Of a DNA stretch of 64,000 bases, positions 1 to 64,000 are shown piece after piece. The position numbers and the translations under genes are program-made. The notes beneath the pieces are model-generated. The model saw only the letters and a list, made by a program, of their open reading frames with translations, did no database searches and had not been told where the DNA came from. The DNA is from an uncultured Prevotellaceae bacterium (GTDB lineage Bacteria > Bacteroidota > Bacteroidia > Bacteroidales > Muribaculaceae): assembly GCA_900316835.1 (NCBI GenBank), contig ONEL01000002.1:163976-227975 (forward strand), given 5' to 3'. Position 1 is the stretch's first letter; each line of letters starts with the position of its first letter.

Positions 1-344
1 ATCGAGAGCAATATCTGCATGGGGTTCACCGGCTTGATGAGGTAGTCGGCAATTTGGCTGCCAATGGCTTGGTTCATGATGTTCTCCTCCTCGCTCTTGG
101 TGATCATGATGACGGGCACATTGGGCTGTGCGATCTTGATTTGCTGCAGTGCCTCCAGCCCGCTAATGCCAGGCATGTTCTCATCAAGGATAATGAGGTT
201 GAAATTCTGGGTGCTAATAGCGTCGAGTGCATCGCGTCCGTTAGTGACGGTAACAACGTCATATCCTTTGTTTTTCAAGAATAGAATGTGTGGCTTGAGC
301 AGGTCTATCTCATCATCGGCCCACAAAATAAGTTCTTTACTCAT
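1..344 (-). CDS. porX: PorX-like response regulator, partial (C-terminal part outside window)
   Basis: The first 114 codons of a response regulator are present; the gene runs off the left edge. The receiver domain shows the acidic pair D10-D11, the phospho-acceptor D54 in ILDENMPG, T82 and the K104-P105 pair. The N-terminus ([19 protein letters not shown]) closely resembles PorX, the regulator that pairs with PorY and controls type IX secretion genes in Bacteroidota. PorX continues into a PglZ phosphodiesterase domain, which cannot be seen here. A Bacteroidota -7 element (TATCTTTG on the minus strand, 376-369) lies about 25 bases upstream of the ATG. Response regulator is certain; PorX rests on the distinctive N-terminus. 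Confidence 0.85.
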
Positions 345-457
345 AGTGCTATATATTTATTTTTGTCACAAAGATATATAATAATTGCGAACTAAAAAAG
401 AGGAGATGTGCCAACATCAAAAAAAATAAGTATATTTGCAACACAAAATACCAATTA

Positions 458-1690
458 ATGATGATAGGTGAAATGAAAAGTTTTTTATCTAAAGTAATGA
501 TAATGGCGCTGACGTTAGGAGCTGTAAATGAAGTAGATGCGAGGAATGTTGATGTCATTCGCTTGCAGGAGAGACTTGACTCGGTGATGACGAGTCATTA
601 CAGCCCCTCGGCGCCAGGAGCCGCCTTACTCGTGGCTAAGGAGGGAAATATCCTCTACGACAAGGGTGTGGGAATTGCCGACATGGAAACCGGCGAGAAA
701 ATCGATGGTAACACCGCCTTTAACATCGCCAGCATCAGCAAGCAGTTCACCGCCATTGGCGCTCTCAAGATGCAGGAGATGGGGCTCATTAATCTGGAGC
801 ATAGTGTGGCGCTATATTTTCCTGAGATGGAGAGTGACCAATGGAAAAAAGTGAGACTTCGCCACTTGCTAAGCCACAGCTCGGGAGTGCCCGACGCGCG
901 CCCTCACGACGACCGCAATTTCATGCTTTTTGCTACCGACGAGCAGAGCGTGAGCTACATGACTGCTCTCAAAGATTTTCATTTTGAGCCGGGAACATCC
1001 TATGAATATATAAATCCCACCTTCGACTTGTTTTATTTCATCACCGAGAAGGTCACGGGCATGAGATTTGTAGACTTCCAAAAGAAATACATCTTTGACA
1101 AGGCGGGCATGAAAAATGTGCAATACTTCACCCCCGATGCTGTGATTCCACACATGGCGCATGGCTACATCGTGAACGAAGACGCTGTGGTGAGTGGCAC
1201 CGACAGCGACTATGCCAAAAAACGTGAAAAGGTAGCTGGCGACTATGTGGACGGTAACGGTGTGCACTGGGCTGAGTGTGACTACGGCGAGGAAACTTTT
1301 TTTGCCACAAAGGCCGATGGAGGCATTTATACAACCACTCACGACTTCCTGCGCTGGGAGAAGGCTTTGGCTAGTAATCTTCTAGTAAAAGAAACCTCAA
1401 AGATAAAGGCCTATACACCTCACACCATGGTTACCGGCAGTCCCTGGAGTGGCTACCAAAATCGCCCTTACACATGGTATGGCTACGGGTGGTTTATCGA
1501 CAAGACTCCAGGGCGTGAGGTGAAAATCTATCACACTGGCGACAATGGAGGCTTCCAGGCTTATGCGGCAAAATATGAGCAAAGCGCTGTTAATGTGATC
1601 ATGCTTGAAAATCAAAATACCGTCGACCGCTGGTCTCTACAACTGCTTATAGAGAAAATCCTGCTCGAAGAAGGGGTTCTTGAGCCATAG
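458..1690 (+). CDS. Exported serine hydrolase of the beta-lactamase / penicillin-binding class C family
   Basis: This is a 410-residue serine hydrolase with the class C beta-lactamase fold. The nucleophile motif is S92-I-S-K95, the YxN motif is Y184-I-N186, and the third motif is H359-T-G in HTGDNGG. Such proteins act in the periplasm as D-amino-acid peptidases, esterases or beta-lactamase-like enzymes; the substrate cannot be told from sequence. The N-terminus is a signal peptide. The ATG at 473 (sixth codon) gives a more usual signal peptide (MKSFLSKVMIMALTLGAVNEVDA) and has AGGTG just upstream, so it may be the true start. A -7 element TATATTTG sits at 431-438. The gene is convergent with the acyltransferase gene, with 7 bases between the stops. 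Confidence 0.88.
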   Translation: MMIGEMKSFLSKVMIMALTLGAVNEVDARNVDVIRLQERLDSVMTSHYSPSAPGAALLVAKEGNILYDKGVGIADMETGEKIDGNTAFNIASISKQFTAIGALKMQEMGLINLEHSVALYFPEMESDQWKKVRLRHLLSHSSGVPDARPHDDRNFMLFATDEQSVSYMTALKDFHFEPGTSYEYINPTFDLFYFITEKVTGMRFVDFQKKYIFDKAGMKNVQYFTPDAVIPHMAHGYIVNEDAVVSGTDSDYAKKREKVAGDYVDGNGVHWAECDYGEETFFATKADGGIYTTTHDFLRWEKALASNLLVKETSKIKAYTPHTMVTGSPWSGYQNRPYTWYGYGWFIDKTPGREVKIYHTGDNGGFQAYAAKYEQSAVNVIMLENQNTVDRWSLQLLIEKILLEEGVLEP

Positions 1691-1697
1691 CGGGAAT

Positions 1698-3254
1698 TTA
1701 GAACTGGAAGTAGATGAATGGCTGGATGTCGCTGGTCTTGACCTGGATGATGATTACTATCATCACCACCATTGCCACAACATAGAACACGGCAGGCATT
1801 TTGACAAATGCCCGCTTGCAACGTTGCGACAAGCTATCGGGGACAAAATGCAATGCGTAGCCAATGGCGATGAGCGTGAACACATGCCAGTAGGACGTGA
1901 GCACGTCAAGTAGCACCTCTGGGTGGAAGCTTCCTGTAATCTGGCTCAGCATGATACCCAGGTTGCCCCAGCTGCCCTGAGTGGATAGTGCGTGCCATGA
2001 GATGTCGGCATTGCGGAAAATCATCCATGCGAAAATCACAAAATGGAAGGTTACAATCGTCATGAGCACATTCCACACCTTGCTGTTGACAAATGCCATG
2101 CCACGAGTGACGCTCATCCACATCTTGTGGACAACGAGAGCAATGCCATGCAAGGCACCCCACATCACAAAGTTGATGGATGCGCCATGCCACAAGCCTC
2201 CCAGAAGCATGGTGGCAAAGAGGTTGATGTATTGACGCAACTTGCCCTTGCGGTTGCCACCCATCGAGATGTAGACATAGTCGCGAAGCCATGTGCTGAG
2301 TGAGATGTGCCAGCGGCGCCAAAAGTCGGTAACCGACACCGCTTTGTAGGGGTTGTTGAAGTTGATGTTGAAACGGAAGCCCATGAGTAGCGCTAGTCCT
2401 ATTGCCATGTCGCTATAGCCTGAGAAGTCGCAGTAAATTTGCAGTCCGTAGCCGTAGGCGCCAAGCAGGTTCTCAATACCACTGAACTGAATGGGATTCT
2501 CAAAGATGCGTTCCACAAAGTTCACGCTGATGTAATCGCTGATGACGGCCTTCTTAAACAAACCTATTAGCACAAACCACATGCCCAATCCCAGCATCTC
2601 GCGGCTGACGCGGATGGGTTTATACATCTGTGGCAAGAAATCGCTGGCTCTCACAATGGGACCTGCTACCAGCTGCGGGAAGAACGAGACGTAGAAGGCA
2701 TAGTCGAGCAGGTTGTCAACAGGCTTGATTTTGCGACGGTAGATGTCGATAATATAACTCATCGACTGGAATGTGAAGAACGAGATGCCCACGGGCAAGA
2801 AGATGTCGAGGTCATGCCATGGACAGCCACTAATCTCGGCCCACATTTGCCCGAAGAAATTGGTGTACTTGAAATAGGCCAGCAGCCCCAGGTCGACTAG
2901 CAAGCTCACGAGTACTAATAGCTTGCGCTTGATGCGACCACTCACCATGTCGAGCAGTTCACCTATTATATAATCACTGCATGTGACAATGGCTATTAAA
3001 AAGAAATACACACCACTGCTCTTATAATAGAAGTAGTAGCTAAAGGCTACGACAAAGAGCGTGCGGGCTAGTGATTTCTTGCTCAGCAGGGAGTAAATCA
3101 CGATAAAGATGGTAAACATGCACAGGAATAGCCCACTCGAGAAAATGAGTGGTGATTTCTCGTCGTAGGCGAGCTGATGCAGTAGCAACGATGGGTCGAG
3201 AGTGCCAAACTGCAACTTCAAGTAGCTTAATAGGTTGTGCCAAATGTTTTCCAT
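1698..3254 (-). CDS. MBOAT-family membrane O-acyltransferase (AlgI-like)
   Basis: This is a 518-residue polytopic membrane protein of the MBOAT family, AlgI branch. The AlgI core is visible: FFPQLVAGPIVRASDFLPQ at about 191-209, DFWRRWHISLSTWLRDY at 310-326 and LGGLWHGASINFVMWG at 351-366, with H356 as the expected catalytic histidine. Family members pass acyl groups, usually acetyl, across the inner membrane to an exported polysaccharide or cell-wall polymer. The gene directly follows an SGNH-hydrolase-like gene with 17 bases between them, the usual pairing in which a membrane-anchored SGNH protein takes the acyl group and completes the transfer. The acceptor polymer is unknown; no alginate or teichoic acid genes are nearby. 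Confidence 0.93.
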   Translation of the reverse strand: MENIWHNLLSYLKLQFGTLDPSLLLHQLAYDEKSPLIFSSGLFLCMFTIFIVIYSLLSKKSLARTLFVVAFSYYFYYKSSGVYFFLIAIVTCSDYIIGELLDMVSGRIKRKLLVLVSLLVDLGLLAYFKYTNFFGQMWAEISGCPWHDLDIFLPVGISFFTFQSMSYIIDIYRRKIKPVDNLLDYAFYVSFFPQLVAGPIVRASDFLPQMYKPIRVSREMLGLGMWFVLIGLFKKAVISDYISVNFVERIFENPIQFSGIENLLGAYGYGLQIYCDFSGYSDMAIGLALLMGFRFNINFNNPYKAVSVTDFWRRWHISLSTWLRDYVYISMGGNRKGKLRQYINLFATMLLGGLWHGASINFVMWGALHGIALVVHKMWMSVTRGMAFVNSKVWNVLMTIVTFHFVIFAWMIFRNADISWHALSTQGSWGNLGIMLSQITGSFHPEVLLDVLTSYWHVFTLIAIGYALHFVPDSLSQRCKRAFVKMPAVFYVVAMVVMIVIIIQVKTSDIQPFIYFQF

Positions 3255-3271
3255 ATTATTTTGTCATGGGA

Positions 3272-4741
3272 TTAACGATTTTCAAACCCCAGTATTAATG
3301 CGTCATATAAATAGCGGGCTATGCGGTCACCACCCTTGTGGTTGATGTGGGTGTAGTCGCTGTTAGCCTCACCGTTACGAACCATGTTCACGATGCTGCC
3401 TTCGCCACCCATCGCCTCATACAAGTCCCAAAAGGCTACATCGCAGTTGATAGCAACACGTTTCTGGGCTTGTATCAAGCCTAACACGCCTTTCATCGTG
3501 TGCCAGCCACTGGCGGTGCGCTCCTCGCGGTCGCTACAGCCCACCATCAGCACGCTGGTGCCAGGCATGTTGCTCTTGATGTTGTTGATGGCGCTGATGA
3601 GGGTGTTGCAATAGGCGGTGAACTCGCTGTTTTGCTTGCCTGCCACGTTGAGACCATACATGATGATGACCAGGTCGTAGTGTCGCACCTGGTTGAAAGC
3701 ACTCATCATTCCAGCCTGGATTTTACTCAAGTGGCTTCCGCGCGACGAGCGCAACGACAGGTTGTCGACTATCACGCCATGGTCACAGTCCATCGATGTG
3801 CCCAGGAATACCATGCTGCCAGGGTTGCTAACGGTCCAGCGAACACTGTTGATGCTAGCCCCCCTAACTATAGCGTGACCTATCAAGCCACTTTGTGACT
3901 GAAGGGAGAAAATGGTGGTGTCGGTGCCGTTGACAACGGCGGTGGCGTAGCCTGAGCCGGTGCCGTTAACAAAGTAGAACGAAGAACTGGTGCAGGATGC
4001 CGCATGAGGATAAGGAGTTGATAGTCCCTTAGCGCTAACCCATGCTCCAGGACCAGCGGTGAAGTAGTTGCCGGTGATATTGTTAAAGGTGAGGGCATAT
4101 CCATTGCGGTCTACCGCCTTGTGCTGGGTCCAGCCTCCAAAGCTCTGTTTTACCGAGCGGCGGAAGTCGGCTGTGATTGATGTCATGGGCAGGAACCCCA
4201 CACCCTCACCACCGAAGCGCTGTTGCAACAGTTCGCGAAGCCGGCCAGTGAGAATGTCGCCCTCGATGAAGGAGTCGCCAAGCACGGCAATGCGCACGGG
4301 GCGGTTTTGGGCTTGAGCCAGAGCATTATAGAAAGCTGTCATGCCTCCGGCGGCGCCATTGCTCATGTCGATGATGCTAGTCACCCCCGATCGTTTCTCG
4401 GTAACCTCGGCTTTAGCGTTGATGATGGAGTCCTCGAGCGTGACTAGGTTGCCATGCTTGTCGCGTGTGAGACGTGAGCCTTCTAGAATGTGAAGATTTT
4501 GGGACGAGTCGCTGTGGGCGAGTCGCGCGTTGCTGTCGTTCTCAAGCAATGTTTTACTCGCGATAGAATCACGTAGCAGCAATTCATTCACTGCCGAGTC
4601 GCTCCTGATGTCGGCAAGCAGGTCTACCTTGCGCATTGTCCAGTCACCCACGCTCCACGTGGGCAACCAGTACAAGCCCAGTAGCACCAGCACCACAGCC
4701 AGCACAATCAGCACCACTCTGCTCAAGTAATTTTTCTCCAT
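3272..4741 (-). CDS. Membrane-anchored SGNH/GDSL-family protein, partner of the MBOAT acyltransferase
   Basis: This 489-residue protein has one N-terminal membrane helix (about 8-29) followed by a long periplasmic part. The SGNH hydrolase blocks are visible: VLGDSFIEGD with the nucleophile S157, a block III asparagine in YGLNVAG, and the C-terminal DYTHINHKGG containing D462 and H465. Residues 40-120 are low-complexity and probably a linker. With the downstream MBOAT gene it forms a two-gene operon of the AlgI/AlgX-DltD kind, so it probably transfers an acyl group to an extracytoplasmic glycan. A promoter-like TACCTTTG lies at 4781-4774 (minus strand), with TTTC 20 bases further upstream. Confidence 0.85.
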   Translation of the reverse strand: MEKNYLSRVVLIVLAVVLVLLGLYWLPTWSVGDWTMRKVDLLADIRSDSAVNELLLRDSIASKTLLENDSNARLAHSDSSQNLHILEGSRLTRDKHGNLVTLEDSIINAKAEVTEKRSGVTSIIDMSNGAAGGMTAFYNALAQAQNRPVRIAVLGDSFIEGDILTGRLRELLQQRFGGEGVGFLPMTSITADFRRSVKQSFGGWTQHKAVDRNGYALTFNNITGNYFTAGPGAWVSAKGLSTPYPHAASCTSSSFYFVNGTGSGYATAVVNGTDTTIFSLQSQSGLIGHAIVRGASINSVRWTVSNPGSMVFLGTSMDCDHGVIVDNLSLRSSRGSHLSKIQAGMMSAFNQVRHYDLVIIMYGLNVAGKQNSEFTAYCNTLISAINNIKSNMPGTSVLMVGCSDREERTASGWHTMKGVLGLIQAQKRVAINCDVAFWDLYEAMGGEGSIVNMVRNGEANSDYTHINHKGGDRIARYLYDALILGFENR

Positions 4742-4858
4742 TTACTCTATCTATCTCTCTCCAAAAAATCGTGCAAAGGTAATGAAAAGTTTCATATTAC
4801 AGAAATCCGAATTTAGATTTTGCACGTCAATTTACTCACTAGTGATTTTAACAAATTT

Positions 4859-5827
4859 TCAATCAGTACTTTTTTTGAGTTTTATCAATTCACCCTTGTG
4901 AAGTTTTGTGTCGGGCGAGAGGTCGTTCATCTTAGCCAGGTCCTTCAGGCGGATGCCAAACATCTGCGAGATGAACCACAATGACTCACCATCTTCTTTA
5001 ACACGATATTGCTCATGAATGCCTTGAGCCTGGCTATGCTTCTTGTTTACATACACAATATCACCCACCTCGGGTTGCTTGACATCGTGGGGCAAATCGT
5101 TGTAGTCAAGCAGTTTTGAGAGCTTTATGTTATATTCATCGGCAATGTCTTGATAGGTGTCGCCTAGCACCGCCATGATGCAGTTGAGGTTGTGGCGACG
5201 CTTGGTGGGGTGGCGAAACAAGGGACGGTCGCGTTTTTTCCTTATTTGGGGCTCGGTTTGCTCATTGACGGGTTTCTCGTCTACATATTTATCTAACCCA
5301 TAAGTTTCAATCATGCTGATGAGTTTCTCGGCATAGAGGGGGTCGGTGGCATAGCCACAATGTTTCAAGCCATGAGCCCAGCCACGATAGTCTGTAACCC
5401 GTAGCGAAAACAATGATTGATAGCGTTTTTGCTTTAGGAATTTAGAGTGATCAAGAAACGACTCGTGAGCCGAGTGGTAACGGCGATAGCATATCCTGCC
5501 AAGCTTGATGCTGTCGCCATTGTAGTAGGCTCGATGACACTTGATGCCAAAGTGATTGTTGCCCTCGCGGGCTAGTTTGCTGGTGCCGGCTGCGCTCTCG
5601 AGCAATCCTTGGGCTAGAGTGATGCTTGCGGGAATGCCTGTTTTTTGCTGTTCCAGCAGAGCTGTGTTTTTATATCGATCGATGTATTTATACACGTCTT
5701 CACGCGTTGCACAGTGGCTGATTTGGCAAAAAACAAGGGCAAAAAACAAGCAAAAAGCACTTTTATGCTTGATAATTAAAAAATAATCAATAAATTTGCG
5801 ATTGCTATTTAAAATCTTAAACATCAT
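4859..5827 (-). CDS. Exported endo-beta-N-acetylglucosaminidase with two LysM domains
   Basis: This 322-residue protein is a peptidoglycan hydrolase of the glycoside hydrolase 73 type. A signal segment (about 20-39) is followed by the glucosaminidase domain (about 44-185); E77 in LAQGLLESAAG is the expected catalytic acid and NNHFGIKC the typical following motif. Two LysM peptidoglycan-binding modules follow at about 217-260 and 273-317, separated from the enzyme by a basic linker. It probably cleaves the glycan backbone during cell separation or growth. The start codon overlaps the divergent cytidine deaminase start; the next in-frame ATG is one codon downstream and no other plausible start exists before the signal peptide. 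The putative promoter lies inside the deaminase gene. Confidence 0.92.
   Translation of the reverse strand: MMFKILNSNRKFIDYFLIIKHKSAFCLFFALVFCQISHCATREDVYKYIDRYKNTALLEQQKTGIPASITLAQGLLESAAGTSKLAREGNNHFGIKCHRAYYNGDSIKLGRICYRRYHSAHESFLDHSKFLKQKRYQSLFSLRVTDYRGWAHGLKHCGYATDPLYAEKLISMIETYGLDKYVDEKPVNEQTEPQIRKKRDRPLFRHPTKRRHNLNCIMAVLGDTYQDIADEYNIKLSKLLDYNDLPHDVKQPEVGDIVYVNKKHSQAQGIHEQYRVKEDGESLWFISQMFGIRLKDLAKMNDLSPDTKLHKGELIKLKKSTD
5769..5798 (+). promoter_or_regulatory. Putative promoter of cdd, inside the glucosaminidase gene
   Basis: The Bacteroidota -7 consensus TAnnTTTG occurs as TAAATTTG at 5791-5798, with TTG at 5769-5771, 19 bases upstream. This would start transcription near 5803-5805, about 22 bases before the cdd ATG at 5826. 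The whole element lies within the first 20 codons of the divergent glucosaminidase gene. Confidence 0.6.
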
Positions 5828-6293
5828 GACCGAGAAGAATTTTGTTACAAAGATACAAATTTACTCTTATACTGAACTAAACGAGGAGGATAAAAAACTC
5901 GTTGACCTTGCGCGGGAGGCTACAAAGGCTAGCTATGCTCCTTATAGCCACTTCCATGTGGGATCTGCGTTAATGCTCGAAAACGGAGTGATTATAAAGG
6001 GTGCTAATCAGGAAAATGCGGCTTTTGCCGGGACGTGCGGTGAACGCAGCGCGTGCTACAATGCCGGTGCTAACTATCCCGGAGTGCCAATCGTCAAGAT
6101 TGCAATTACAGCCTTCCACAAGGGGGCTTTTGTGGAAACACCCACGGCACCATGTGGCGTTTGTCGCCAAGCTCTCCTGGAGTTTGAGACTCAAGCAGGC
6201 AAGCCCATCGAGGTTTTACTGGCAGGTAGCGACAAGGTGTATCGCCTTGAGAGCATTAAATCTCTATTGCCACTGGCTTTTAGTGAATTTTAA
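5826..6293 (+). CDS. cdd: Cytidine deaminase
   Basis: This 155-residue enzyme deaminates cytidine and deoxycytidine to uridine and deoxyuridine in pyrimidine salvage. The catalytic core is complete: C71-G-E73 (the zinc ligand and proton-shuttle glutamate) and PCGVC with the zinc cysteines C110 and C113. The N-terminal IQIYSYTELNEEDKKLV fits Bacteroidota homologues. The longer frame begins at a codon at 5796; ATG 5826 is preferred because it fits the family N-terminus and lies downstream of the -7 element at 5791. The ATG overlaps the start codon of the divergent glucosaminidase gene. An exported protein of unknown function follows 9 bases after the stop. Confidence 0.95.
   Translation: MTEKNFVTKIQIYSYTELNEEDKKLVDLAREATKASYAPYSHFHVGSALMLENGVIIKGANQENAAFAGTCGERSACYNAGANYPGVPIVKIAITAFHKGAFVETPTAPCGVCRQALLEFETQAGKPIEVLLAGSDKVYRLESIKSLLPLAFSEF
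5848..5863 (-). promoter_or_regulatory. Putative -7 elements of the glucosaminidase gene, inside cdd
   Basis: Read on the minus strand, TATCTTTG (5855-5848) and TAAATTTG (5863-5856) both fit the TAnnTTTG consensus. A weak TTTA lies a little over 20 bases upstream of the first. Either would place the transcript start just upstream of the glucosaminidase ATG at 5827, within the first dozen codons of cdd. Confidence 0.5.
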
Positions 6294-6302
6294 TACACTC
6301 TA

Positions 6303-7139
6303 ATGAATTTCTTGCTGAAAAATTTATTGGCAATTGTTGCGGCAATTGCCACTTTTGTACCATTACAGGCACAACGGCCTGCGATGCACGTTATTAATGC
6401 TATTAACGATAGTATCGTTGACGAGGGCTACACATTATACTTGCATGATAAACTCAACTGGGCACTCAGCGACTATTATAAGCAACAGTGCTCTAGCAAG
6501 ACGGCATCGCTCTCGGTGGTGGGAGTACTTAACGATAGTCTCATGAGTGGTATCATGATTGATGTGGACCAGCTGAAGTGTGTGTTTGAGTGCAGGCTCA
6601 ACCTCAACACCGGCGATTTGCAATCCATCAACATGGTGCGAGGGCTAAGCAAGAAGGAACTGGAGAGAGCCGAGCGGCAAGTGACATTGCTTGAGAAAAT
6701 TAGCTCGCTTGATGGGATAGCTAACGTTAGCGAGGCAGGAAACTTAAATATCGATGTGGTTGAGATGGGCGATAATCTCACACGATTGTATCTCATTCAG
6801 GGCACTAACAAGTCGAAACTTATTCCCTTTGGAAACGATTACAGTTTCGACTTCGACAAGAACTGTAACCTGATTGCCCGACGCAAATATCACAATTCGT
6901 TCATACCCATCGATTTTTCTCAAAAGGAGGGTAATATTCACAAGTGCACACACTCGCACCTCAAGGATAATCCTTACATCACACCCACCGATGTGGCAAC
7001 TTTCCTGCTCTATGGTCACGACCTCTATGGCATGAACACATTCTCGGTCTACAGCACGGCGCTAAGTTGCTATTTCACCTACAACGCCACGGCTCATTCC
7101 ATTGTCCTGGTTGAGGATGAGGAGTCGATGCGGCAGTAG
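6303..7139 (+). CDS. Exported protein of unknown function
   Basis: This 278-residue protein has a clear signal peptide (MNFLLKNLLAIVAAIATFVPLQAQ, cleavage after AQA or LQAQ) and no lipobox or later membrane helix. I do not recognise a domain. The mature part is mixed alpha/beta with several Ser/Asn-rich stretches and four cysteines in no obvious metal motif. It follows cdd with a 9-base gap and is probably co-transcribed with it, although a link to nucleoside metabolism is not evident. It converges on the phosphatase gene with 19 bases between the stops. Confidence is for being a real gene; no function is claimed. Confidence 0.8.
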   Translation: MNFLLKNLLAIVAAIATFVPLQAQRPAMHVINAINDSIVDEGYTLYLHDKLNWALSDYYKQQCSSKTASLSVVGVLNDSLMSGIMIDVDQLKCVFECRLNLNTGDLQSINMVRGLSKKELERAERQVTLLEKISSLDGIANVSEAGNLNIDVVEMGDNLTRLYLIQGTNKSKLIPFGNDYSFDFDKNCNLIARRKYHNSFIPIDFSQKEGNIHKCTHSHLKDNPYITPTDVATFLLYGHDLYGMNTFSVYSTALSCYFTYNATAHSIVLVEDEESMRQ

Positions 7140-7158
7140 AGTTGTTGTTACCCCGTTG

Positions 7159-8451
7159 TTATTTTGTCTCGTGGGGGCTGATGGCCTTCATGAAATGATG
7201 TCGCACGTCTTGCCAGTGGTAATAGGGGGCAACATCGGTAGCAATGGGAAGGGTAGCCTCACGCTCGTTGAGTAGAATCTTAACTAGAATATCGCTGCTA
7301 TGGGGCTTGCGGTAGTAAATCATTTGTATGTTTGCCGCCATGGGGAACACTTCGTAGGAGCGCCAGTGCTCAGCAAGGGTGTTGAGGTCGGTAGTCTCAT
7401 AGTCCATGCCATTGAGTCCCATCAGGCACACCACAGGAAGCACTACGCTCTCATGACCAAAACGCAGGGTTGCGCAGTTTTTACCACTGGCTATAGCCGC
7501 ATCGGCGGCATCGATAAAGTTCCTCAACAAGTGGCGGTGAGCTAAGGGACCGGTACCAGCCGTCAATGGAGTATTACCTGAGTAGACATACCAGCGGGCA
7601 TTGTTATAGGTCCAGAAATCGACAGCATCATCAACAGTGAAAACGCCTGTGTATAAGTCTATTCCATCAAATGCATGATGGCTCTGCATGTTGCTGACCA
7701 GGTCGAAGAGAACGTACTCAAGGCGGAAACTGTCGATGCTGTCGCGCACGAAACGCTTGTCGGTGAACAGCCTTGATGTCATTTTCTCAAGCTTTTTGGG
7801 AGTGAAGATTTTAGCCTTGAGGGCATCGGTGGCGGGGCGGGCTCCTTTTTGTGCCGCAATGGCAACGGTGTCGCGATAATTCATGTAATACATGTCGTGC
7901 TCACTGGCATCGGTGGTGATGCGCAGGCTTGGGTTGAGCGACTTGAGCATGTCTACCTCGTTAAGCATTGAGAGAATGCATCTAATCACCACTGTGGAGC
8001 GGGCATCAACTTGCGCGTCGCCCTGCCACACCTGTGGAAAGTTCTCATACATGCGACGTGCAATGCGTTGATGCTGCTCAGCACCAATGTCGCTGAGTTC
8101 GCCTAGGCGCTGACTAGAAGCTTCTAGCATGAGCCTGCATGTGGCAAGCACTTCCTTGCCACGCTTGGTGAGCTTGCCGTTGCGCTCGCCTTTCGACAGC
8201 TGCTCAACGGGCAGGGTGTAGTCGGTGGGAGCTATGAGCCATCGACTACCATGACGGCCATAGTGGTTGATAAAGAATGGTGTGTAACCCGCTGGAGCCG
8301 GTGTGAGAGTGGGAAGATTAGCATCGGGGTAAGCTAGATAGTTATTGGCACTGCGGCGAATGTCTTGTGTGAAAGCTTCACGCACACTCACCTTAGCTTG
8401 CGCCGCAGTCACAAGGGCTAGGACCAATATGATAAATAGAGACCGTTTCAT
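7159..8451 (-). CDS. Exported histidine-type phosphatase, MINPP/phytase-like
   Basis: This 430-residue protein belongs to clade 2 of the histidine phosphatases. The phospho-histidine motif is R66-H67-G-S-R70, and the C-terminal active-site motif is G-H333-E334 in RFGHESVVLP. An HxE-type acid motif instead of HD is typical of multiple inositol polyphosphate phosphatases, which remove phosphates from phytate; gut Bacteroides secrete such enzymes. The start at 8451 gives a standard signal peptide (MKRSLFIILVLALVTAAQA); a longer frame reaches 8478. manA lies upstream on the same strand (37-base gap), so they may be co-transcribed. Phytate as substrate is inference. Confidence 0.88.
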   Translation of the reverse strand: MKRSLFIILVLALVTAAQAKVSVREAFTQDIRRSANNYLAYPDANLPTLTPAPAGYTPFFINHYGRHGSRWLIAPTDYTLPVEQLSKGERNGKLTKRGKEVLATCRLMLEASSQRLGELSDIGAEQHQRIARRMYENFPQVWQGDAQVDARSTVVIRCILSMLNEVDMLKSLNPSLRITTDASEHDMYYMNYRDTVAIAAQKGARPATDALKAKIFTPKKLEKMTSRLFTDKRFVRDSIDSFRLEYVLFDLVSNMQSHHAFDGIDLYTGVFTVDDAVDFWTYNNARWYVYSGNTPLTAGTGPLAHRHLLRNFIDAADAAIASGKNCATLRFGHESVVLPVVCLMGLNGMDYETTDLNTLAEHWRSYEVFPMAANIQMIYYRKPHSSDILVKILLNEREATLPIATDVAPYYHWQDVRHHFMKAISPHETK

Positions 8452-8488
8452 GAGTTGTGTATATAAATAATTGTGCATTAATCATTAA

Positions 8489-9472
8489 CTAAACAGTGGC
8501 GGTGATGATGGTGGCATGCCCCTTGATGTCAAGATAGTGAAGGCATGCTGGAGCTAGTATCGACTCGCCACGAGCAATGGAGGTGAGGGAGCCGTTGCCA
8601 CAATCGATGAGGGCTTCACCATCAATGCACATCAGGCACAGGAATGCGTCGTGGGGCATGCGACGGGTTAGTGCGCCGTCCACGATGAGGCGGTCCACAT
8701 CAAAGAAAATGCTACTGATGAGGCGTGTGTCGCCAGTGTGATCAGGATAATGACGCAGGCAATCGCGACTGATGGTGTAATCGATAGCATCAATGGCAAG
8801 CTCGGTGTGGAGCTCGCGGGGTTTACCATTGGAGTCAAGGCGGTCGAAATCATAAACACGATAGGTGATATCGCTAGCCTGCTGAACTTCGAGTAGCAGA
8901 TTGCCAGCTCCAATGGAATGGATGCGCCCCGAGGGCAAGAAAAAGATGTCGCCAGGATGAGTGATGTGACGCGCAAGTACATCAAGAAGGGTGCCACTTG
9001 ACATGTGCTCAAGATACTGCTGCGGAGTGATAGTGTGGCTCATGCCGGCAAGCAATGTGGCGCCTGGTTGAGCATCAATGATATACCACATCTCAGTCTT
9101 GCCACTGCAACCATGGCGCCGGCGAGCTAAGTCATCGTCGGGGTGTACCTGAACGCTCAAGTTTTGACGGGCATCAATAAACTTGATTAGTAGCGGGAAT
9201 TCGTTGCCGTGCTTGCGATACACACGGTGCCCAACTAGCTGGCCACGATACTTGGTAATTAATTCACGTAGCGAGAGACCCTTGTCGGAACCTTGCGACA
9301 CAATCGACTCATGCCCTTTAAGTCCTGATATTTCCCAGCTCTCTCCCACATTGTGCTCCTCGAGCGTGACACCCTTGAAGGCAGCAATCTTGTCGCCTCC
9401 CCACAGCACCTTCTTCAAGTTGAGCTCAAACTTGAAGAGTTGTGGTTTTAATATGTCACCAGCAGTGGTCAT
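8489..9472 (-). CDS. manA: Mannose-6-phosphate isomerase, class I (short form)
   Basis: This 327-residue enzyme interconverts mannose-6-phosphate and fructose-6-phosphate, feeding GDP-mannose and fucose synthesis or mannose catabolism. The type I cupin metal site is visible: Q108-V-H110 in QVHPDD, E127 in KTEMWYII, and H185 in SGRIHSIGAGNLLLEVQQ, with the catalytic-pocket arginine in TYRVYDFDR. The length matches the short class I form common in Bacteroidota and Firmicutes, which lacks the insertion found in E. coli ManA. A -7 like element TAATTTTG is on the minus strand at 9506-9499. Confidence 0.95.
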   Translation of the reverse strand: MTTAGDILKPQLFKFELNLKKVLWGGDKIAAFKGVTLEEHNVGESWEISGLKGHESIVSQGSDKGLSLRELITKYRGQLVGHRVYRKHGNEFPLLIKFIDARQNLSVQVHPDDDLARRRHGCSGKTEMWYIIDAQPGATLLAGMSHTITPQQYLEHMSSGTLLDVLARHITHPGDIFFLPSGRIHSIGAGNLLLEVQQASDITYRVYDFDRLDSNGKPRELHTELAIDAIDYTISRDCLRHYPDHTGDTRLISSIFFDVDRLIVDGALTRRMPHDAFLCLMCIDGEALIDCGNGSLTSIARGESILAPACLHYLDIKGHATIITATV

Positions 9473-9690
9473 TAATGAAGTGAAACCTCACTAAAATGCA
9501 AAATTACACAGAAAAATCCGAATAATTGCCTATGTTGCCATTTTTTTACTCTCTTTTCGTCTTTATTTAATGCCAGTAAGGGTTACACATTATATATATT
9601 ATCATGACATTAATATTTCTTGTTTTCGTTGCAAGAATAAAAAAAACTTAACATTTCGTTAATAAGTGTGGTTTATCGAAATATATAAAG

Positions 9691-9698
9691 TAAATTTG
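9691..9698 (+). promoter_or_regulatory. Putative -7 element upstream of the membrane protein at 9741
   Basis: TAAATTTG fits TAnnTTTG and lies 42 bases upstream of the ATG at 9741. No clear -33 element is visible at the usual spacing. Confidence 0.4.
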
Positions 9699-9740
9699 CA
9701 ACGCTTTTTGGCAAAAAATGTGCTATAAGCATGATTGTTA

Positions 9741-10421
9741 ATGACATCTCGCAACAAGAAAATATATGGATGGATTGCGGTGGCAGCAGTGGTTGCGCTG
9801 GTGCTGCTATATATCTTTTGCCCTCCAGTGCACCGCTGGGGGAATGTCTTGCTGGGAAGGGATGAAAAAGGCTTGCCTAAGCCTGATACAACGCGGGTTG
9901 ACGAGTTTGAATACGGACGCCCCGTGGAAGAGGTTGAGATTGAGAAAATTGATGTTCCACACGATTCACTTCTCGATAGCCTTGCGCTTGCCGACTCTCT
10001 GCTCACAGCGGGAATAGTAAAACCTGTTGATGGACCACCTCCCACTCATGTGCCAGGATTTGGCGAGGGGCCATTGCCTCCCGCACCCAGTGCCGACGAT
10101 GTGCCTGGAACCTCTAAGGAGGAACTGCAGGAGGTTACACCGGTGGTTGTCACCGAGCTTGAGCAGCATGTGTCGACGGTGGGGGCTGTCAATAGTAAGA
10201 TTGTAGCTTGTCGCACTAAGTACAATAAGCTTGTGGACCTCTATAAAGAGTTTGCCAAGAAACCCACTGTCGAGATGCAAGAACTGGGTGCTAAACGTAA
10301 AGAGGAACTGCTCACCGACCTTACTCAACTCATGAAGTTGTCGCAAAAGAATAACGACGATGCCGGCATGGAAGAAGCAGCCGACCTGCGTCGCGAGGTG
10401 AACAAAATGAATTTCCAGTAA
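9741..10421 (+). CDS. Single-pass membrane protein of unknown function with a C-terminal helical region
   Basis: This 226-residue protein begins with a short basic stretch and one membrane helix (about residues 8-26), then an acidic, proline-rich linker with several DSLLDSLALADSLL-type repeats, and a C-terminal, lysine- and glutamate-rich helical region (about 140-226) that could form a coiled coil. I do not recognise the family. ATG 9741 is chosen over a TTG two codons upstream. The gene stands alone, flanked by divergent manA and followed by a terminator. The layout suggests an inner-membrane protein with a soluble helical domain, but the function is unknown. Confidence 0.72.
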   Translation: MTSRNKKIYGWIAVAAVVALVLLYIFCPPVHRWGNVLLGRDEKGLPKPDTTRVDEFEYGRPVEEVEIEKIDVPHDSLLDSLALADSLLTAGIVKPVDGPPPTHVPGFGEGPLPPAPSADDVPGTSKEELQEVTPVVVTELEQHVSTVGAVNSKIVACRTKYNKLVDLYKEFAKKPTVEMQELGAKRKEELLTDLTQLMKLSQKNNDDAGMEEAADLRREVNKMNFQ

Positions 10422-10755
10422 ATTATTGTGCTGTCGCACCACTCGTCGCCAAACGCTATTGGGCGAGGAATAAAAGTTACCGAGGCAGAGACATCAACGT
10501 CTCCGCCTCGATAATTTCAAGTGTTTTTTCTTGAAGCCTAAAATTTACTAAACCCAAAAAAAGTGTTTTTCATGGACAAACAACAAATGTATAAAAATAA
10601 ACAAGCCTAAAACAATTTTACCTTTATGCCTATGAATTATGTTGCAAAAATAATTTATAAATATTGAATAAACAAAGATTTATATACAAACGCCTTGATT
10701 TTATAGATAAATGGGTAATATTTACAATTTTTACACTTTGATGACAAGTTTTTGA
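10422..10755. other. Intergenic region, 334 bases
   Basis: The first part holds a strong terminator (10481-10510). The rest is very AT-rich, with no reading frame of note and no RNA I recognise. It separates two convergent genes. Confidence 0.6.
10481..10516 (+). terminator. Rho-independent type terminator after the membrane protein gene
   Basis: A 12-base perfect stem (CGAGGCAGAGAC at 10481-10492 with GTCTCCGCCTCG at 10499-10510, 6-base loop) is followed by an AT-rich stretch. A second small hairpin, TTCAAG and CTTGAA around a T-run, follows at about 10516-10536. Confidence 0.75.
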
Positions 10756-11727
10756 CTACTTTTTCTTTCTTCTATTAACTATTAATAGCAATAGTGGTGT
10801 CCCTAAATATGATAGAATTATGGCAATTTTGTTTTTTATTCTAACTTCTTTGTCAAGCAAGCATAATTTTCGCATTTTTTTTGTATAATCTATGCATAAT
10901 TTCTTGGTGGGTTGCCATGCGGGGTCGTTCAAGGGCATGATGCGAAGCATGTTGAAGCACGCGCTCATGTGCCTACTGCGCACGGCTGGCAACAGCGATG
11001 GCTCTTGTCGCGAAACCTGCTTCTCGAGGTCGTCAAGGATTTTGAGAACATGGGTGCGCTTGAGCGACACGGTGCTTGTTATGCTTCCCGAGCGGTGCAT
11101 GTAGTAGTACATTGCAGGCCCAATGAGAGCCACTCTCTCCACCTTGTTCATGATGGGATAGATGATGGCAAGGTCCTCATAGAGCATGCCTTGCGGGAAA
11201 CGAATGTCGCTAAAAATCCTTGCGTCAAAGAGGCGACTACATGCCGAGTGGGTGAGTTCTTGCTGGTAAAAGATTGACTTGAGGGCTTCGGCGCGGGTGA
11301 AGAGTTTGCAATCGCTGGCAAGGGGAGGGGTGTTGATATTTACAGCTTTAGGGTGCTGCCCCTCGTCCAGCTCTTTCCAGTGGCACACGGCAATGTCTGA
11401 ACTGGTGCTATTGATGGTGTGCAACAGGAGCTCAACAAACCTAGGGTGCACATAATCGTCGCCATCGATAAAGGTGACATAGTCGCCAGTCATTGCATCG
11501 AGTCCAGCGTTGCGGGCATCACTCAAGCCACCATTTTCCTTGTGGATAACGGTGATGCGCTGGTCTTGCCTAGCCAGTTTGTTACAAATGTCTCCACTTG
11601 CGTCGGTGCTACCATCATCAACAAGTAGTATTTCTAGGTCGTGATGAGTTTGAGTAACAACCGAGTCGATACAACGTGCAAGATAATCCTGCACGTTGTA
11701 GACTGGTATGATTACTGAAACTTTCAT
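10756..11727 (-). CDS. Family 2 glycosyltransferase
   Basis: This 323-residue enzyme has the GT-A fold of family 2. The N-terminus SVIIPVYNVQDYLARCIDSV is followed by LLVDDGSTDASGDICN (nucleotide-sugar binding), GLSDARNAGLDAMTGDYVTF and the metal-binding D-D pair in IDGDDY. Such enzymes transfer sugars to surface polysaccharides or glycolipids in the cytoplasm. The ATG at 11727 is preferred over a GTG at 11763, which would overlap the end of cysS. The gene follows cysS by 20 bases and may be read from the same transcript. The acceptor is unknown; no polysaccharide cluster surrounds it. Confidence 0.92.
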   Translation of the reverse strand: MKVSVIIPVYNVQDYLARCIDSVVTQTHHDLEILLVDDGSTDASGDICNKLARQDQRITVIHKENGGLSDARNAGLDAMTGDYVTFIDGDDYVHPRFVELLLHTINSTSSDIAVCHWKELDEGQHPKAVNINTPPLASDCKLFTRAEALKSIFYQQELTHSACSRLFDARIFSDIRFPQGMLYEDLAIIYPIMNKVERVALIGPAMYYYMHRSGSITSTVSLKRTHVLKILDDLEKQVSRQEPSLLPAVRSRHMSACFNMLRIMPLNDPAWQPTKKLCIDYTKKMRKLCLLDKEVRIKNKIAIILSYLGTPLLLLIVNRRKKK

Positions 11728-11747
11728 TGGTTTTGTGGATTGTGGAG

Positions 11748-13226
11748 TTATCTCACTTTCCACTCAAAGCCGTCCTTGGTGTCCTTCACGTCGAAACCGG
11801 CTTCGTTGAGGCGGTCGCGAATGAGATCGCTCGTAGCCCAGTCCTTTGCGGCCTTGGCGTTGCGACGCATCTCAAGTAGCAGGTCTACGGCTTTTTTATA
11901 TGGTTCAAGGTTCACGCCCTCGCTGGTGCCGGCAGCATCGTCGCGCACGCCCAGCACGTCGAAGAGATAGGTCTGGAACGTGGCCTTGAGTGTGTCGATG
12001 TCTTCTTGTGAGAGTGTGGCGTTGCCGTCATTAACTTGGTTGATGACCTTGCAAGCGTCGAAGAGGGTGGCGATGACTTGGGCGGTGTTGAGGTCGTCGT
12101 TCATGGCGTCGGCGCATCGTGCGGCATAGTCGTCGAGCTTGATGCTGCTGGCATCGGCAGCCTTGAGCTCAGCAAGGCGGTGCCATCCGTCCATCATTCG
12201 TTCGTAGGCTTTCTCGGCGGCTTGCAAAGCGGCATTAGAGAAGTCGACAGTGCCACGATAGTGCGCTTGCAGGATAAAGAAGCGCACTGTCATGGGTGTG
12301 TAAGCTTGGTCGAGTAGCTTGTGGTTGCCGGTGAAGAACTGCTCAAGTGTGATGAAGTTGCCAAGCGACTTGCCCATCTTTTGCCCATTGATGGTAATCA
12401 TGTTGTTGTGCATCCAGTAGTGCACCATCTCATCGCCCTGGCTGGCCACAGCTTGTGCAATCTCGCACTCGTGGTGCGGGAACACGAGGTCCATGCCACC
12501 ACCATGAATGTCGAAGTGGTTACCCAGGTACTTGCGTCCCATGGCGGTACACTCGCAGTGCCATCCAGGAAATCCCTGGCTCCAGCGCGATGGCCATCGC
12601 ATGATGTGCTCAGGCTGAGCCTTTTTCCACAGGGCAAAGTCCACCTGGTTGCGTTTCTCGTCCACACCATCGAGGGTGCGACTGTTGTTAATCACATCCT
12701 CAAGGTTGCGGCCACTAAGTTTGCCATATTTGTGATCCTTGTTATATTTCTCAACGTCGAAGTACACACTGCCGTTGCTCTCGTAGGCATAGCCGTTGTC
12801 GAGAATTTCTTGCACCAACTGTTCTTGTTCAATGATGTGACCTGTGGCATGAGGCTCGATGCTGGGAGGTAACACGTTGAGGGCGCGCATGGCATCGTGA
12901 TAGCGATTGGTGTAGAATTGTGCCACTTCCATGGGCTCAAGTTGTTCTAGGCGTGCCTTCTTTGCAATCTTGTCCTCGCCGGCGTCGGCATCATGCTCAA
13001 GGTGACCCACATCGGTGATGTTGCGCACGTAGCGCACCTTGTAGCCCAAGTGCTTGAGGTAGCGGAATAGCACATCAAATGTTATTGATGGCCGGGCATG
13101 GCCCAAGTGTGGGTCGCCATAAACTGTTGGCCCGCACACATACATGCCCACATTGGGCTCCTGCAGAGGCTTAAACAGTTCCTTGCGACGCGTGAGTGTG
13201 TTATATATAAATAGTTTGTGTTCCAT
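11748..13226 (-). CDS. cysS: Cysteinyl-tRNA synthetase
   Basis: This 492-residue class I aminoacyl-tRNA synthetase charges tRNA-Cys. It has the HIGH-type signature H40-LGH43 in [18 protein letters not shown], the zinc-site motifs around C31, [10 protein letters not shown] and [10 protein letters not shown], and the KMSKS-type loop KMGKS at 283-287. Length and ends match the bacterial family. It is transcribed leftward with the glycosyltransferase downstream. The 100 bases upstream hold three copies of CATTAAGCA and the end of the DUF3467 gene. Confidence 0.97.
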
Positions 13227-13267
13227 TCTTGCTAAGAATACATTATTCAGAATTAAAAATAATCATG

Positions 13268-13320
13268 CATTAAGCATCGCTCATTGCTCATTAAGCATTA
13301 TTCACTGTGCGCATTAAGCA
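13268..13320. repeat. Three copies of CATTAAGCA between cysS and the DUF3467 gene
   Basis: The 9-mer occurs exactly at 13268-13276, 13289-13297 and 13312-13320, that is, at intervals of 21 and 23 bases, with related text between (CATTGCTCATT). A related ATTAAGCAT sits near 14411 in the same leftward gene run. Confidence 0.6.
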
Positions 13321-13326
13321 AAAAAA

Positions 13327-13650
13327 CTAAGCTTGTCCCTTAGGCAGTGGGAAGTCCATGATGCCATTGTTGTTGGCGGGAACGCGAGGCTTGATTTCAC
13401 CAAAGTGAGCTTCATATTTGTCAACGTTCTCCTTCAGTGCGTAGAGCAACTGCTTAGCATTCTCGGGAGTCATGATGATGCGGCTCTGCACGCGTGCCTT
13501 AGGGGTGTTAGGAGCTACAAAAATCATGTCCATCACAAAGTCGTTGGGCGAGTGTGAGATCACAGCCAGATTAGAGTAGCGACCCTGCATTTCATCGTTA
13601 GGAACTTCGATTTGAATTTGATTACCTTGTTTTTTGTTTTCGTTTGCCAT
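13327..13650 (-). CDS. DUF3467 family protein
   Basis: This 107-residue protein matches the DUF3467 family, common in Bacteroidota: QGRYSNLAVISHSPNDFVMDM followed by PNTPKARVQSRIIMTPENAKQLLYALKENVDKYE. It has no signal peptide or membrane segment and is probably cytoplasmic. The family function is not established to my knowledge. It lies 32 bases after the NigD-like gene, in the leftward run from the ABC ATPase gene. Confidence 0.9.
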   Translation of the reverse strand: MANENKKQGNQIQIEVPNDEMQGRYSNLAVISHSPNDFVMDMIFVAPNTPKARVQSRIIMTPENAKQLLYALKENVDKYEAHFGEIKPRVPANNNGIMDFPLPKGQA

Positions 13651-13682
13651 TTTTAAAAAAATATTTTAATGATTAATTATTT

Positions 13683-14402
13683 CTATTTTATTCTAAAGTT
13701 GATGTGCTCAACATTGGGGTTGTTGAGGTCGTTGATGTGGAGGGAGATGGTGTGGCATGGTGCTTGCGGTTTCTGCAGGTTGCCAATGTTTACCGAGAGG
13801 TAGAACTCACGCCAGTAGTAGACGCTGTCTTGTGGCGTACCTAGCAGGTCGTGTATGAGATAGGCGTCGACAGTGTCGTTCATGCGGGTGTCACGGTCTA
13901 CAAGCATGTAGAGGAAGCGACTTTTGCCTGTGTATTCCACTTGACCATGCAGGTTGATGAATTCACCAGTGCGCCATGCGCTGAGCAGGCGAATGGGGTG
14001 GCGACTATAAGTGTCGAGAGGGTTGATGTTTACTCTCATCGAGTCGCTCATGATGCGAGTGAGCGACATGGCGTTTATGTCCCAGTATTTTCCCGCCGGG
14101 TCCTTGTGGTTGATGCTATAACGCAATAGCACTCTCGAGTGCAGGTCCACCTTTTGTGGCTCTCCCACGGTGGTGAAGAGATCGATGGCGGGGGCATCGT
14201 CTCGCCCTTCGAGGCGGAACATGGCATGGTTGTCGCTATCGAGACCGGTATAGGTGACCAGGTCGGTGAGTTGGGTCTCAAAGCTTTCGTCAAGATTGCC
14301 GTTGTGACTGCGATCGCAAGCTGTTGCTACCAGCAGTAATGCTATCACTAGCGCGAGTGTTCTTGTGCTGTGGCGCGCGATATTTAATTGTGCGTTACGC
14401 AT
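13683..14402 (-). CDS. NigD-like lipoprotein
   Basis: This 239-residue protein has a signal peptide ending in a lipobox (VATAC, cysteine about residue 29), so it is probably lipid-anchored in the outer or inner membrane. The mature part has the layout of NigD-like proteins: a short N-terminal barrel-like region with a YTGLDSDNHAMFRLEG segment and a C-terminal beta-rich domain. The family name is a cautious call. It lies 23 bases downstream of the lolD-like gene and 32 bases upstream of the DUF3467 gene, so the three probably share a transcript. Confidence 0.75.
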   Translation of the reverse strand: MRNAQLNIARHSTRTLALVIALLLVATACDRSHNGNLDESFETQLTDLVTYTGLDSDNHAMFRLEGRDDAPAIDLFTTVGEPQKVDLHSRVLLRYSINHKDPAGKYWDINAMSLTRIMSDSMRVNINPLDTYSRHPIRLLSAWRTGEFINLHGQVEYTGKSRFLYMLVDRDTRMNDTVDAYLIHDLLGTPQDSVYYWREFYLSVNIGNLQKPQAPCHTISLHINDLNNPNVEHINFRIK

Positions 14403-14425
14403 TGTGAAAAATTAAGCATCATTAG

Positions 14426-15082
14426 TTAAGCGTTAATTATTAATCCATCGCGCATGTGTAGCACACGGTCCACGTTGGCTGCCAGGCTCTCGTCGTGAGT
14501 GACGATGACAAAGGTTTGCTTGAACTCGTCGCGCAGGTCAAAGAATAGCTTGTGCAGCTCCTGCTTGTTTTGCGTGTCGAGCGACCCCGAGGGCTCATCG
14601 GCAAGTATTACCTTGGGATTGTTGATTAGTGCTCGTGCCACCGCCACACGCTGGCGCTCGCCACCACTCAGTTGCGCTGGCTTGTGCTCAAGGCGGCTTG
14701 AGAGCCCCAGGTGGTCGAGCAGATGGCGTGCGCGGTCGTAGGCATCGCTCTTCTTGTCGCCACCAATGAGTGCCGGGATAGCCACATTCTCAAGCGTGGT
14801 GAACTCAGGTAGCAACTGGTGGAACTGGAACACGAAACCAATGTTGCGGTTGCGGAATCGAGCCATCTCGCGCTGACTCAGTTTGAGCACGTCGGTGCCG
14901 TCGTAGAGCACTTGCCCGCTCTGTGGCGAGTCGAGAGTGCCTATGATTTGCAGCAGTGTTGTTTTACCGGCACCGCTAGGTCCCACAATAGCCACTATCT
15001 CGCCATCGCCAATGCTTACTGTCACATCGCGCAGCACTTCAAGCTCGCCATATCGCTTTACTATGTTTTTTGCTTCTATCAA
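14426..15082 (-). CDS. ABC transporter ATP-binding protein, LolD-like
   Basis: This 218-residue ATPase has all ABC motifs: Walker [10 protein letters not shown] (34-42), the signature LSGGE at 138-142, Walker B VILADEP (158-164) and the switch histidine in VTHDES. Size and the [16 protein letters not shown] segment place it in the LolD/MacB group, which powers lipoprotein release or drug/peptide export with FtsX-like permeases. No permease gene is in the window, so the partner is encoded elsewhere; a lone lolD-like gene is common in Bacteroidota. It heads the leftward run with the NigD-like and DUF3467 genes. Confidence 0.93.
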
Positions 15083-15152
15083 GTTGTTTAAATGTAGAGG
15101 TTCTGGATTATTTTTTTTTTGACTTTCTAAGTCTTTATAAGTAACGCACTTA

Positions 15153-17258
15153 TCAGGGCTTAACTCCCAGGTTGTACATGATAAATGACTGGATGTCGGT
15201 ATACTCGTCGATGACCTTGCTCATGGGCTTGCCATGACCGTGGCCGGCATTGACGTCGATGCGAATGAGCTTAACGGCATTGCCTGTGTTGCTGGCTTGC
15301 AACTGAGCGGCATACTTGAACGAGTGGGCAGGTACCACGCGGTCGTCGTGGTCGCTGGTAGTGACCATGATGGGAGGGTAGGGAGTGCCATCATTCTTGA
15401 TAGTGTGCAGGGGAGAATACCCCTTGAGGTACTGGAACATCTCGCGGCTGTCGTCGCTGCGACCATAGTCGGGAGCCCAGTTCCAACCAATAGTAAACAA
15501 GTGATAACGCAACATGTCCATAACGCCCACTTGAGGCACCGCGGCACCCCACAGGTCGGGACGTTGATTTACCACTGCTCCCACTAGCAGGCCGCCATTG
15601 CTACCTCCGTTGCAAGCGATTTTACCTTTCTTGGTGTAGCCCTGGTCGATGAGCCACTCGGCAGCGGATATAAAGTCGTCAAAGACGTTTTGTTTCTGCA
15701 TCTTGGTGCCGGCCTTGTGCCATCGCTCGCCATACTCGCCACCACCACGCAGATTAGTGTAGGCGCAAATGCCTCCCTTGTCGAGCATGGCAAATGGGGT
15801 GCGAGAGTAGCTGAAGCCAGGGTTCATCGACACGTTGAAGCCTCCGTAACCATAGAGGAACACGGGGCGCTTGCCGTCTTTCTTCAAACCCTTCTTGTAG
15901 ATAAGGAACATGGGAATCTTGGTGCCGTCCTTGCTGGGATAGAACACTTGCTCGGTCACGTAGTCGTCGGGATTAAGGGCGATGGTGGGCTTGAAGAACT
16001 CGCGCGACTCGCCGGTGGCTGCGTCGTAGCTATAGATGGTGCTGGGGAAGGTGTAGGATGTGAAAGTGTAGAACACCTCTTTGCGAGTGTTCTTGCAGCT
16101 AAATCCCACCGATCCCAGGGTTGGCAACTTTATTTCACGTATTTCGCGACCGTTGGCGTCATATAGGTAAGCGTGGGAGCTGGCATCCTTGTCGTAGGTT
16201 ACGATGAACTTGTGATCGCTCATCTGTATACCACTCAGCACCCACTGTTTCTCGGGAATAAACTCGGTGAAGTTCTTGGCACCCAGGTTGTTGGCGTCGT
16301 AGGCAAGCACCTTGTAGCATGGCGCGTTTTGGTTAGTGAGTACATAAATCTTGTCACCTTCAACACCAATGGGGTCGAAGGCGTACTCGCCATCCTGAGC
16401 AATCTTAACATAGTGTGGATTAATGCTCTTGAGGTCCTTGACATAGAGAGCGTTGCCCTCACCGGCACTTTGCAAGATAAATACAAAACGTTCATCCTCG
16501 TCTACGCCCACTTGGTTGAAAAGCAGTGGGTCGTCGTAGCTGCGGAACTCTAGGTAGTCCTCGCTCTGCGGTGTGCCCAGCTTGTGATACATTACCTTGT
16601 GCCACTCGTTCTTTGACGACTTGGCATCTTCGGGCTTGTCGTAGGCGCTGTAGAAGAATCCATCGCCAAGCCACTGAGCGTTAGTAAATTTAGCCCACAC
16701 GATGTGGTCGTCGAGCATCTTGTCGGCTACCAGGTCGTGAACGATGATCTCGTTCCAGTCGCTACCGTTACGCGTGATGGTGTAGGCGGCATAGCGACCA
16801 TCTTTCGAAAAGTTGAGGCTCTGCAATGCCACAGTTCCGTCCTTGCTCAGAGTGTTGGGGTCAAACACCATGCGTCCCTCACCATCAAGGCGGTCTTTAA
16901 CGTAGAGCACGCTTTGGTTTTGTAGCCCATCGTTATAGAAGTAGTAAATCTTGTCCTTTACATAGAAAGGAGTCCCCATCTTGGCATAGTTTGCCAGCTC
17001 GGTGAGGCGTTTTTTTACTTTGTCGCGGAAAGGAATTTTCTTAAGATAAGCCTGAGTAACTTCGTTCTCGGCTTTTACCCACTGGGCTGTCGCCTGGCTA
17101 TTATCGTCCTCGAGCCAGCGATAAGGGTCGGCAACCTTAGTGCCAAAGTAGTCGTCTACAACATCGACTGTTTTAGCCTTGGGGTAGTTGATTTTTTGCT
17201 GTGCTACTGCCGAGCCAGCGATCATGAGTGCTGCGCACATAATCATGTATTTTTTCAT
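15153..17258 (-). CDS. Exported prolyl oligopeptidase (family S9)
   Basis: This 701-residue protein is a serine peptidase of family S9A, which cleaves after proline in short peptides. A signal peptide ([20 protein letters not shown]) is followed by a propeller domain (about 80-430) and the C-terminal alpha/beta-hydrolase domain. The catalytic residues are S553 in GGSNGG, the aspartate in SDHDDRVVP (638-639) and H673 in AGHGHGKP. The start at 17258 replaces a longer frame from 17303, because it gives the signal peptide. Minus-strand TATCTTTG at 17308-17301 is a likely -7 element. It probably works in the periplasm on peptide uptake products. Confidence 0.95.
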
Positions 17259-17442
17259 TTTATTGCAGTTAAGTGTGATTAATATCATAACATTAATCTG
17301 CAAAGATAGTAAAAATAAGTTTTAACTGTTATGTTTTAAGTGTTAAGTTTGGTTTTTTATATTAATGGGAGCTAGTCCATGCCTAGGCTCCCGGTTGGTG
17401 GCAAGCCACCCGCTCTTTTTCTTATACTATTCTTAGTTAGTC

Positions 17443-17628
17443 TCAATCGTCGAGGGCGTCCTTGGTGTCGCGCTTAAAGCGCTTGCGTGAATAGGTCTTC
17501 TTCGACTTGTGCACACGGTGAGTGGCAACCCACTGGCCACCGCCATTGCGTTCCATTTGCTCATTGCGTGAAATCATTTTGATGATTTTATCCATTGAGT
17601 TGCTCTTGGTGATCTTTGATTTTTTCAT
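17443..17628 (-). CDS. Small basic protein of unknown function
   Basis: This 61-residue, lysine- and arginine-rich protein starts at an ATG and ends with an acidic tail (TKDALDD). The central GGGQWVATHRVHKSKKTYSR looks like a conserved core of small Bacteroidota proteins, but I cannot name a family. Its charge suggests a nucleic-acid or ribosome partner; that is inference. It lies between the peptidase gene and a solo LuxR-type HTH gene on the same strand. The coding case rests on an intact frame and a plausible start only. Confidence 0.6.
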   Translation of the reverse strand: MKKSKITKSNSMDKIIKMISRNEQMERNGGGQWVATHRVHKSKKTYSRKRFKRDTKDALDD

Positions 17629-17834
17629 GATGCTTACTGTTACTGTGTTACATTCTTCTTAATTATCAAATAATTTGCAAAAAGCATGCCAAAAAATAAC
17701 AATTCCTTTTTTCGGGAGGGGTGAAAGGCTTAACCTTACTAGCAGCCGGTGTTTAATAAAAAAAACCATCCCAGCACTGTACGTTTTGAGATGGAAGTAG
17801 ATTAAAACTTAATGATAATAACTATAATCTATCA

Positions 17835-18050
17835 TCATTCTAAATCAATCAATTTAAACCTGTAGGCTTTGCCTATTAGTTCGGCAACGTTGCGCGAGTC
17901 AGTCTTGTGCAACAATTGCTTGCGGTGATACTGAACAGTATTAATAGAGATATACAACTTATCGGCTATCTCACGACTGCTCATACCCTCTACAAGAAAC
18001 TTTAGAACTTCACGTTCTCGCACCGTCAAATCTTTAATGGTGTTTGTCAT
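17835..18050 (-). CDS. Solo LuxR-type helix-turn-helix regulator
   Basis: This 71-residue protein is almost entirely a GerE/LuxR DNA-binding domain: LTVREREVLKFLVEGMSSREIADKLYIS then INTVQYHRKQLLHKT. There is no receiver or ligand-binding domain upstream; the ATG follows directly on AT-rich intergenic DNA, so it is not an obvious fragment. Such stand-alone HTH proteins can act as dimers or modulate larger regulators. Targets are unknown. Confidence 0.85.
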   Translation of the reverse strand: MTNTIKDLTVREREVLKFLVEGMSSREIADKLYISINTVQYHRKQLLHKTDSRNVAELIGKAYRFKLIDLE

Positions 18051-18354
18051 ATTTGTTATAATCTATTAAATTTTTCTATTAAGCATTCGCAAAATAAAAA
18101 CACAATTGCATAATTTCCAAATAATTAGAAATGTTTTTCTTGACAAAACCGCAAAACTACCCCTTTTAGTAGCATGATAATGATAGGATTTGGAAATAAT
18201 TGATAGTATCAAAATTTAGCACTACCAAAAAGTGCCTACAGATTGTAATAGCACGCCTTTTAAACTAGCAAAACAATATATTTTTTAAAAAAAATCGCCA
18301 AAAAATTTGCTATTTAAAAAAATGTGCGTAACTTTGCACCGCTAATTCAGAAAC
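18051..18354. other. Intergenic region, 304 bases
   Basis: AT-rich DNA between the divergent LuxR-type gene and tRNA-Asp. The only element I can support is the tRNA promoter at 18306-18336. Confidence 0.5.
18306..18336 (+). promoter_or_regulatory. Promoter of tRNA-Asp
   Basis: TTTG (18306-18309), a 19-base spacer and TAACTTTG (18329-18336) give an excellent Bacteroidota promoter, with a start a few bases before the tRNA. The same two hexamer-like elements and the same spacing precede the tRNA-Thr cluster at 45706. Confidence 0.75.
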
Positions 18355-18428
18355 GGTGCGTTAGTTCAGTTGGTTAGAATGCCTGCCTGTCACGCAGGAG
18401 GTCGCTGGTTCGAGTCCTGTACGCACCG
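18355..18428 (+). tRNA. tRNA-Asp (anticodon GTC)
   Basis: Cloverleaf with acceptor GGTGCGT paired to ACGCACC, anticodon stem CCTGC/GCAGG around loop CTGTCAC (anticodon GTC), and T-loop GTTCGAGTC. Discriminator G. The CCA end is not encoded. Confidence 0.97.
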
Positions 18429-18444
18429 CAAGTGGAGAGAGGAG

Positions 18445-18483
18445 AAGAGCGAAGATGTGCTTCGGCACTATTCGCTCTTTCTT
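18445..18483 (+). terminator. Terminator of tRNA-Asp with a UUCG tetraloop
   Basis: AAGAGCGAA (18445-18453) pairs with TTCGCTCTT (18471-18479); inside, GTGC and GCAC close a C(TTCG)G tetraloop. A T-rich stretch follows. Confidence 0.7.
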
Positions 18484-18515
18484 TCGTTTATAGAACTGGG
18501 TTTTTGATATAAAGT

Positions 18516-18547
18516 GCTGGAGCGATTTTTCACAAAATCGCTCCAGC
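18516..18547. repeat. Perfect 14-base-pair inverted repeat, 4-base loop
   Basis: GCTGGAGCGATTTT (18516-18529), loop TCAC, AAAATCGCTCCAGC (18534-18547). No T-run follows in either direction, so it is not a standard terminator. Confidence 0.7.
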
Positions 18548-18649
18548 AGGATTTTAGAGTATGAGAAAATTTACTTTTATTGTGCTTTTCAATAAACGTC
18601 AGTTATTATTTCGTCGCAAATATAATAAATTTATTTCAAAAAACAAACA

Positions 18650-18683
18650 AAAAGCGATATTTTTACTAAAAAATATCGCTTTT
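18650..18683 (-). terminator. Terminator of the symporter gene
   Basis: A 15-base-pair stem (18650-18664 with 18669-18683, core AGCGATA/TATCGCT) is followed on the minus strand by a T-rich run. Flanking A and T runs may let it work in both directions. Confidence 0.65.
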
Positions 18684-18732
18684 GTGGGTGTTTGTGTTAT
18701 TTACTCTCTCCAGCGTGATGTGGCGAGGTGTA

Positions 18733-20100
18733 CTATTTTTTCTTGAAATACTCTCTTGCGGCTTTCTTGGCTTTGGGAGAGAGAGCTATGATAGTTGTCA
18801 TTGTGCAACATGCCATGAAGAAGAACGCCAGGTCCATGACACCCACTACCACCTTGAGTGGAACCACAGCGGCAACTACTATCATGGCAAGATAGAAGTA
18901 GTTGTAGTACTTGCCACGGTTGGCTCCCAGCAGGTAGCTGGTGCACTTTTGTCCATAATAGCTATAGGAGAACATGGTGGAGAAAGCAAAGAAGAACACA
19001 ATAATCATTAGCAGGATGTGACCCACATGTGGCAACAGCTGTCCCCAAGCGCCCAGAGCCACGTAGAGACCCTTGGGGTCGTCAAGGCCCACATAATTGC
19101 CTGCGATGAGGATGGGAATAGCCGTGAGTGTGCACACCAGTCCAGAGTCGATGGCAGGGCCTAGCATGGCAATGAGTCCCTCGCGCACAGGCTCAGGGTT
19201 CTTGCTGGCTCCATGCATCATAGATGCGGTACCCACACCGGCCTCGTTGACAAAGGCTGCACGTCGGGCACCTATTACCGCCACGCCCACCATTGCACCA
19301 AATCCAGCTTTTAGCGAGAATGCTTCTTCAAAGATTGATGCAAACACGCCGGGGATGGCTTTGTAGTTCATGACCATAATCACTATCACCATCGCTAGAT
19401 ATATAATTACCATAGTGGGGACTATGCTGGAGGCAAACTTTGCGATGCGCTTGATGCCACCCAGGATGACACCACCCACTATCACCACCATCACCAGTCC
19501 CATGATAAACCGTAACATGGGGGTGTTCTCAATGCCCATGGGAGTGGTGAAAACAGTTGTCACACTCTCCACAAGCTGGTTGGCTTGCATGAAGCACAGT
19601 GTACCTATTAGACCGAAGATTGAGAATGCCACAGCCATGGGTTTCCATTTCTCGCCCAGTCCCTTGGTGATGATGTACATGGGGCCGCCTTGTGCCTCGC
19701 CCTTGTCGTCTTGCCCTTTATACATTATAGATAATGTGCCCTCAAAGAACTTTGTGCTCATGCCCACAAGCGCACTCACCCACATCCAGAAGATGACACC
19801 CGGGCCTCCAAGCGACAGGGCTATTGCCACGCCTGCTATGTTTCCCATCCCCACGGTAGCCGCAATAGCGCTAAGCAGTGCCTGCACCGAGCTGATTTGC
19901 CCTTCGGCCTTTCCGCTATCGGCAGTCTGCTTGGCTGTCAAGGCTTTGATTGCCTGTGGCAGTCGCCTGATAGATACCGCTCCCGAATAACAAAACAAAA
20001 ATAGACCGCCACCAATGAGCAGCAGAAATTCCGGGTAGTTACACAGCGTGTCGCTGAGCCAAATAATCCACTCCCCTAATTTGTCAAAAAAATTACTCAT
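18733..20100 (-). CDS. Alanine/glycine:cation symporter family transporter
   Basis: This 455-residue protein is a sodium- or proton-coupled alanine/glycine symporter of the AGCS family, with about ten membrane segments. Family hallmarks are ALLSAIAATVGMGNIAGVAIAL, GGPGVIFWMWVSALVGMSTKF, GGPMYII and GFGAMVGVAVIGARRAAFVNEAGVG. It takes up small neutral amino acids across the inner membrane. It is a single gene with its own terminator downstream. Confidence 0.95.
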   Translation of the reverse strand: MSNFFDKLGEWIIWLSDTLCNYPEFLLLIGGGLFLFCYSGAVSIRRLPQAIKALTAKQTADSGKAEGQISSVQALLSAIAATVGMGNIAGVAIALSLGGPGVIFWMWVSALVGMSTKFFEGTLSIMYKGQDDKGEAQGGPMYIITKGLGEKWKPMAVAFSIFGLIGTLCFMQANQLVESVTTVFTTPMGIENTPMLRFIMGLVMVVIVGGVILGGIKRIAKFASSIVPTMVIIYLAMVIVIMVMNYKAIPGVFASIFEEAFSLKAGFGAMVGVAVIGARRAAFVNEAGVGTASMMHGASKNPEPVREGLIAMLGPAIDSGLVCTLTAIPILIAGNYVGLDDPKGLYVALGAWGQLLPHVGHILLMIIVFFFAFSTMFSYSYYGQKCTSYLLGANRGKYYNYFYLAMIVVAAVVPLKVVVGVMDLAFFFMACCTMTTIIALSPKAKKAAREYFKKK

Positions 20101-20174
20101 ACCTTATATTATATATACCTTTTTCAAAAACAAAATCTAAAAAGAGAAACCTATAACCATAAATTAGGCTTTAA

Positions 20175-21059
20175 TTACCAGCTAGAGCTAGCTCCACCGC
20201 CACCAAAGCTACCACCTCCGTAGCCATACTTGTAAGGTTCTTCCTCTTTCTTGGCTGGTTGTGGCTTGGAAGCTCGTGTGGTGGGCTTCGCGGCACTCGC
20301 TAAAGTGGCACCTGCCACAGCGCCAGCTGCTTGAGCGGGCTTCTCTTGTGGTTCTTGCTCTTGCGGTTGAGAGACTGCTTGCTGGGCAGCTTGAGGCTGC
20401 GCTTGGGGATTGCCGGCAGGCTTGCCACGCTTGCGCAGCATGGTAAATAGTCCTATTGCTGCGGCTATTGCTGCCAGGATAAACCATCCTGTGCCACTGC
20501 CACCGCCTTTTTTCTTGGCTTTTGTGCCACTAGTGGTAGCTTGGTTTTCCTTATAGTCCTGCTGGAGCAAAGGAATGATCTCATCTACTGCGGCTTTTAT
20601 GCCTCCAGCGTAGTCGTTTTCCTTGAAGTGGGGTAGCATAAATTCCTCTTGCAATCGCTTGCAATAGGTGTCGGGGAAATTTCCTTCGAGTGCGTAGCCT
20701 GTCGCAAATCCCACTTGTCCGCTACCATTCTCATTTTTAGGCTTTACAACCACCACCAGTCCGTTGTCGAGATTCTTTCCGCCAATGCCCCACTTGTTGC
20801 CGAGCTCAGTGGCAAACTCCTTAGCGTCCATCCCGTCCATGTCGGACACAGTAACCACAACCATTTGGTACTTTGTGCGATGCGACAGTGTGTCGAGCTG
20901 TGCGTTGAGAGCTGTTACCAGCGAGTCGTTGTTGATAATTGCAGCCAAGTCTACTATTGGTGTGGCATTCTTGGGCTTGTCGGGTACTTGTGCCATGCTT
21001 GCAAGCCATCCCGCCGACAGCAGCACAAGCGCTATTATTGATTTTTCTAGTGACTTCAT
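20175..21059 (-). CDS. TPM-domain membrane protein, fourth of the TPM series
   Basis: This 294-residue protein has a signal peptide (to SMAQ), a TPM domain (about 28-165) with the core QMVVVTVSDMDGMDAKEFATELGNKWGIG and LDNGLVVVVKPK, a membrane helix (about 195-212), a long Gln/Ala/Pro/Lys-rich region and a Gly/Ser tail with GYGGGSFGGGG. It resembles YgcG-type proteins. TPM domains occur in proteins from photosystem repair phosphatases to bacterial envelope proteins of unknown role. It is the last gene of the LemA-TPM run and is separated from its neighbour by a 98-base gap filled with a tandem repeat. Confidence 0.9.
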   Translation of the reverse strand: MKSLEKSIIALVLLSAGWLASMAQVPDKPKNATPIVDLAAIINNDSLVTALNAQLDTLSHRTKYQMVVVTVSDMDGMDAKEFATELGNKWGIGGKNLDNGLVVVVKPKNENGSGQVGFATGYALEGNFPDTYCKRLQEEFMLPHFKENDYAGGIKAAVDEIIPLLQQDYKENQATTSGTKAKKKGGGSGTGWFILAAIAAAIGLFTMLRKRGKPAGNPQAQPQAAQQAVSQPQEQEPQEKPAQAAGAVAGATLASAAKPTTRASKPQPAKKEEEPYKYGYGGGSFGGGGASSSW

Positions 21060-21092
21060 TTACAATAAACTAAAAAATGAGATGTGAGATTA

Positions 21093-21155
21093 GAAAACTG
21101 AGAACTGAAAACTGAGAACTGAAAACTGAGAACTGAAAACTGAGAACTGAAAACT
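21093..21155. repeat. Tandem repeat, 14-base unit, 4.5 copies
   Basis: GAAAACTGAGAACT is repeated exactly at 21093, 21107, 21121 and 21135, with a last half unit at 21149-21155. The unit is itself two near-identical 7-mers (GAAAACT, GAGAACT). It fills most of the gap between two TPM genes and ends 3 bases from the stop codon of the upstream gene. Confidence 0.95.
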
Positions 21156-21157
21156 CC

Positions 21158-21967
21158 TCACCAGCTTCCGCCGCCGCCACCGCCGCCAAAGCTGCCGCCA
21201 CCAAATCCGCCCCAGCCACCGCCAGAGCTTCCACCGAAGCCGCCACCCCAGCTGCCACGCGACGAACTGCCTGAACCAAAGGTGCCAGGAAAAATGATGG
21301 GGCCACCAGTGTAGGTGCGAGTATTGTTGCCATTGCCATTGTTACCCTTGCTCATAACCACAAAGATGAAACAAATAATCATCATCAGCACGATGATGGC
21401 AAGCACAGCGTCGGCGGCATCATCGTTCATCAGGTTTTCGGCTTCGTTGAAGTCGCCCATCAGTGCTGGCTTGATAACCTCCATGGCTGCCAGTACACCC
21501 CCAGCATAGTCGTTCTCCCTGAAGCGAGGTATCATGCACTCATTCACAATATTGGAGCACAGCAGGTCGGGAAGTGGACCCTCGGCGCCGTAGCCGGTAG
21601 AGATGAATGCGCGCCCTTTTCCCATGGCATCATCACCGGTTTTGGGCTTGATTAGAACCACCAGACCGTTGTTCTTCCCTTTGTAGCCCACGCCCCATTT
21701 CTCGCCTACTTGCTGGCCAAACTCTGCCATTTCATAGCCCTCAAGAATTTCGTTAGTGACAGTCATGACCACCACTTGGTTGCTAGTGTTGCGCGAGAAC
21801 GACTCTAGCGAGTCCTCAATAAGAGCCTTCTCGCTATCGTTGAAGATGCCAGCATAGTCCCACAGCAGGAGTTTCTGCGTGGGCTTGTCGGGAACTTTGG
21901 CGTTCATGTTCAGCGTCAGGCACATGAGCACAACGACAGCTATCAAGGGAGTGATGCGTGTTTTCAT
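21158..21967 (-). CDS. TPM-domain membrane protein with a glycine-rich tail
   Basis: This 269-residue protein has a signal peptide (MKTRITPLIAVVVLMCLTLNMNA), a TPM domain (about 25-165, with VVVMTVTNEILEGYEMAEFGQ and NNGLVVLIKPK), a membrane helix around 190-208 and a tail of about 45 residues that is mostly Gly and Ser. This YgcG-like design matches the next gene downstream. The start at 21967 replaces a longer frame from 22015, because it gives the signal peptide and avoids overlapping the lipoprotein gene; the gap is then 4 bases. The role is unknown; envelope maintenance is a guess from the family. Confidence 0.9.
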   Translation of the reverse strand: MKTRITPLIAVVVLMCLTLNMNAKVPDKPTQKLLLWDYAGIFNDSEKALIEDSLESFSRNTSNQVVVMTVTNEILEGYEMAEFGQQVGEKWGVGYKGKNNGLVVLIKPKTGDDAMGKGRAFISTGYGAEGPLPDLLCSNIVNECMIPRFRENDYAGGVLAAMEVIKPALMGDFNEAENLMNDDAADAVLAIIVLMMIICFIFVVMSKGNNGNGNNTRTYTGGPIIFPGTFGSGSSSRGSWGGGFGGSSGGGWGGFGGGSFGGGGGGGSW

Positions 21968-21971
21968 CTTG

Positions 21972-22475
21972 TTACTGCTGTTTTTCCAATAATTCTTCAA
22001 TCTTGTTGAGGGCATCTTTTATGCCTTGTCCATAACGGTTCTCCTTGAAGCGTGGTATCATCACTTCGTCGCACAAGCGCTTGCACTTGTCGTTAGTGAG
22101 TATCTTTTCCATACCCAGGCCTGTGGCAATGGCTGCCTCGCCATTGCTGTCGGCGGTCTTGGGTTTTATCACGATTGTGATGCCATCGTTGCTTTCTTTG
22201 TGTCCCACGCCCAGCTGGTTTGCGATGTCGGTAGCATAGTCAAGGATGGGTTTTCCCTCAAGGTCGAGGGTGGTTATCACCGCCACTTGAGCCAAGCCCT
22301 TGTCATCAAGATTGTTGATGGTTTCGTTAATTTGCTCAACGTCTTCGACATTGAGTAATTGCACATTGTCGATGACGTATTTGTTATCATTGCCCTTGCA
22401 ACCTGGCAATGCCACCATGAGCAGCACTGCCAGGGCAAGGGTGAGCGATATCTTATTGTTCAAAAGAGATCTCAT
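21972..22475 (-). CDS. TPM-domain lipoprotein
   Basis: This 167-residue protein is a TPM domain preceded by a lipoprotein signal (lipobox ALPGC, cysteine 26). The core VAVITTLDLEGKPILDYATDIANQ and NDGITIVIKPK is the same as in its neighbours, but there is no membrane helix or glycine-rich tail. It overlaps the end of the upstream cytoplasmic TPM gene by 24 bases, which implies translational coupling. Confidence 0.9.
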   Translation of the reverse strand: MRSLLNNKISLTLALAVLLMVALPGCKGNDNKYVIDNVQLLNVEDVEQINETINNLDDKGLAQVAVITTLDLEGKPILDYATDIANQLGVGHKESNDGITIVIKPKTADSNGEAAIATGLGMEKILTNDKCKRLCDEVMIPRFKENRYGQGIKDALNKIEELLEKQQ

Positions 22476-22890
22476 TGCTCAGCTCGTTCTCGTCATCTTC
22501 CTCAATGGGGAAGAAAGTTTTTAACTTCTCGCCCACACTGGCTATCACTTTGCACAGTCCCGTGGCGGGGTCGTTTAGCTTGAGATATTCCAGCAGGGTG
22601 TCTTTCTCGTTGTTCCAGTAGTCCTCGGGGACAACAGCATTGATGCCGGCGTCGCCCAGGATAGCAAACTTGCGGCTCTCGAAAGCAATAAAGATGAGCA
22701 CGCCATTGCGATGACGGGTCTTATACATCTCCAGGCGATTGAAAGTCTTGATGGCGTCTTTCATGACATCGTCGCCACACTTGGGAGTGACATGCACGCG
22801 AATTTCGCCCGAGGTCATCTTCTCAGCTTCGCCTATGGCATCTACCACACGCCCCTGGTCGGGGATGCTAATAAAATCGTCGAGTTGCAT
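22452..22890 (-). CDS. Cytoplasmic TPM-domain protein
   Basis: This 145-residue protein is a TPM domain with no signal peptide and an acidic C-terminus (EEDDENELSNE). The core GEIRVHVTPKCGDDVMKDAIKTFNRL and NGVLIFIAFESRKFAILGD fits the signal-less TPM subgroup. It lies 91 bases after lemA and overlaps the following TPM lipoprotein gene. It may act on the inner side of the membrane while its paralogues act outside. (The frame ends at 22453.). Confidence 0.9.
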
Positions 22891-22925
22891 TGTTATTTAA
22901 TAGTGGAGTAGTATTTTAGTAGAAT

Positions 22926-22966
22926 AGTAGTAGAATAGCAGTGATTTTTATCGCTACTCTACTACT
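22926..22966. repeat. Imperfect hairpin in the lemA-TPM gap
   Basis: AGTAGTAGA (22926-22934) pairs with TCTACTACT (22958-22966), with further partial pairing inside. It lies in a short region of AGTAG/TAGAATAG repeats and could slow or partly stop transcription after lemA; no good T-tract follows on the minus strand. Confidence 0.4.
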
Positions 22967-22981
22967 TTCAATGATTGTTAA

Positions 22982-23719
22982 TTATTCGTCAAACATAGTG
23001 TCAAGGTCGGGAGCCTTGTCGGCACCTTCTTGAGCAGCAAAGTAAGGACGCTCGTTGAAACCAAATACCTTTGCCAGGATGTTGCGTGGGAACTTGCGGA
23101 TGTTGGTGTTGTAATCCTGAGCTGTTTCATTAAATCTCTTGCGCTCGGTGGCTACGCGGTTCTCAGTGCCTTCGAGCTGTACTTGCAGGTTCTCAAAGAG
23201 CTTGTCGGCCTTGAGCTCAGGATAAGCCTCATGCACCACATTGATAGCCAAGCGTGCTTGCTCCAGCATCTTGTCTTGAGCGGCGGCATACTGCTGCATC
23301 GACTGAGCATTGTTAGGATCCATCTTAACGTTTGCCAGCGAGTCGGCGGTAGCGGCAACGGCTTGCATCTGCTGGTCGGCTTGCTCGCCCACATTAGTGC
23401 GGGCACGCGCATTAGTCACACCCTGGAAGGTACCTTGCTCATGTTTAGCATACTTCTTGGCGCTAGCAGCCACATTCTTGATAAGGTCGATGCGGCGCTG
23501 ATACTGGTTTTCAACCTGCGACCAAGCTGTCTTCACTCCCTCTTCTTTAGTAACGAGGTCATTGTAGCCACTGTATACCCACATTGCAAGAGCGGCGAGC
23601 ACTGCGATGCCAATGCATCCCATCTTGCCCAAGCCAAAGCATCCTTTAGCGGCATTTCCACCCATTGCATTGTTAACTGGATTAACATTAGGATTGTTAA
23701 CTGTTGTGTTCTGATCCAT
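22982..23719 (-). CDS. lemA: LemA family protein
   Basis: This 245-residue protein has an Asn-rich cytoplasmic start, a membrane helix (about 33-50) and the LemA helical bundle: YNDLVTKEEGVKTAWSQVENQ, YQRRIDLIKNV and FNETAQDYNTNIRKFPRNILAKVFGF. LemA proteins are membrane-anchored helical proteins of unknown biochemical role, often next to TPM (YgcG-like) genes. Here it heads a run of four TPM genes on the same strand. Confidence 0.95.
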   Translation of the reverse strand: MDQNTTVNNPNVNPVNNAMGGNAAKGCFGLGKMGCIGIAVLAALAMWVYSGYNDLVTKEEGVKTAWSQVENQYQRRIDLIKNVAASAKKYAKHEQGTFQGVTNARARTNVGEQADQQMQAVAATADSLANVKMDPNNAQSMQQYAAAQDKMLEQARLAINVVHEAYPELKADKLFENLQVQLEGTENRVATERKRFNETAQDYNTNIRKFPRNILAKVFGFNERPYFAAQEGADKAPDLDTMFDE

Positions 23720-23834
23720 AATTATTTAAAGTATTAAATGGTTATAAAAATTAATTTTTTTTGTAAAAGTAATGCTTTTTGTTGAAATAATCGCAAATTT
23801 TGTGCCAAAAAATAGTTTTTCGCAACTTAGAACC

Positions 23835-25202
23835 CTATCTTTCGCTGTTATTTGTTTGCGAACTTCCATTGCCTTTAATGAAATTGAGAATGGTTTCAAG
23901 GGTTAGCTTGGAAATATTGCCAAGGGCGCCGTAATTTAAGCTCTCGATTCTGCTATTAGCCTCCTGAAACAGGTGATTGTGACGTGGTAGGCCTACGCAG
24001 GTGGCATTCTTAACATTGGCCTTGATGGCTGCCAGGTTTTGCTCGGCGTCAACCTGGAAATCCCATTCTCCGCCCAGTGCCAGCACAGGGCAGGTGATTT
24101 GTTGCAAATAGGGGGTGGGGTTGAAGCGAATGAAGGAAATATACCATGGCGAGGTCATCACTGCCACGCTTTGGTCCAGTTGCTCGCTGGTGTAGCGTTG
24201 CAAGGTGGATGCCGCAAGGTTGGCGCGCAGTACCTCGCGTAGCTTTAGGGTGTCGTTGATGGTGACGATGTTGTTGAAAATAGTTTTTAGTTCATCTACT
24301 TGTGCTTGGGTGTAAGGAATACCTCTAGCTTCAAGTAGCGCGAGGTTTTGCTTAACCATTAATTCGTTGCCTTTAACTGCCGGTCCTGCTAGTGAGATGA
24401 CAAATCCCACGCCTGGATTGCCGGCGGCATTGATGAAGGCTATGAGTCCTCCCTCGCTGTGGCCTATGTATCCCATGCGACGCGCATCAATGTTTGGCTG
24501 GCTTGCCAGGCACTCAAATGCCGCATGAGCATCTCGGGCAAAGTCGATTGTTGTCTCGTTGCCCTTGAGTGGTCCCGACTCGCCGGCGCCACGGTCGTCG
24601 TAGCGCAACACGGCAATGCCGTTGTCGGCAAGATAGTTGCTTATTTCCTTAAACGGTTTGTGCCCCAGGATTGTCTCGTCGCGGTCTTGTGTGCCACTGC
24701 CACTCACCAGCACCACTGCCGGGTAAGGCGTTGCCACATCGCTACGGCTGGGAAGTTCGAGGGTGCCACTTAGTGTCACCCCATCGCTAGTGAAGGAGAC
24801 GGCTTGTTCTCGTCGTTGCTGTTGCTGTGGCTCAATGCGGTCATTACTGTTACTTTCTTTCTTGGTTAGTTCAAGTGGCAAGTTGAACCCCCTTTGCGAA
24901 AAGGTTCCCTTGATAGTGTTGTCGCTAGTGATGGTGCCGTTGTAAGACGCATTCATTGCATCCATTTTTATCTCAATTTTATTGTCACCCACCGTTGCCT
25001 CGCATGGGATGCCGTAGCCACCTTGTGAAGGTACGTCGAGTGTGACGTGCCACTTGCCGGCATCTGCTTGTGTGATGTTAAACGCCACTGGAATTTTTTG
25101 CGGACCTAGCGATAGGGTGCCTTCCCATTTACCTGCAAGCGACATGGCAGTCGCGCTAAGTGTAATAAAGAAAATCAATAAAAAAGATGCAATACTTCTC
25201 AT
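23835..25202 (-). CDS. Exported alpha/beta hydrolase
   Basis: This 455-residue protein has a signal peptide (to about residue 23), an N-terminal beta-sandwich-like domain (about 24-113, KWEGTLSLGPQKIPVAFNI) and an alpha/beta-hydrolase domain from about 135. The nucleophile is S249 in GHSEGG; the acid is in GGEWDFQVD and the histidine in PRHNHLFQ. The oxyanion region VLVSGSGTQDRDE is typical of a Bacteroidota family of periplasmic serine hydrolases annotated as peptidases or esterases. The substrate is unknown. Confidence 0.9.
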   Translation of the reverse strand: MRSIASFLLIFFITLSATAMSLAGKWEGTLSLGPQKIPVAFNITQADAGKWHVTLDVPSQGGYGIPCEATVGDNKIEIKMDAMNASYNGTITSDNTIKGTFSQRGFNLPLELTKKESNSNDRIEPQQQQRREQAVSFTSDGVTLSGTLELPSRSDVATPYPAVVLVSGSGTQDRDETILGHKPFKEISNYLADNGIAVLRYDDRGAGESGPLKGNETTIDFARDAHAAFECLASQPNIDARRMGYIGHSEGGLIAFINAAGNPGVGFVISLAGPAVKGNELMVKQNLALLEARGIPYTQAQVDELKTIFNNIVTINDTLKLREVLRANLAASTLQRYTSEQLDQSVAVMTSPWYISFIRFNPTPYLQQITCPVLALGGEWDFQVDAEQNLAAIKANVKNATCVGLPRHNHLFQEANSRIESLNYGALGNISKLTLETILNFIKGNGSSQTNNSER

Positions 25203-25278
25203 AATTGTATTATTTTTGTTTTAAGCACAAAAATAATTATAAAATTTAATTATTGCCATATATATGGAGAAATTTAAC

Positions 25279-25286
25279 TATATTTG
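25279..25286 (+). promoter_or_regulatory. Putative -7 element upstream of the 787-residue secreted protein
   Basis: TATATTTG matches TAnnTTTG and lies 38 bases upstream of the ATG at 25324. A possible TTG at 25253-25255 has a rather long spacer (23 bases). Confidence 0.5.
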
Positions 25287-25323
25287 CAAAAAATAGATTT
25301 GTTATTTAATAAAAATCATTATT

Positions 25324-27687
25324 ATGTATAAATCACTATTATTTACGGTAATGCTGTGGATTGCATCATTATCGATGGCGGCAGCCACCTATCCCGCCAG
25401 TTATTACACTCTTGCCAGTGAAGGTGGTGCCGTGCCGGGCGATGTTAATGGCGATGGTGAGTGCACAGGAAGCGACGTGACGGCACTCTATAATTACATC
25501 CTCTACAATGATAACAGCGCTATGGTCAATGGCGATCAAAACAATGATGGCGATGTGACAGGAAGCGACGTGACGGCGGTCTACAATATTATTCTTGGCA
25601 CCGGTGGTGGTACTATTGCTCCCACTTCAATCAAGATGAAAGACTATCAGAATGTCACTTCGTCCTATGTCAGCGACTACACGTGGACCAACGTCGAGAG
25701 TGCCTACTATGGTGACGTGATCTATATCACCCTCGACGGCGTGGAGCAAAACATGTATGTGCTTGTGCGCACCGGCGGCAAATGGGCGCTTAAGGACGTG
25801 GGCGGCAACAGCAAGGCTGGCTTCAAGAGCAGCGGCAACCTCAAGGCAATGTGGGTGCGTGGCGGCTATTGGAACATCGATCAGGTGTATGATATCAGAG
25901 TGCCCTATGACTACGCCCTGGGCTCAGGCACCTACACCCTAGCAGGCACCACCGTGTCGATTAACCTCAACCTCACCCTCGCCGAGAGCAAAGTGGTGCT
26001 CACAGGGTCAATGGCATCAATGATGGCCAACATGACCTATTGCTATCGCGTTAATCATGTGTATAACATCAATGCGTTTTCTAATGGCGAAACCGGAGAG
26101 CTTATCTACGGAGTGGATGGCGGAAAAAGCACGGTAATGCACATTGGCAATGAGTATTGTGTGTTTGGCGAGTTTACCGACGTCAGTTCCGACGGCAAGA
26201 CCATTTATCATGTTACCGACCCGAATGGGCGCAGCTGGAGCAAAATGGGCACCGGCAAGCTTAATGCCGGGCGCATGATAGGGCTTGCTAATCCTTATCC
26301 CTATGATGGCTCCAATGGTTGGAGTCGCGACTTCGTGATGACCTTCTGGGACTATGATGACACGCAGTCGCGCCAGCGTGTGGTCCCCGACCTGACCAAG
26401 ACCATCCACATGCTTGTGGGCACCGAAATCACCTTTGCGCCTCAAGAGGGTGGCATGACCGCCAGCGGTGGCACTACCACCAGTCGCTACACGGCCAGCA
26501 GCAATGTGGTGACAGCCATTGCAAGCACCAACAACAATTCCACCATGATCAAGGCTGTGGGAGTGGGCGAGGCCTACGTGACGTTTACCTATAGGACCTC
26601 GCAGGGTGAGAGTTTCGACTTTTATGTGCGGGTTTACGTTCAGCCCGCCGTGTGGCTCGCCGGTAGTGCCAATGGCAAGCCGATGCTCTATCGCAATAAT
26701 ACTGTCAAGTACAGCAGCCTGAGCGTGAGTGCTAACCGCATCGACCAGGTGTTTGTGCGCAATGGCACGGCTTACATCCGCGCCTCCGACAGCTCCAACC
26801 CCAATGCCGCGCCTTACATCATGCGCAGCACCAATCCAGTTTACGGAGGCTCGTTCATTCAGCGGCTCAACACTCCCATGGAGCACTTCCTGGTAACAAA
26901 GAATGGCGACATGTGGTACACTAACGGCAAGAACGTGTACAAGGGCAACACGCTGGTGTACACTCGCACCGGCAACGCCACCATTACCGACCTCAAGCAG
27001 GACGAGTCGAGTAGCAGTGGTGCGGTGTGGATTAGTGGTTACACTTGCGCCGACCCCACCAAGTCGGCAAGTAGCGACATCGCTTGGCTGGCTACCAACC
27101 TTGATGGCAATGCTTTGGTCTACAACATGCCCACCGACCGCATCACCACAGATCTTGGTGGCTATCAGCCAGGCACACAAACCTACACAGGCTATCGTAG
27201 CCCCCACTTTGGCAAGATGACCATCCAGTATAACTTTGTGCTAATTGATGGTTTCGACATCGAGGAGCATGGCTATCGCGACTACAATGGAAAAATCCAC
27301 GAGAGCTATTACACTGTGGACAAGACCTACACCTATGATTCCAGCAACGGCTTCCTGCGCCAGAACAACGTGAAATATTATGGCGACTTCTTCTTCGAGG
27401 ACCAGACCAACGAGCGCGTGTTCTTTATTGATGGAACTCTTGGTGGAACTCTGAAATATCACAACCTCAGGACCAATGAGGTGAACGATGTCAACTCGTC
27501 AATACCTCGCGTGAGACTCATGCGTTACGTTAACGGCTCGATTTATGCTTTAACCGACAATACAAGCAACCGTCAGATCCTCTATGGTACCCCAACGCAG
27601 TTCTTCAACGGCACCTACAGGACTATAAACATTAGCGGTGAGCCCTACATCTATGACATGTTTGTTGAGACTAGCGTGAACAACTGA
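25324..27687 (+). CDS. Secreted protein with an N-terminal dockerin-like doublet
   Basis: This 787-residue protein has a signal peptide (MYKSLLFTVMLWIASLSMAAA) and, directly after it, two dockerin-type calcium loops: D40-VNGDGECTGS-D51 and D71-QNNDGDVTGS-D82, each followed by a short helix (VTALYNYIL, VTAVYNIIL). The remaining 690 residues are beta-rich, with a segment at about 360-430 that resembles a bacterial Ig-like (BIG2) repeat (VGTEITF, TTTSRYTASSNVVTAIAS, VGEAYVTFTY), followed by a region of repeated strands that could be a propeller. I cannot name a catalytic domain. Doublets of this kind normally sit at a terminus. A long terminator follows. Confidence 0.87.
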   Translation: MYKSLLFTVMLWIASLSMAAATYPASYYTLASEGGAVPGDVNGDGECTGSDVTALYNYILYNDNSAMVNGDQNNDGDVTGSDVTAVYNIILGTGGGTIAPTSIKMKDYQNVTSSYVSDYTWTNVESAYYGDVIYITLDGVEQNMYVLVRTGGKWALKDVGGNSKAGFKSSGNLKAMWVRGGYWNIDQVYDIRVPYDYALGSGTYTLAGTTVSINLNLTLAESKVVLTGSMASMMANMTYCYRVNHVYNINAFSNGETGELIYGVDGGKSTVMHIGNEYCVFGEFTDVSSDGKTIYHVTDPNGRSWSKMGTGKLNAGRMIGLANPYPYDGSNGWSRDFVMTFWDYDDTQSRQRVVPDLTKTIHMLVGTEITFAPQEGGMTASGGTTTSRYTASSNVVTAIASTNNNSTMIKAVGVGEAYVTFTYRTSQGESFDFYVRVYVQPAVWLAGSANGKPMLYRNNTVKYSSLSVSANRIDQVFVRNGTAYIRASDSSNPNAAPYIMRSTNPVYGGSFIQRLNTPMEHFLVTKNGDMWYTNGKNVYKGNTLVYTRTGNATITDLKQDESSSSGAVWISGYTCADPTKSASSDIAWLATNLDGNALVYNMPTDRITTDLGGYQPGTQTYTGYRSPHFGKMTIQYNFVLIDGFDIEEHGYRDYNGKIHESYYTVDKTYTYDSSNGFLRQNNVKYYGDFFFEDQTNERVFFIDGTLGGTLKYHNLRTNEVNDVNSSIPRVRLMRYVNGSIYALTDNTSNRQILYGTPTQFFNGTYRTINISGEPYIYDMFVETSVNN

Positions 27688-27709
27688 TAGAGTGGATTGT
27701 AACAAAATT

Positions 27710-27756
27710 AACCGGAGGCGTGCTTTGGCTAAAATAAGCACGCCTCCGGTTATTAT
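27710..27756. terminator. Bidirectional terminator between convergent genes
   Basis: A perfect 16-base-pair stem (AACCGGAGGCGTGCTT at 27710-27725 with its complement at 27736-27751, 10-base loop) lies between the secreted protein gene and the convergent methyltransferase gene. Confidence 0.85.
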
Positions 27757-27768
27757 ATTGCGTTGTTG

Positions 27769-28299
27769 TTATTTTGTGATGGCGCTGAAGAAGTGCCACA
27801 TCACTATAGCTGCCGAGCAGGCGATGTTGAGCGAGTGCTTGGTGCCATGTTGCGGAATCTCGATGCAGCAGTCGCTACTGTCGACCACAGCTTGGCTCAC
27901 GCCCTTGACCTCGTTGCCGAAGACGAGGGCATATTTCTTGCCCGGCTCGATTGTGAACTGCTCAAGGCTCACGCTACCGTGCACCTGCTCGATGGAACAG
28001 ATGGTATAGCCCTCTAGGCGCAGTTGCTGCACTGCTTCGAGGGCTGAGGCATGATAACTCCAGCTCACCGAGTCCTCGGCGCCGAGCGCCGTTTTGTGAA
28101 TCTCGTGGCTGGGTGGCTTGCCAGTGATGCCACACAGGGCTATGTGCTCAATCACAAACGCGTCGGCAGTGCGGAACACACTACCCACATTCATCTCGCT
28201 GCGCACGTCGTCGAGCACCACAGCAACCGGAATTTTCTCTACTGCTTTAAACTCCTCGGCACTCACACGGTGCAAATCGAGCATTGATTTCTTCTTCAT
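27769..28299 (-). CDS. SPOUT (TrmH/SpoU) family RNA 2'-O-methyltransferase
   Basis: This 176-residue protein has the three SpoU motifs: NVGSVFRTADA (motif 1), ALVFGNEVKGVS (motif 2) and IPQHGTKHSLNIACSAAIVMW (motif 3), which form the knotted S-adenosylmethionine site. It probably methylates a ribose in tRNA or rRNA. It lacks the N-terminal substrate-binding domain of RlmB, so the RNA target is uncertain. It lies downstream of pgi, with a CTAG-rich repeat in the gap. Confidence 0.93.
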   Translation of the reverse strand: MKKKSMLDLHRVSAEEFKAVEKIPVAVVLDDVRSEMNVGSVFRTADAFVIEHIALCGITGKPPSHEIHKTALGAEDSVSWSYHASALEAVQQLRLEGYTICSIEQVHGSVSLEQFTIEPGKKYALVFGNEVKGVSQAVVDSSDCCIEIPQHGTKHSLNIACSAAIVMWHFFSAITK

Positions 28300-28304
28300 A
28301 AGAT

Positions 28305-28354
28305 AGTTCTAGAAGTTCTAGGCAATCTAGATGGACTAGAAATTCTAGATATTC
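28305..28354. repeat. CTAGA-rich repeat cluster downstream of pgi
   Basis: The 80-base gap between pgi and the methyltransferase gene contains TTCTAGAAGTTCTAG (28307-28321), CTAGATGG (28327-28334) and further CTAGA and TCTAGA units. The same 15-mer and 8-mer recur at 29750-29768 on the other side of pgi. Confidence 0.8.
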
Positions 28355-28379
28355 AAGATTGCCCAGATGCTCTATGTGT

Positions 28380-29693
28380 TTAGAGTCGCTTAGCCAGTTC
28401 GGCGCTTTGCTCCTCATAGCCGGGCTTGTTGAGCAGGGCGAACATGTTGCGCTTGTAGGCCTCGACGCCAGGTTGGTTGAAGGGGTTCACACCTAGCATG
28501 TAGCCGCTCATGCCACAGGCTTTCTCGAAGAAGTAGATGAGCTGTCCCAAGTACTTCTCGTTGAGTGCCGGCAGGGTGATGAGCATGCAGGGCACGCCAC
28601 CGTCCACGTGAGCCAGGCGAGTGCCGAGTTCTGCCATCTTGTTTACCTCATCAACACGCTTGCCGGCGATGTAGTTGAGTCCGTCGAGGTCGGCGTCGTC
28701 GGTGGGGATTACTACCTCGTTGCGCTGCTTCTCAACGGTGATAACAGTCTCGAAGATGGTGCGCTCGCCTTCCTGAATCCACTGTCCCATCGAGTGCAGG
28801 TCGGTGGTAAAGTCGACGCTGGCGGGGAATATGCCCTTGCCGTCCTTGCCCTCGCTCTCGCCGTAGAGCTGCTTCCACCACTCGGCGAGGTAGTGCAAGC
28901 TGGGGTTGAAGTTAACCAAAATCTCAATCTTCTTGCCTGCCTGATACAGGGCGTTGCGAGTGGTTGCATAGTCGACCATCATGTCGGCAGGAGCCTTCTC
29001 CATCTCAACGGCACCGGCAACCAGGGCATTGATGTCAAATCCTGCGATAGCCACGGGCAGCAATCCTACTGGAGTGAGCACCGAGAAGCGACCACCCACA
29101 TTGTCGGCGATGACATAGGTCTTATAGCCCTCTTGAGTGGCGAGGCTGCGCAGAGCACCGCGACGAGCGTCGGTGATAGCAACGATGAGCTTGGCGGCCT
29201 CGGCCTTGCCCACTTGCTTCTCTAGCATGGCTTTGAGCAGGCGGAAGGCGATAGCGGGCTCGGTAGTGGTACCCGACTTGGAAATCACCACGATGCCAAA
29301 GCGCTTGCCCTCGAGCAGGTGCATGAGGTCGTAGAGGTAGTCCTCGCCGATGTTGTTGCCGGCAAAGACAACCTTGGCTCCATCGTTCTGCTTGAAAGCC
29401 GCGAAGTTGTCGCTCAAAGCCTCAATTACCGCCTTGGCACCCAGGTAGCTGCCGCCAATTCCAATCACCACCACGTAGTCGCACTGCTCACGCAGGTGCT
29501 TGGCTGTGGCATTGATGTCGTCAAGCTGGGCTGTGGTTATTTCACTTGGCAGGTGTAGCCACCCCAGGAAGTCGTTGCCTGCGCCGTCGCCCTTCTCAAG
29601 GGTTTGGGTGGCAGCAAGTGCCTGTGGTTTCAACGCTTCAATATCTTTCTCACTAACGGTTCCAAGAACCGACTTGTTGCTGATGCTTATCAT
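28380..29693 (-). CDS. pgi: Glucose-6-phosphate isomerase
   Basis: This 437-residue enzyme interconverts glucose-6-phosphate and fructose-6-phosphate. It carries the family signatures: [35 protein letters not shown] (phosphate loop), [14 protein letters not shown], and [19 protein letters not shown]. The length is typical of the short bacterial form. The start MISISNKSV at 29693 replaces a long artificial extension to 29858 that runs through the repeat-rich gap and shows no homology. Both flanking gaps carry CTAG-rich repeats. Confidence 0.96.
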
Positions 29694-29722
29694 ATAGTTC
29701 TTAGTTTTTAGTTTTTGATTTT

Positions 29723-29768
29723 TGCTAGAATTTCTAGAATCTCTAGATTTTCTAGAAGTTCTAGATGG
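29723..29768. repeat. CTAGA-rich repeat cluster upstream of pgi
   Basis: The gap holds two TTAGTTTTT units, then CTAGAATTTCTAGAATCTC, CTAGATTTTCTAGAAG and TTCTAGATGG, that is, six CTAG sites in 45 bases. It shares a 15-mer and an 8-mer with the cluster at 28305. Confidence 0.8.
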
Positions 29769-29769
29769 T

Positions 29770-30903
29770 TTAAATGGGCATGGTGTAGGCGCGACGGCGC
29801 TTGTTGAGGGTGGTATCGAAATATTGCCACTGCTTTTGCACCATCTCGTTGTGCTCAAGCTCGTGACTGCTTTCGGCCCATTTGTAGCCTAACTTGAAGA
29901 AGCAGGGAAGAAGATCGGTAAAGAGCAGTGAATTCACGCCTTTACTTTGGTATTCGGGTTTCACTGCCACGAGTAGCAAGTCTACCACATCGTTCTTCTT
30001 GAATGCCTTGAGCATGTGATACCAGCCAAAGGGGAACATACGTCCACGGTTCTTGATGAGTGCTTGCGAGAGTGATGGTATTGCAATGCCCACACCCACT
30101 AGCTCACGAGTGTCATTCTTAATGATTAGCGACAGGTCTTCCAGTGGCAGGTAGGGCAGGTACATCTTGATGTAATGCTCAATTTGTTTCTCGCTCAGTT
30201 GCGAGTAGCCGAAGAGGTTCTCAAACGCTTCGTTGATGAGCTTGAAAATTGCCTGACCATAGTCGGCAACAAGCTGTTTGCGGTTGGTGTACTTGATATT
30301 GTCAACGTTGAAGCGCTTCTTCACGATGTCGCTGATGCGTTGCATCTTCTCAGGTATCTCATCGGGTACCTTGATGTGAAATTCCACCCAGTCAACATCC
30401 TTGACAAATCCCAAGCGCTCAAACTGGCGAGGGTAGTAGTCATAATTATAGATGGTGGCATTAGTGCCCACTTCGTCAAAGCCCATTACCAAGCAACCTT
30501 CGGGGTCCATGTCGGTAAAGCCCAGTGGACCAGTGAGCTCGGTCATGCCTTTCTCTTTGTTCCATTTCTTCACGGCATCGATGAGAGCGTCGACCACCTC
30601 ATCGTCATCAATAAAGTCAATCCAGCCAAAACGACCTTCCTTCTTGTTGTGACTCTCATTAAAGCGGTGGTTGATGATGCCGGCAATGCGCCCCACCGGC
30701 TTTCCGTCACGATAGGCCATGTAGTAGACACTCTCGCAAAAGTCAAAAGCGGGATTTTTTTCGGGCATGAGAGTGGCAATCTCATCGCTGATGAGTGCCG
30801 GAACATAACATTTACTGTCACGATAAAGAACATCAATGGGGAACTTCACAAACTTGCTCAGCTCTTTCTTGGTGGGCTCTATTTTCCTAATTTCTACTGA
30901 CAT
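29770..30903 (-). CDS. GNAT-like N-acetyltransferase family protein
   Basis: This 377-residue protein looks like a pair of GNAT-type folds: an N-terminal part with [20 protein letters not shown] and a C-terminal part with [19 protein letters not shown], which resembles the acetyl-CoA loop. Proteins of this length and layout are widespread in Bacteroidota as conserved acyltransferase-like proteins without a known substrate. The start at 30903 ([15 protein letters not shown]) is preferred to 30936. A minus-strand TACCTTTG at 30941-30934 is a plausible -7 element. The assignment to GNAT is moderate. Confidence 0.78.
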
Positions 30904-30984
30904 AATTATATAGTGTTGCTTATTAATTGGATGCAAAGGTAAATATTTTTTACCATAATAAAGTTATTATTAAAACATTTTTGT

Positions 30985-30992
30985 TACCTTTG
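30985..30992 (+). promoter_or_regulatory. -7 element of tRNA-Pro
   Basis: TACCTTTG fits TAnnTTTG and is 20 bases before the tRNA. The -33 box is not clear. Confidence 0.5.
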
Positions 30993-31011
30993 CAGCCTGA
31001 AATTAATAGTT

Positions 31012-31085
31012 CGGGGTGTAGCACAGTTGGTTAGCGCGCCACGTTCGGGACGTGGAGGTCGGAAGTTCGAGTCCTCTCACCCCGA
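31012..31085 (+). tRNA. tRNA-Pro (anticodon CGG)
   Basis: Acceptor CGGGGTG pairs with CACCCCG; anticodon stem CCACG/CGTGG encloses TTCGGGA (anticodon CGG); T-loop GTTCGAGTC. Discriminator A. The CCA end is not encoded. Confidence 0.96.
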
Positions 31086-31091
31086 CTATAA

Positions 31092-31140
31092 AATAAAGGC
31101 AAGTTACTCGTTCTTTAGAGTTCTTGCCTTTATTATTTTT
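31092..31140. terminator. Terminator between tRNA-Pro and the LtaS-like gene
   Basis: AATAAAGGCAAG (31092-31103) pairs with CTTGCCTTTATT (31123-31134), followed by ATTTTT. It ends tRNA-Pro and, with the A-rich left flank, may also end the convergent gene. Confidence 0.75.
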
Positions 31141-32962
31141 AGAATTTAAACTTGTCAGCTCTGATGAGGATGTCGCTCACTTTCCACGCTTGCTGTTGCT
31201 GATGTAGCAGGGGGGAGGTGCCTGTGGTTTCGTCAAGTGTAATGGAAACGCTATGCGGGTTGTTGCGTAAAGCGCTATGTCCAAGCCCTTTCCAGTAGTA
31301 GCCGTTGAGCCCCATCACATCAAGCACAGTGGGGTAGACATCTATTTGCCCCATGGGACCATCTATTAGCTTGCCGTGGGAGGGGTTGATAACAATAAGC
31401 ACACATTCATTGCCATTGCGGCTCAGGCTTGGGCGACCATTGGGTGCATCGTCAACTAGTTCGCTGTGGTCACTGGCAATGACTATTACTGATTTGTCAT
31501 ATATTCCACTTTGCTTCAGCTGTTGCAAGAAGATACCAAGCTGCGTGTCGAAATAGTGGGTCTTTTCCAGGTAGTTGCGCACTGCGGGAGAGTATTGCTT
31601 GCTGCCACTAATCCAGGTGGGAGCTCGCCACGTGTCGTTATAGGGGCTATGCATCACTCCTGTGAATAGTTGAGCTATGAAATTGCCATTAACACTAGGG
31701 AGGAAGCTAGCCGCTTTTTCCATCACCACTTTGTCTATCATGTAATCGCTAGCCATGAGTTGCTCTTTGAGTTCGGGGCCGTGCATGAGTGTGTCAAAGC
31801 CGTAGGCTTGCGACATGTGCTCAATGTTCCACAAGCTGGGCTCGTCGCCACATATTTCTATAGCTCGATACCCTTTTTGTTTCAAGGCTTTTACCAGCGA
31901 GGGGAAATTGCGGTTGCTGAACTCGACGGCAACCACCTTATTGGTGAGTGGCAGCAGTCCTGTTTGGTACATAAACTTGCCATCGCTCGATCGCCCGTTT
32001 TTCACTTGAGTTATCATGTTCAGGCACACAATGTTGCTGGCGGTGTCGGCAGCTAGAGCATTGAGGGTGGGAGTGACGGGCTTGCCGTCAATGTCTAGAT
32101 TTACGGCCCAAGCGTTGAGCGATTCCACCATGATAAAGATGAGGTTAGGCTTAGCTATGGTGGTGGCATGGGGATTGTCGTTGTAGTGAGGGCAGTCTTT
32201 TTTTAAGAAAGTTCTTGCCATGTCCAGCTCTTCCTTGCTCACACTAACTTTTATTCCTGATATTAAGTTGTAGATGGAATAAGCCATGACGCCGTTGTGC
32301 ATGATATAGTTGCGATGACGTCCGCCCAGGTGACAATATCTACTCACGAAGGCTTCGTGCAGGTCGTGGTAGTTCTGCTTGTTAGTGAGATAGATGGAAG
32401 TGGTGATGACGAGTCTCATCACCACGAACGTGATAATGCTAATGACAAACATCCACCACCGCCGTTGCCCTTTGTGCTTGCGGTCATTGCGAAGCCACAG
32501 CAGGTGGTAGAGATGTGGCAATAGTGGCAATAGTAGAACAAATATCGATTTTTTTGTTATAGAGCCCAGCGCACTGTGGATGAGGGTGGGGGAGATGTTC
32601 TCAACCATCAAGAACGATGCGAAGGGCATCACGTCTTGATAGGTTTGGAAATACAAGATTTGCACAAAGCTCCACAATGCCACCAGCCATGTTATAACTA
32701 GCGCTATTGCACGCTTGCGCTTCACAATCCAGCATGGTGAGAGCAGTAGGAGTGTATCGGCAACGCTATTGAAGAACATCTTGCACAGCGGTTGCTGTGA
32801 TAGCGAGCCAAACATGTTGTGGGTGATGCTTATGCCCACCACGAGTAGCATCAGCACAATCACCGCTCCATCAATCAAGAAGAAGGCTGAGCGACGGGTA
32901 ATAACCTTAGACCACCACTTGTCCCTCAGCTCTTGTTGTATTGTGCTTAGTGCATTATTCAT
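31139..32962 (-). CDS. LtaS-like membrane sulfatase-fold protein (phosphoglycerol transferase type)
   Basis: This 607-residue protein has about five N-terminal membrane helices (to about residue 200) and a large extracytoplasmic alkaline-phosphatase/sulfatase domain. Metal-site motifs are [11 protein letters not shown] (E at the metal), [13 protein letters not shown] in the nucleophile position, and [23 protein letters not shown] (D-H). The nucleophile position carries Ser rather than the Thr of LtaS. Relatives transfer phosphoglycerol or phosphoethanolamine to envelope glycolipids. The gene overlaps the end of lysS by 8 bases, so translation is probably coupled. The donor and acceptor are unknown. 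Confidence 0.88.
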
Positions 32963-34694
32963 TCTTCCCAGCGGCTTCCACCCAGTTCTTCACCTCGTCG
33001 GGCATGGGGTTCTTGTAGCCAAGCTTGTATTTCTTGTTAATTTCAAGCAGGTCTTGGAACAGTTTGCCGGGTTTCTCAAGGGAGCCTAAGGCTTCAACGG
33101 TGAGGATGCCGGCTTTCTGGATGGGTGCAACCCACTCGGCAGGCACGCCAATGGCGGTGAAAGCCTCTTCCTTGTCGCGGTGAGCCACTTTCTCGGGGCG
33201 CATTTGCGGGAACAAGAGCACATCTTGAATGTAGCTGTTGCCAGTCATGAGCATTACTAGGCGGTCGATGCCTATTCCAATGCCACTGGTGGGTGGCATG
33301 CCATATTGCAGTGCCCGCAAGAAATCTTGATCAATTATCATTGCCTCGTCGTCGCCCTTGTCGGCCAAGCGCATTTGCTCCTTGAAGCGTTCTTCCTGGT
33401 CGATGGGGTCGTTGAGCTCGCTGTAGGCGTTGGCAATCTCCTTGCCATTGACCATGAGTTCAAAGCGCTCGGTGAGCCCTGGCTTGCTGCGATGCATCTT
33501 GGTGAGTGGCGACATCTCCACAGGATAGTCGATGATAAAGGTGGGTTGAATGAATGAACCCTCGCAAGTCTCGCCAAAAATCTCGTCAATGAGCTTGCCC
33601 TTGCCCATGGTTTCATCAACCTCAATGCCAAGTTTCTGTGCCACTTCACGCAGTTGGGGCTCATCCATGCCGTCCAGGTCATAGCCGGTCTTCTCCTTGA
33701 TGGCATCAAGAATGGGCAGGCGACGGAAGGGGGCTTTTAGGCTGATGGTCTTGCCATCAATTTCCACTTCTGGCTTACCGTTGACAGCAACACAGATGGT
33801 CTCGAGTAGCTTTTCGGTGAAAGACATCATCCAGTTGTAATCTTTATACTGAACATAGAGCTCCATGCAGGTGAACTCGGGATTGTGGTTGCGGTCCATG
33901 CCTTCGTTGCGGAAGTTCTTGCCTATCTCATACACACCTTCAAAGCCTCCCACAATCAGGCGCTTTAAGTAAAGCTCGGTGGCGATGCGCATGTACATGT
34001 CGATGTTCAGCGCATTGAAGTGGGTGATGAAGGGACGAGCGCTGGCACCACCAGCAATGGCCTGCAGGGTGGGTGTCTCTACCTCGGTGTAGCCAGCCTC
34101 GTCAAGCACGCGACGCATGGTGCGAATAACGGTGGCACGCTTGATGAAGGTGTCTTTCACTCCCTCATTAACCACGAGGTCGACATAGCGTTGGCGATAG
34201 CGAAGCTCGGGGTCTTCAAAGGCATCGTAGGTTACACCATCCTTAACCTTAACGATGGGTAGTGGCTTCAGGCTCTTGCTCAGCACCTTTAGTTGCTGGG
34301 CGTGAACACTGATTTCACCAGTTTGGGTACGGAACACGTAGCCCTCGATGCCCACAAAGTCGCCAATGTCGAGCAGTTTCTTGAACACTACGTTGTATAG
34401 GTCTTTGTTCTCGTCGGGGCACAAGTCGTCGCGACTGATGTAAACCTGCACACGTCCACGCGAGTCCTTGAGCTCCATAAACGAGGCCTTGCCCATGATG
34501 CGACGGCTCATGATGCGGCCGGCAATGCTCACCTGGCGTGGCTCATCTTCGTCTTTGAAGTTTGATTTTATATCGTCGCTCCATGCGTTTACCTTATACT
34601 CTGCAGCAGGATAAGGATCAATCCCCAACTCACGCAACTGGTTTAAACTGTTACGCCTAACTATCTCTTGTTCGCTAAGTTCTAAAATGTTCAT
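32955..34694 (-). CDS. lysS: Lysyl-tRNA synthetase, class II
   Basis: This 579-residue class II enzyme charges tRNA-Lys. It has an N-terminal anticodon-binding OB domain (about 55-165, with [20 protein letters not shown]), motif 2 [20 protein letters not shown], and motif 3 [14 protein letters not shown]. It is about 70 residues longer than E. coli LysS; the C-terminal extension (from about 510, with [19 protein letters not shown]) is a feature of Bacteroidota LysS as far as I recall. It shares an 8-base overlap with the downstream LtaS-like gene. Confidence 0.97.
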
Positions 34695-34761
34695 ATTGTA
34701 GATTATATTATTTTTTTGCCTTCAAAATGCCTTCAGCACCCTGTGCGCTAATTTCAAGTTG

Positions 34762-34793
34762 CAAAGTTACAATATTTTTTTCAAGTAGACAAA
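34762..34793 (-). promoter_or_regulatory. Promoter of lysS
   Basis: On the minus strand, TTTG (34793-34790), a 20-base spacer and TAACTTTG (34769-34762) match the Bacteroidota consensus; the leader would be about 60 bases. Confidence 0.7.
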
Positions 34794-34903
34794 AGTATCT
34801 GAGCACTTGACTGATAGTTTAAGCAGTTATCAAGAAAAAATTATGAAATGTTTTTTAATAATTACTTTTTAGCTTAATAATTGTCGCTTTTGGTTGAAAA
34901 AAA

Positions 34904-34934
34904 TTGCTCTCGTTACATTATTAATATATTTTTG
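34904..34934 (+). promoter_or_regulatory. Promoter of the 1119-residue secreted protein
   Basis: TTG (34904-34906), a 20-base spacer and TATTTTTG (34927-34934) match the consensus, with an expected start about 45 bases before the ATG at 34987. Confidence 0.65.
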
Positions 34935-34986
34935 CACATTTGCATTACTATTGTAATAAGAAAAGACAAACAAAAATAAATTTATT

Positions 34987-37900
34987 ATGCTTATGAAAAA
35001 AGCAATTTTATCAATCCTGATTTCACTAGGTGTAATAGTGGCTACGGCTACTATTTATCCCTATTTGAATGTGGGCCTTGACAATGGCTCGGAGGTGTCA
35101 TATCCGGCGACGGGACTGACTCTGAAATTTGAAGATGGTAAGCTGGTAGCGGCCAATGGTGGCACACTAGCGGGAAGCAACAATCTGAACAATGTGCTCT
35201 ACATGGTGTTCGGACTTGGGAAAGAAACTAGTGGCGGCGGTGACGACACGGTAGTAGCCGGCGATGTAAACGGCGATGGCGAGTGCACAGGTAGCGATGT
35301 TACCGCCCTTTACAATTACATTCTTTATAACGATAATTCAGCTATCGTCAATGGCGACCAAAACAATGATGGAGATATTACCGGTAGCGATGTGACATCG
35401 GTTTACAATATTATTCTCTTTGGTAATACTGAGGAGCCTTCAACCGGTGGAACCGTTGTTGAGGTGGGCGAGATTACTGAAGGTGACCAGACCATGTGGG
35501 TTGTTACCGGCGATGTGAAGTGGGCATTTACTACAGCTCAACTCGACACTATAGCCTACACCGACACTACTTTCACCGCACTGGGCAAGACATTCTTGAT
35601 GACAAGTGTGGATAGCATCTATGTGGACAATGTGGCAGTAGCCGACAATACTGTAGATGTGGCCTACAACGGCACCACCGCCAAGATGATTGTGGCTGGT
35701 AACATAGCCAAGAACATGACCGCCAGTGTCAATGGCGCTCACGTGGTGGCATTGCAAGATACCTGTGTGACCGAGGAGATTGTCTACACCCTGAGTGGTG
35801 AATCAACCAACGGCTCGTTCTACCAGGATGGTGACCTCAAGATAACAGTGAAACTCAACGGTCTCACCCTCAATAACCCTGATAGCGCAGCTATCAACAT
35901 TCGCGACGGAAAACGCATAGCGGTGGAACTCGTTGAGGGAACAACCAACAACCTCACCGACGGCGAGGGTGGCTCGCAAAAGGGCTGCTTTGCCGTGAAG
36001 GGACACACCGAGTTTAAGGGCGCTGGTGTGCTCAATATCACCGGTAACTCAAGCCATGCCTTCTGGGGCAAGGAATATGTTGAGGTGAAAAAGACCGTGG
36101 GCGAAATCAATATCCTGGGCGCAAAGGGCGACGGTTTCAATATCAACCAATACTATCAGCAAAATGGCGGCAAGGTGACTGTGAAGAACGTGACCGACGA
36201 CGGCATTCAAGTATCGTTTGAGACCGATGATGCCGACAACATCGAGGAAGATGTTGACAACACCGGCGAAATTACTCTCAAGGGTGGCACGCTCGACCTC
36301 ACCATGACCAGCAATGGTGGCAAGGGGCTCAAGACTCAAGGCGATTTCATCATGCAAGGTGGCGAACTCAAGGTTGTGCAAAGTGGCAACCTCGTTGTTG
36401 ACGGAGCCGACATCAGCTACGGCACCAGTGTCAAGGCCGACGGTAACATCACCATCACCGGTGGCTCGGTCGACATCAACAACACCGCGCAAGGCGGTAA
36501 GGGCCTCAACGCCGACGGAACCATCCTCATCAACGAGGAGACAGCTACTACCACTATCAATGTCAAGGCCAACGGCCAGGGTGGCACTGCCGAGACCAGT
36601 GGCTCTGAAAGTGGCGGCACAACGGCTTCTTATAGAATCTATGTCGCTAAACCCACCGGTGGTGGCTATGGCCCTGGTGGCGGTGGCAGCAATGCTTGGT
36701 CAAATGTTTACCTCTACAAGAGCGACGGCACACTGGTGGCAAATATCACCGGTAACACCGTGCAGAAGTCATCGGGCTATAGCACGCTCACATTCTATTA
36801 TTACGACTTTGGCGCTGCCGACAGTGGCACCTACTATTTCAAGAGTGACAACTACACCAGCGGTGGTGGCTGGGGTGGAGGTACAACCTACGCAATCCAA
36901 AGTGCTACCTTCAGTGGTCCCACCAGTGGCAGTGACATTTACTACGAACTTGGAGGCTACACAACCAGTGGCTCCACTCGCACTTACTCCCTAACCAACG
37001 TCACCACCACCTATGGTGGCACTAGCGACCTGAGCGAGGACACCGGCACCAGCTACAACGCTGCCGGCATCAAGGCCGACGGCAACATCACCATTGGCGC
37101 AGGCACCATCACCATTGCCAACAGTGGCGAGATGAGCAAGAGTATCAAGAGTAAGGCCACTGTTACAATTGACGGCGGCAATATCACTCTCACCCCCAGT
37201 GGCGCTATGAAGGTTATCAACAACGATGCCAGCTATAGTAGCGGCATCAAGGCTGTCGACTTTGTGATGAACAATGGCACGCTCACCATCACCTCGAGCG
37301 GAACTGCCGGCAAGGCGGTTTCAACAACCAACATCACCACCAACGGTGGCAACATCACCATCAACAACAGTGGTGCGCCACAGTCGGCATCGAGTGGCGA
37401 CTACTACACCGCTAAGGGCTTTAAGACCGACGGCAATCTCAACTTGCTTGGCGGCACAATCTACATCAAGATGACTGGCAATGGCGGCAAGGGAATCAAG
37501 GTTAATGGTAACTATGTGCAAGGCAACAGCGATGGCACAGGTGCCGCTATCACCGTTATCACCACCGGTAGCTCGGCTGGTGGAAACAGTGGAGGTGGCG
37601 GCTGGGGCCCCGGCGGCGGCATGGAAAGCAGCGGCTCGGGTAGCGCCAAGGCTATCAAGGTACTGGGCACAATAACCATCAACGGTGGTCAGAGCGAGGT
37701 TTCGACAGCCACTAACGGTGCCGAGGGCATTGAGTCAAAAACAAGTATCACCATCAATGGCGGTAACCATTACTACAAGGCCTACGACGACGGTATGAAC
37801 TGCGCCGGAGCTATCAGGTTCCTGGGTGGTGTGACTGTAGTTTATAGTAACGGCAACGACGCTGTCGACAGCAACTATGGTCATTCGGGCGCAATTGAGA

Positions 37901-38346
37901 TTGGTAACGGATGTATTGTGGCCTACACCAGCGCAGGTGGTCCTGAGGAAGGTCTCGACTGCGACTACAACAGCTACATCTCTATCACTGGCAATGGCTA
38001 CGCTATCGCCGCTGGCGGTAGCCAAGGCGGTGGCTGGGGAGGCTCAAGTGGTCTGGGTAGCGCAGTGCAAGGCTACTACCTGAACACCACTTCGCTCAGC
38101 TATACAGCAGGTCGCTACTACACCATTGCCAATAGCAGTGGCACCAACTTGATGACCTATAGCTTCGAGGCTGGTGTGTCAAGCTCTCTATCGCTTTTCA
38201 CAGCCAAGGGCATGACCAAGGGGCAGAGCTACACAGTGAAGTACAGCACCACAGCTCCTACCGATGCCACAACAGCATGGCACGGTGTGTACTTGGGAAG
38301 CTCGGCAGTGGGAACAACATCGTTTACATCATTTACAGCACAATAA
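34987..38346 (+). CDS. Secreted carbohydrate-binding beta-helix protein with dockerin-like doublet
   Basis: This 1119-residue protein has a signal peptide (MKKAILSILISLGVIVATATI; the ATG at 34993 may be the true start), a 60-residue spacer (LTLKFEDGKLVAANGG), a dockerin-like doublet (loops D93-D104 and D124-D135), then a long region resembling the Cthe_2159 carbohydrate-binding beta-helix family: ITVKLNGLTLNN, SAAINIRDGKRIAVEL, GEINILGAKGDGFNI, many short GGxxTIT-type rungs. Two Gly/Ser/Trp-rich insertions (about 555-660 and 860-890) interrupt the rungs. Homologues bind acidic plant polysaccharides such as pectate in the presence of calcium; that role here is inference. Confidence 0.88.
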   Translation: MLMKKAILSILISLGVIVATATIYPYLNVGLDNGSEVSYPATGLTLKFEDGKLVAANGGTLAGSNNLNNVLYMVFGLGKETSGGGDDTVVAGDVNGDGECTGSDVTALYNYILYNDNSAIVNGDQNNDGDITGSDVTSVYNIILFGNTEEPSTGGTVVEVGEITEGDQTMWVVTGDVKWAFTTAQLDTIAYTDTTFTALGKTFLMTSVDSIYVDNVAVADNTVDVAYNGTTAKMIVAGNIAKNMTASVNGAHVVALQDTCVTEEIVYTLSGESTNGSFYQDGDLKITVKLNGLTLNNPDSAAINIRDGKRIAVELVEGTTNNLTDGEGGSQKGCFAVKGHTEFKGAGVLNITGNSSHAFWGKEYVEVKKTVGEINILGAKGDGFNINQYYQQNGGKVTVKNVTDDGIQVSFETDDADNIEEDVDNTGEITLKGGTLDLTMTSNGGKGLKTQGDFIMQGGELKVVQSGNLVVDGADISYGTSVKADGNITITGGSVDINNTAQGGKGLNADGTILINEETATTTINVKANGQGGTAETSGSESGGTTASYRIYVAKPTGGGYGPGGGGSNAWSNVYLYKSDGTLVANITGNTVQKSSGYSTLTFYYYDFGAADSGTYYFKSDNYTSGGGWGGGTTYAIQSATFSGPTSGSDIYYELGGYTTSGSTRTYSLTNVTTTYGGTSDLSEDTGTSYNAAGIKADGNITIGAGTITIANSGEMSKSIKSKATVTIDGGNITLTPSGAMKVINNDASYSSGIKAVDFVMNNGTLTITSSGTAGKAVSTTNITTNGGNITINNSGAPQSASSGDYYTAKGFKTDGNLNLLGGTIYIKMTGNGGKGIKVNGNYVQGNSDGTGAAITVITTGSSAGGNSGGGGWGPGGGMESSGSGSAKAIKVLGTITINGGQSEVSTATNGAEGIESKTSITINGGNHYYKAYDDGMNCAGAIRFLGGVTVVYSNGNDAVDSNYGHSGAIEIGNGCIVAYTSAGGPEEGLDCDYNSYISITGNGYAIAAGGSQGGGWGGSSGLGSAVQGYYLNTTSLSYTAGRYYTIANSSGTNLMTYSFEAGVSSSLSLFTAKGMTKGQSYTVKYSTTAPTDATTAWHGVYLGSSAVGTTSFTSFTAQ

Positions 38347-38381
38347 TTTAAGCCTAAATAACCCAAAACTTAATTACATGT

Positions 38382-38421
38382 GTGCCTCGAGGCTGAAGAG
38401 CAGCCCCGAGGCACTTTTTTT
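38382..38421 (+). terminator. Terminator after the beta-helix protein gene
   Basis: GTGCCTCG (38382-38389) pairs with CGAGGCAC (38407-38414), with an inner GGCT/AGCC stem, followed by seven T. A textbook intrinsic terminator. Confidence 0.9.
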
Positions 38422-38429
38422 ATTCAAAA

Positions 38430-38461
38430 TTTGCCCGTCAGTGATAAATGTATTATTTTTG
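38430..38461 (+). promoter_or_regulatory. Promoter of the GH3-family gene
   Basis: TTTG (38430-38433), a 20-base spacer and TATTTTTG (38454-38461) match the Bacteroidota consensus. The start would be near 38467, about 28 bases before the proposed TTG start codon. Confidence 0.7.
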
Positions 38462-38495
38462 TGCAACAACTCATTACTTAAATTAATCACTCAAC

Positions 38496-40010
38496 TTGAT
38501 AAATTTCACTCCCATAGCTCGTTCTTTTCTGCTGCCTAGACTTGGGCAACATGAGCGATACATCTCCCACCCCGAGGCTGTGCAACAGGAACAGCTGGTG
38601 CGACTCATTGAAAAAGCGGCGCTCACGTGGCAAGGTCGCAAGTATGACTTTTCCACTTGTCGCACCTATGAGCAGTTCGCCACACGCGTGCCACTCTACC
38701 GCTACGAGGACCTGCAACCGGCCATCATGCGCATGGTGCGTGGCGAGAAAGACGTGCTGTGGCCAGGGCGATGCTTCAATTTCGCGCAGTCTTCAGGCAC
38801 CAGCGATGGCAATCACAAGTACATTCCCATCACTCGCGAGTCGCTACAGTGGAATCACTATCGTGGTGCCAGCGATGTGGTAGTGCACTATCTCAACCTC
38901 AATCCGGCGAGTCGTCTTTTTGCTGGTAAAGCGCTGATACTGGGAGGCTCGTTTGCCAACGAACTCGACCTGAAGCCCGGCACAATGGTGGGCGACCTCT
39001 CGGCAACGCTCATTAACAATATCAACCCCGTTGCCAACTGGTTCCGTGTGCCCGACAAGCAAACCGCCTTGCTCGAAGACTGGGCTGTAAAACTCCCGGC
39101 GCTGGTGGAGAAAAGCAAAGGTGAGAACATTACCAATCTTAGCGGTGTGCCATCGTGGTTCTTGACAGTTCTCAAGGAGGTTCTTAAAGCCACAGGCAAG
39201 GACTGTATACACGATGTGTGGCCCAATCTTGAGGTATTCTTCCACGGCGGCATAGCTTTTGAGCCTTACCGCCAGCAATATGAGCGCTTGTGCGACATGA
39301 GCAAGATGCACTTCCTCAACACCTACAACGCCAGCGAGGGCTTCTTCGCCACTCAGAGCTCGTGGGATACCACGGCAATGCTGCTGCTACTCGACGTGGG
39401 CGTCTTCTACGAGTTCATCCCATTGAGTGAGGTTGACAGCGATCACCCCGACGTGCTGCCAATTTGGGAGATAGAGGCCGGTAAGACCTACGAACTAGTC
39501 ATCACCGCTTGCAATGGGTTGTGGCGTTACCGCATTGGTGATACAGTGCACATTGAGCAGCTCAACCCAGTGAAAATCAATATAGCTGGCCGAACCAAGA
39601 GCTTTATCAACGCCTTTGGCGAGGAGCTCATGGTGCACAATGCCGACAAAGCCATTACTCGCGCTGCTCAAGAAACAGGAGCCCAGGTGCTAGATTACAC
39701 TGCCGCACCAGTCTATGCCGGCGATAAGAGCAAGGGGCGCCACCAGTGGCTTGTGGAGTTTGAGAAAGAACCAGCGAGCCTCGACGAGTTTACCGCACTG
39801 CTCGACAAGTATCTGCAAGAAGACAATGGAGACTATCAGGCCAAGCGCTACAAGGGCATCTTCCTCGATGCGCCACAGGTGATAGTAGCGCCACGCGGGC
39901 TCTTTGACCGCTGGCTCGCAACAACAGGCAAACTAGGCGGCCAGCGCAAAATCCCACGCCTGAGCAACAACCGCAATGTCATAGACCAGATGCTAACATT
40001 AAATAATTAG
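38496..40010 (+). CDS. GH3 auxin-responsive promoter family protein (ANL-type adenylating enzyme)
   Basis: This 504-residue protein belongs to the bacterial GH3 family, related to plant acyl-acid amido synthetases that adenylate a carboxylic acid and join it to an amine. Visible motifs are FAQSSGTSDGNHKYIPIT (ATP P-loop), LNTYNASEGFFATQ, NGLWRYRIGDTV and IAGRTKSFINAFGEELM, in the usual order. The substrate in Bacteroidota is unknown. The start codon must be TTG at 38496 or an even rarer codon: a stop lies four codons upstream and the first ATG is far inside the conserved region. The promoter position supports TTG 38496. Confidence 0.92.
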   Translation: MINFTPIARSFLLPRLGQHERYISHPEAVQQEQLVRLIEKAALTWQGRKYDFSTCRTYEQFATRVPLYRYEDLQPAIMRMVRGEKDVLWPGRCFNFAQSSGTSDGNHKYIPITRESLQWNHYRGASDVVVHYLNLNPASRLFAGKALILGGSFANELDLKPGTMVGDLSATLINNINPVANWFRVPDKQTALLEDWAVKLPALVEKSKGENITNLSGVPSWFLTVLKEVLKATGKDCIHDVWPNLEVFFHGGIAFEPYRQQYERLCDMSKMHFLNTYNASEGFFATQSSWDTTAMLLLLDVGVFYEFIPLSEVDSDHPDVLPIWEIEAGKTYELVITACNGLWRYRIGDTVHIEQLNPVKINIAGRTKSFINAFGEELMVHNADKAITRAAQETGAQVLDYTAAPVYAGDKSKGRHQWLVEFEKEPASLDEFTALLDKYLQEDNGDYQAKRYKGIFLDAPQVIVAPRGLFDRWLATTGKLGGQRKIPRLSNNRNVIDQMLTLNN

Positions 40011-40060
40011 CCAAATTAGTCCAATTTGACCAATAAGACTAATTAAATCAATATACTTCA

Positions 40061-40090
40061 TTACGAAATAATTCGTAACGAAAATTTTCG
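40061..40090. promoter_or_regulatory. Two adjacent palindromes upstream of an ATPase gene remnant
   Basis: TTACGAA-ATAA-TTCGTAA (40061-40078) and CGAAAATTTTCG (40079-40090) are directly adjacent, 6 bases before the ATG of the remnant at 40097. They look like operator or regulatory sites left with the truncated gene. Confidence 0.5.
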
Positions 40091-40096
40091 CAAGTC

Positions 40097-40174
40097 ATGA
40101 AAAATCCGTTTAAATTTGGCACAATAGTCGAAGATGAGTTCTTCACCGATAGAATATCAGAACTAATAATTTGA
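40097..40174 (+). pseudogene. Truncated remnant of an AAA-type ATP-binding protein gene
   Basis: A 25-codon frame reads [19 protein letters not shown] followed by ISELII and a stop. The start strongly resembles the N-terminus of the archaeal-type AAA ATPase family that is common in Bacteroidales (KNPFKFG, then DEFFTDR, followed in intact genes by the P-loop). The remaining 340 or so residues are missing: rnhB starts 8 bases later. The stretch is best read as the 5' end of a deleted gene. Confidence 0.7.
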
Positions 40175-40182
40175 TTTATACT

Positions 40183-40779
40183 ATGCTACAACGATATTTA
40201 CAGGAGGGCCGTGTTGAGGCTGGGTGTGATGAGGCTGGGCGTGGATGCCTGGCGGGGCCGGTGACGGCGGCTGCTGTGATTTTGCCTCCCGATTTTAGCA
40301 ATGAGTTGCTCAACGACAGCAAGCAACTCACCGAGCACCAGCGCGACACGCTGCGCCCTATCATCGAGCGTGAGGCACTGGCATGGGCTGTGGCAATGGT
40401 GTCGCCTCAAGAAATTGATACTATCAACATCTTGCGGGCATCGTTCATCGCTATGCATCGCGCGCTTGACCAACTTACTGTAAGACCTGAGCACATCCTC
40501 GTCGATGGCAATCGTTTTATTCCATATAGCGACATTCCTTTCACCACCATAATCAAGGGTGATGGCAAGATGATGAGCATTGCGGCAGCAAGTGTGCTTG
40601 CCAAGACTCATCGTGACGAATACATGCGCCGCATTGCCCTTGAATATCCTCACTATGGCTGGGAAAAGAATAAGGGTTATCCCACTCGCGACCACCGCGC
40701 CGCTATCGTAGCACACGGCATCTCGCCCTATCACCGCAAGTCGTTCAATCTTGTGGGGCAACTCTCGCTCTTCGATTAA
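40183..40779 (+). CDS. rnhB: Ribonuclease HII
   Basis: This 198-residue enzyme removes ribonucleotides from DNA and cuts RNA in RNA:DNA hybrids. The core is typical: [15 protein letters not shown] with the catalytic D16-E17, ILVDGN with the third acidic residue, [21 protein letters not shown], and [18 protein letters not shown] 40183 is chosen over a TTG at 40171, because the TTG overlaps the stop of the upstream remnant. A terminator follows. Confidence 0.96.
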
Positions 40780-40781
40780 AA

Positions 40782-40833
40782 AAAGGTGAAGAAAAAACTA
40801 ATTACTTTTTCTTCACCTTTTCTCTCTTTTTTA
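40782..40833. terminator. Terminator between rnhB and the convergent oxidoreductase gene
   Basis: AAAGGTGAAGAAAAA (from 40782) pairs with TTTTTCTTCACCTTT (to 40820), followed by a T-rich stretch; the A-rich left flank allows use in both directions. Confidence 0.75.
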
Positions 40834-42258
40834 ATCCTTGGGGTCGCTGCGTTTTAGTTTCTCCACAAACTCATCGATTTTGGCAAGTTCCTGTGGAATC
40901 CTGATGCGCTGCGGGCAATGGCCCTCGCACTGGCCACACCCTATGCACATTTGCGCTTGGCGTAGCTTGGGCACACTGCGGTCATATCCCACAAGGAATG
41001 CACGGCGTGCGCGTTTGTAGGCATTATCCTGCTCGTTACGCACCAGGTTGCCTTCCTTGATGCACTTATTGTAATGTACAAAGATGGCAGGGATGTTGAT
41101 GCCATAGGGGCATGGCATGCAGTACTTGCAGTCGTTGCAGGGGATTGTTTGCAGTGCTACCAGCTTGTCGGCGATGGTTTCAAGAAATGCGTTTTCCTCG
41201 GGCGTGATGGGTCGCAGTGGCGAATAGGTTTTTATATTTTCCATGAGGTGATCCATATAAGTCATGCCACTGAGCACAGTAAGCACACCGTCGGGAGTGC
41301 CGGCATAGCGGAAAGCCCACGATGCCACGCTACTTTTAGGGTCGCGACGCTTCATGTCGGCCACGATGGCATCGGGCACGTTAGCCAGTCGTCCACCCAG
41401 CAATGGCTCCATGATGACAGCCGGTATGTTACGCTTCTTGAGTTCGGCATAGAGATATTCGGCATTAGTGTTGCGCTCATTGATTTCCTTGGCATGCTTC
41501 CAGTCGAGGTAGTTTAGCTCAATTTGCACAAAGTCCCAATGATAGTCACCCGAGTCATGCCAAGCCAGCAGGTTGTCGAAGACAGCGATGTCGCCGTGAT
41601 AGCTGAAACCCAGGTTGCGAATTTTACCAGCTTCCTTTTGTTCAACCAGCCAGTCGAGCAATCCGTTATCCATAAACCGTCCATTGAATTCCTCAATGGC
41701 GTCTTTACCTCCACCCACCGAGTGCAAGAGCAAGTAGTCGATGTAATCAACCTTTAGCTCCTTGAGTGAGTTGTGGAACATTTTTTGGCTTTCTTCAAGA
41801 GGCCAAGTAGACGGGTCGAAATTAGATAGTTTGGTCGCGATGAAGTACTTGTCGCGCGGATGGCGGCTCAAGGCGATACCTGTGGCTGTTTCACTACGCC
41901 CCTGGCAGTAGGCAGGCGAGGTGTCGAAGTAGTTAACACCATGCTCAATAGCAAAATCCACTTCCTTGTTCACCAGTTCCTGGTCGATGGGAGCATCGGG
42001 GTTCTCTCGTCCTGAGAAGTCGCCCTCTACCGGCAGTCGCATCATGCCGTAGCCCAGTATCGACACGCGATCGCCGGTGTTGTTATTAGTGCGATAGGTC
42101 ATCTTGTCTTTTGGAACGTCGGCAGCCGAGATGGCATTGCTGTCGTCGTCCTTACTAGTGGTGCAAGCCGCAAGCACCGCGCTCGATGCCACGGCTGTGC
42201 CACCTGCCACCTTCAGGAAGTGGCGGCGACTCATATTATGATTGTCGTTTTTACTCAT
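40831..42258 (-). CDS. Aldo/keto reductase with ferredoxin domain and Tat-type lipoprotein signal
   Basis: This 475-residue protein begins with a Tat-like signal (SRRHFLKVAGG) ending in a lipobox (VLAAC). The aldo/keto reductase barrel follows, with the catalytic Asp and Tyr in NYFDTSPAYCQGRSE, Lys in FIATKLS and His in YLLLHSVGG. The C-terminus has two cysteine clusters, CNDCKYCMPC and CIGCGQCEGHC, that should hold 4Fe-4S clusters. Such proteins are common in anaerobes and probably take electrons from a ferredoxin; the substrate is unknown. It lies 15 bases after the polyferredoxin gene, so the two form an operon. Confidence 0.9.
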   Translation of the reverse strand: MSKNDNHNMSRRHFLKVAGGTAVASSAVLAACTTSKDDDSNAISAADVPKDKMTYRTNNNTGDRVSILGYGMMRLPVEGDFSGRENPDAPIDQELVNKEVDFAIEHGVNYFDTSPAYCQGRSETATGIALSRHPRDKYFIATKLSNFDPSTWPLEESQKMFHNSLKELKVDYIDYLLLHSVGGGKDAIEEFNGRFMDNGLLDWLVEQKEAGKIRNLGFSYHGDIAVFDNLLAWHDSGDYHWDFVQIELNYLDWKHAKEINERNTNAEYLYAELKKRNIPAVIMEPLLGGRLANVPDAIVADMKRRDPKSSVASWAFRYAGTPDGVLTVLSGMTYMDHLMENIKTYSPLRPITPEENAFLETIADKLVALQTIPCNDCKYCMPCPYGINIPAIFVHYNKCIKEGNLVRNEQDNAYKRARRAFLVGYDRSVPKLRQAQMCIGCGQCEGHCPQRIRIPQELAKIDEFVEKLKRSDPKD

Positions 42259-42273
42259 TGTTCAAGTGGTGTG

Positions 42274-43779
42274 TTAAATGGTTCGATGATCTTCGTGTCC
42301 TTCAACGTGGATTGCGGCGACAGGTCGCGCGGGGCACACATGTTCGCAAGCGCCACAGCCAATGCATTTCGCTTCATTAATACTTGGCACCATGGGAGAG
42401 TTCTCGTCATTCTCGTCGAGTTGAATCATGGTGATGGCACCGGTGGGGCAGTGGCGCGCGCAGTTGCCACACGACACTGGAGTGCCATCCTCGGTCTTGT
42501 CGCGTGTGGGGATGCACAGGAAGTGTGTCCACACGGCAGTACCAATCTTGGTCGATGCTTTTTGCTCCAGTGTGATGGGCTTGATGGCTCCGGTGGGGCA
42601 CACCTGCGAGCAGCGGTTGCACTCGGGACGGCAGTATCCACGTTCATAGCTCATGATGGGTTGCATGAGGGTGAGCAAATCGCCTGTACCGGGTTGTAGC
42701 ACATGATTAGGGCATTGTGCCACGCACAGCTGGCATGCGGTGCAGTGACGCTGCATGTTGCGGGCGCTCACAGAGCCAGGTGGAGTGATGGGGTTCTTGC
42801 GCTTGGGCATTTGTTTCTCTTCGATAGTGGCAAGGCCTCCATCCACTTTTTTCTTGGCTTGAGCCATAGCTGTGGTGGCGACCGCCACGCCAGCGCCAAT
42901 GAGGAAGGCGCGTTTGCCCTCGTCTACACTTTTCTTCTCGTCATTGTCGGTTACCGCTTGCTTGCGTGGACGACCGTAGTAGATAGCGTCTTTGTGGCAT
43001 TTCTCAATGCAGTTGCCACAGGTAACACAGCGGCTATGGTCAATGGTTCCGTTTTTATAGTCGATACATGACGACTTGCAGTTGCGTGTGCACATGCCAC
43101 ACTTGACGCAGCGGTCGCCGTCGATGTGAATCTTGAGAATTGAGAATCTAGACACGAGACTCAGCACAGTTCCTACGGGGCAAAATGTGTTACAATAAGT
43201 CCTGCCACCACGCCATGCCAGGATTGCGATAATCACTAGCAGTGCGGTTGCGATGGCAAGCGACACGGCACCCTTCATCCACACGTCGGTGCTATAGAAC
43301 AGATAGCTGTCGTAGTGCTCGGCAATCATTGCCAACGCATTGTTACACCAGGCGTAGAGTGGCTGTAGAAGATTAGTGACAATGAGTCCATAGGTGCTGT
43401 AGGGGTCAAGCAGCGCAACCAGCGAGCCTACTCCTAGAGCTATTGCCGCGATGAAGACTAGCAGCATGGCGTAGCGTAGCCATTTCACCTCTTTAGAATA
43501 GCTAAAGCGGTTCTTCTTGCGCTTGCCATGAATCCACGAGATGAGGTCTTGCATCACGCCTAGCGGACAAATCACCGAGCAGTAGACGCGACCAAAGATG
43601 AAGGTTATTACTAGCAACACGGCAACAATCACAAAGTTTAGTGCCAGCACTGCCGGCAGAAACTGGATTTTTGCCATCCATCCCAACCAGTGATGTAATG
43701 TGCCAGTGAAGTCAAGAAATAGCAGTGTGATGGCTACAAAGCTCAGCACTGCCAGAATGCGTCGGATTTTTTTTAGCAT
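42274..43779 (-). CDS. Membrane polyferredoxin (NapH/RsxB-like) with an internal Tat-like segment
   Basis: This 501-residue protein has four membrane helices (about 11-25, 43-63, 103-123, 170-188), two CxxxCP motifs at the membrane face (CSVICP, CNTFCP), a first pair of 4Fe-4S modules (CVKCGMCTRNC, CVTCGNCIEKC, about 224-261), a hydrophobic segment with a basic start (KRAFLIGAGVAVATTAMAQA, 289-308), and at least four more cysteine motifs (346-482). It is likely to pass electrons across or along the inner membrane. It looks like a fusion of a NapH-type protein with a NapG/NrfC-type exported ferredoxin. It is the first gene of an operon with the aldo/keto reductase. Confidence 0.9.
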   Translation of the reverse strand: MLKKIRRILAVLSFVAITLLFLDFTGTLHHWLGWMAKIQFLPAVLALNFVIVAVLLVITFIFGRVYCSVICPLGVMQDLISWIHGKRKKNRFSYSKEVKWLRYAMLLVFIAAIALGVGSLVALLDPYSTYGLIVTNLLQPLYAWCNNALAMIAEHYDSYLFYSTDVWMKGAVSLAIATALLVIIAILAWRGGRTYCNTFCPVGTVLSLVSRFSILKIHIDGDRCVKCGMCTRNCKSSCIDYKNGTIDHSRCVTCGNCIEKCHKDAIYYGRPRKQAVTDNDEKKSVDEGKRAFLIGAGVAVATTAMAQAKKKVDGGLATIEEKQMPKRKNPITPPGSVSARNMQRHCTACQLCVAQCPNHVLQPGTGDLLTLMQPIMSYERGYCRPECNRCSQVCPTGAIKPITLEQKASTKIGTAVWTHFLCIPTRDKTEDGTPVSCGNCARHCPTGAITMIQLDENDENSPMVPSINEAKCIGCGACEHVCPARPVAAIHVEGHEDHRTI

Positions 43780-43862
43780 AAAATAGTTAAGTGAATAGTG
43801 ATGTGGCTACAAAGTTAGGCAAAAATCAATAAATCATCATCTTTAGTACTATAAAAATGTGT

Positions 43863-43902
43863 AAAAAAACTAGGATAACAAGCGCAAAACTTGTCATCCT
43901 AG
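43863..43902 (-). terminator. Terminator of the dockerin-containing gene at 43938
   Basis: CTAGGAT-A-ACAAG (43870-43882) pairs with CTTGT-C-ATCCTAG (43890-43902) with one mismatch, followed on the minus strand by seven T (43869-43863). Confidence 0.8.
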
Positions 43903-43937
43903 TGTGATGTTAAAAGAACCTGTAGGGTAGTGGAGGA

Positions 43938-45269
43938 TTATTCGTTACCCAGATTCAAGATGATGTTATAAACAGCGGTAACATCGCTACCGGTGATTTC
44001 GCCGTCGTGGTTAACATCACTGGTGGCAATGTAGGTAGTGTCACCGTAGAGGAGGTAGTTGTACAGAGCTGTAACGTCCGAGCCTGTCCACTCTCCGTCT
44101 TGGTTCACGTCGTCGTAGATGGGTGCTTCCTCATCTTCTACAACCCACATGCACGAGAAAGTGAAGCGGTTGTCGATCTTAGCAATGCGGGTGGTCTCGC
44201 CAGTGGTGATGTCTACCTCATAGAGGGCGGTGTCATACTTGCCGTTGGTCTTCCAGTCGCTATCGGGGAGATTAGCCCAGTTGCCATATTCGTTATAGCC
44301 CATGCCACTGTTGATGAAACCGTTCCAGTACATCTTGTTGGGGTCTTTCTTGCTGAAGCAGGCGCTCTGGCGTTTTGCTTGTGAGCAATAACCGGTGGCA
44401 CCAAGGTCATTGACAACGAGACCTGTAGCAAGATCAAATTCTATCACGTGAGCGCCAGTGAGCTCGCCATCGATGTTGTAGAACTTGCCGTCCTCACCTT
44501 CAACACCAGCTGTAGAACCGCTGGTCATGGCAAATGCACGGCCATCCTTGTTGATTGCAAAAGTAACGTAGTTTTCGTAATATAGACCTGGGGTGATGGG
44601 AGTTACCTGCATAGTCTCAGGGTCGATGGTGCAGATTGCATAACCCGAGTCAATGGTGTCGCCAAAGAAGTCGGGGTCGTTGATAATCTCATCGGGGAGT
44701 TTCACGTCGGTGAGATAGAACAAGCCATAAACCTTGTTGTCCTTGGGGTTAACACACATGCCCGCGCTCTCGAGCCATTCGCCTTTAGCGTGATACTCAC
44801 TTGCCGAGTTGAGCAAGTCGCCGGTTTCGGCATTCCACTTGCGGACGGCAAAGCGCTCGCTGTCCTCTACGTCGTCGCCATTGCGAGAAGTGACGGTAAT
44901 GATAGTGCCATTGGCATTCACGGCACCCGAGTTACCAAACATGAGGTTGAAGTTGTTGGCCCACAAAGCCATGTCGTTGTTAGTGAATTGTCCGTTTGAG
45001 TAAAAATCGCTAATGTTTACAGCAGGCTCTTTGGTGGGAGTAGACAAGCTGTTGCCATCAAGTTCCATGGCGTAGATGCCATTTTCCACCACGAAGATAG
45101 CCTTGCCTAGAGTGGTGTTATAGCCCACGTAGGTGCTATACCAATGGTCGGCATGGTCGTCGTAGCGGTTGTTATTGTACACACCCTTGATCTTGATGGA
45201 ATCGGCGCTGGTAGTAAAACTGCACAGTGCAACGATGGCAAGCACTGCAAGAGTAATTTTCTTAGTCAT
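43938..45269 (-). CDS. Secreted protein with a C-terminal dockerin-like doublet
   Basis: This 443-residue protein has a signal peptide (MTKKITLAVLAIVALCSFTTSADS), a body that looks like a beta-propeller (repeated segments such as AIFVVENGIYAMEL, YAICTIDPETMQVTPITPG, HVIEFDLATGLVVNDLG, YEVDITTGETTRIAKID) and, at the very end, two dockerin-type calcium loops D387-VNQDGEWTGS-D398 and D418-VNHDGEITGS-D429. The start at 45269 replaces a long extension to 45365 that lacks a signal. The function of the propeller is not evident. Confidence 0.86.
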   Translation of the reverse strand: MTKKITLAVLAIVALCSFTTSADSIKIKGVYNNNRYDDHADHWYSTYVGYNTTLGKAIFVVENGIYAMELDGNSLSTPTKEPAVNISDFYSNGQFTNNDMALWANNFNLMFGNSGAVNANGTIITVTSRNGDDVEDSERFAVRKWNAETGDLLNSASEYHAKGEWLESAGMCVNPKDNKVYGLFYLTDVKLPDEIINDPDFFGDTIDSGYAICTIDPETMQVTPITPGLYYENYVTFAINKDGRAFAMTSGSTAGVEGEDGKFYNIDGELTGAHVIEFDLATGLVVNDLGATGYCSQAKRQSACFSKKDPNKMYWNGFINSGMGYNEYGNWANLPDSDWKTNGKYDTALYEVDITTGETTRIAKIDNRFTFSCMWVVEDEEAPIYDDVNQDGEWTGSDVTALYNYLLYGDTTYIATSDVNHDGEITGSDVTAVYNIILNLGNE

Positions 45270-45780
45270 AAAAGAATTAATTAGTTGTTTAGTAAATATT
45301 GATAATTGTGATAATCCAGGTTTATTTAGCAGCGCAAAGTAACAAAAAATATTCCGAATAGCCAAAGAAAAACGATAAATGCCCCATAAAAAGACGATGA
45401 ATCACCTTTTTTTTGGGGGGTATTTTTTTGATGCCTGAAATTTTTGTCCTTTAGGTCATGGCTATTGTAGGGTAGTTATTTATCTTCATTGAGCTTGTGG
45501 TGAAAGTGATAAATTTCTTATATTATATATAATGTGTAGTGCCTTAGTGTTATGGGAGGTGTGGACGGTGACGCTGGTTTGATTTTTTTTTGAAAAAAAT
45601 ATCCGAGGTGCTATAAGTTGTTGAATGGTAGTGGAATAAGCGGTTCTCGGGTGGCTTTTGATGAAAGTTCTTGTGAGATTTTTTTGAAAAAAGTTTCAAG
45701 AAAGTTTTGCCAGTTTAAAAATAATGTCTAACTTTGCAACCGCTTTAGAACCCCCGTGTGGGGTTTTATTGACGGAGAAT
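45270..45780. other. Intergenic region, 511 bases, before the tRNA-tuf cluster
   Basis: AT-rich DNA with only the tRNA promoter at 45706-45736 as a supported element. Several homopolymer runs (T8, G6, T9) occur. Short frames here have no coding character. Confidence 0.6.
45706..45736 (+). promoter_or_regulatory. Promoter of the tRNA-Thr-Tyr-Gly-Thr cluster
   Basis: TTTG (45706-45709), a 19-base spacer and TAACTTTG (45729-45736): a full consensus match, identical in both boxes and spacing to the tRNA-Asp promoter. The start would be about 40 bases before the first tRNA. Confidence 0.8.
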
Positions 45781-45854
45781 GCCTCTTTAGCTCAGTTGGC
45801 CAGAGCACGTGATTTGTAATCTCGGGGTCGTTGGTTCGAATCCGACAAGAGGCT
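45781..45854 (+). tRNA. tRNA-Thr (anticodon TGT)
   Basis: Acceptor GCCTCTT pairs with AAGAGGC; anticodon loop TTTGTAA gives TGT. The anticodon stem has one T-T mismatch, which I recall as usual for this tRNA in Bacteroidales. CCA is not encoded. Confidence 0.95.
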
Positions 45855-45864
45855 CAAAACGAAC

Positions 45865-45944
45865 GGGAAGATCGCATAGTGGCAATTGCGGCGGACTGTA
45901 AATCCGCTCCTTCGGGTTCGGTGGTTCGAGTCCACCTCTTCCCA
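45865..45944 (+). tRNA. tRNA-Tyr (anticodon GTA)
   Basis: Class II tRNA with a long variable arm: acceptor GGGAAGA pairs with TCTTCCC, anticodon stem GCGGA/TCCGC around CTGTAAA (GTA). Discriminator A. Confidence 0.95.
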
Positions 45945-45958
45945 CTCAACTTAATGTT

Positions 45959-46031
45959 GCGGAAGTAGCTCAGTCGATAGAGCATCAGCCTTCCAAGCTG
46001 AGGGCCGCGGGTTTGAGCCCCGTCTTCCGCT
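45959..46031 (+). tRNA. tRNA-Gly (anticodon TCC)
   Basis: Acceptor GCGGAAG pairs with CTTCCGC; anticodon stem TCAGC/GCTGA around CTTCCAA (TCC). Discriminator T. Confidence 0.95.
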
Positions 46032-46047
46032 CAAGAAAATATGGAAT

Positions 46048-46119
<72 letters not shown>

Positions 46120-46260
46120 CTAAAATAAAGACACAATAGCTTCGCTTCTCTAGTCGCGGTGCGTTAACAAGGGCGCTCGTCATGGGGGCGAAGTGAAATG
46201 TGTAATTATGAGCGAAATTTGATAAGTTAATCATTTATAATTTTAGTAACAAGAAAAGTT

Positions 46261-47457
46261 ATGGCAAAAGAGAAATTCGTAAGAACGAAACCGCATGTTA
46301 ACATCGGTACTATTGGTCACGTTGACCACGGTAAAACTACTTTGACCGCCGCTATCACCCTCGTGCTCTCGAAGCAGGGTTATTCTCAGCAGGAGGTTCG
46401 CTCGTTCGATTCTATCGACAACGCACCCGAGGAGAAAGAGCGTGGTATCACTATCAACACTGCACACGTTGAGTATGAGACTGAGAATCGTCACTATGCA
46501 CACGTTGACTGCCCTGGACACGCCGACTATGTGAAGAACATGGTAACTGGTGCTGCTCAGATGGACGGTGCTATTGTAGTTATCGCTGCTACCGACGGTG
46601 TTATGCCACAGACTCGTGAGCACATCCTCTTGGCTCGCCAAGTAAATGTGCCTCGCCTGGTTATCTTCTTGAACAAGTGCGACTCTCCCGATGTTGACGA
46701 GGAGATGATCGAGCTCGTTGAGATGGACGTTCGTGACCTGTTGAGCGAGTATGAGTATGATGGTGAGAACACTCCAGTTATCAAGGGTTCGGCTCTTGGT
46801 GCACTGAATGGTGAGCCCAAGTGGGAGGCGACAGTTCTTGAGCTTATGAAGGCTGTTGACGAGTGGATTCCACTGCCCCCACGTGATATCGACAAGCCAT
46901 TCTTGATGCCTATCGAGGACGTATTCTCTATCACTGGCCGTGGTACTGTTGCTACTGGTCGTATCGAGACTGGTATCATCAAGGTTGGTGACGCTGTGCA
47001 AATCATGGGTCTGGGTGCTGACCTCAAGTCGGTTGTTACCGGTGTTGAGATGTTCCGCAAGCTGCTCGACCAGGGTGAGGCTGGCGATAACGTAGGTCTG
47101 TTGCTGCGTGGTATCGACTACAAGGAGATCAAGCGCGGTATGGTAATCTGCCATCCAGGACTCGTTAAGCCACACGATCACTTCACTGCTTCGGTTTACG
47201 TGCTGAAGAAAGAAGAGGGTGGCCGTCACACTCCATTCCACAACAAGTATCGTCCACAGTTCTACATCCGCACACTCGACGTGACTGGCGAGATCACTCT
47301 GCCAGAGGGTGTAGAGATGGTAATGCCTGGTGACCACGTTGAGATCAACGTTAAGCTCATCACTCCAGTAGCTTGCAGCGAAGGTCTTCGCTTCGCTATC
47401 CGCGAGGGTGGTCGCACCGTTGGTTCTGGTCAAATCACCAAGATCATCGACGATTAA
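46261..47457 (+). CDS. tuf: Elongation factor Tu
   Basis: This 398-residue GTPase delivers aminoacyl-tRNA to the ribosome. The GTP-binding motifs are complete: GHVDHGKTT (19-27), DCPGHADYV and NKCD; RGITI of switch I and the C-terminal [13 protein letters not shown] are as expected. It sits in the usual bacterial context between tRNA genes and secE-nusG. The 140-base leader after tRNA-Thr has no clear TAnnTTTG box, so it may be read through from the tRNA promoter. Confidence 0.99.
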
Positions 47458-47529
47458 TCACTTGTGCACAGTGGAAGTCCCTAGCGTGGCATGACGATCA
47501 CGCGGGGAGCCATAATAACATAACAAGAG

Positions 47530-47593
47530 AAACCGGTTGCGCGAGAGCGTGCGCATCAAAGCAAGGTTGCCTTGCGTGACCGGTTTGTTTTTT
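47530..47593 (+). terminator. Branched terminator between tuf and tRNA-Trp
   Basis: The outer stem AAACCGGT (47530-47537) pairs with ACCGGTTT (47579-47586), followed by GTTTTTT. Within it are two complete hairpins, TGCGC/GCGCA (47538-47542 with 47551-47555) and GCAAGG/CCTTGC (47561-47566 with 47570-47575), which gives a three-way junction. Confidence 0.75.
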
Positions 47594-47595
47594 AC

Positions 47596-47668
47596 ACGGG
47601 AATAGTTCAGTTGGTAGAACGACGGTCTCCAAAACCGTAGGTCGTGAGTTCGAGTCTTACTTCCCGTG
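47596..47668 (+). tRNA. tRNA-Trp (anticodon CCA)
   Basis: Acceptor ACGGGAA pairs with TTCCCGT; anticodon stem ACGGT/ACCGT around CTCCAAA (CCA). It lies in the conserved position between tuf and secE, 20 bases before the secE ATG. Confidence 0.96.
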
Positions 47669-47688
47669 CTAATTATCTCAGATTAATA

Positions 47689-47886
47689 ATGAAAAAATAC
47701 AAGTTACTTACGGACATCGAGGAATCTTATAACGAGCTCGTTCATAAGGTTTCTTGGCCAACCAGGAGTGAGCTGGTCAACAGCACGATAGTGGTAATGG
47801 TTGCTTCCATCATTGCCGCACTGATAATCTGGGTTGTTGACTGGGTTATCAACAATATTATGCACCTTATCTATAGCTTGGCTTAA
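47689..47886 (+). CDS. secE: Preprotein translocase subunit SecE
   Basis: This 65-residue protein has the short SecE form: an amphipathic helix (YNELVHKVSWPTRSELVNST) and one membrane helix (about 35-58). It is the small stabilising subunit of the SecYEG channel. The start is ATG 47689; a longer frame would begin inside tRNA-Trp. It precedes nusG as in most bacteria. Confidence 0.96.
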   Translation: MKKYKLLTDIEESYNELVHKVSWPTRSELVNSTIVVMVASIIAALIIWVVDWVINNIMHLIYSLA

Positions 47887-48022
47887 CACTCGCTTCCACA
47901 TTAGTGTTACATGCCAGGTTTTTAAATGAAAGGGTGACATGATGTTGCTCTCACAGAGCGTGTGAATAAACCAATAGTTATTTTTTTCTTCAACGTTTAG
48001 CTTAAGACTTTAAAAGAGATCT

Positions 48023-48577
48023 ATGGCCGAGAACAAGAAACTGCAATGGTACGTGTTGCGTGCCATCTCTGGTAAAGAGGCGAAAGTCAAGGAAATGCTT
48101 GATGCCGCCTGCAAGAATACCGACCTGGGCAAGTATGTGGCTCAGGTGCTGATCCCTACCGAGAAGGTTTATACTACTCGTGGTGGAAAGAAGGTGCTCA
48201 AGGAGCGCAATCTTTTCTCGGGGTATGTGTTCGTTCAGGCTATTTTAAGAGGCGACGTTGAGGATTACTTGCGCAACACCACCAACGTTATTGACTTTGT
48301 GCGCAGTCGTGATGCTAATCGCAAGCCCGAACCCATTCGCGAGAGCGATATAGCGCGCATGCTTAATGCCGCCGAGGGTGAGGAGACTACCGATGATGCT
48401 TCGCCTAACGATTACATCGTGGGTGAGACTGTAAAGGTTAACGACGGACCTTTCAACGGTTTTACCGGAGAAATTGAGGAAGTTAACCGCGAGAAGCGCA
48501 AACTCAAGGTGATGGTTAAGGTGTTTGGTCGCAAGACACCTCTGGAGCTGGATAATTCGCAGGTAACGCGAGAGTGA
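48023..48577 (+). CDS. nusG: Transcription termination/antitermination factor NusG
   Basis: This 184-residue protein has the NusG N-terminal domain (LQWYVLRAISGKEAKVKEML) and a C-terminal KOW motif (VNDGPFNGFTGEIEEVNREKRK). It binds RNA polymerase and links it to Rho or to the ribosome. It lies between secE and rplK. The N-terminal domain carries an insertion of roughly ten residues (DAACKNTDLGKYV) relative to E. coli, usual in Bacteroidota. Confidence 0.97.
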   Translation: MAENKKLQWYVLRAISGKEAKVKEMLDAACKNTDLGKYVAQVLIPTEKVYTTRGGKKVLKERNLFSGYVFVQAILRGDVEDYLRNTTNVIDFVRSRDANRKPEPIRESDIARMLNAAEGEETTDDASPNDYIVGETVKVNDGPFNGFTGEIEEVNREKRKLKVMVKVFGRKTPLELDNSQVTRE

Positions 48578-48659
48578 GAATCTTTTTTGTTACGGGAGAG
48601 GACCACGTATCGCAACTTGTTTATACGTTTAATAAACATTTTAGAAATTTTACAGAACA

Positions 48660-49103
48660 ATGGCTAAAGAAATTGCTGGACAGATCAAATTACAGATTAA
48701 AGGTGGAGCAGCAAACCCTTCACCCCCAGTAGGACCTGCACTTGGTGCTAAGGGTATCAATATCATGGAGTTTTGCAAGCAATTCAATGCCCGCACTCAA
48801 GCTAGCGCCGGTAAAGTGTTGCCAGTGGTTATCACTTACTATGCCGACAAGAGTTTTGACTTCATCGTTAAGACTTCGCCCGCTGCAGTACAGCTGCTCG
48901 ATGCCGCCAAGGTTAAAGGTGGTTCGGGTGAGCCTAACCGCAAGAAGGTGGCTAGCGTAACTTGGGAGCAGATTAAGGCTATCGCCGAGGATAAAATGGC
49001 CGACCTTAACTGCTTCACTCTGGCTTCGGCTATGAGAATGGTGGCTGGTACAGCAAGAAGTATGGGTATCACAGTAAAGGGCGAATTCCCTGAAAACATT
49101 TAA
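48660..49103 (+). CDS. rplK: 50S ribosomal protein L11
   Basis: This 147-residue protein binds the GTPase-associated region of 23S r[26 protein letters not shown] at the N-terminus and SMGITVKG at the end are diagnostic. It is the first of four ribosomal protein genes between nusG and rpoB. Confidence 0.98.
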
Positions 49104-49118
49104 AACTTCAATTGAACT

Positions 49119-49814
49119 ATGAGTAAACTGACAAAAAATCAAAAGTTAGCAAAAGAGAAGATTGAAGCCGGGAAGAGTTACACCCTACTGGAGGCTGCTG
49201 CTTTGCTGAAGGAGATTACCTTCACTAAGTTTGATGCCTCGGCCGATATCGATGTACGTCTTGGTGTTGACCCCCGTAAGGCCGACCAAAATGTGCGTGG
49301 TGTTGTTTCACTGCCTAACGGAACTGGTAAGACAGTGCGCGTGCTCGTTATGTGTACTGCCGATGCTGAGGCCGCTGCTAAGGAGGCTGGTGCCGACTAT
49401 GTAGGTCTTGACGAGTATATCGACAAGATTAAGGGTGGATGGACCGACGTTGATGTGATCATTACTCAGCCTCAGTGCATGGGTAAGCTGGGTCCCTTGG
49501 GTCGTATCCTGGGTCCCCGTGGCTTGATGCCTAACCCCAAGAGCGGCACTGTAACCCCCGACGTGGCTAAGGCCGTTAAGGAGGTTAAGCAGGGTAAGAT
49601 TGACTTCAAGGTAGACAAGAAGGGTATTGTACACACTTCAATTGGTAGAATGTCGTTCTCTCCTGAGCAAATCAAGGAGAACGCCCAGGCTTTCATCAAC
49701 ACACTGGTGAAACTCAAGCCTAATACTGCCAAGGGTACATATATCAAGAGCATTTATCTTTCTAGTACAATGAGTCCTGGTATCAAGATTGATGTCAAGT
49801 CAATTGACGCTTAA
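49119..49814 (+). CDS. rplA: 50S ribosomal protein L1
   Basis: This 231-residue protein forms the L1 stalk of the large subunit and, in many bacteria, represses its own operon. [10 protein letters not shown] and [19 protein letters not shown] are diagnostic. It follows rplK by 15 bases. Confidence 0.98.
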
Positions 49815-49834
49815 TTTTAATTCAAAAGAAGAAA

Positions 49835-50359
49835 ATGAAGAAGGAAGATAAAGCAAAACAGATTGAAGCAATTAAGCAATTGCTTACCGACTATAGCTGT
49901 GTTTATTTGACCGAGACTACCGCTCTTAACGCCGAGAAGACTGTGGACCTGCGTCGTGCAGCGTTCAAGAACGACGTGAAGATGGTAGTGGTTAAGAACA
50001 CACTGCTCAAGAAGGCCATGGAGCAAATGGATGTTGACTACAGTGGTCTTTATGAAGCCCTGGCTGGTCCCACTACCCTGATGCTGAGCAACACGGGTAA
50101 TGCGCCTGCTAAACTTATCAAGAGTTTCCGTCAGAAGAAAGAGACACTGCCTGCTTTGAAGGCTGCGTTTGTTGAGGAGACAACCTATGTGGGTGCCGAT
50201 CAACTCGACGTGCTCGCAACCATCAAGAGCAAGAACGAACTTATCGCCGACGTTGTGGCTCTGCTGCAATCGCCAGCTAAGAACGTCATCAGCGCTCTGC
50301 AGAGTGGTGGCAATAAGCTGCACGGAATTCTGGAAACATTATCAAATAAAGAAAATTAA
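49835..50359 (+). CDS. rplJ: 50S ribosomal protein L10
   Basis: This 174-residue protein anchors the L7/L12 stalk. It has the N-terminal pattern [27 protein letters not shown] and [11 protein letters not shown]-like [12 protein letters not shown]. Only 20 bases separate it from rplA, so the long L10-binding leader known from E. coli is absent here. Confidence 0.97.
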
Positions 50360-50385
50360 TAACAAATCAATTAAATCATACAAAA

Positions 50386-50763
50386 ATGGCAGATTTAAAA
50401 GCTTTTGCAGAACAATTAGTTAATCTTTCAGTTAAGGAAGTAAACGAGCTCGCTCAAATCCTTAAGGATGAATATGGTATTGAACCAGCCGCTGCAGCTG
50501 TTGCAGTTGCTGCAGGTCCTGCCGCTGGTGGTGCTGCTGCCGAGGAGGAGAAGTCTTCTTTCGACGTAGTGCTTAAGGCTGCTGGTGCCGAGAAGCTCAA
50601 AGTTATCAAGCTCGTTAAGGAGCTCACAGGTCTTGGCCTGAAGGACGCTAAGGCTCTCGTTGACAACGCTCCTGGTACCGTTAAGGAAGGTCTCGCTAAG
50701 GCTGAGGCTGAGGGCATGAAGAAACAACTCGAAGAGCTCGGAGCTGAAGTTGAACTTAAATAA
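50386..50763 (+). CDS. rplL: 50S ribosomal protein L7/L12
   Basis: This 125-residue stalk protein has the N-terminal dimerisation helix ([16 protein letters not shown]), an Ala/Gly-rich hinge and the C-terminal factor-binding domain ([25 protein letters not shown]). It is followed by a hairpin that probably attenuates transcription into rpoB. Confidence 0.98.
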
Positions 50764-50787
50764 TACTACCTGTTAATCAGGTATATA

Positions 50788-50827
50788 GGTTAAGAATCCC
50801 AAGAGATTGTCGATTCTTAACCTTTTT
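50788..50827 (+). terminator. Attenuator-like terminator between rplL and rpoB
   Basis: GGTTAAGAATC (50788-50798) pairs with GATTCTTAACC (50812-50822), followed by five T and, a little later, eight T. In this operon a partial terminator at this place lowers rpoBC expression relative to rplJL in many bacteria. Confidence 0.8.
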
Positions 50828-50912
50828 GTGTCTTTTTTTTGGGATGGCGATTGTAAAGAGTTGATTTATAGCGCTTCCCGCAATTTTGAGTTCACCTTAA
50901 TTTTATTTTTCA

Positions 50913-53900
50913 ATGTCAGTTTCCAAATCACAACGCGTAAATTTTGCACGTGTCAAAAATCCTTATCCTTATCCCGATTTTCTTGAGGTGCAATTACAAT
51001 CTTTCAGAGATTTTCTGCAATTAGATACTCCCACAGAGAAAAGAAAAAACGAGGGACTCTATAAAGTGTTTAGCGAGAATTTCCCTATTGCCGACACTCG
51101 CAACAACTTTGTCCTTGAATTCCTTGATTATTTTATTGATCCACCACGCTACACCGTTGAGGAGTGCCTCGACAGGGGATTGACCTATAGTGTCCCCTTG
51201 AAGGCAAAGCTTAAGCTCTACTGTACCGACCCCGATCACGAGGATTTTGCTACAGTAGTGCAGGACGTGTATTTGGGCCCTATCCCTTACATGACCGACA
51301 AGGGAACGTTTGTCATCAATGGTGCTGAGCGCGTGATTGTGTCGCAGTTGCACCGCTCGCCAGGTGTTTTCTTTGGCCAGAGCGTGCATGCTAACGGCAC
51401 TAAGCTCTATTCGGCACGCATTATCCCATTCCGCGGTAGCTGGATTGAGTTTGCAACCGACATCAACAACGTGATGTATGCCTACATCGACCGCAAGAAG
51501 AAATTGCCCGTGACCACGCTGTTGCGCTCAATAGGCCTTGAGACCGATAACGACATCATCAAAATCTTTGGACTGGCCGAAGAAATTAAAGTGAACAAGA
51601 CCAACCTCAAGAAGGCTGTGGGCCGCAAGCTTGCAGCACGTGTCCTGAAATCTTGGAACGAGGACTTCGTTGACGAGGACACTGGCGAGGTGGTTTCTAT
51701 TGAGCGTAACGATGTTGTCGTTGACCGCGACACCATCATCGAGGAGGATAATATTGCCGAGATCCTCGACTCGGGCGTTCAAACTATCCTTCTGCACAAG
51801 GAGGACATCAACACTGGAGAATATCAAATCATTTTCAACACCCTCAACAAGGACGCCTGCAACAGCGAGAAGGAGGCCATCAACTACGTCTATCGCCAGT
51901 TGCGCAACGCCGAGCCACCCGATGATGCTAGCGCCCGTGAGGTGATTAACAACTTGTTCTTCAGCGAGAAGCGTTACGACTTGGGTGATGTGGGCCGTTT
52001 CCGCATCAACAAGAAGCTGGGTCTCACAACCCCCGACGACGTGCGCGTGCTCACCAAGGAAGACATCATCGAGATCATTAAGTATCTCATTGGCCTCATC
52101 AACAGCAAGACCGATGTCGATGATATCGACCACTTGAGCAATCGTCGCGTGCGCACCGTGGGTGAGCAACTTTACAACCAGTTTGGTGTGGGCCTGGCGC
52201 GCATGTCGCGCACCATCCGTGAGCGCATGAATGTGCGTGACAACGAGGTGTTCACTCCCATCGACCTGATTAACGCTAAGACAATCTCGTCGGTTATCAA
52301 CACATTCTTTGGTACCAACGCATTGTCGCAATTTATGGACCAGACCAATCCGCTTGCCGAGATTACTCACAAGCGTCGTATGAGCGCGCTGGGTCCTGGT
52401 GGTCTGTCGCGTGAGCGTGCCGGTTTTGAGGTGCGCGACGTGCACTACACACACTATGGTCGCTTGTGCCCAATCGAGACTCCTGAAGGTCCTAACATTG
52501 GTCTGATTTCATCGCTTTGTATCTATGCAAAGATTAATAAGCTAGGATTTATCGAGACTCCTTACCGCAAGGTTGAGAACTCTAAGGTAAATCTTAATAA
52601 CGAAGAGATCGTTTATCTCACTGCCGAGAGCGAGGAGAGCAATATTATTGCTCAGGGTAATGCTCCGCTCAATGAGGATGGTTCTTTCCAGCGCACACGC
52701 GTAAAAGCTCGCCTCGATGCCGACTTCCCCGTTGTCTCGCCCGACCAAATTTCGCTCATGGACGTCTCGCCACAGCAAATCGCTTCGATTGCTGCCGCTA
52801 TGATTCCATTCCTTGAGCACGATGATGCCAACCGTGCACTGATGGGCGCTAACATGATGCGCCAGGCTGTGCCACTGATGCGTAGCGAGGCTCCAATTGT
52901 GGGCACTGGCATTGAAGCGCGACTGGCATTCGACAGCCGCACTCAAATCCAGGCCGAGGGCACTGGTGTGATTGAATATGTCGACGCCGATGTTATCCGC
53001 ATCCGATATGAGCAAACCGAAGACGAGGCATTCGTTAGCTTCGACGAGCCCGTGAAAGAATATCGACTGCCCAAGTTCCGTAAGACCAACCAGAGCACAA
53101 CTATCGACTTGCGTCCAGTGTGCGACCGTGGTCAGCATGTGGAAAAGGGCGATATCCTCACCGAGGGTTACTCTACCAGCGATGGTGAGCTTGCTCTGGG
53201 TCGCAACCTCAAGGTGGCTTACATGCCATGGAAGGGTTACAACTACGAGGACGCTATCGTGCTCAACGAGCGCATGGTGCGTGAGGATATTCTCACTTCG
53301 GTACACGTCGACGAGTACACTCTTGAGGTGCGTGAGACCAAGCGAGGCATGGAAGAGCTCACCAGCGACATTCCTAACGTTAGTGAGGATGCAACCAAGG
53401 ACCTCGACGAGCGTGGTATCATTCGCGTTGGTGCTCATGTTCAACCGGGCGATATCCTCATTGGTAAAATCACACCTAAGGGCGAGAGCGATCCCACCCC
53501 CGAGGAGAAACTGTTGCGTGCTATCTTTGGCGACAAGGCGGGCGATGTGAAAGATGCCTCGCTCAAGGCTAACCCATCGCTCAAGGGTGTTATCATCAAC
53601 ACACGCCTGTTCACTCGCGCTATCAAGAAGAGAAAAACTAAGGGTGGAGACCCCGTGCTCGACAAGCTCGAGAAAGACTATACCGCACGCCTCGACGAGG
53701 TGAAGAACATGCTCGTGGAAAAACTGCTCATCCTCACCGAGGGCAAGCAGTCGCAGGGCGTGAAGGACTTCCTCGACACCGAGGTTGTGCCCAAGGGCGC
53801 TAACTTTACTGCCGAGGTGCTCAAGAACATCGACTACGACTCGGTGAGCCTGAGCAAGTGGACTGGCGATGCGCACACTAACGACATGATTCGTGCCTGC

Positions 53901-54719
53901 GTGATGAACTATCTGCGCAAGAGCAAGGCCATCGATGCCGAGTTGCGTCGCAAGAAGTTTGACATCTCAATTGGCGATGACCTTCCATCGGGCATCATGC
54001 AGATGGCAAAGGTTTACGTTGCCAAGAAGCGCAAGATTGGCGTGGGTGATAAGATGGCAGGTCGCCATGGTAACAAGGGTATTGTTTCGCGCGTAGTGCG
54101 TCAGGAAGACATGCCTTTCCTTGCCGACGGTACTCCTGTCGACATCGTGCTCAACCCACTGGGTGTGCCTTCGCGTATGAACCTGGGACAGATTTTTGAG
54201 GCTGTGCTAGGCTGGGCAGGACGTGAGCTTGATGTGAAGTTTGCTACTCCCATCTTCGACGGTGCTTCGCTCGACGACCTTAACGAGTGGACCGATAAGG
54301 CTGGGCTGCCACGCGTGGGCAAGACATGGCTCTACGACGGTGGCACTGGTGAGCGTTTCGACCAGCAGGCTACTGTGGGTGTGACTTACATGCTCAAGCT
54401 GGGTCACATGGTAGAAGACAAGATGCACGCTCGTAGCATTGGTCCGTACTCGCTCATCACTCAGCAGCCACTTGGTGGTAAAGCACAGTTTGGTGGTCAG
54501 CGTTTCGGTGAGATGGAGGTTTGGGCTCTTGAGGCCTTTGGCGCTAGCCATGTGCTGCAAGAGATCCTCACCATCAAGAGTGACGATGTAACAGGTCGTA
54601 GCCGTGCCTACGAAGCTATTGTAAAGGGCGACCCAATGCCCACTCCAGGTATCCCCGAATCTCTCAACGTGCTCTTGCATGAGTTGCGTGGATTGTGCTT
54701 AAGTGTCACACTCGATTAA
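50913..54719 (+). CDS. rpoB: DNA-directed RNA polymerase subunit beta
   Basis: This 1268-residue protein is the beta subunit of RNA polymerase; the length is usual for Bacteroidota. The rifampicin cluster I region (about 465-491) reads [12 protein letters not shown] through [13 protein letters not shown], and the residues equivalent to E. coli Q513, D516, H526, R529 and S531 (Q473, D476, H486, R489, S491) are the susceptible type. Later motifs [32 protein letters not shown] and [12 protein letters not shown] are intact. It lies 149 bases after rplL and 42 bases before rpoC. Confidence 0.99.
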
Positions 54720-54761
54720 GATTTAAAACGTTTTCTCTTTTCATTATAATATTATCGCATA

Positions 54762-57700
54762 ATGGCTTTCAAGAAAGACAATAAGATAAAAAGTAACTTC
54801 TCGCGCATCACGATAGGTCTTGCCTCGCCCGACGATATCTTGAGCAACTCTAAAGGTGAAGTCCTAAAGCCCGAGACTATCAATTACCGCACCTATAAGC
54901 CCGAGCGTGACGGCTTGTTCTGCGAGCGCATTTTTGGTCCTGTTAAAGACTACGAGTGCCACTGCGGCAAGTACAAGCGCATTCGCTATCGCAACATCGT
55001 GTGCGACCGTTGCGGTGTTGAGGTTACTGAAAAGAAAGTGCGCCGCGAGCGTAGCGGTCACATCCAGCTTGTGGTGCCCGTGGCACACATCTGGTATTTC
55101 CGTTCGCTGCCCAACAAGATTGGTTACTTGCTGGGATTACCCACCAAGAAGCTCGACTCGGTAATCTACTACGAGCGTTACATCGTTATCAATCCAGGTA
55201 ATGTGGTGGTTGATGAGCAAACTGGAACTTTCAACGTGCAGCCCGGCATTGCCGAGAGCACTAAGGAGCGTGATCAAATTAACCGTCTGCAAAAGTATGA
55301 ACTCCTGAGCGAGGAAGAATATCTTGCCATCCAAGAGAAGTTGCCCGAGGGCAATCGCAATCTTGACGATAGCGATCCTAACAAGTTTATCGCTAAGATG
55401 GGTGCTGAGGCTATCTATGACCTGCTCGCCGAGCTCAACCTCGACAAGCTCTCTAACGAGTTGCGCGACCGTGCCAGCCACGAGACATCGCAGCAACGCA
55501 AGACCGATGCCCTCAAGCGCCGTCAGGTGGTGGAGATGTTCCGCGCGAGCAAGAACATGAACCGCCCCGAGTGGATGATACTGAAGGTGATACCCGTTAT
55601 TCCACCCGATTTGCGCCCACTTGTGCCACTGGATGGTGGTCGTTTCGCTACTAGCGACCTCAACGACCTCTATCGTCGCGTCATCATTCGCAACAACCGC
55701 CTCAAGCGACTCATCGAGATTAAGGCTCCTGAAGTTATCTTGCGCAACGAGAAGCGCATGTTGCAAGAAGCTGTTGATTCACTACTCGACAACTCGCGCA
55801 AGTCTAGCGCCGTTAAGAGCGATGCTAACCGCCCATTGAAGTCGCTGAGCGACAGTCTCAAGGGTAAGCAAGGTCGTTTCCGTCAAAATTTGCTTGGTAA
55901 ACGTGTTGACTACTCAGCTCGCTCGGTTATCGTTGTAGGTCCTGAGCTCAAGATGGGTGAGTGCGGTATTCCTAAGGATATGGCTGCCGAGCTTTACAAG
56001 CCTTTCGTCATTCGCAAGCTCATTGAGCGTGGAATTGTGAAGACCGTTAAGAGCGCCAAGAAGATTGTGGACCGCAAGGAACCCGTGGTGTGGGACATCC
56101 TCGAGAACGTGATGAAGGGACACCCAGTGCTCCTCAACCGTGCTCCTACACTGCACCGCTTGGGTATCCAAGCCTTCCAGCCCAAGCTCATCGAGGGCAA
56201 GGCAATTCAGCTGCATCCACTGGCATGTACTCCATTTAATGCCGACTTCGATGGTGACCAGATGGCAGTGCACTTGCCACTGGGCAACGAGGCCATTGTA
56301 GAGGCTCAGATGCTCATGCTCATGCCTCATAACATCCTTAATCCCGCTAATGGTGAGCCCATCACTGTGCCATCGCAGGATATGGTTCTGGGCTTGTACT
56401 ACATCACCAAGCTGCGTGAGGGTGCCAAGGGTGAGGGACTCACATTCTATGGTCCTGAAGAGGCCAATATTGCCTTCAATGAGGGTAAGCTGGCGATGAA
56501 TGCTATAATTTCGGTTATGGTTGACGACGTTGATGCCGATGGCAACCCCATCCGCCACATCGTTAAGGACACCTCGGTGGGTCGCATCATCTTCAACAGC
56601 TGTGTTCCTTCTGAGCTGGGTTATGTTAATGAGGTGATTTCTAAGAAGTCACTCAAGAAGATTATTACTAAGGTTATTCGCAACTGTGGTGTGCCTCGCA
56701 GTGCCAAGTTCCTTGACGACATCAAGAACCTGGGTTACTACATGGCATTCAAGGGTGGCCTGTCGTTCAACCTCGACGACGTGCTTGTTCCCCCCGAGAA
56801 GCAACAGCTCATCGAGGAAGGTGACGCACAAGTGGAAGAGGTAATGAACAACTACAACATGGGCTTCATTACTAACAACGAGCGTTATAACCAAATCATT
56901 GATATTTGGACTCATGTGAATAGCCGCTTGACCGACACGCTGATGAAGCAAATCTCGGCCGACAAGCAGGGCTTTAACTCAGTCTACATGATGCTTGACT
57001 CGGGTGCCCGTGGTTCGCGTGACCAGATTCGTCAGCTCTCGGGTATGCGTGGTCTGATGGCTAAGCCACAAAAGAGTGGTGTGGAAGGTGGACACCAGAT
57101 TATTGAGAACCCAATTCTTGCAAACTTCAAGGAGGGTCTCTCGGTGCTGGAGTACTTTATCTCTACCCATGGTGCCCGCAAGGGTCTTGCCGATACCGCG
57201 CTTAAGACCGCCGACGCCGGTTATCTTACCCGTCGCTTGGTTGATGTGGCTCACGACGTTATCATCAACGAGGAAGACTGTGGCACATTGCGTGGCCTGG
57301 TTTGCCGTGAGGTGAAGAATAACGACGACGTGGTAGCCACTCTGGGCGAGCGCATTGTGGGTCGTGTCTCGGTTCATGATGTTATTGACCCAACCACTGG
57401 CGAGGTAATCGTCGAGGCAGGCGAGGAAATTGGCGACGCCGCCGCCGACCGCATCAACAACTCTCCCATCGAGAGTGTGGAAATTCGTTCGGTCCTCACT
57501 TGCGAGTCGAAACATGGTGTTTGCGCCAAGTGCTATGGTCGCAACCTGGCTAACCACCGTCTGGTTCAGAAGGGTGAGGCAGTGGGCGTGATTGCCGCTC
57601 AGTCGATTGGCGAGCCTGGTACTCAGCTCACACTGCGTACCTTCCACGTGGGTGGTGTGGCAAGCAACATCGCTGCCGTTAGCAACATGACTTCTAAGTA

Positions 57701-59126
57701 CGACGGCCGTCTTGAGATTGACGAGCTCCGCACAGTTGCCGACAAGGATGGTCACGACATCGTCATTGGTCGTATGGCGGAAATGCGCATCGTCGATCCT
57801 AACACTAACATGATGCTCACAACAGCCAATATTGTCTATGGCTCGAAACTATTCTTCAAGCCTGGCGACATGCTCAAGAAGGGTGATGTGATTTGTGAGT
57901 GGGACCCATTCAACGCCGTTATCGTGAGCGAGGTGGGTGGACGCTTGCGCTACAAGAACCTCATTGAGGGCGTTACCTATCGCAACGAGGTGGACGAGAC
58001 TTCTAACAAGAGCGAGATGATTGTGATAGAGTCGAAAGATCACACTCGCATTCCTGAAGCTCAACTCATGGCCGTTGAGGACTTCGACAATCCCGACGCT
58101 GTGCCCATCAAGACTTACTCACTGCCAGTGGGTGCTCACTTGATGAAGGTTGAGGGTGAGGAAATCACTCCGGGCGAGGTGTTTGTGAAGATTCCACGCG
58201 CTTCGAGTGGTGGTGCCGGTGATATCACTGGTGGTCTGCCACGTGTTACCGAGCTCTTCGAGGCTCGTAACCCGTCTAACCCTGCTATCGTTAGCGAAAT
58301 CGACGGTGTGGTTACCTTCGGTAAGATCAAGCGTGGTAACCGTGAGATTATCGTCACCAGCAAGAATGGCGAGCAGAAGAAGTATCTCGTGCCCATGTCG
58401 AAGCAAATTCTCGTGCTCGAGAACGACTCGGTGCGTGCCGGTACTCCACTCAGTGACGGTGCTGTCACTCCCGCCGACATCCTGCGCATCAAGGGCCCAA
58501 CAGCCGTTCAGGACTATATCGTTAACGAGGTTCAAGACGTTTACCGCCTGCAGGGTGTGAAGATCAACGACAAGCACTTTGAGGTTATCGTGCGCCAGAT
58601 GATGCGCAAGGTAAACATCATCGATCCAGGCGATACTAACTTCCTTGAGCAACAAATCGTCGACAAGCGCGACTTCATGGACGAGAACGACCGCATCTGG
58701 GGAAAGAAGATTGTTATCGACTGTGGCGATGCTCTCGACATCGACAAGGGACAGATGATCACCCCACGCAAGTTGCGCGACATCAACTCTATGCTCAAGC
58801 GCAAGGCGCTGCGCGAAGTTAAGGTGCGCGACGCTGTGCCGGCAACCAGCGAGCAAATCCTGCAAGGTATTACACGTGCCGCTCTGCAGACTAAGAGCTT
58901 CATCTCGGCAGCATCCTTCCAGGAGACTACCAAGGTGCTCAACGAGGCTGCTATCAGCGGCAAGGTCGACTACCTCGAGGGCATGAAGGAGAACGTGATT
59001 TGCGGTCACCTCATCCCAGCCGGTACTGGACTGCGTGAATATCAAACTCTTGTTGTTGGCAACAAAGACGACTTTGACCGCGCGGCAGTGCTAAAGGATG
59101 CCGAGGTTGTGGATCAACTGAAGTAA
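54762..59126 (+). CDS. rpoC: DNA-directed RNA polymerase subunit beta'
   Basis: This 1454-residue subunit carries the catalytic magnesium motif NADFDGD (493-499), the N-terminal zinc finger CHCGKYK with CDRCGVEV, the C-terminal zinc site [13 protein letters not shown], and the bridge-helix/trigger-loop region ([35 protein letters not shown]). The length is usual for Bacteroidota. Two hairpins follow the stop. Confidence 0.99.
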
Positions 59127-59135
59127 AAAACATTG

Positions 59136-59219
59136 ATGCTCTTGTCCTAACCGAAGGAGCATTTTTGAAGAACTCTGGGGTTGTGGCCTTTATCGGAACA
59201 ATCCCAGAGTTTCTTTTTT
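59136..59219 (+). terminator. Double terminator of the rpoBC operon
   Basis: First hairpin: ATGCTC (59136-59141) with GAGCAT (59157-59162) and TTTT. Second: AACTCTGGGGTTGT (59171-59184) with ACAATCCCAGAGTT (59198-59211), 14 pairs including one G-T, followed by TCTTTTTTTT. Confidence 0.88.
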
Positions 59220-59385
59220 TTAGATGGAGCAAATGTAGAAAAAAGCGCAACTGAAAACTCAGTATTAGCAATGTCTTTAATATGTCCTCTCTAAAGCGCA
59301 AAGCCTTAGTCCTTAATTATCTTTTAAAAAACGCTCGCAAGTCCTCAATTATGAGGGTATATCATTAAAAACTAACGCACTAATA

Positions 59386-59416
59386 TTTCAAAACTAAAAA
59401 CTTTTCATTATCTTTG
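59386..59416 (+). promoter_or_regulatory. Promoter of the B12 uptake operon
   Basis: TTTC (59386-59389), a 19-base spacer and TATCTTTG (59409-59416) match the Bacteroidota consensus. Transcription would start just before the riboswitch. Confidence 0.7.
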
Positions 59417-59424
59417 CACCGCAT

Positions 59425-59612
59425 TTTGGTGCTGGGCGGGCTCCATGCGGTCCCGTCCAGATAAAAGGGAACCAGGTGAGATTCCTGGACAGACCACGCT
59501 GCTGTGTTTCCCACAACCAAGTTGTAGCACACACACACATTCTATACTATCGTCACTGTCGAGAAAATGATGGGAAGGCGGTGCTACAGCGGGATAAGCC
59601 AGAAAACCTGCC
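59425..59612 (+). promoter_or_regulatory. Cobalamin (adenosylcobalamin-type) riboswitch
   Basis: The conserved blocks are in order: AAAAGGGAACCAGGTGAGAT with TCCTGGACAGACC (59463-59495), CGCTGCTGT, a hairpin closed by GTAGCAC (59524-59530) with GTGCTAC (59581-59587), GATGGGAAGGCG, and the B12 box with GGGATAAGCC and AACCTGCC near the end. It lies 43 bases upstream of the btuB ATG. When B12 is bound it should lower expression of the operon; whether by termination or by blocking translation is not clear, since no terminator follows it. Confidence 0.93.
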
Positions 59613-59655
59613 ACAATGCATTGATTTTTAACAAACTAACGGGGTTAAAAGAGTT

Positions 59656-61743
59656 ATGTTAAAGAGAATTGCCGTGTCATTGCTGGCTATTGTCGTGTGC
59701 GTCGTGGGCTTGATGGCTCAGGAAGCTAACTTTGCGCCCCAAGGGCACACCCCCTCTAATATTGACCCAATTACCGGTATCGACACCATTCAGTATTTGC
59801 AAGATGTGGTAGTCTATGGCAACAAGCCTTACGGCAATGTGATTCCGTCGCAGATGCTCAGGGGCAAGCAGCTTGAACGGCTCAACAGCCACTCGGTTGC
59901 CGATGCCATTCGTTACTTTGCCGGCGTGCAGCTTAAGGACTACGGTGGCGTGGGTGGAATTAAGACGGTGGACATGCGCTCAATGGGCACCAATCACATG
60001 GGTGTGTTCTACGACGGCATACAGCTGGGAAACGCGCAAAACGGGCAAATCGACCTGGGGCGCTTCTCGCTCGATAACATTGAGGAAATTTCGCTCTATA
60101 ATGGGCAAAAGAGCGAGATATTCCAGCCGGCACGCGACTACGGCTCGGCTGGTAGCATCTATCTGCGCACTCGCCGCCCTAAATTTACTGGTGAGAAGAA
60201 CGACAACCTCAATGTGACGATGCGCACGGGGTCGTTCGGCCTAGCTAATCCCAGTGTGAGATGGGAACACAAGTTCACACGCAATCTCACCATGTCGCTT
60301 AATGCGGAGTATACTTATGCCACAGGACAGTACCACTTCCGTTATCGCAAGCGCTTTAGCGATGGTGTGCTGGCATGGGACACAACCGCGGTGCGCAAGA
60401 ATGGCGATGTGAAAGCTTTCCGTGCCGAGGCGGCAATCTTTGGCACTACCAGTGACGGCAAGTGGAACGCTAAGGTCTACTACTACGATAGCGAGCGCGG
60501 CATCCCTGGCGCTATCGTCAATAATGTGTGGTTCAATTCCCAGCGCCAGTGGGATCGCAACTTCTTTGCGCAAGGGCGGTGGCAGCAGCGTGTGGGTGAG
60601 CGCTATGAAATGATGATAAGCGCAAAATATGCTCGCGACTACATGCGCTATCTCAACCCCGACACCACACTCATGTATCTCGACAACAAGTTCTGGCAAG
60701 ATGAAATCTACGTCTCCAGTGCCAACAAATACACCATCAAGACCGACTGGGACGTGAACTTGAGTGTTGACTACAAGTGGAACTACCTCAACTCTAATCT
60801 TGTGAATTTTGCCTATCCCACCCGCCACACGGTGCTTGCCGCACTGGCTACCGCCCGCACATGGCGAGGATTTAAGATGCAGGCTAGTGCCCTTTTCACT
60901 CATGTCAACGACCGGTATAGCGCGCGCTCGGCCGGTGTAGTGCTTGAGAAGCACAATAAGCATCTGAACAAAATAACACCAGCCGTGTTCCTCAGCTACC
61001 GGCCATGGCAAGAGCATGACTTGAATTTCAGAGCATTCTTCAAGCGCATCTTCCGCATGCCCACATTTAACGACCTTTATTACACCGACATTGGCAACGC
61101 CGGGCTCCGTCCTGAGTATGCCACACAGTGGAATGTGGGAGCTTTGTATCAGCGTTATAACGACGCTGGTGTGCTCAGTGCTATGAAATTCAGTGCCGAT
61201 GCTTATTATAATATCGTCAACGATAAGATTATAGCTGTTCCTAGCGGGCGTGGTCAATATCGCTGGATGATGCTAAACATTGGCAAGGTGAAGATTCGTG
61301 GTATCGATGTTACGGCACGCTTGGCATTTAGGCTTCCACACAGCATTGTGCTGGAAGGAGGACTCAACTACACCTACCAGCGAGCGCAGGACTACACTAA
61401 TCCTGCCGACAACCATGATGGTGGTACCTACAAGAGCCAGATTGCCTATATCCCCTGGCACAGCGGTAGTGGCACTGTGCATGCGGCGTGGAAGAATTTA
61501 GACTTTAACTATAGTTTCATCTATGTGGGAGAACGTTATCACAACAGCACTAACATTCTCGCCAATCATGAGGAGCCATGGTACACTCACGACTTGAGTG
61601 CAAGCTATTTGTTCAATGTCAAGAAGACAACACTCAAGATTACTGCCGAGGTCAATAACATCTTCAACCAGCAGTATGACGTTATTCAAAACTATCCCAT
61701 GCCAGGGCGAAACTATAGGATAATATTGAAGTTTGATATATGA
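59656..61743 (+). CDS. btuB: TonB-dependent outer membrane cobalamin receptor
   Basis: This 695-residue protein has a signal peptide (MLKRIAVSLLAIVVCVVGLMAQ), a plug domain (about 50-180; LNSHSVADAIRYFAGVQLKDYGGVGG, TVDMRSMGTNHMGVFYDG) and a 22-strand-type barrel ending in the aromatic residue pattern NYRIILKFDI. The B12 riboswitch upstream and the BtuG-like lipoprotein downstream define it as a BtuB-type receptor. The next gene overlaps its stop codon by 4 bases (ATGA), so translation is coupled. Confidence 0.93.
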   Translation: MLKRIAVSLLAIVVCVVGLMAQEANFAPQGHTPSNIDPITGIDTIQYLQDVVVYGNKPYGNVIPSQMLRGKQLERLNSHSVADAIRYFAGVQLKDYGGVGGIKTVDMRSMGTNHMGVFYDGIQLGNAQNGQIDLGRFSLDNIEEISLYNGQKSEIFQPARDYGSAGSIYLRTRRPKFTGEKNDNLNVTMRTGSFGLANPSVRWEHKFTRNLTMSLNAEYTYATGQYHFRYRKRFSDGVLAWDTTAVRKNGDVKAFRAEAAIFGTTSDGKWNAKVYYYDSERGIPGAIVNNVWFNSQRQWDRNFFAQGRWQQRVGERYEMMISAKYARDYMRYLNPDTTLMYLDNKFWQDEIYVSSANKYTIKTDWDVNLSVDYKWNYLNSNLVNFAYPTRHTVLAALATARTWRGFKMQASALFTHVNDRYSARSAGVVLEKHNKHLNKITPAVFLSYRPWQEHDLNFRAFFKRIFRMPTFNDLYYTDIGNAGLRPEYATQWNVGALYQRYNDAGVLSAMKFSADAYYNIVNDKIIAVPSGRGQYRWMMLNIGKVKIRGIDVTARLAFRLPHSIVLEGGLNYTYQRAQDYTNPADNHDGGTYKSQIAYIPWHSGSGTVHAAWKNLDFNYSFIYVGERYHNSTNILANHEEPWYTHDLSASYLFNVKKTTLKITAEVNNIFNQQYDVIQNYPMPGRNYRIILKFDI

Positions 61744-62903
61744 TATCTATAAGAAATAAAATAATGTTGCTTGTGGCATTGATGGCGATGATGCTACTGG
61801 TGGCATGTCGCGAGGAGCAGTTTATCTTTGTGCCTGAGGAGGTCGAGGTAACCCTGCCCGAGTACACCTCGCTGCAAGGCTTTTACTTGCTCAACGAGGG
61901 CAACATGAACAGCAATAAGGCAACTCTCGACTACTATAACTTCCGCACTGGGCGCTACACTCGCAACGTGTTTGCCTTTGCTAACCCCAATGTGCCCAAG
62001 GAAATGGGCGACGTGGGAAATGACCTGGGCATCTACGGCAGCAAGCTATATGCCGTCATAAATTGTTCTAACAAAATCGACGTCATGGACAAAAACACGG
62101 TGAAGAAGATTGGGCAAATTGATATTCCCAACTGCCGTTACATCAAGTTCTATGGCGGATATGCCTATGTGACAAGCTATGCCGGACCAGTTGAGTTAAG
62201 TCCCGAGTACACGCAGCGGGGCTATGTGGCTAAAATCGATACGGCAACTTTGCAGGTGGTTGACAAATGCCTGGTGGGGTTCCAGCCCGACGAGCTCGAT
62301 ATCGTGAATGGAAAGATTTATGTGGCTAACAGTGGTGGCTACATGGTGCCAAACTATGAGAACACGGTATCGGTTATTGATATTGACACCTTTACCGAGG
62401 ATTCGAGAATTGAGATTGCCATTAACCTGCAGTGCTGCAAGGCCGACAGCCATGGCATGCTGTGGCTCTCGTCGCGAGGCGACTATTACGATAATCAGAG
62501 CAGGCTATATGTCTACGACACACGTCACCAGCGGCTGGCTAAGACTCTTGACTTGCGAGTAAGCAACATGTGGCTCGATGGTGACTCTCTCTACGTGATA
62601 GGAGCGCAATTCAGCTATGTGACAATGAACTATGAGACCACCTATGCCATCATTAACACCCTCACAATGGAGCAGGTGTCGAGCAAGTTTATCACCGACG
62701 GCACCGATGCCACCATTGTCATGCCTTATGGCATCGCTGTAAATCCCATCACTAAGGATATCTATGTAACCGATGCCAGTAGCTATGTTGACGCTGGCAG
62801 GCTCTATTGCTTCTCGAGCGATGGCATCAAGAAATGGGATGTGCGCACCGGCGACATCCCTGCCCACTTCGTGTTCCTGGGCGACAACATTAATGAGAAA
62901 TAA
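61740..62903 (+). CDS. btuG: BtuG-like surface lipoprotein (beta-propeller)
   Basis: This 387-residue protein has a lipoprotein signal with lipobox LLVAC (cysteine 23) followed by a YncE-type beta-propeller: repeated blocks such as YGSKLYAVINCSNKIDVMD, GYVAKIDTATLQVVDKC, NGKIYVANSGGY and NPITKDIYVTDASSY. In gut Bacteroides, BtuG binds B12 with very high affinity on the cell surface and hands it to BtuB. Position directly behind btuB under a B12 riboswitch supports the name; binding is not shown by sequence alone. Confidence 0.87.
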   Translation: MISIRNKIMLLVALMAMMLLVACREEQFIFVPEEVEVTLPEYTSLQGFYLLNEGNMNSNKATLDYYNFRTGRYTRNVFAFANPNVPKEMGDVGNDLGIYGSKLYAVINCSNKIDVMDKNTVKKIGQIDIPNCRYIKFYGGYAYVTSYAGPVELSPEYTQRGYVAKIDTATLQVVDKCLVGFQPDELDIVNGKIYVANSGGYMVPNYENTVSVIDIDTFTEDSRIEIAINLQCCKADSHGMLWLSSRGDYYDNQSRLYVYDTRHQRLAKTLDLRVSNMWLDGDSLYVIGAQFSYVTMNYETTYAIINTLTMEQVSSKFITDGTDATIVMPYGIAVNPITKDIYVTDASSYVDAGRLYCFSSDGIKKWDVRTGDIPAHFVFLGDNINEK

Positions 62904-62915
62904 AGGCAAAAAAAT

Positions 62916-64000
62916 ATGAGACGCTATTTACTAATTTTATTTATTCTTGTTGCTGTTATGGCACAAGCTCAAAATAAGCCTTACATCACTAAGGTTTACG
63001 ACTTCTTGCCTGCACCGGGGCAGTTTGTTAATAAAGCGCCTTCTCTTAATCCTGGCGAGCCTCTCGATAGCGTGATAGCAAGAGTGGAGCGAATGATTTG
63101 CGGTCGTGAGACAATAGAGCAGGGCGAGCTCCCCGACGGCACCCTCGTTAGTGATACAATTCTTGAAGTTAAGCCTGGAGTTTTGAGCTTGGGCTCTTTT
63201 GGCGGTTATGTGATATTTGGTTTTGACCACCCTGTAGTGAATGTGAAAGGGGAGTACGACATGCAGATATTTGCTAACGCTTCACAAGCTAATAATTCAT
63301 CATCGGCAGGTGGCAGCAGTGAGCCTGGCATTGTGATGGTGAGCCGCGATGTAAATGGTAATGGCATCCCCGACGACCCTTGGTATGAACTTGCGGGAAG
63401 TGAATATAACAATTCCAAGACTCAGAAGCATTTCACTATCACTTATTATAAGCCCGACGAGAATAAGACGCCGGTTCCCGAGCCTCCGTTTATAACCGAC
63501 GCCGAGTACATCCGCTGGACTTGCAACAGTGTTGATAGCTTGCAGGAGGGATACATTCGCAAGAATAGTTTCAATGCACAAAGCTATTGGCCGGCATGGG
63601 CGGAGGGCGAGACATTAACCTTCGAGGGAACAAAACTCCCATGCAATGCTGTTGACGAGAGTGGTCAAGGCTCTTACTATGTTCAGCACTTTTTCGACTG
63701 GGGGTATGTCGATAATCGCCCCGATAATAGCTATGGTTATTATACCGATGTTACTAATGCGGTGCTTAACGATGGTTTTAATCTTGACTGGGCGGTGGAC
63801 GATGAGGGAAATCCTGTGGAACTGAAGCAGGTGGACTTTATCAAAGTTTATTGCGCCGAGCTGCAAGATTGTGGGTGGCTTGGCGAAACATCGACCGAGG
63901 TGTGCGGCGCCATCGACTTGCACCCTAATGCCGTGGCTGAGCCCGAGGTTGTGCCAGGCGATGTGAACGGCGATGGAGAATGCACCGGCAGTGACGTGAC
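62916..64000 (+). CDS. Secreted protein of the B12 operon with a dockerin-like loop, partial
   Basis: The first 361 codons are present; the gene runs off the right edge. A signal peptide (MRRYLLILFILVAVMAQAQ) is followed by a beta-rich region with VLSLGSFGGYVIFGFDHPV, DVNGNGIPDDPWYELAGSEY (a calcium-loop-like segment) and FDWGYVDNRPDN, a layout of Bacteroidota cell-surface proteins found in B12 loci. At residues 349-360 a dockerin-type loop begins (D-VNGDGECTGS-D), the same sequence as in the genes at 25324 and 34987. It lies 12 bases after btuG, so it belongs to the B12-controlled operon. A role in B12 capture, as for BtuH, is possible but not shown. Confidence 0.85.
   Translation, partial: MRRYLLILFILVAVMAQAQNKPYITKVYDFLPAPGQFVNKAPSLNPGEPLDSVIARVERMICGRETIEQGELPDGTLVSDTILEVKPGVLSLGSFGGYVIFGFDHPVVNVKGEYDMQIFANASQANNSSSAGGSSEPGIVMVSRDVNGNGIPDDPWYELAGSEYNNSKTQKHFTITYYKPDENKTPVPEPPFITDAEYIRWTCNSVDSLQEGYIRKNSFNAQSYWPAWAEGETLTFEGTKLPCNAVDESGQGSYYVQHFFDWGYVDNRPDNSYGYYTDVTNAVLNDGFNLDWAVDDEGNPVELKQVDFIKVYCAELQDCGWLGETSTEVCGAIDLHPNAVAEPEVVPGDVNGDGECTGSDV

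Follow-up and report, generated by a model that had tools for sequence, protein, structure and literature searches.

A btuB operon of an uncultured Muribaculaceae bacterium, preceded by a cobalamin riboswitch, encodes a BtuH-type protein with a C-terminal dockerin

The closest described relatives of the protein studied here are BtuH1, BtuH2 and the H domain of BtuG1 (BtuGH) from Bacteroides thetaiotaomicron (PMC8941943; PDB 7BIZ and 8BLW). The BtuH proteins of B. theta are lipoproteins or are fused to a BtuG lipoprotein, and the domain partners listed for BtuH are only an N-terminal PKD domain or a beta-propeller, if there is one at all (Putnam et al., PMC8941943). The BtuJ proteins of B. theta, which contain DUF4465, are also lipoproteins, and the tested members of the family bind B12 (PMC12751083, PMC13398666). 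BtuH, BtuJ, riboswitch control and cohesins outside cellulosomes are already known, and the surface B12-capture proteins of gut Bacteroidota have so far been studied chiefly as lipoproteins.

Dockerins bind cohesin-type domains with calcium, and cohesin folds can occur without dockerin partners. Both cellulosomal and non-cellulosomal cohesin-dockerin systems have been described (Clostridium perfringens and Archaeoglobus cohesins in the PDB). The window analysed here, a stretch of 64,000 nucleotides, lies on contig C22 of a genome (G000) of 2.84 Mb that is 98% complete, and brings a B12-binding domain and a dockerin together in one protein. Its right end holds the following features:

59410..59629, plus strand: cobalamin riboswitch aptamer (Rfam RF00174, 87.5 bits with a gathering score of 31.5, E 3e-20, full model 1-189)
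59656..61743, plus strand: btuB, TonB-dependent B12 transporter of 695 aa (8blw_A, BtuB1 of B. theta, E 1.7e-139; Plug and TonB barrel Pfam domains)
61740..62903, plus strand: btuG, beta-propeller lipoprotein of 387 aa (BtuG1 propeller, E 3.7e-40; PF16819, E 2.8e-13; lipobox LLVAC)
62916..64000, plus strand: in-window part of the btuH-dockerin gene (whole gene G000:C22:226891-228096, 401 aa)
62916..62969, plus strand: SPI-type signal peptide without lipobox, MRRYLLILFILVAVMAQA (pattern test, cleavage site estimated by eye)
62979..63929, plus strand: BtuH B12-binding domain, about residues 22-338 (phmmer alignment to 7biz and 8blw; Foldseek)
63951..64000, plus strand: start of a type I dockerin, residues 346-401 (PF00404, E 1.3e-7 over residues 347-399; match to the 6kge dockerin at 1.6 A)

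The btuB and btuG genes overlap by ATGA at 61740-61743, and 12 bases separate the btuG stop from the third reading frame, which begins at 62916. The preliminary description had proposed this order of riboswitch, btuB, btuG and a secreted protein, and both the coordinates and the RF00174 match agree with it; a thermodynamic fold of the riboswitch stretch adds no information (z -0.66). The third gene ends 121 bases beyond the window edge. When the sequence was extended to the right, it gave a 401-aa protein with a BtuH domain and a complete dockerin, followed 46 bases later by a fourth gene of 325 aa, whose product contains a DUF4465 domain (PF14717, E 1.9e-35; 4jqr, E 4.5e-20) and is hence assigned to BtuJ. 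A terminator-like hairpin of 15 pairs is located 3' of the btuJ stop (L009 6373-6410), and then comes recA on the opposite strand. Since the third and fourth genes could be read past the window edge and the hairpin follows the fourth, the unit consists of the riboswitch, btuB, btuG, btuH-dockerin and btuJ. The order btuB-btuG-btuH recurs in relatives, often with btuJ. This anatomy supports a B12-scavenging operon whose expression would be controlled by B12.

The nearest solved relatives of the btuB and btuG products are BtuB1 and the BtuG1 propeller of B. theta, and that of the third protein is the H domain of BtuG1, which is a separate protein in the window's genome. As btuG and the third protein match two parts of BtuG1, the fused G-H protein of B. 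theta locus 1 corresponds to two proteins here, with the dockerin on H. The fourth gene resembles the described BtuJ genes in being a DUF4465 gene within a btuB operon under a riboswitch. Whereas the B. theta BtuJ proteins are lipoproteins, the BtuJ of this operon begins with an SPI-like sequence and ends in a tail of about 50 residues, YxNxxG...P..G...Y..G....K (type A4), which recurs at the C-terminus at about 34 places in the genome, BtuJ included. TIGR04183 does not recognise this tail, which is perhaps a lineage-specific type IX sorting tail. The genome has two cobalamin riboswitches; the second (G000:C24:34185-34415, minus strand, about L198 8186-8416) lies directly 5' of a gene on the same strand (L198 1428-7964, minus) for a protein of 2178 aa with DUF4465 near its C-terminus and an A4-type tail. 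It is possible that this protein is a giant B12-binding surface protein.

The BtuH domain of the third protein (about 270 residues) aligns with the H domain of BtuG1 (8blw) with E 6e-59 and with BtuH2 (7biz) with E 2.1e-44 in phmmer. An AlphaFold model of the 401-aa protein based on 28 homologues (mean pLDDT 83, pTM 0.80) has 8blw and 7biz as its top PDB matches in Foldseek. We mapped the B12-contact residues listed for BtuH2 in PMC8941943 through the phmmer alignment, with residue numbers equal to the chain number + 100. The 7BIZ contacts Gln333, Asn399, Tyr510, Trp577 and Leu578 are kept, His476 is changed to Asn and Trp511 to Tyr, and Phe401 falls in a gapped loop. All 28 homologues keep the contact Gln and Asn, and nearly all keep the Trp and Leu. 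The protein thus has in common with the B. theta proteins the B12-binding domain, its fold, most of the contacts and a gene that belongs to a btuB operon behind a cobalamin riboswitch. Judged from these sequence features, it likely binds B12, and a role in B12 handling is well supported by homology.

In the preliminary description, the reading of the locus as a B12-controlled operon with a third secreted B12-capture protein, and of the dockerin as common to many secreted proteins, is supported by this annotation. Its statement that a third surface B12 protein had not been described does not hold: the third protein is BtuH, published in 2022 (PMC8941943), and reports of further surface proteins, BtuJ, BtuK and BtuL, followed in 2025 (PMC12751083). 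The locus therefore reveals no new kind of B12 protein; what sets the window's BtuH apart from the B. theta lipoproteins is an SPI signal combined with a C-terminal dockerin.

This dockerin had been seen only in part, as the window ends before its second calcium loop, and it turns out to be genuine. It comprises two complete calcium-loop/helix repeats, DVNGDGECTGSD and DQNDDGDITGSD, and the last 60 residues of the BtuH model match the solved dockerin 6kge at 1.6 A. The claim that the same module occurs elsewhere in the window also stands, with dockerins at 25435-25596 (plus strand), 35257-35415 (plus) and 43956-44117 (minus). The first two belong to large secreted proteins (25324-27687 and 34987-38346, both plus strand), in which the dockerin is near the N-terminus (about residues 37-91 and 90-143); neither protein has a recognisable sorting tail. 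The third is the C-terminal dockerin of a protein (43938-45365, minus strand) that is about 443 aa long if counted from the likely start; the first calcium loop of this dockerin is a variant (DVNQDGEWTGSD).

How BtuH is held at the cell surface appears to be a swappable trait in this family, with a lipid signal, a type IX-like tail and a dockerin as the alternatives. No lipoprotein signal was found on the BtuH-dockerin protein by a lipobox pattern test, and the lack of a lipobox together with the SPI-type start sets this BtuH-domain protein apart in its type of anchoring. A C-terminal sorting domain for type IX secretion was not found either (no TIGR04183 match), the C-terminus being the dockerin. 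The C-terminus could be read in 95 BtuH proteins. Those that end in a module, either the dockerin or another tail, have 75 SPI signals and 2 apparent SPII signals, while those without a module have SPII in 15 cases and not in 3; the signal and lipobox calls are pattern-based and not from SignalP. The C-terminal module and the lipid signal are almost mutually exclusive (Fisher p 9e-13, overstated by the relatedness of the sequences). Inspection of the five exceptions by eye showed that two look SPI and three are truncated or have a visible lipobox. In several relatives the non-dockerin C-terminal tail gives type IX sorting-domain scores. In a literature search that reached few subscription papers, we found no description of a dockerin on BtuH, or of BtuH proteins in which a C-terminal module has taken the place of the lipid anchor.

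A tree of 92 BtuH cores, 57 of them with a dockerin, placed all 57 in one clade (support 100/99) with a single change needed. The simplest reading is that the dockerin was gained once and kept, and repeated gains are rejected by the single clade. Its members come from the window's genus and related genomes. This genus is probably Sodaliphilus or a near relative. A rumen subclade (L118, L120, L121, L125, L129, L130, L133, L138, L140) has a BtuH of about 855 aa, in which about 480 additional residues separate the BtuH domain from the terminal dockerin; the fetched flanks are without btuB and btuG, and a btuJ-like gene is nearby.

The dockerin of BtuH is one of many. About 70 or more PF00404 matches were found in the window's genome, and in the 68 dockerin proteins that were read the module is at the extreme C-terminus in 54 and near the N-terminus in about seven. 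None of the 68 is a convincing lipoprotein, 19 have identical last 20 residues, and large proteins with LRR or Ig repeats belong to the set. Each of four genomes of the genus has 52-70 matches (the largest being lower bounds) and one genome of another genus has 30, with 0-6 in the rest of the family. In G000 and G057 the BtuH tag is on average nearer to the dockerins of its own genome than to the tag of any BtuH orthologue; in G080 and G100 the most similar of the orthologues' tags is nearer by a small margin. Over these four genomes, strict concerted evolution of the tags is only partly supported.

The Pfam cohesin model (PF00963) has no match in the window's genome and some in relatives. A profile built from the PF00963-positive relatives in the genus detected at least six cohesin-like domains (E 1e-28 to 1e-11):

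G000 C11:24584-24979, 25313-25660, 26763-27083 and 27390-27740: four cohesin-like domains on three proteins
G000 C20:96258-96635 and 98432-98737: one cohesin-like domain on each of two proteins
L237 4387-9592 (minus strand) and L221 2313-6448 (plus strand): the five proteins with cohesin-like domains, missed by the Pfam cohesin model

The smallest of these proteins was modelled with pLDDT 88.6, and its top PDB matches are known cohesins (E 1e-8, low identity). The supposition that the genome has no cohesin is therefore rejected. Most of the cohesin-like domains sit on proteins that also carry a dockerin; the two C20 proteins combine LRR, dockerin and cohesin-like domain with a C-terminal tail of weak to moderate Por_Secre_tail score. 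SprA, a core protein of the type IX system, is encoded in the genome (2738 bits). No multi-cohesin scaffoldin was found in the genome, in which a protein has at most two cohesin-like domains. With the known cohesin-dockerin systems the genome shares type I dockerins with duplicated calcium loops and cohesin-fold domains; it differs in the missing scaffoldin, the vitamin-binding cargo, cohesin-like domains that score below the Pfam model and a Gram-negative host with a type IX system.

Cohesin-like domains occur in 24 of 25 genomes of the genus and in 1 of 16 genomes of other families, although the profile derives from the genus and favours it. Within 79 genomes of the family, 14 have both dockerins and cohesin-like domains, 10 dockerins only, 7 cohesin-like domains only and 48 neither (p 6e-5; p 0.014 by genus). 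G041, a genome of another genus (85% complete), has 30 dockerin matches and no cohesin-like match, and either its partner was missed or its dockerins work without cohesins.

The mechanism we favour, and to which we give about even credence, is that tethering between dockerin and cohesin replaces lipidation in surface B12 capture by BtuH. At low intracellular cobamide, the riboswitch would permit synthesis of BtuB, BtuG, BtuH and BtuJ, with BtuB as the outer-membrane transporter, BtuG as its lipoprotein lid and BtuH and BtuJ as extra B12 binders. BtuH would be secreted by its ordinary signal peptide, unlipidated, and the binding of its dockerin to a cohesin-type domain of another surface protein might keep it on the cell surface or within a common surface assembly. 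Candidate partners are the two LRR-dockerin-cohesin proteins with type IX sorting-like tails and the four cohesin-like domains on the three C11 proteins. BtuH might then capture B12 and pass it to BtuBG. Against such tethering count the small number of candidate partners, six cohesin-like domains at one or two per protein for 68 dockerin proteins, the dockerins that most of these candidates themselves carry, the G041 genome and the fact that cohesin folds can occur without dockerin partners. BtuH is also without a recognisable type IX tail that would account for its passage across the outer membrane, and it could be periplasmic.

The main alternative would make the terminal dockerin-like module an outer-membrane export or sorting signal, for the type IX or another translocon, and not a plug for a partner. 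The module would then export BtuH in the way that a type IX tail does for other BtuH proteins. The module occupies the place of the type IX-like tail of relatives, 54 otherwise different proteins end in nearly identical copies (the 19 with the same last 20 residues among them), and by coordinates no dockerin protein has one of the A4 tails, all of which this alternative would account for. It sits poorly with the N-terminal copies, two of them in the window and most without a visible sorting tail, which weaken the idea that the dockerin is just another type IX tail, and with three proteins that match both dockerin and Por_Secre_tail. The predicted fold is moreover that of a normal dockerin, whereas the type IX signals that have been analysed are beta-sandwiches (PMC11285876). 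We regard an export signal as rather unlikely. A soluble periplasmic BtuH, binding B12 behind BtuB with the dockerin as a stabilising or locally interacting calcium module, would agree with the SPI signal and the lack of lipobox and type IX tail. However, related BtuH proteins encoded at this place in the operon carry sorting-like tails or lipoprotein signals, the characterised BtuH associates with the membrane and was inferred to act at the surface, and large LRR and Ig-repeat proteins of a kind typical of cell surfaces are among the other dockerin proteins; this alternative is improbable.

The dockerin might also bind a partner that is not the cell's own, such as the cohesin of a neighbouring species, a glycan or a wall component, and BtuH would then be a shed or shared B12 trap. 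The excess of dockerins over cohesin-like domains and the G041 genome fit this idea, but the BtuH tags mainly follow the dialect of their own genome and nearly every genome of the genus has cohesin-like domains, which together indicate an internal partner and leave an external one with a slim chance. That the third protein is unrelated to B12 and lies in the operon only incidentally is hardly credible in view of its BtuH homology, the kept contacts and the conserved btuB-btuG-btuH order.

If tethering by cohesins is correct, a cohesin-dockerin assembly would serve micronutrient uptake, for which we know of no earlier example. The locus offers a concrete candidate cohesin-dockerin pair with a non-carbohydrate cargo in a Gram-negative gut genus. 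More tentatively, and with less confidence than for BtuH itself, much of the surface of this Muribaculaceae genus may be a type IX-anchored cohesin-dockerin system, in which dozens of secreted proteins, the B12-capture protein included, would plug into shared cohesin proteins with no anchor of their own.

Scaffoldin-like proteins were observed in G027, a genome from another family of the order. Very large proteins (frames of 2467, 1239 and 3777 aa, at G027:C25:211542-221549 and G027:C18:53569-58938) there carry many tandem cohesin-like domains, with 24 matches in the genome.
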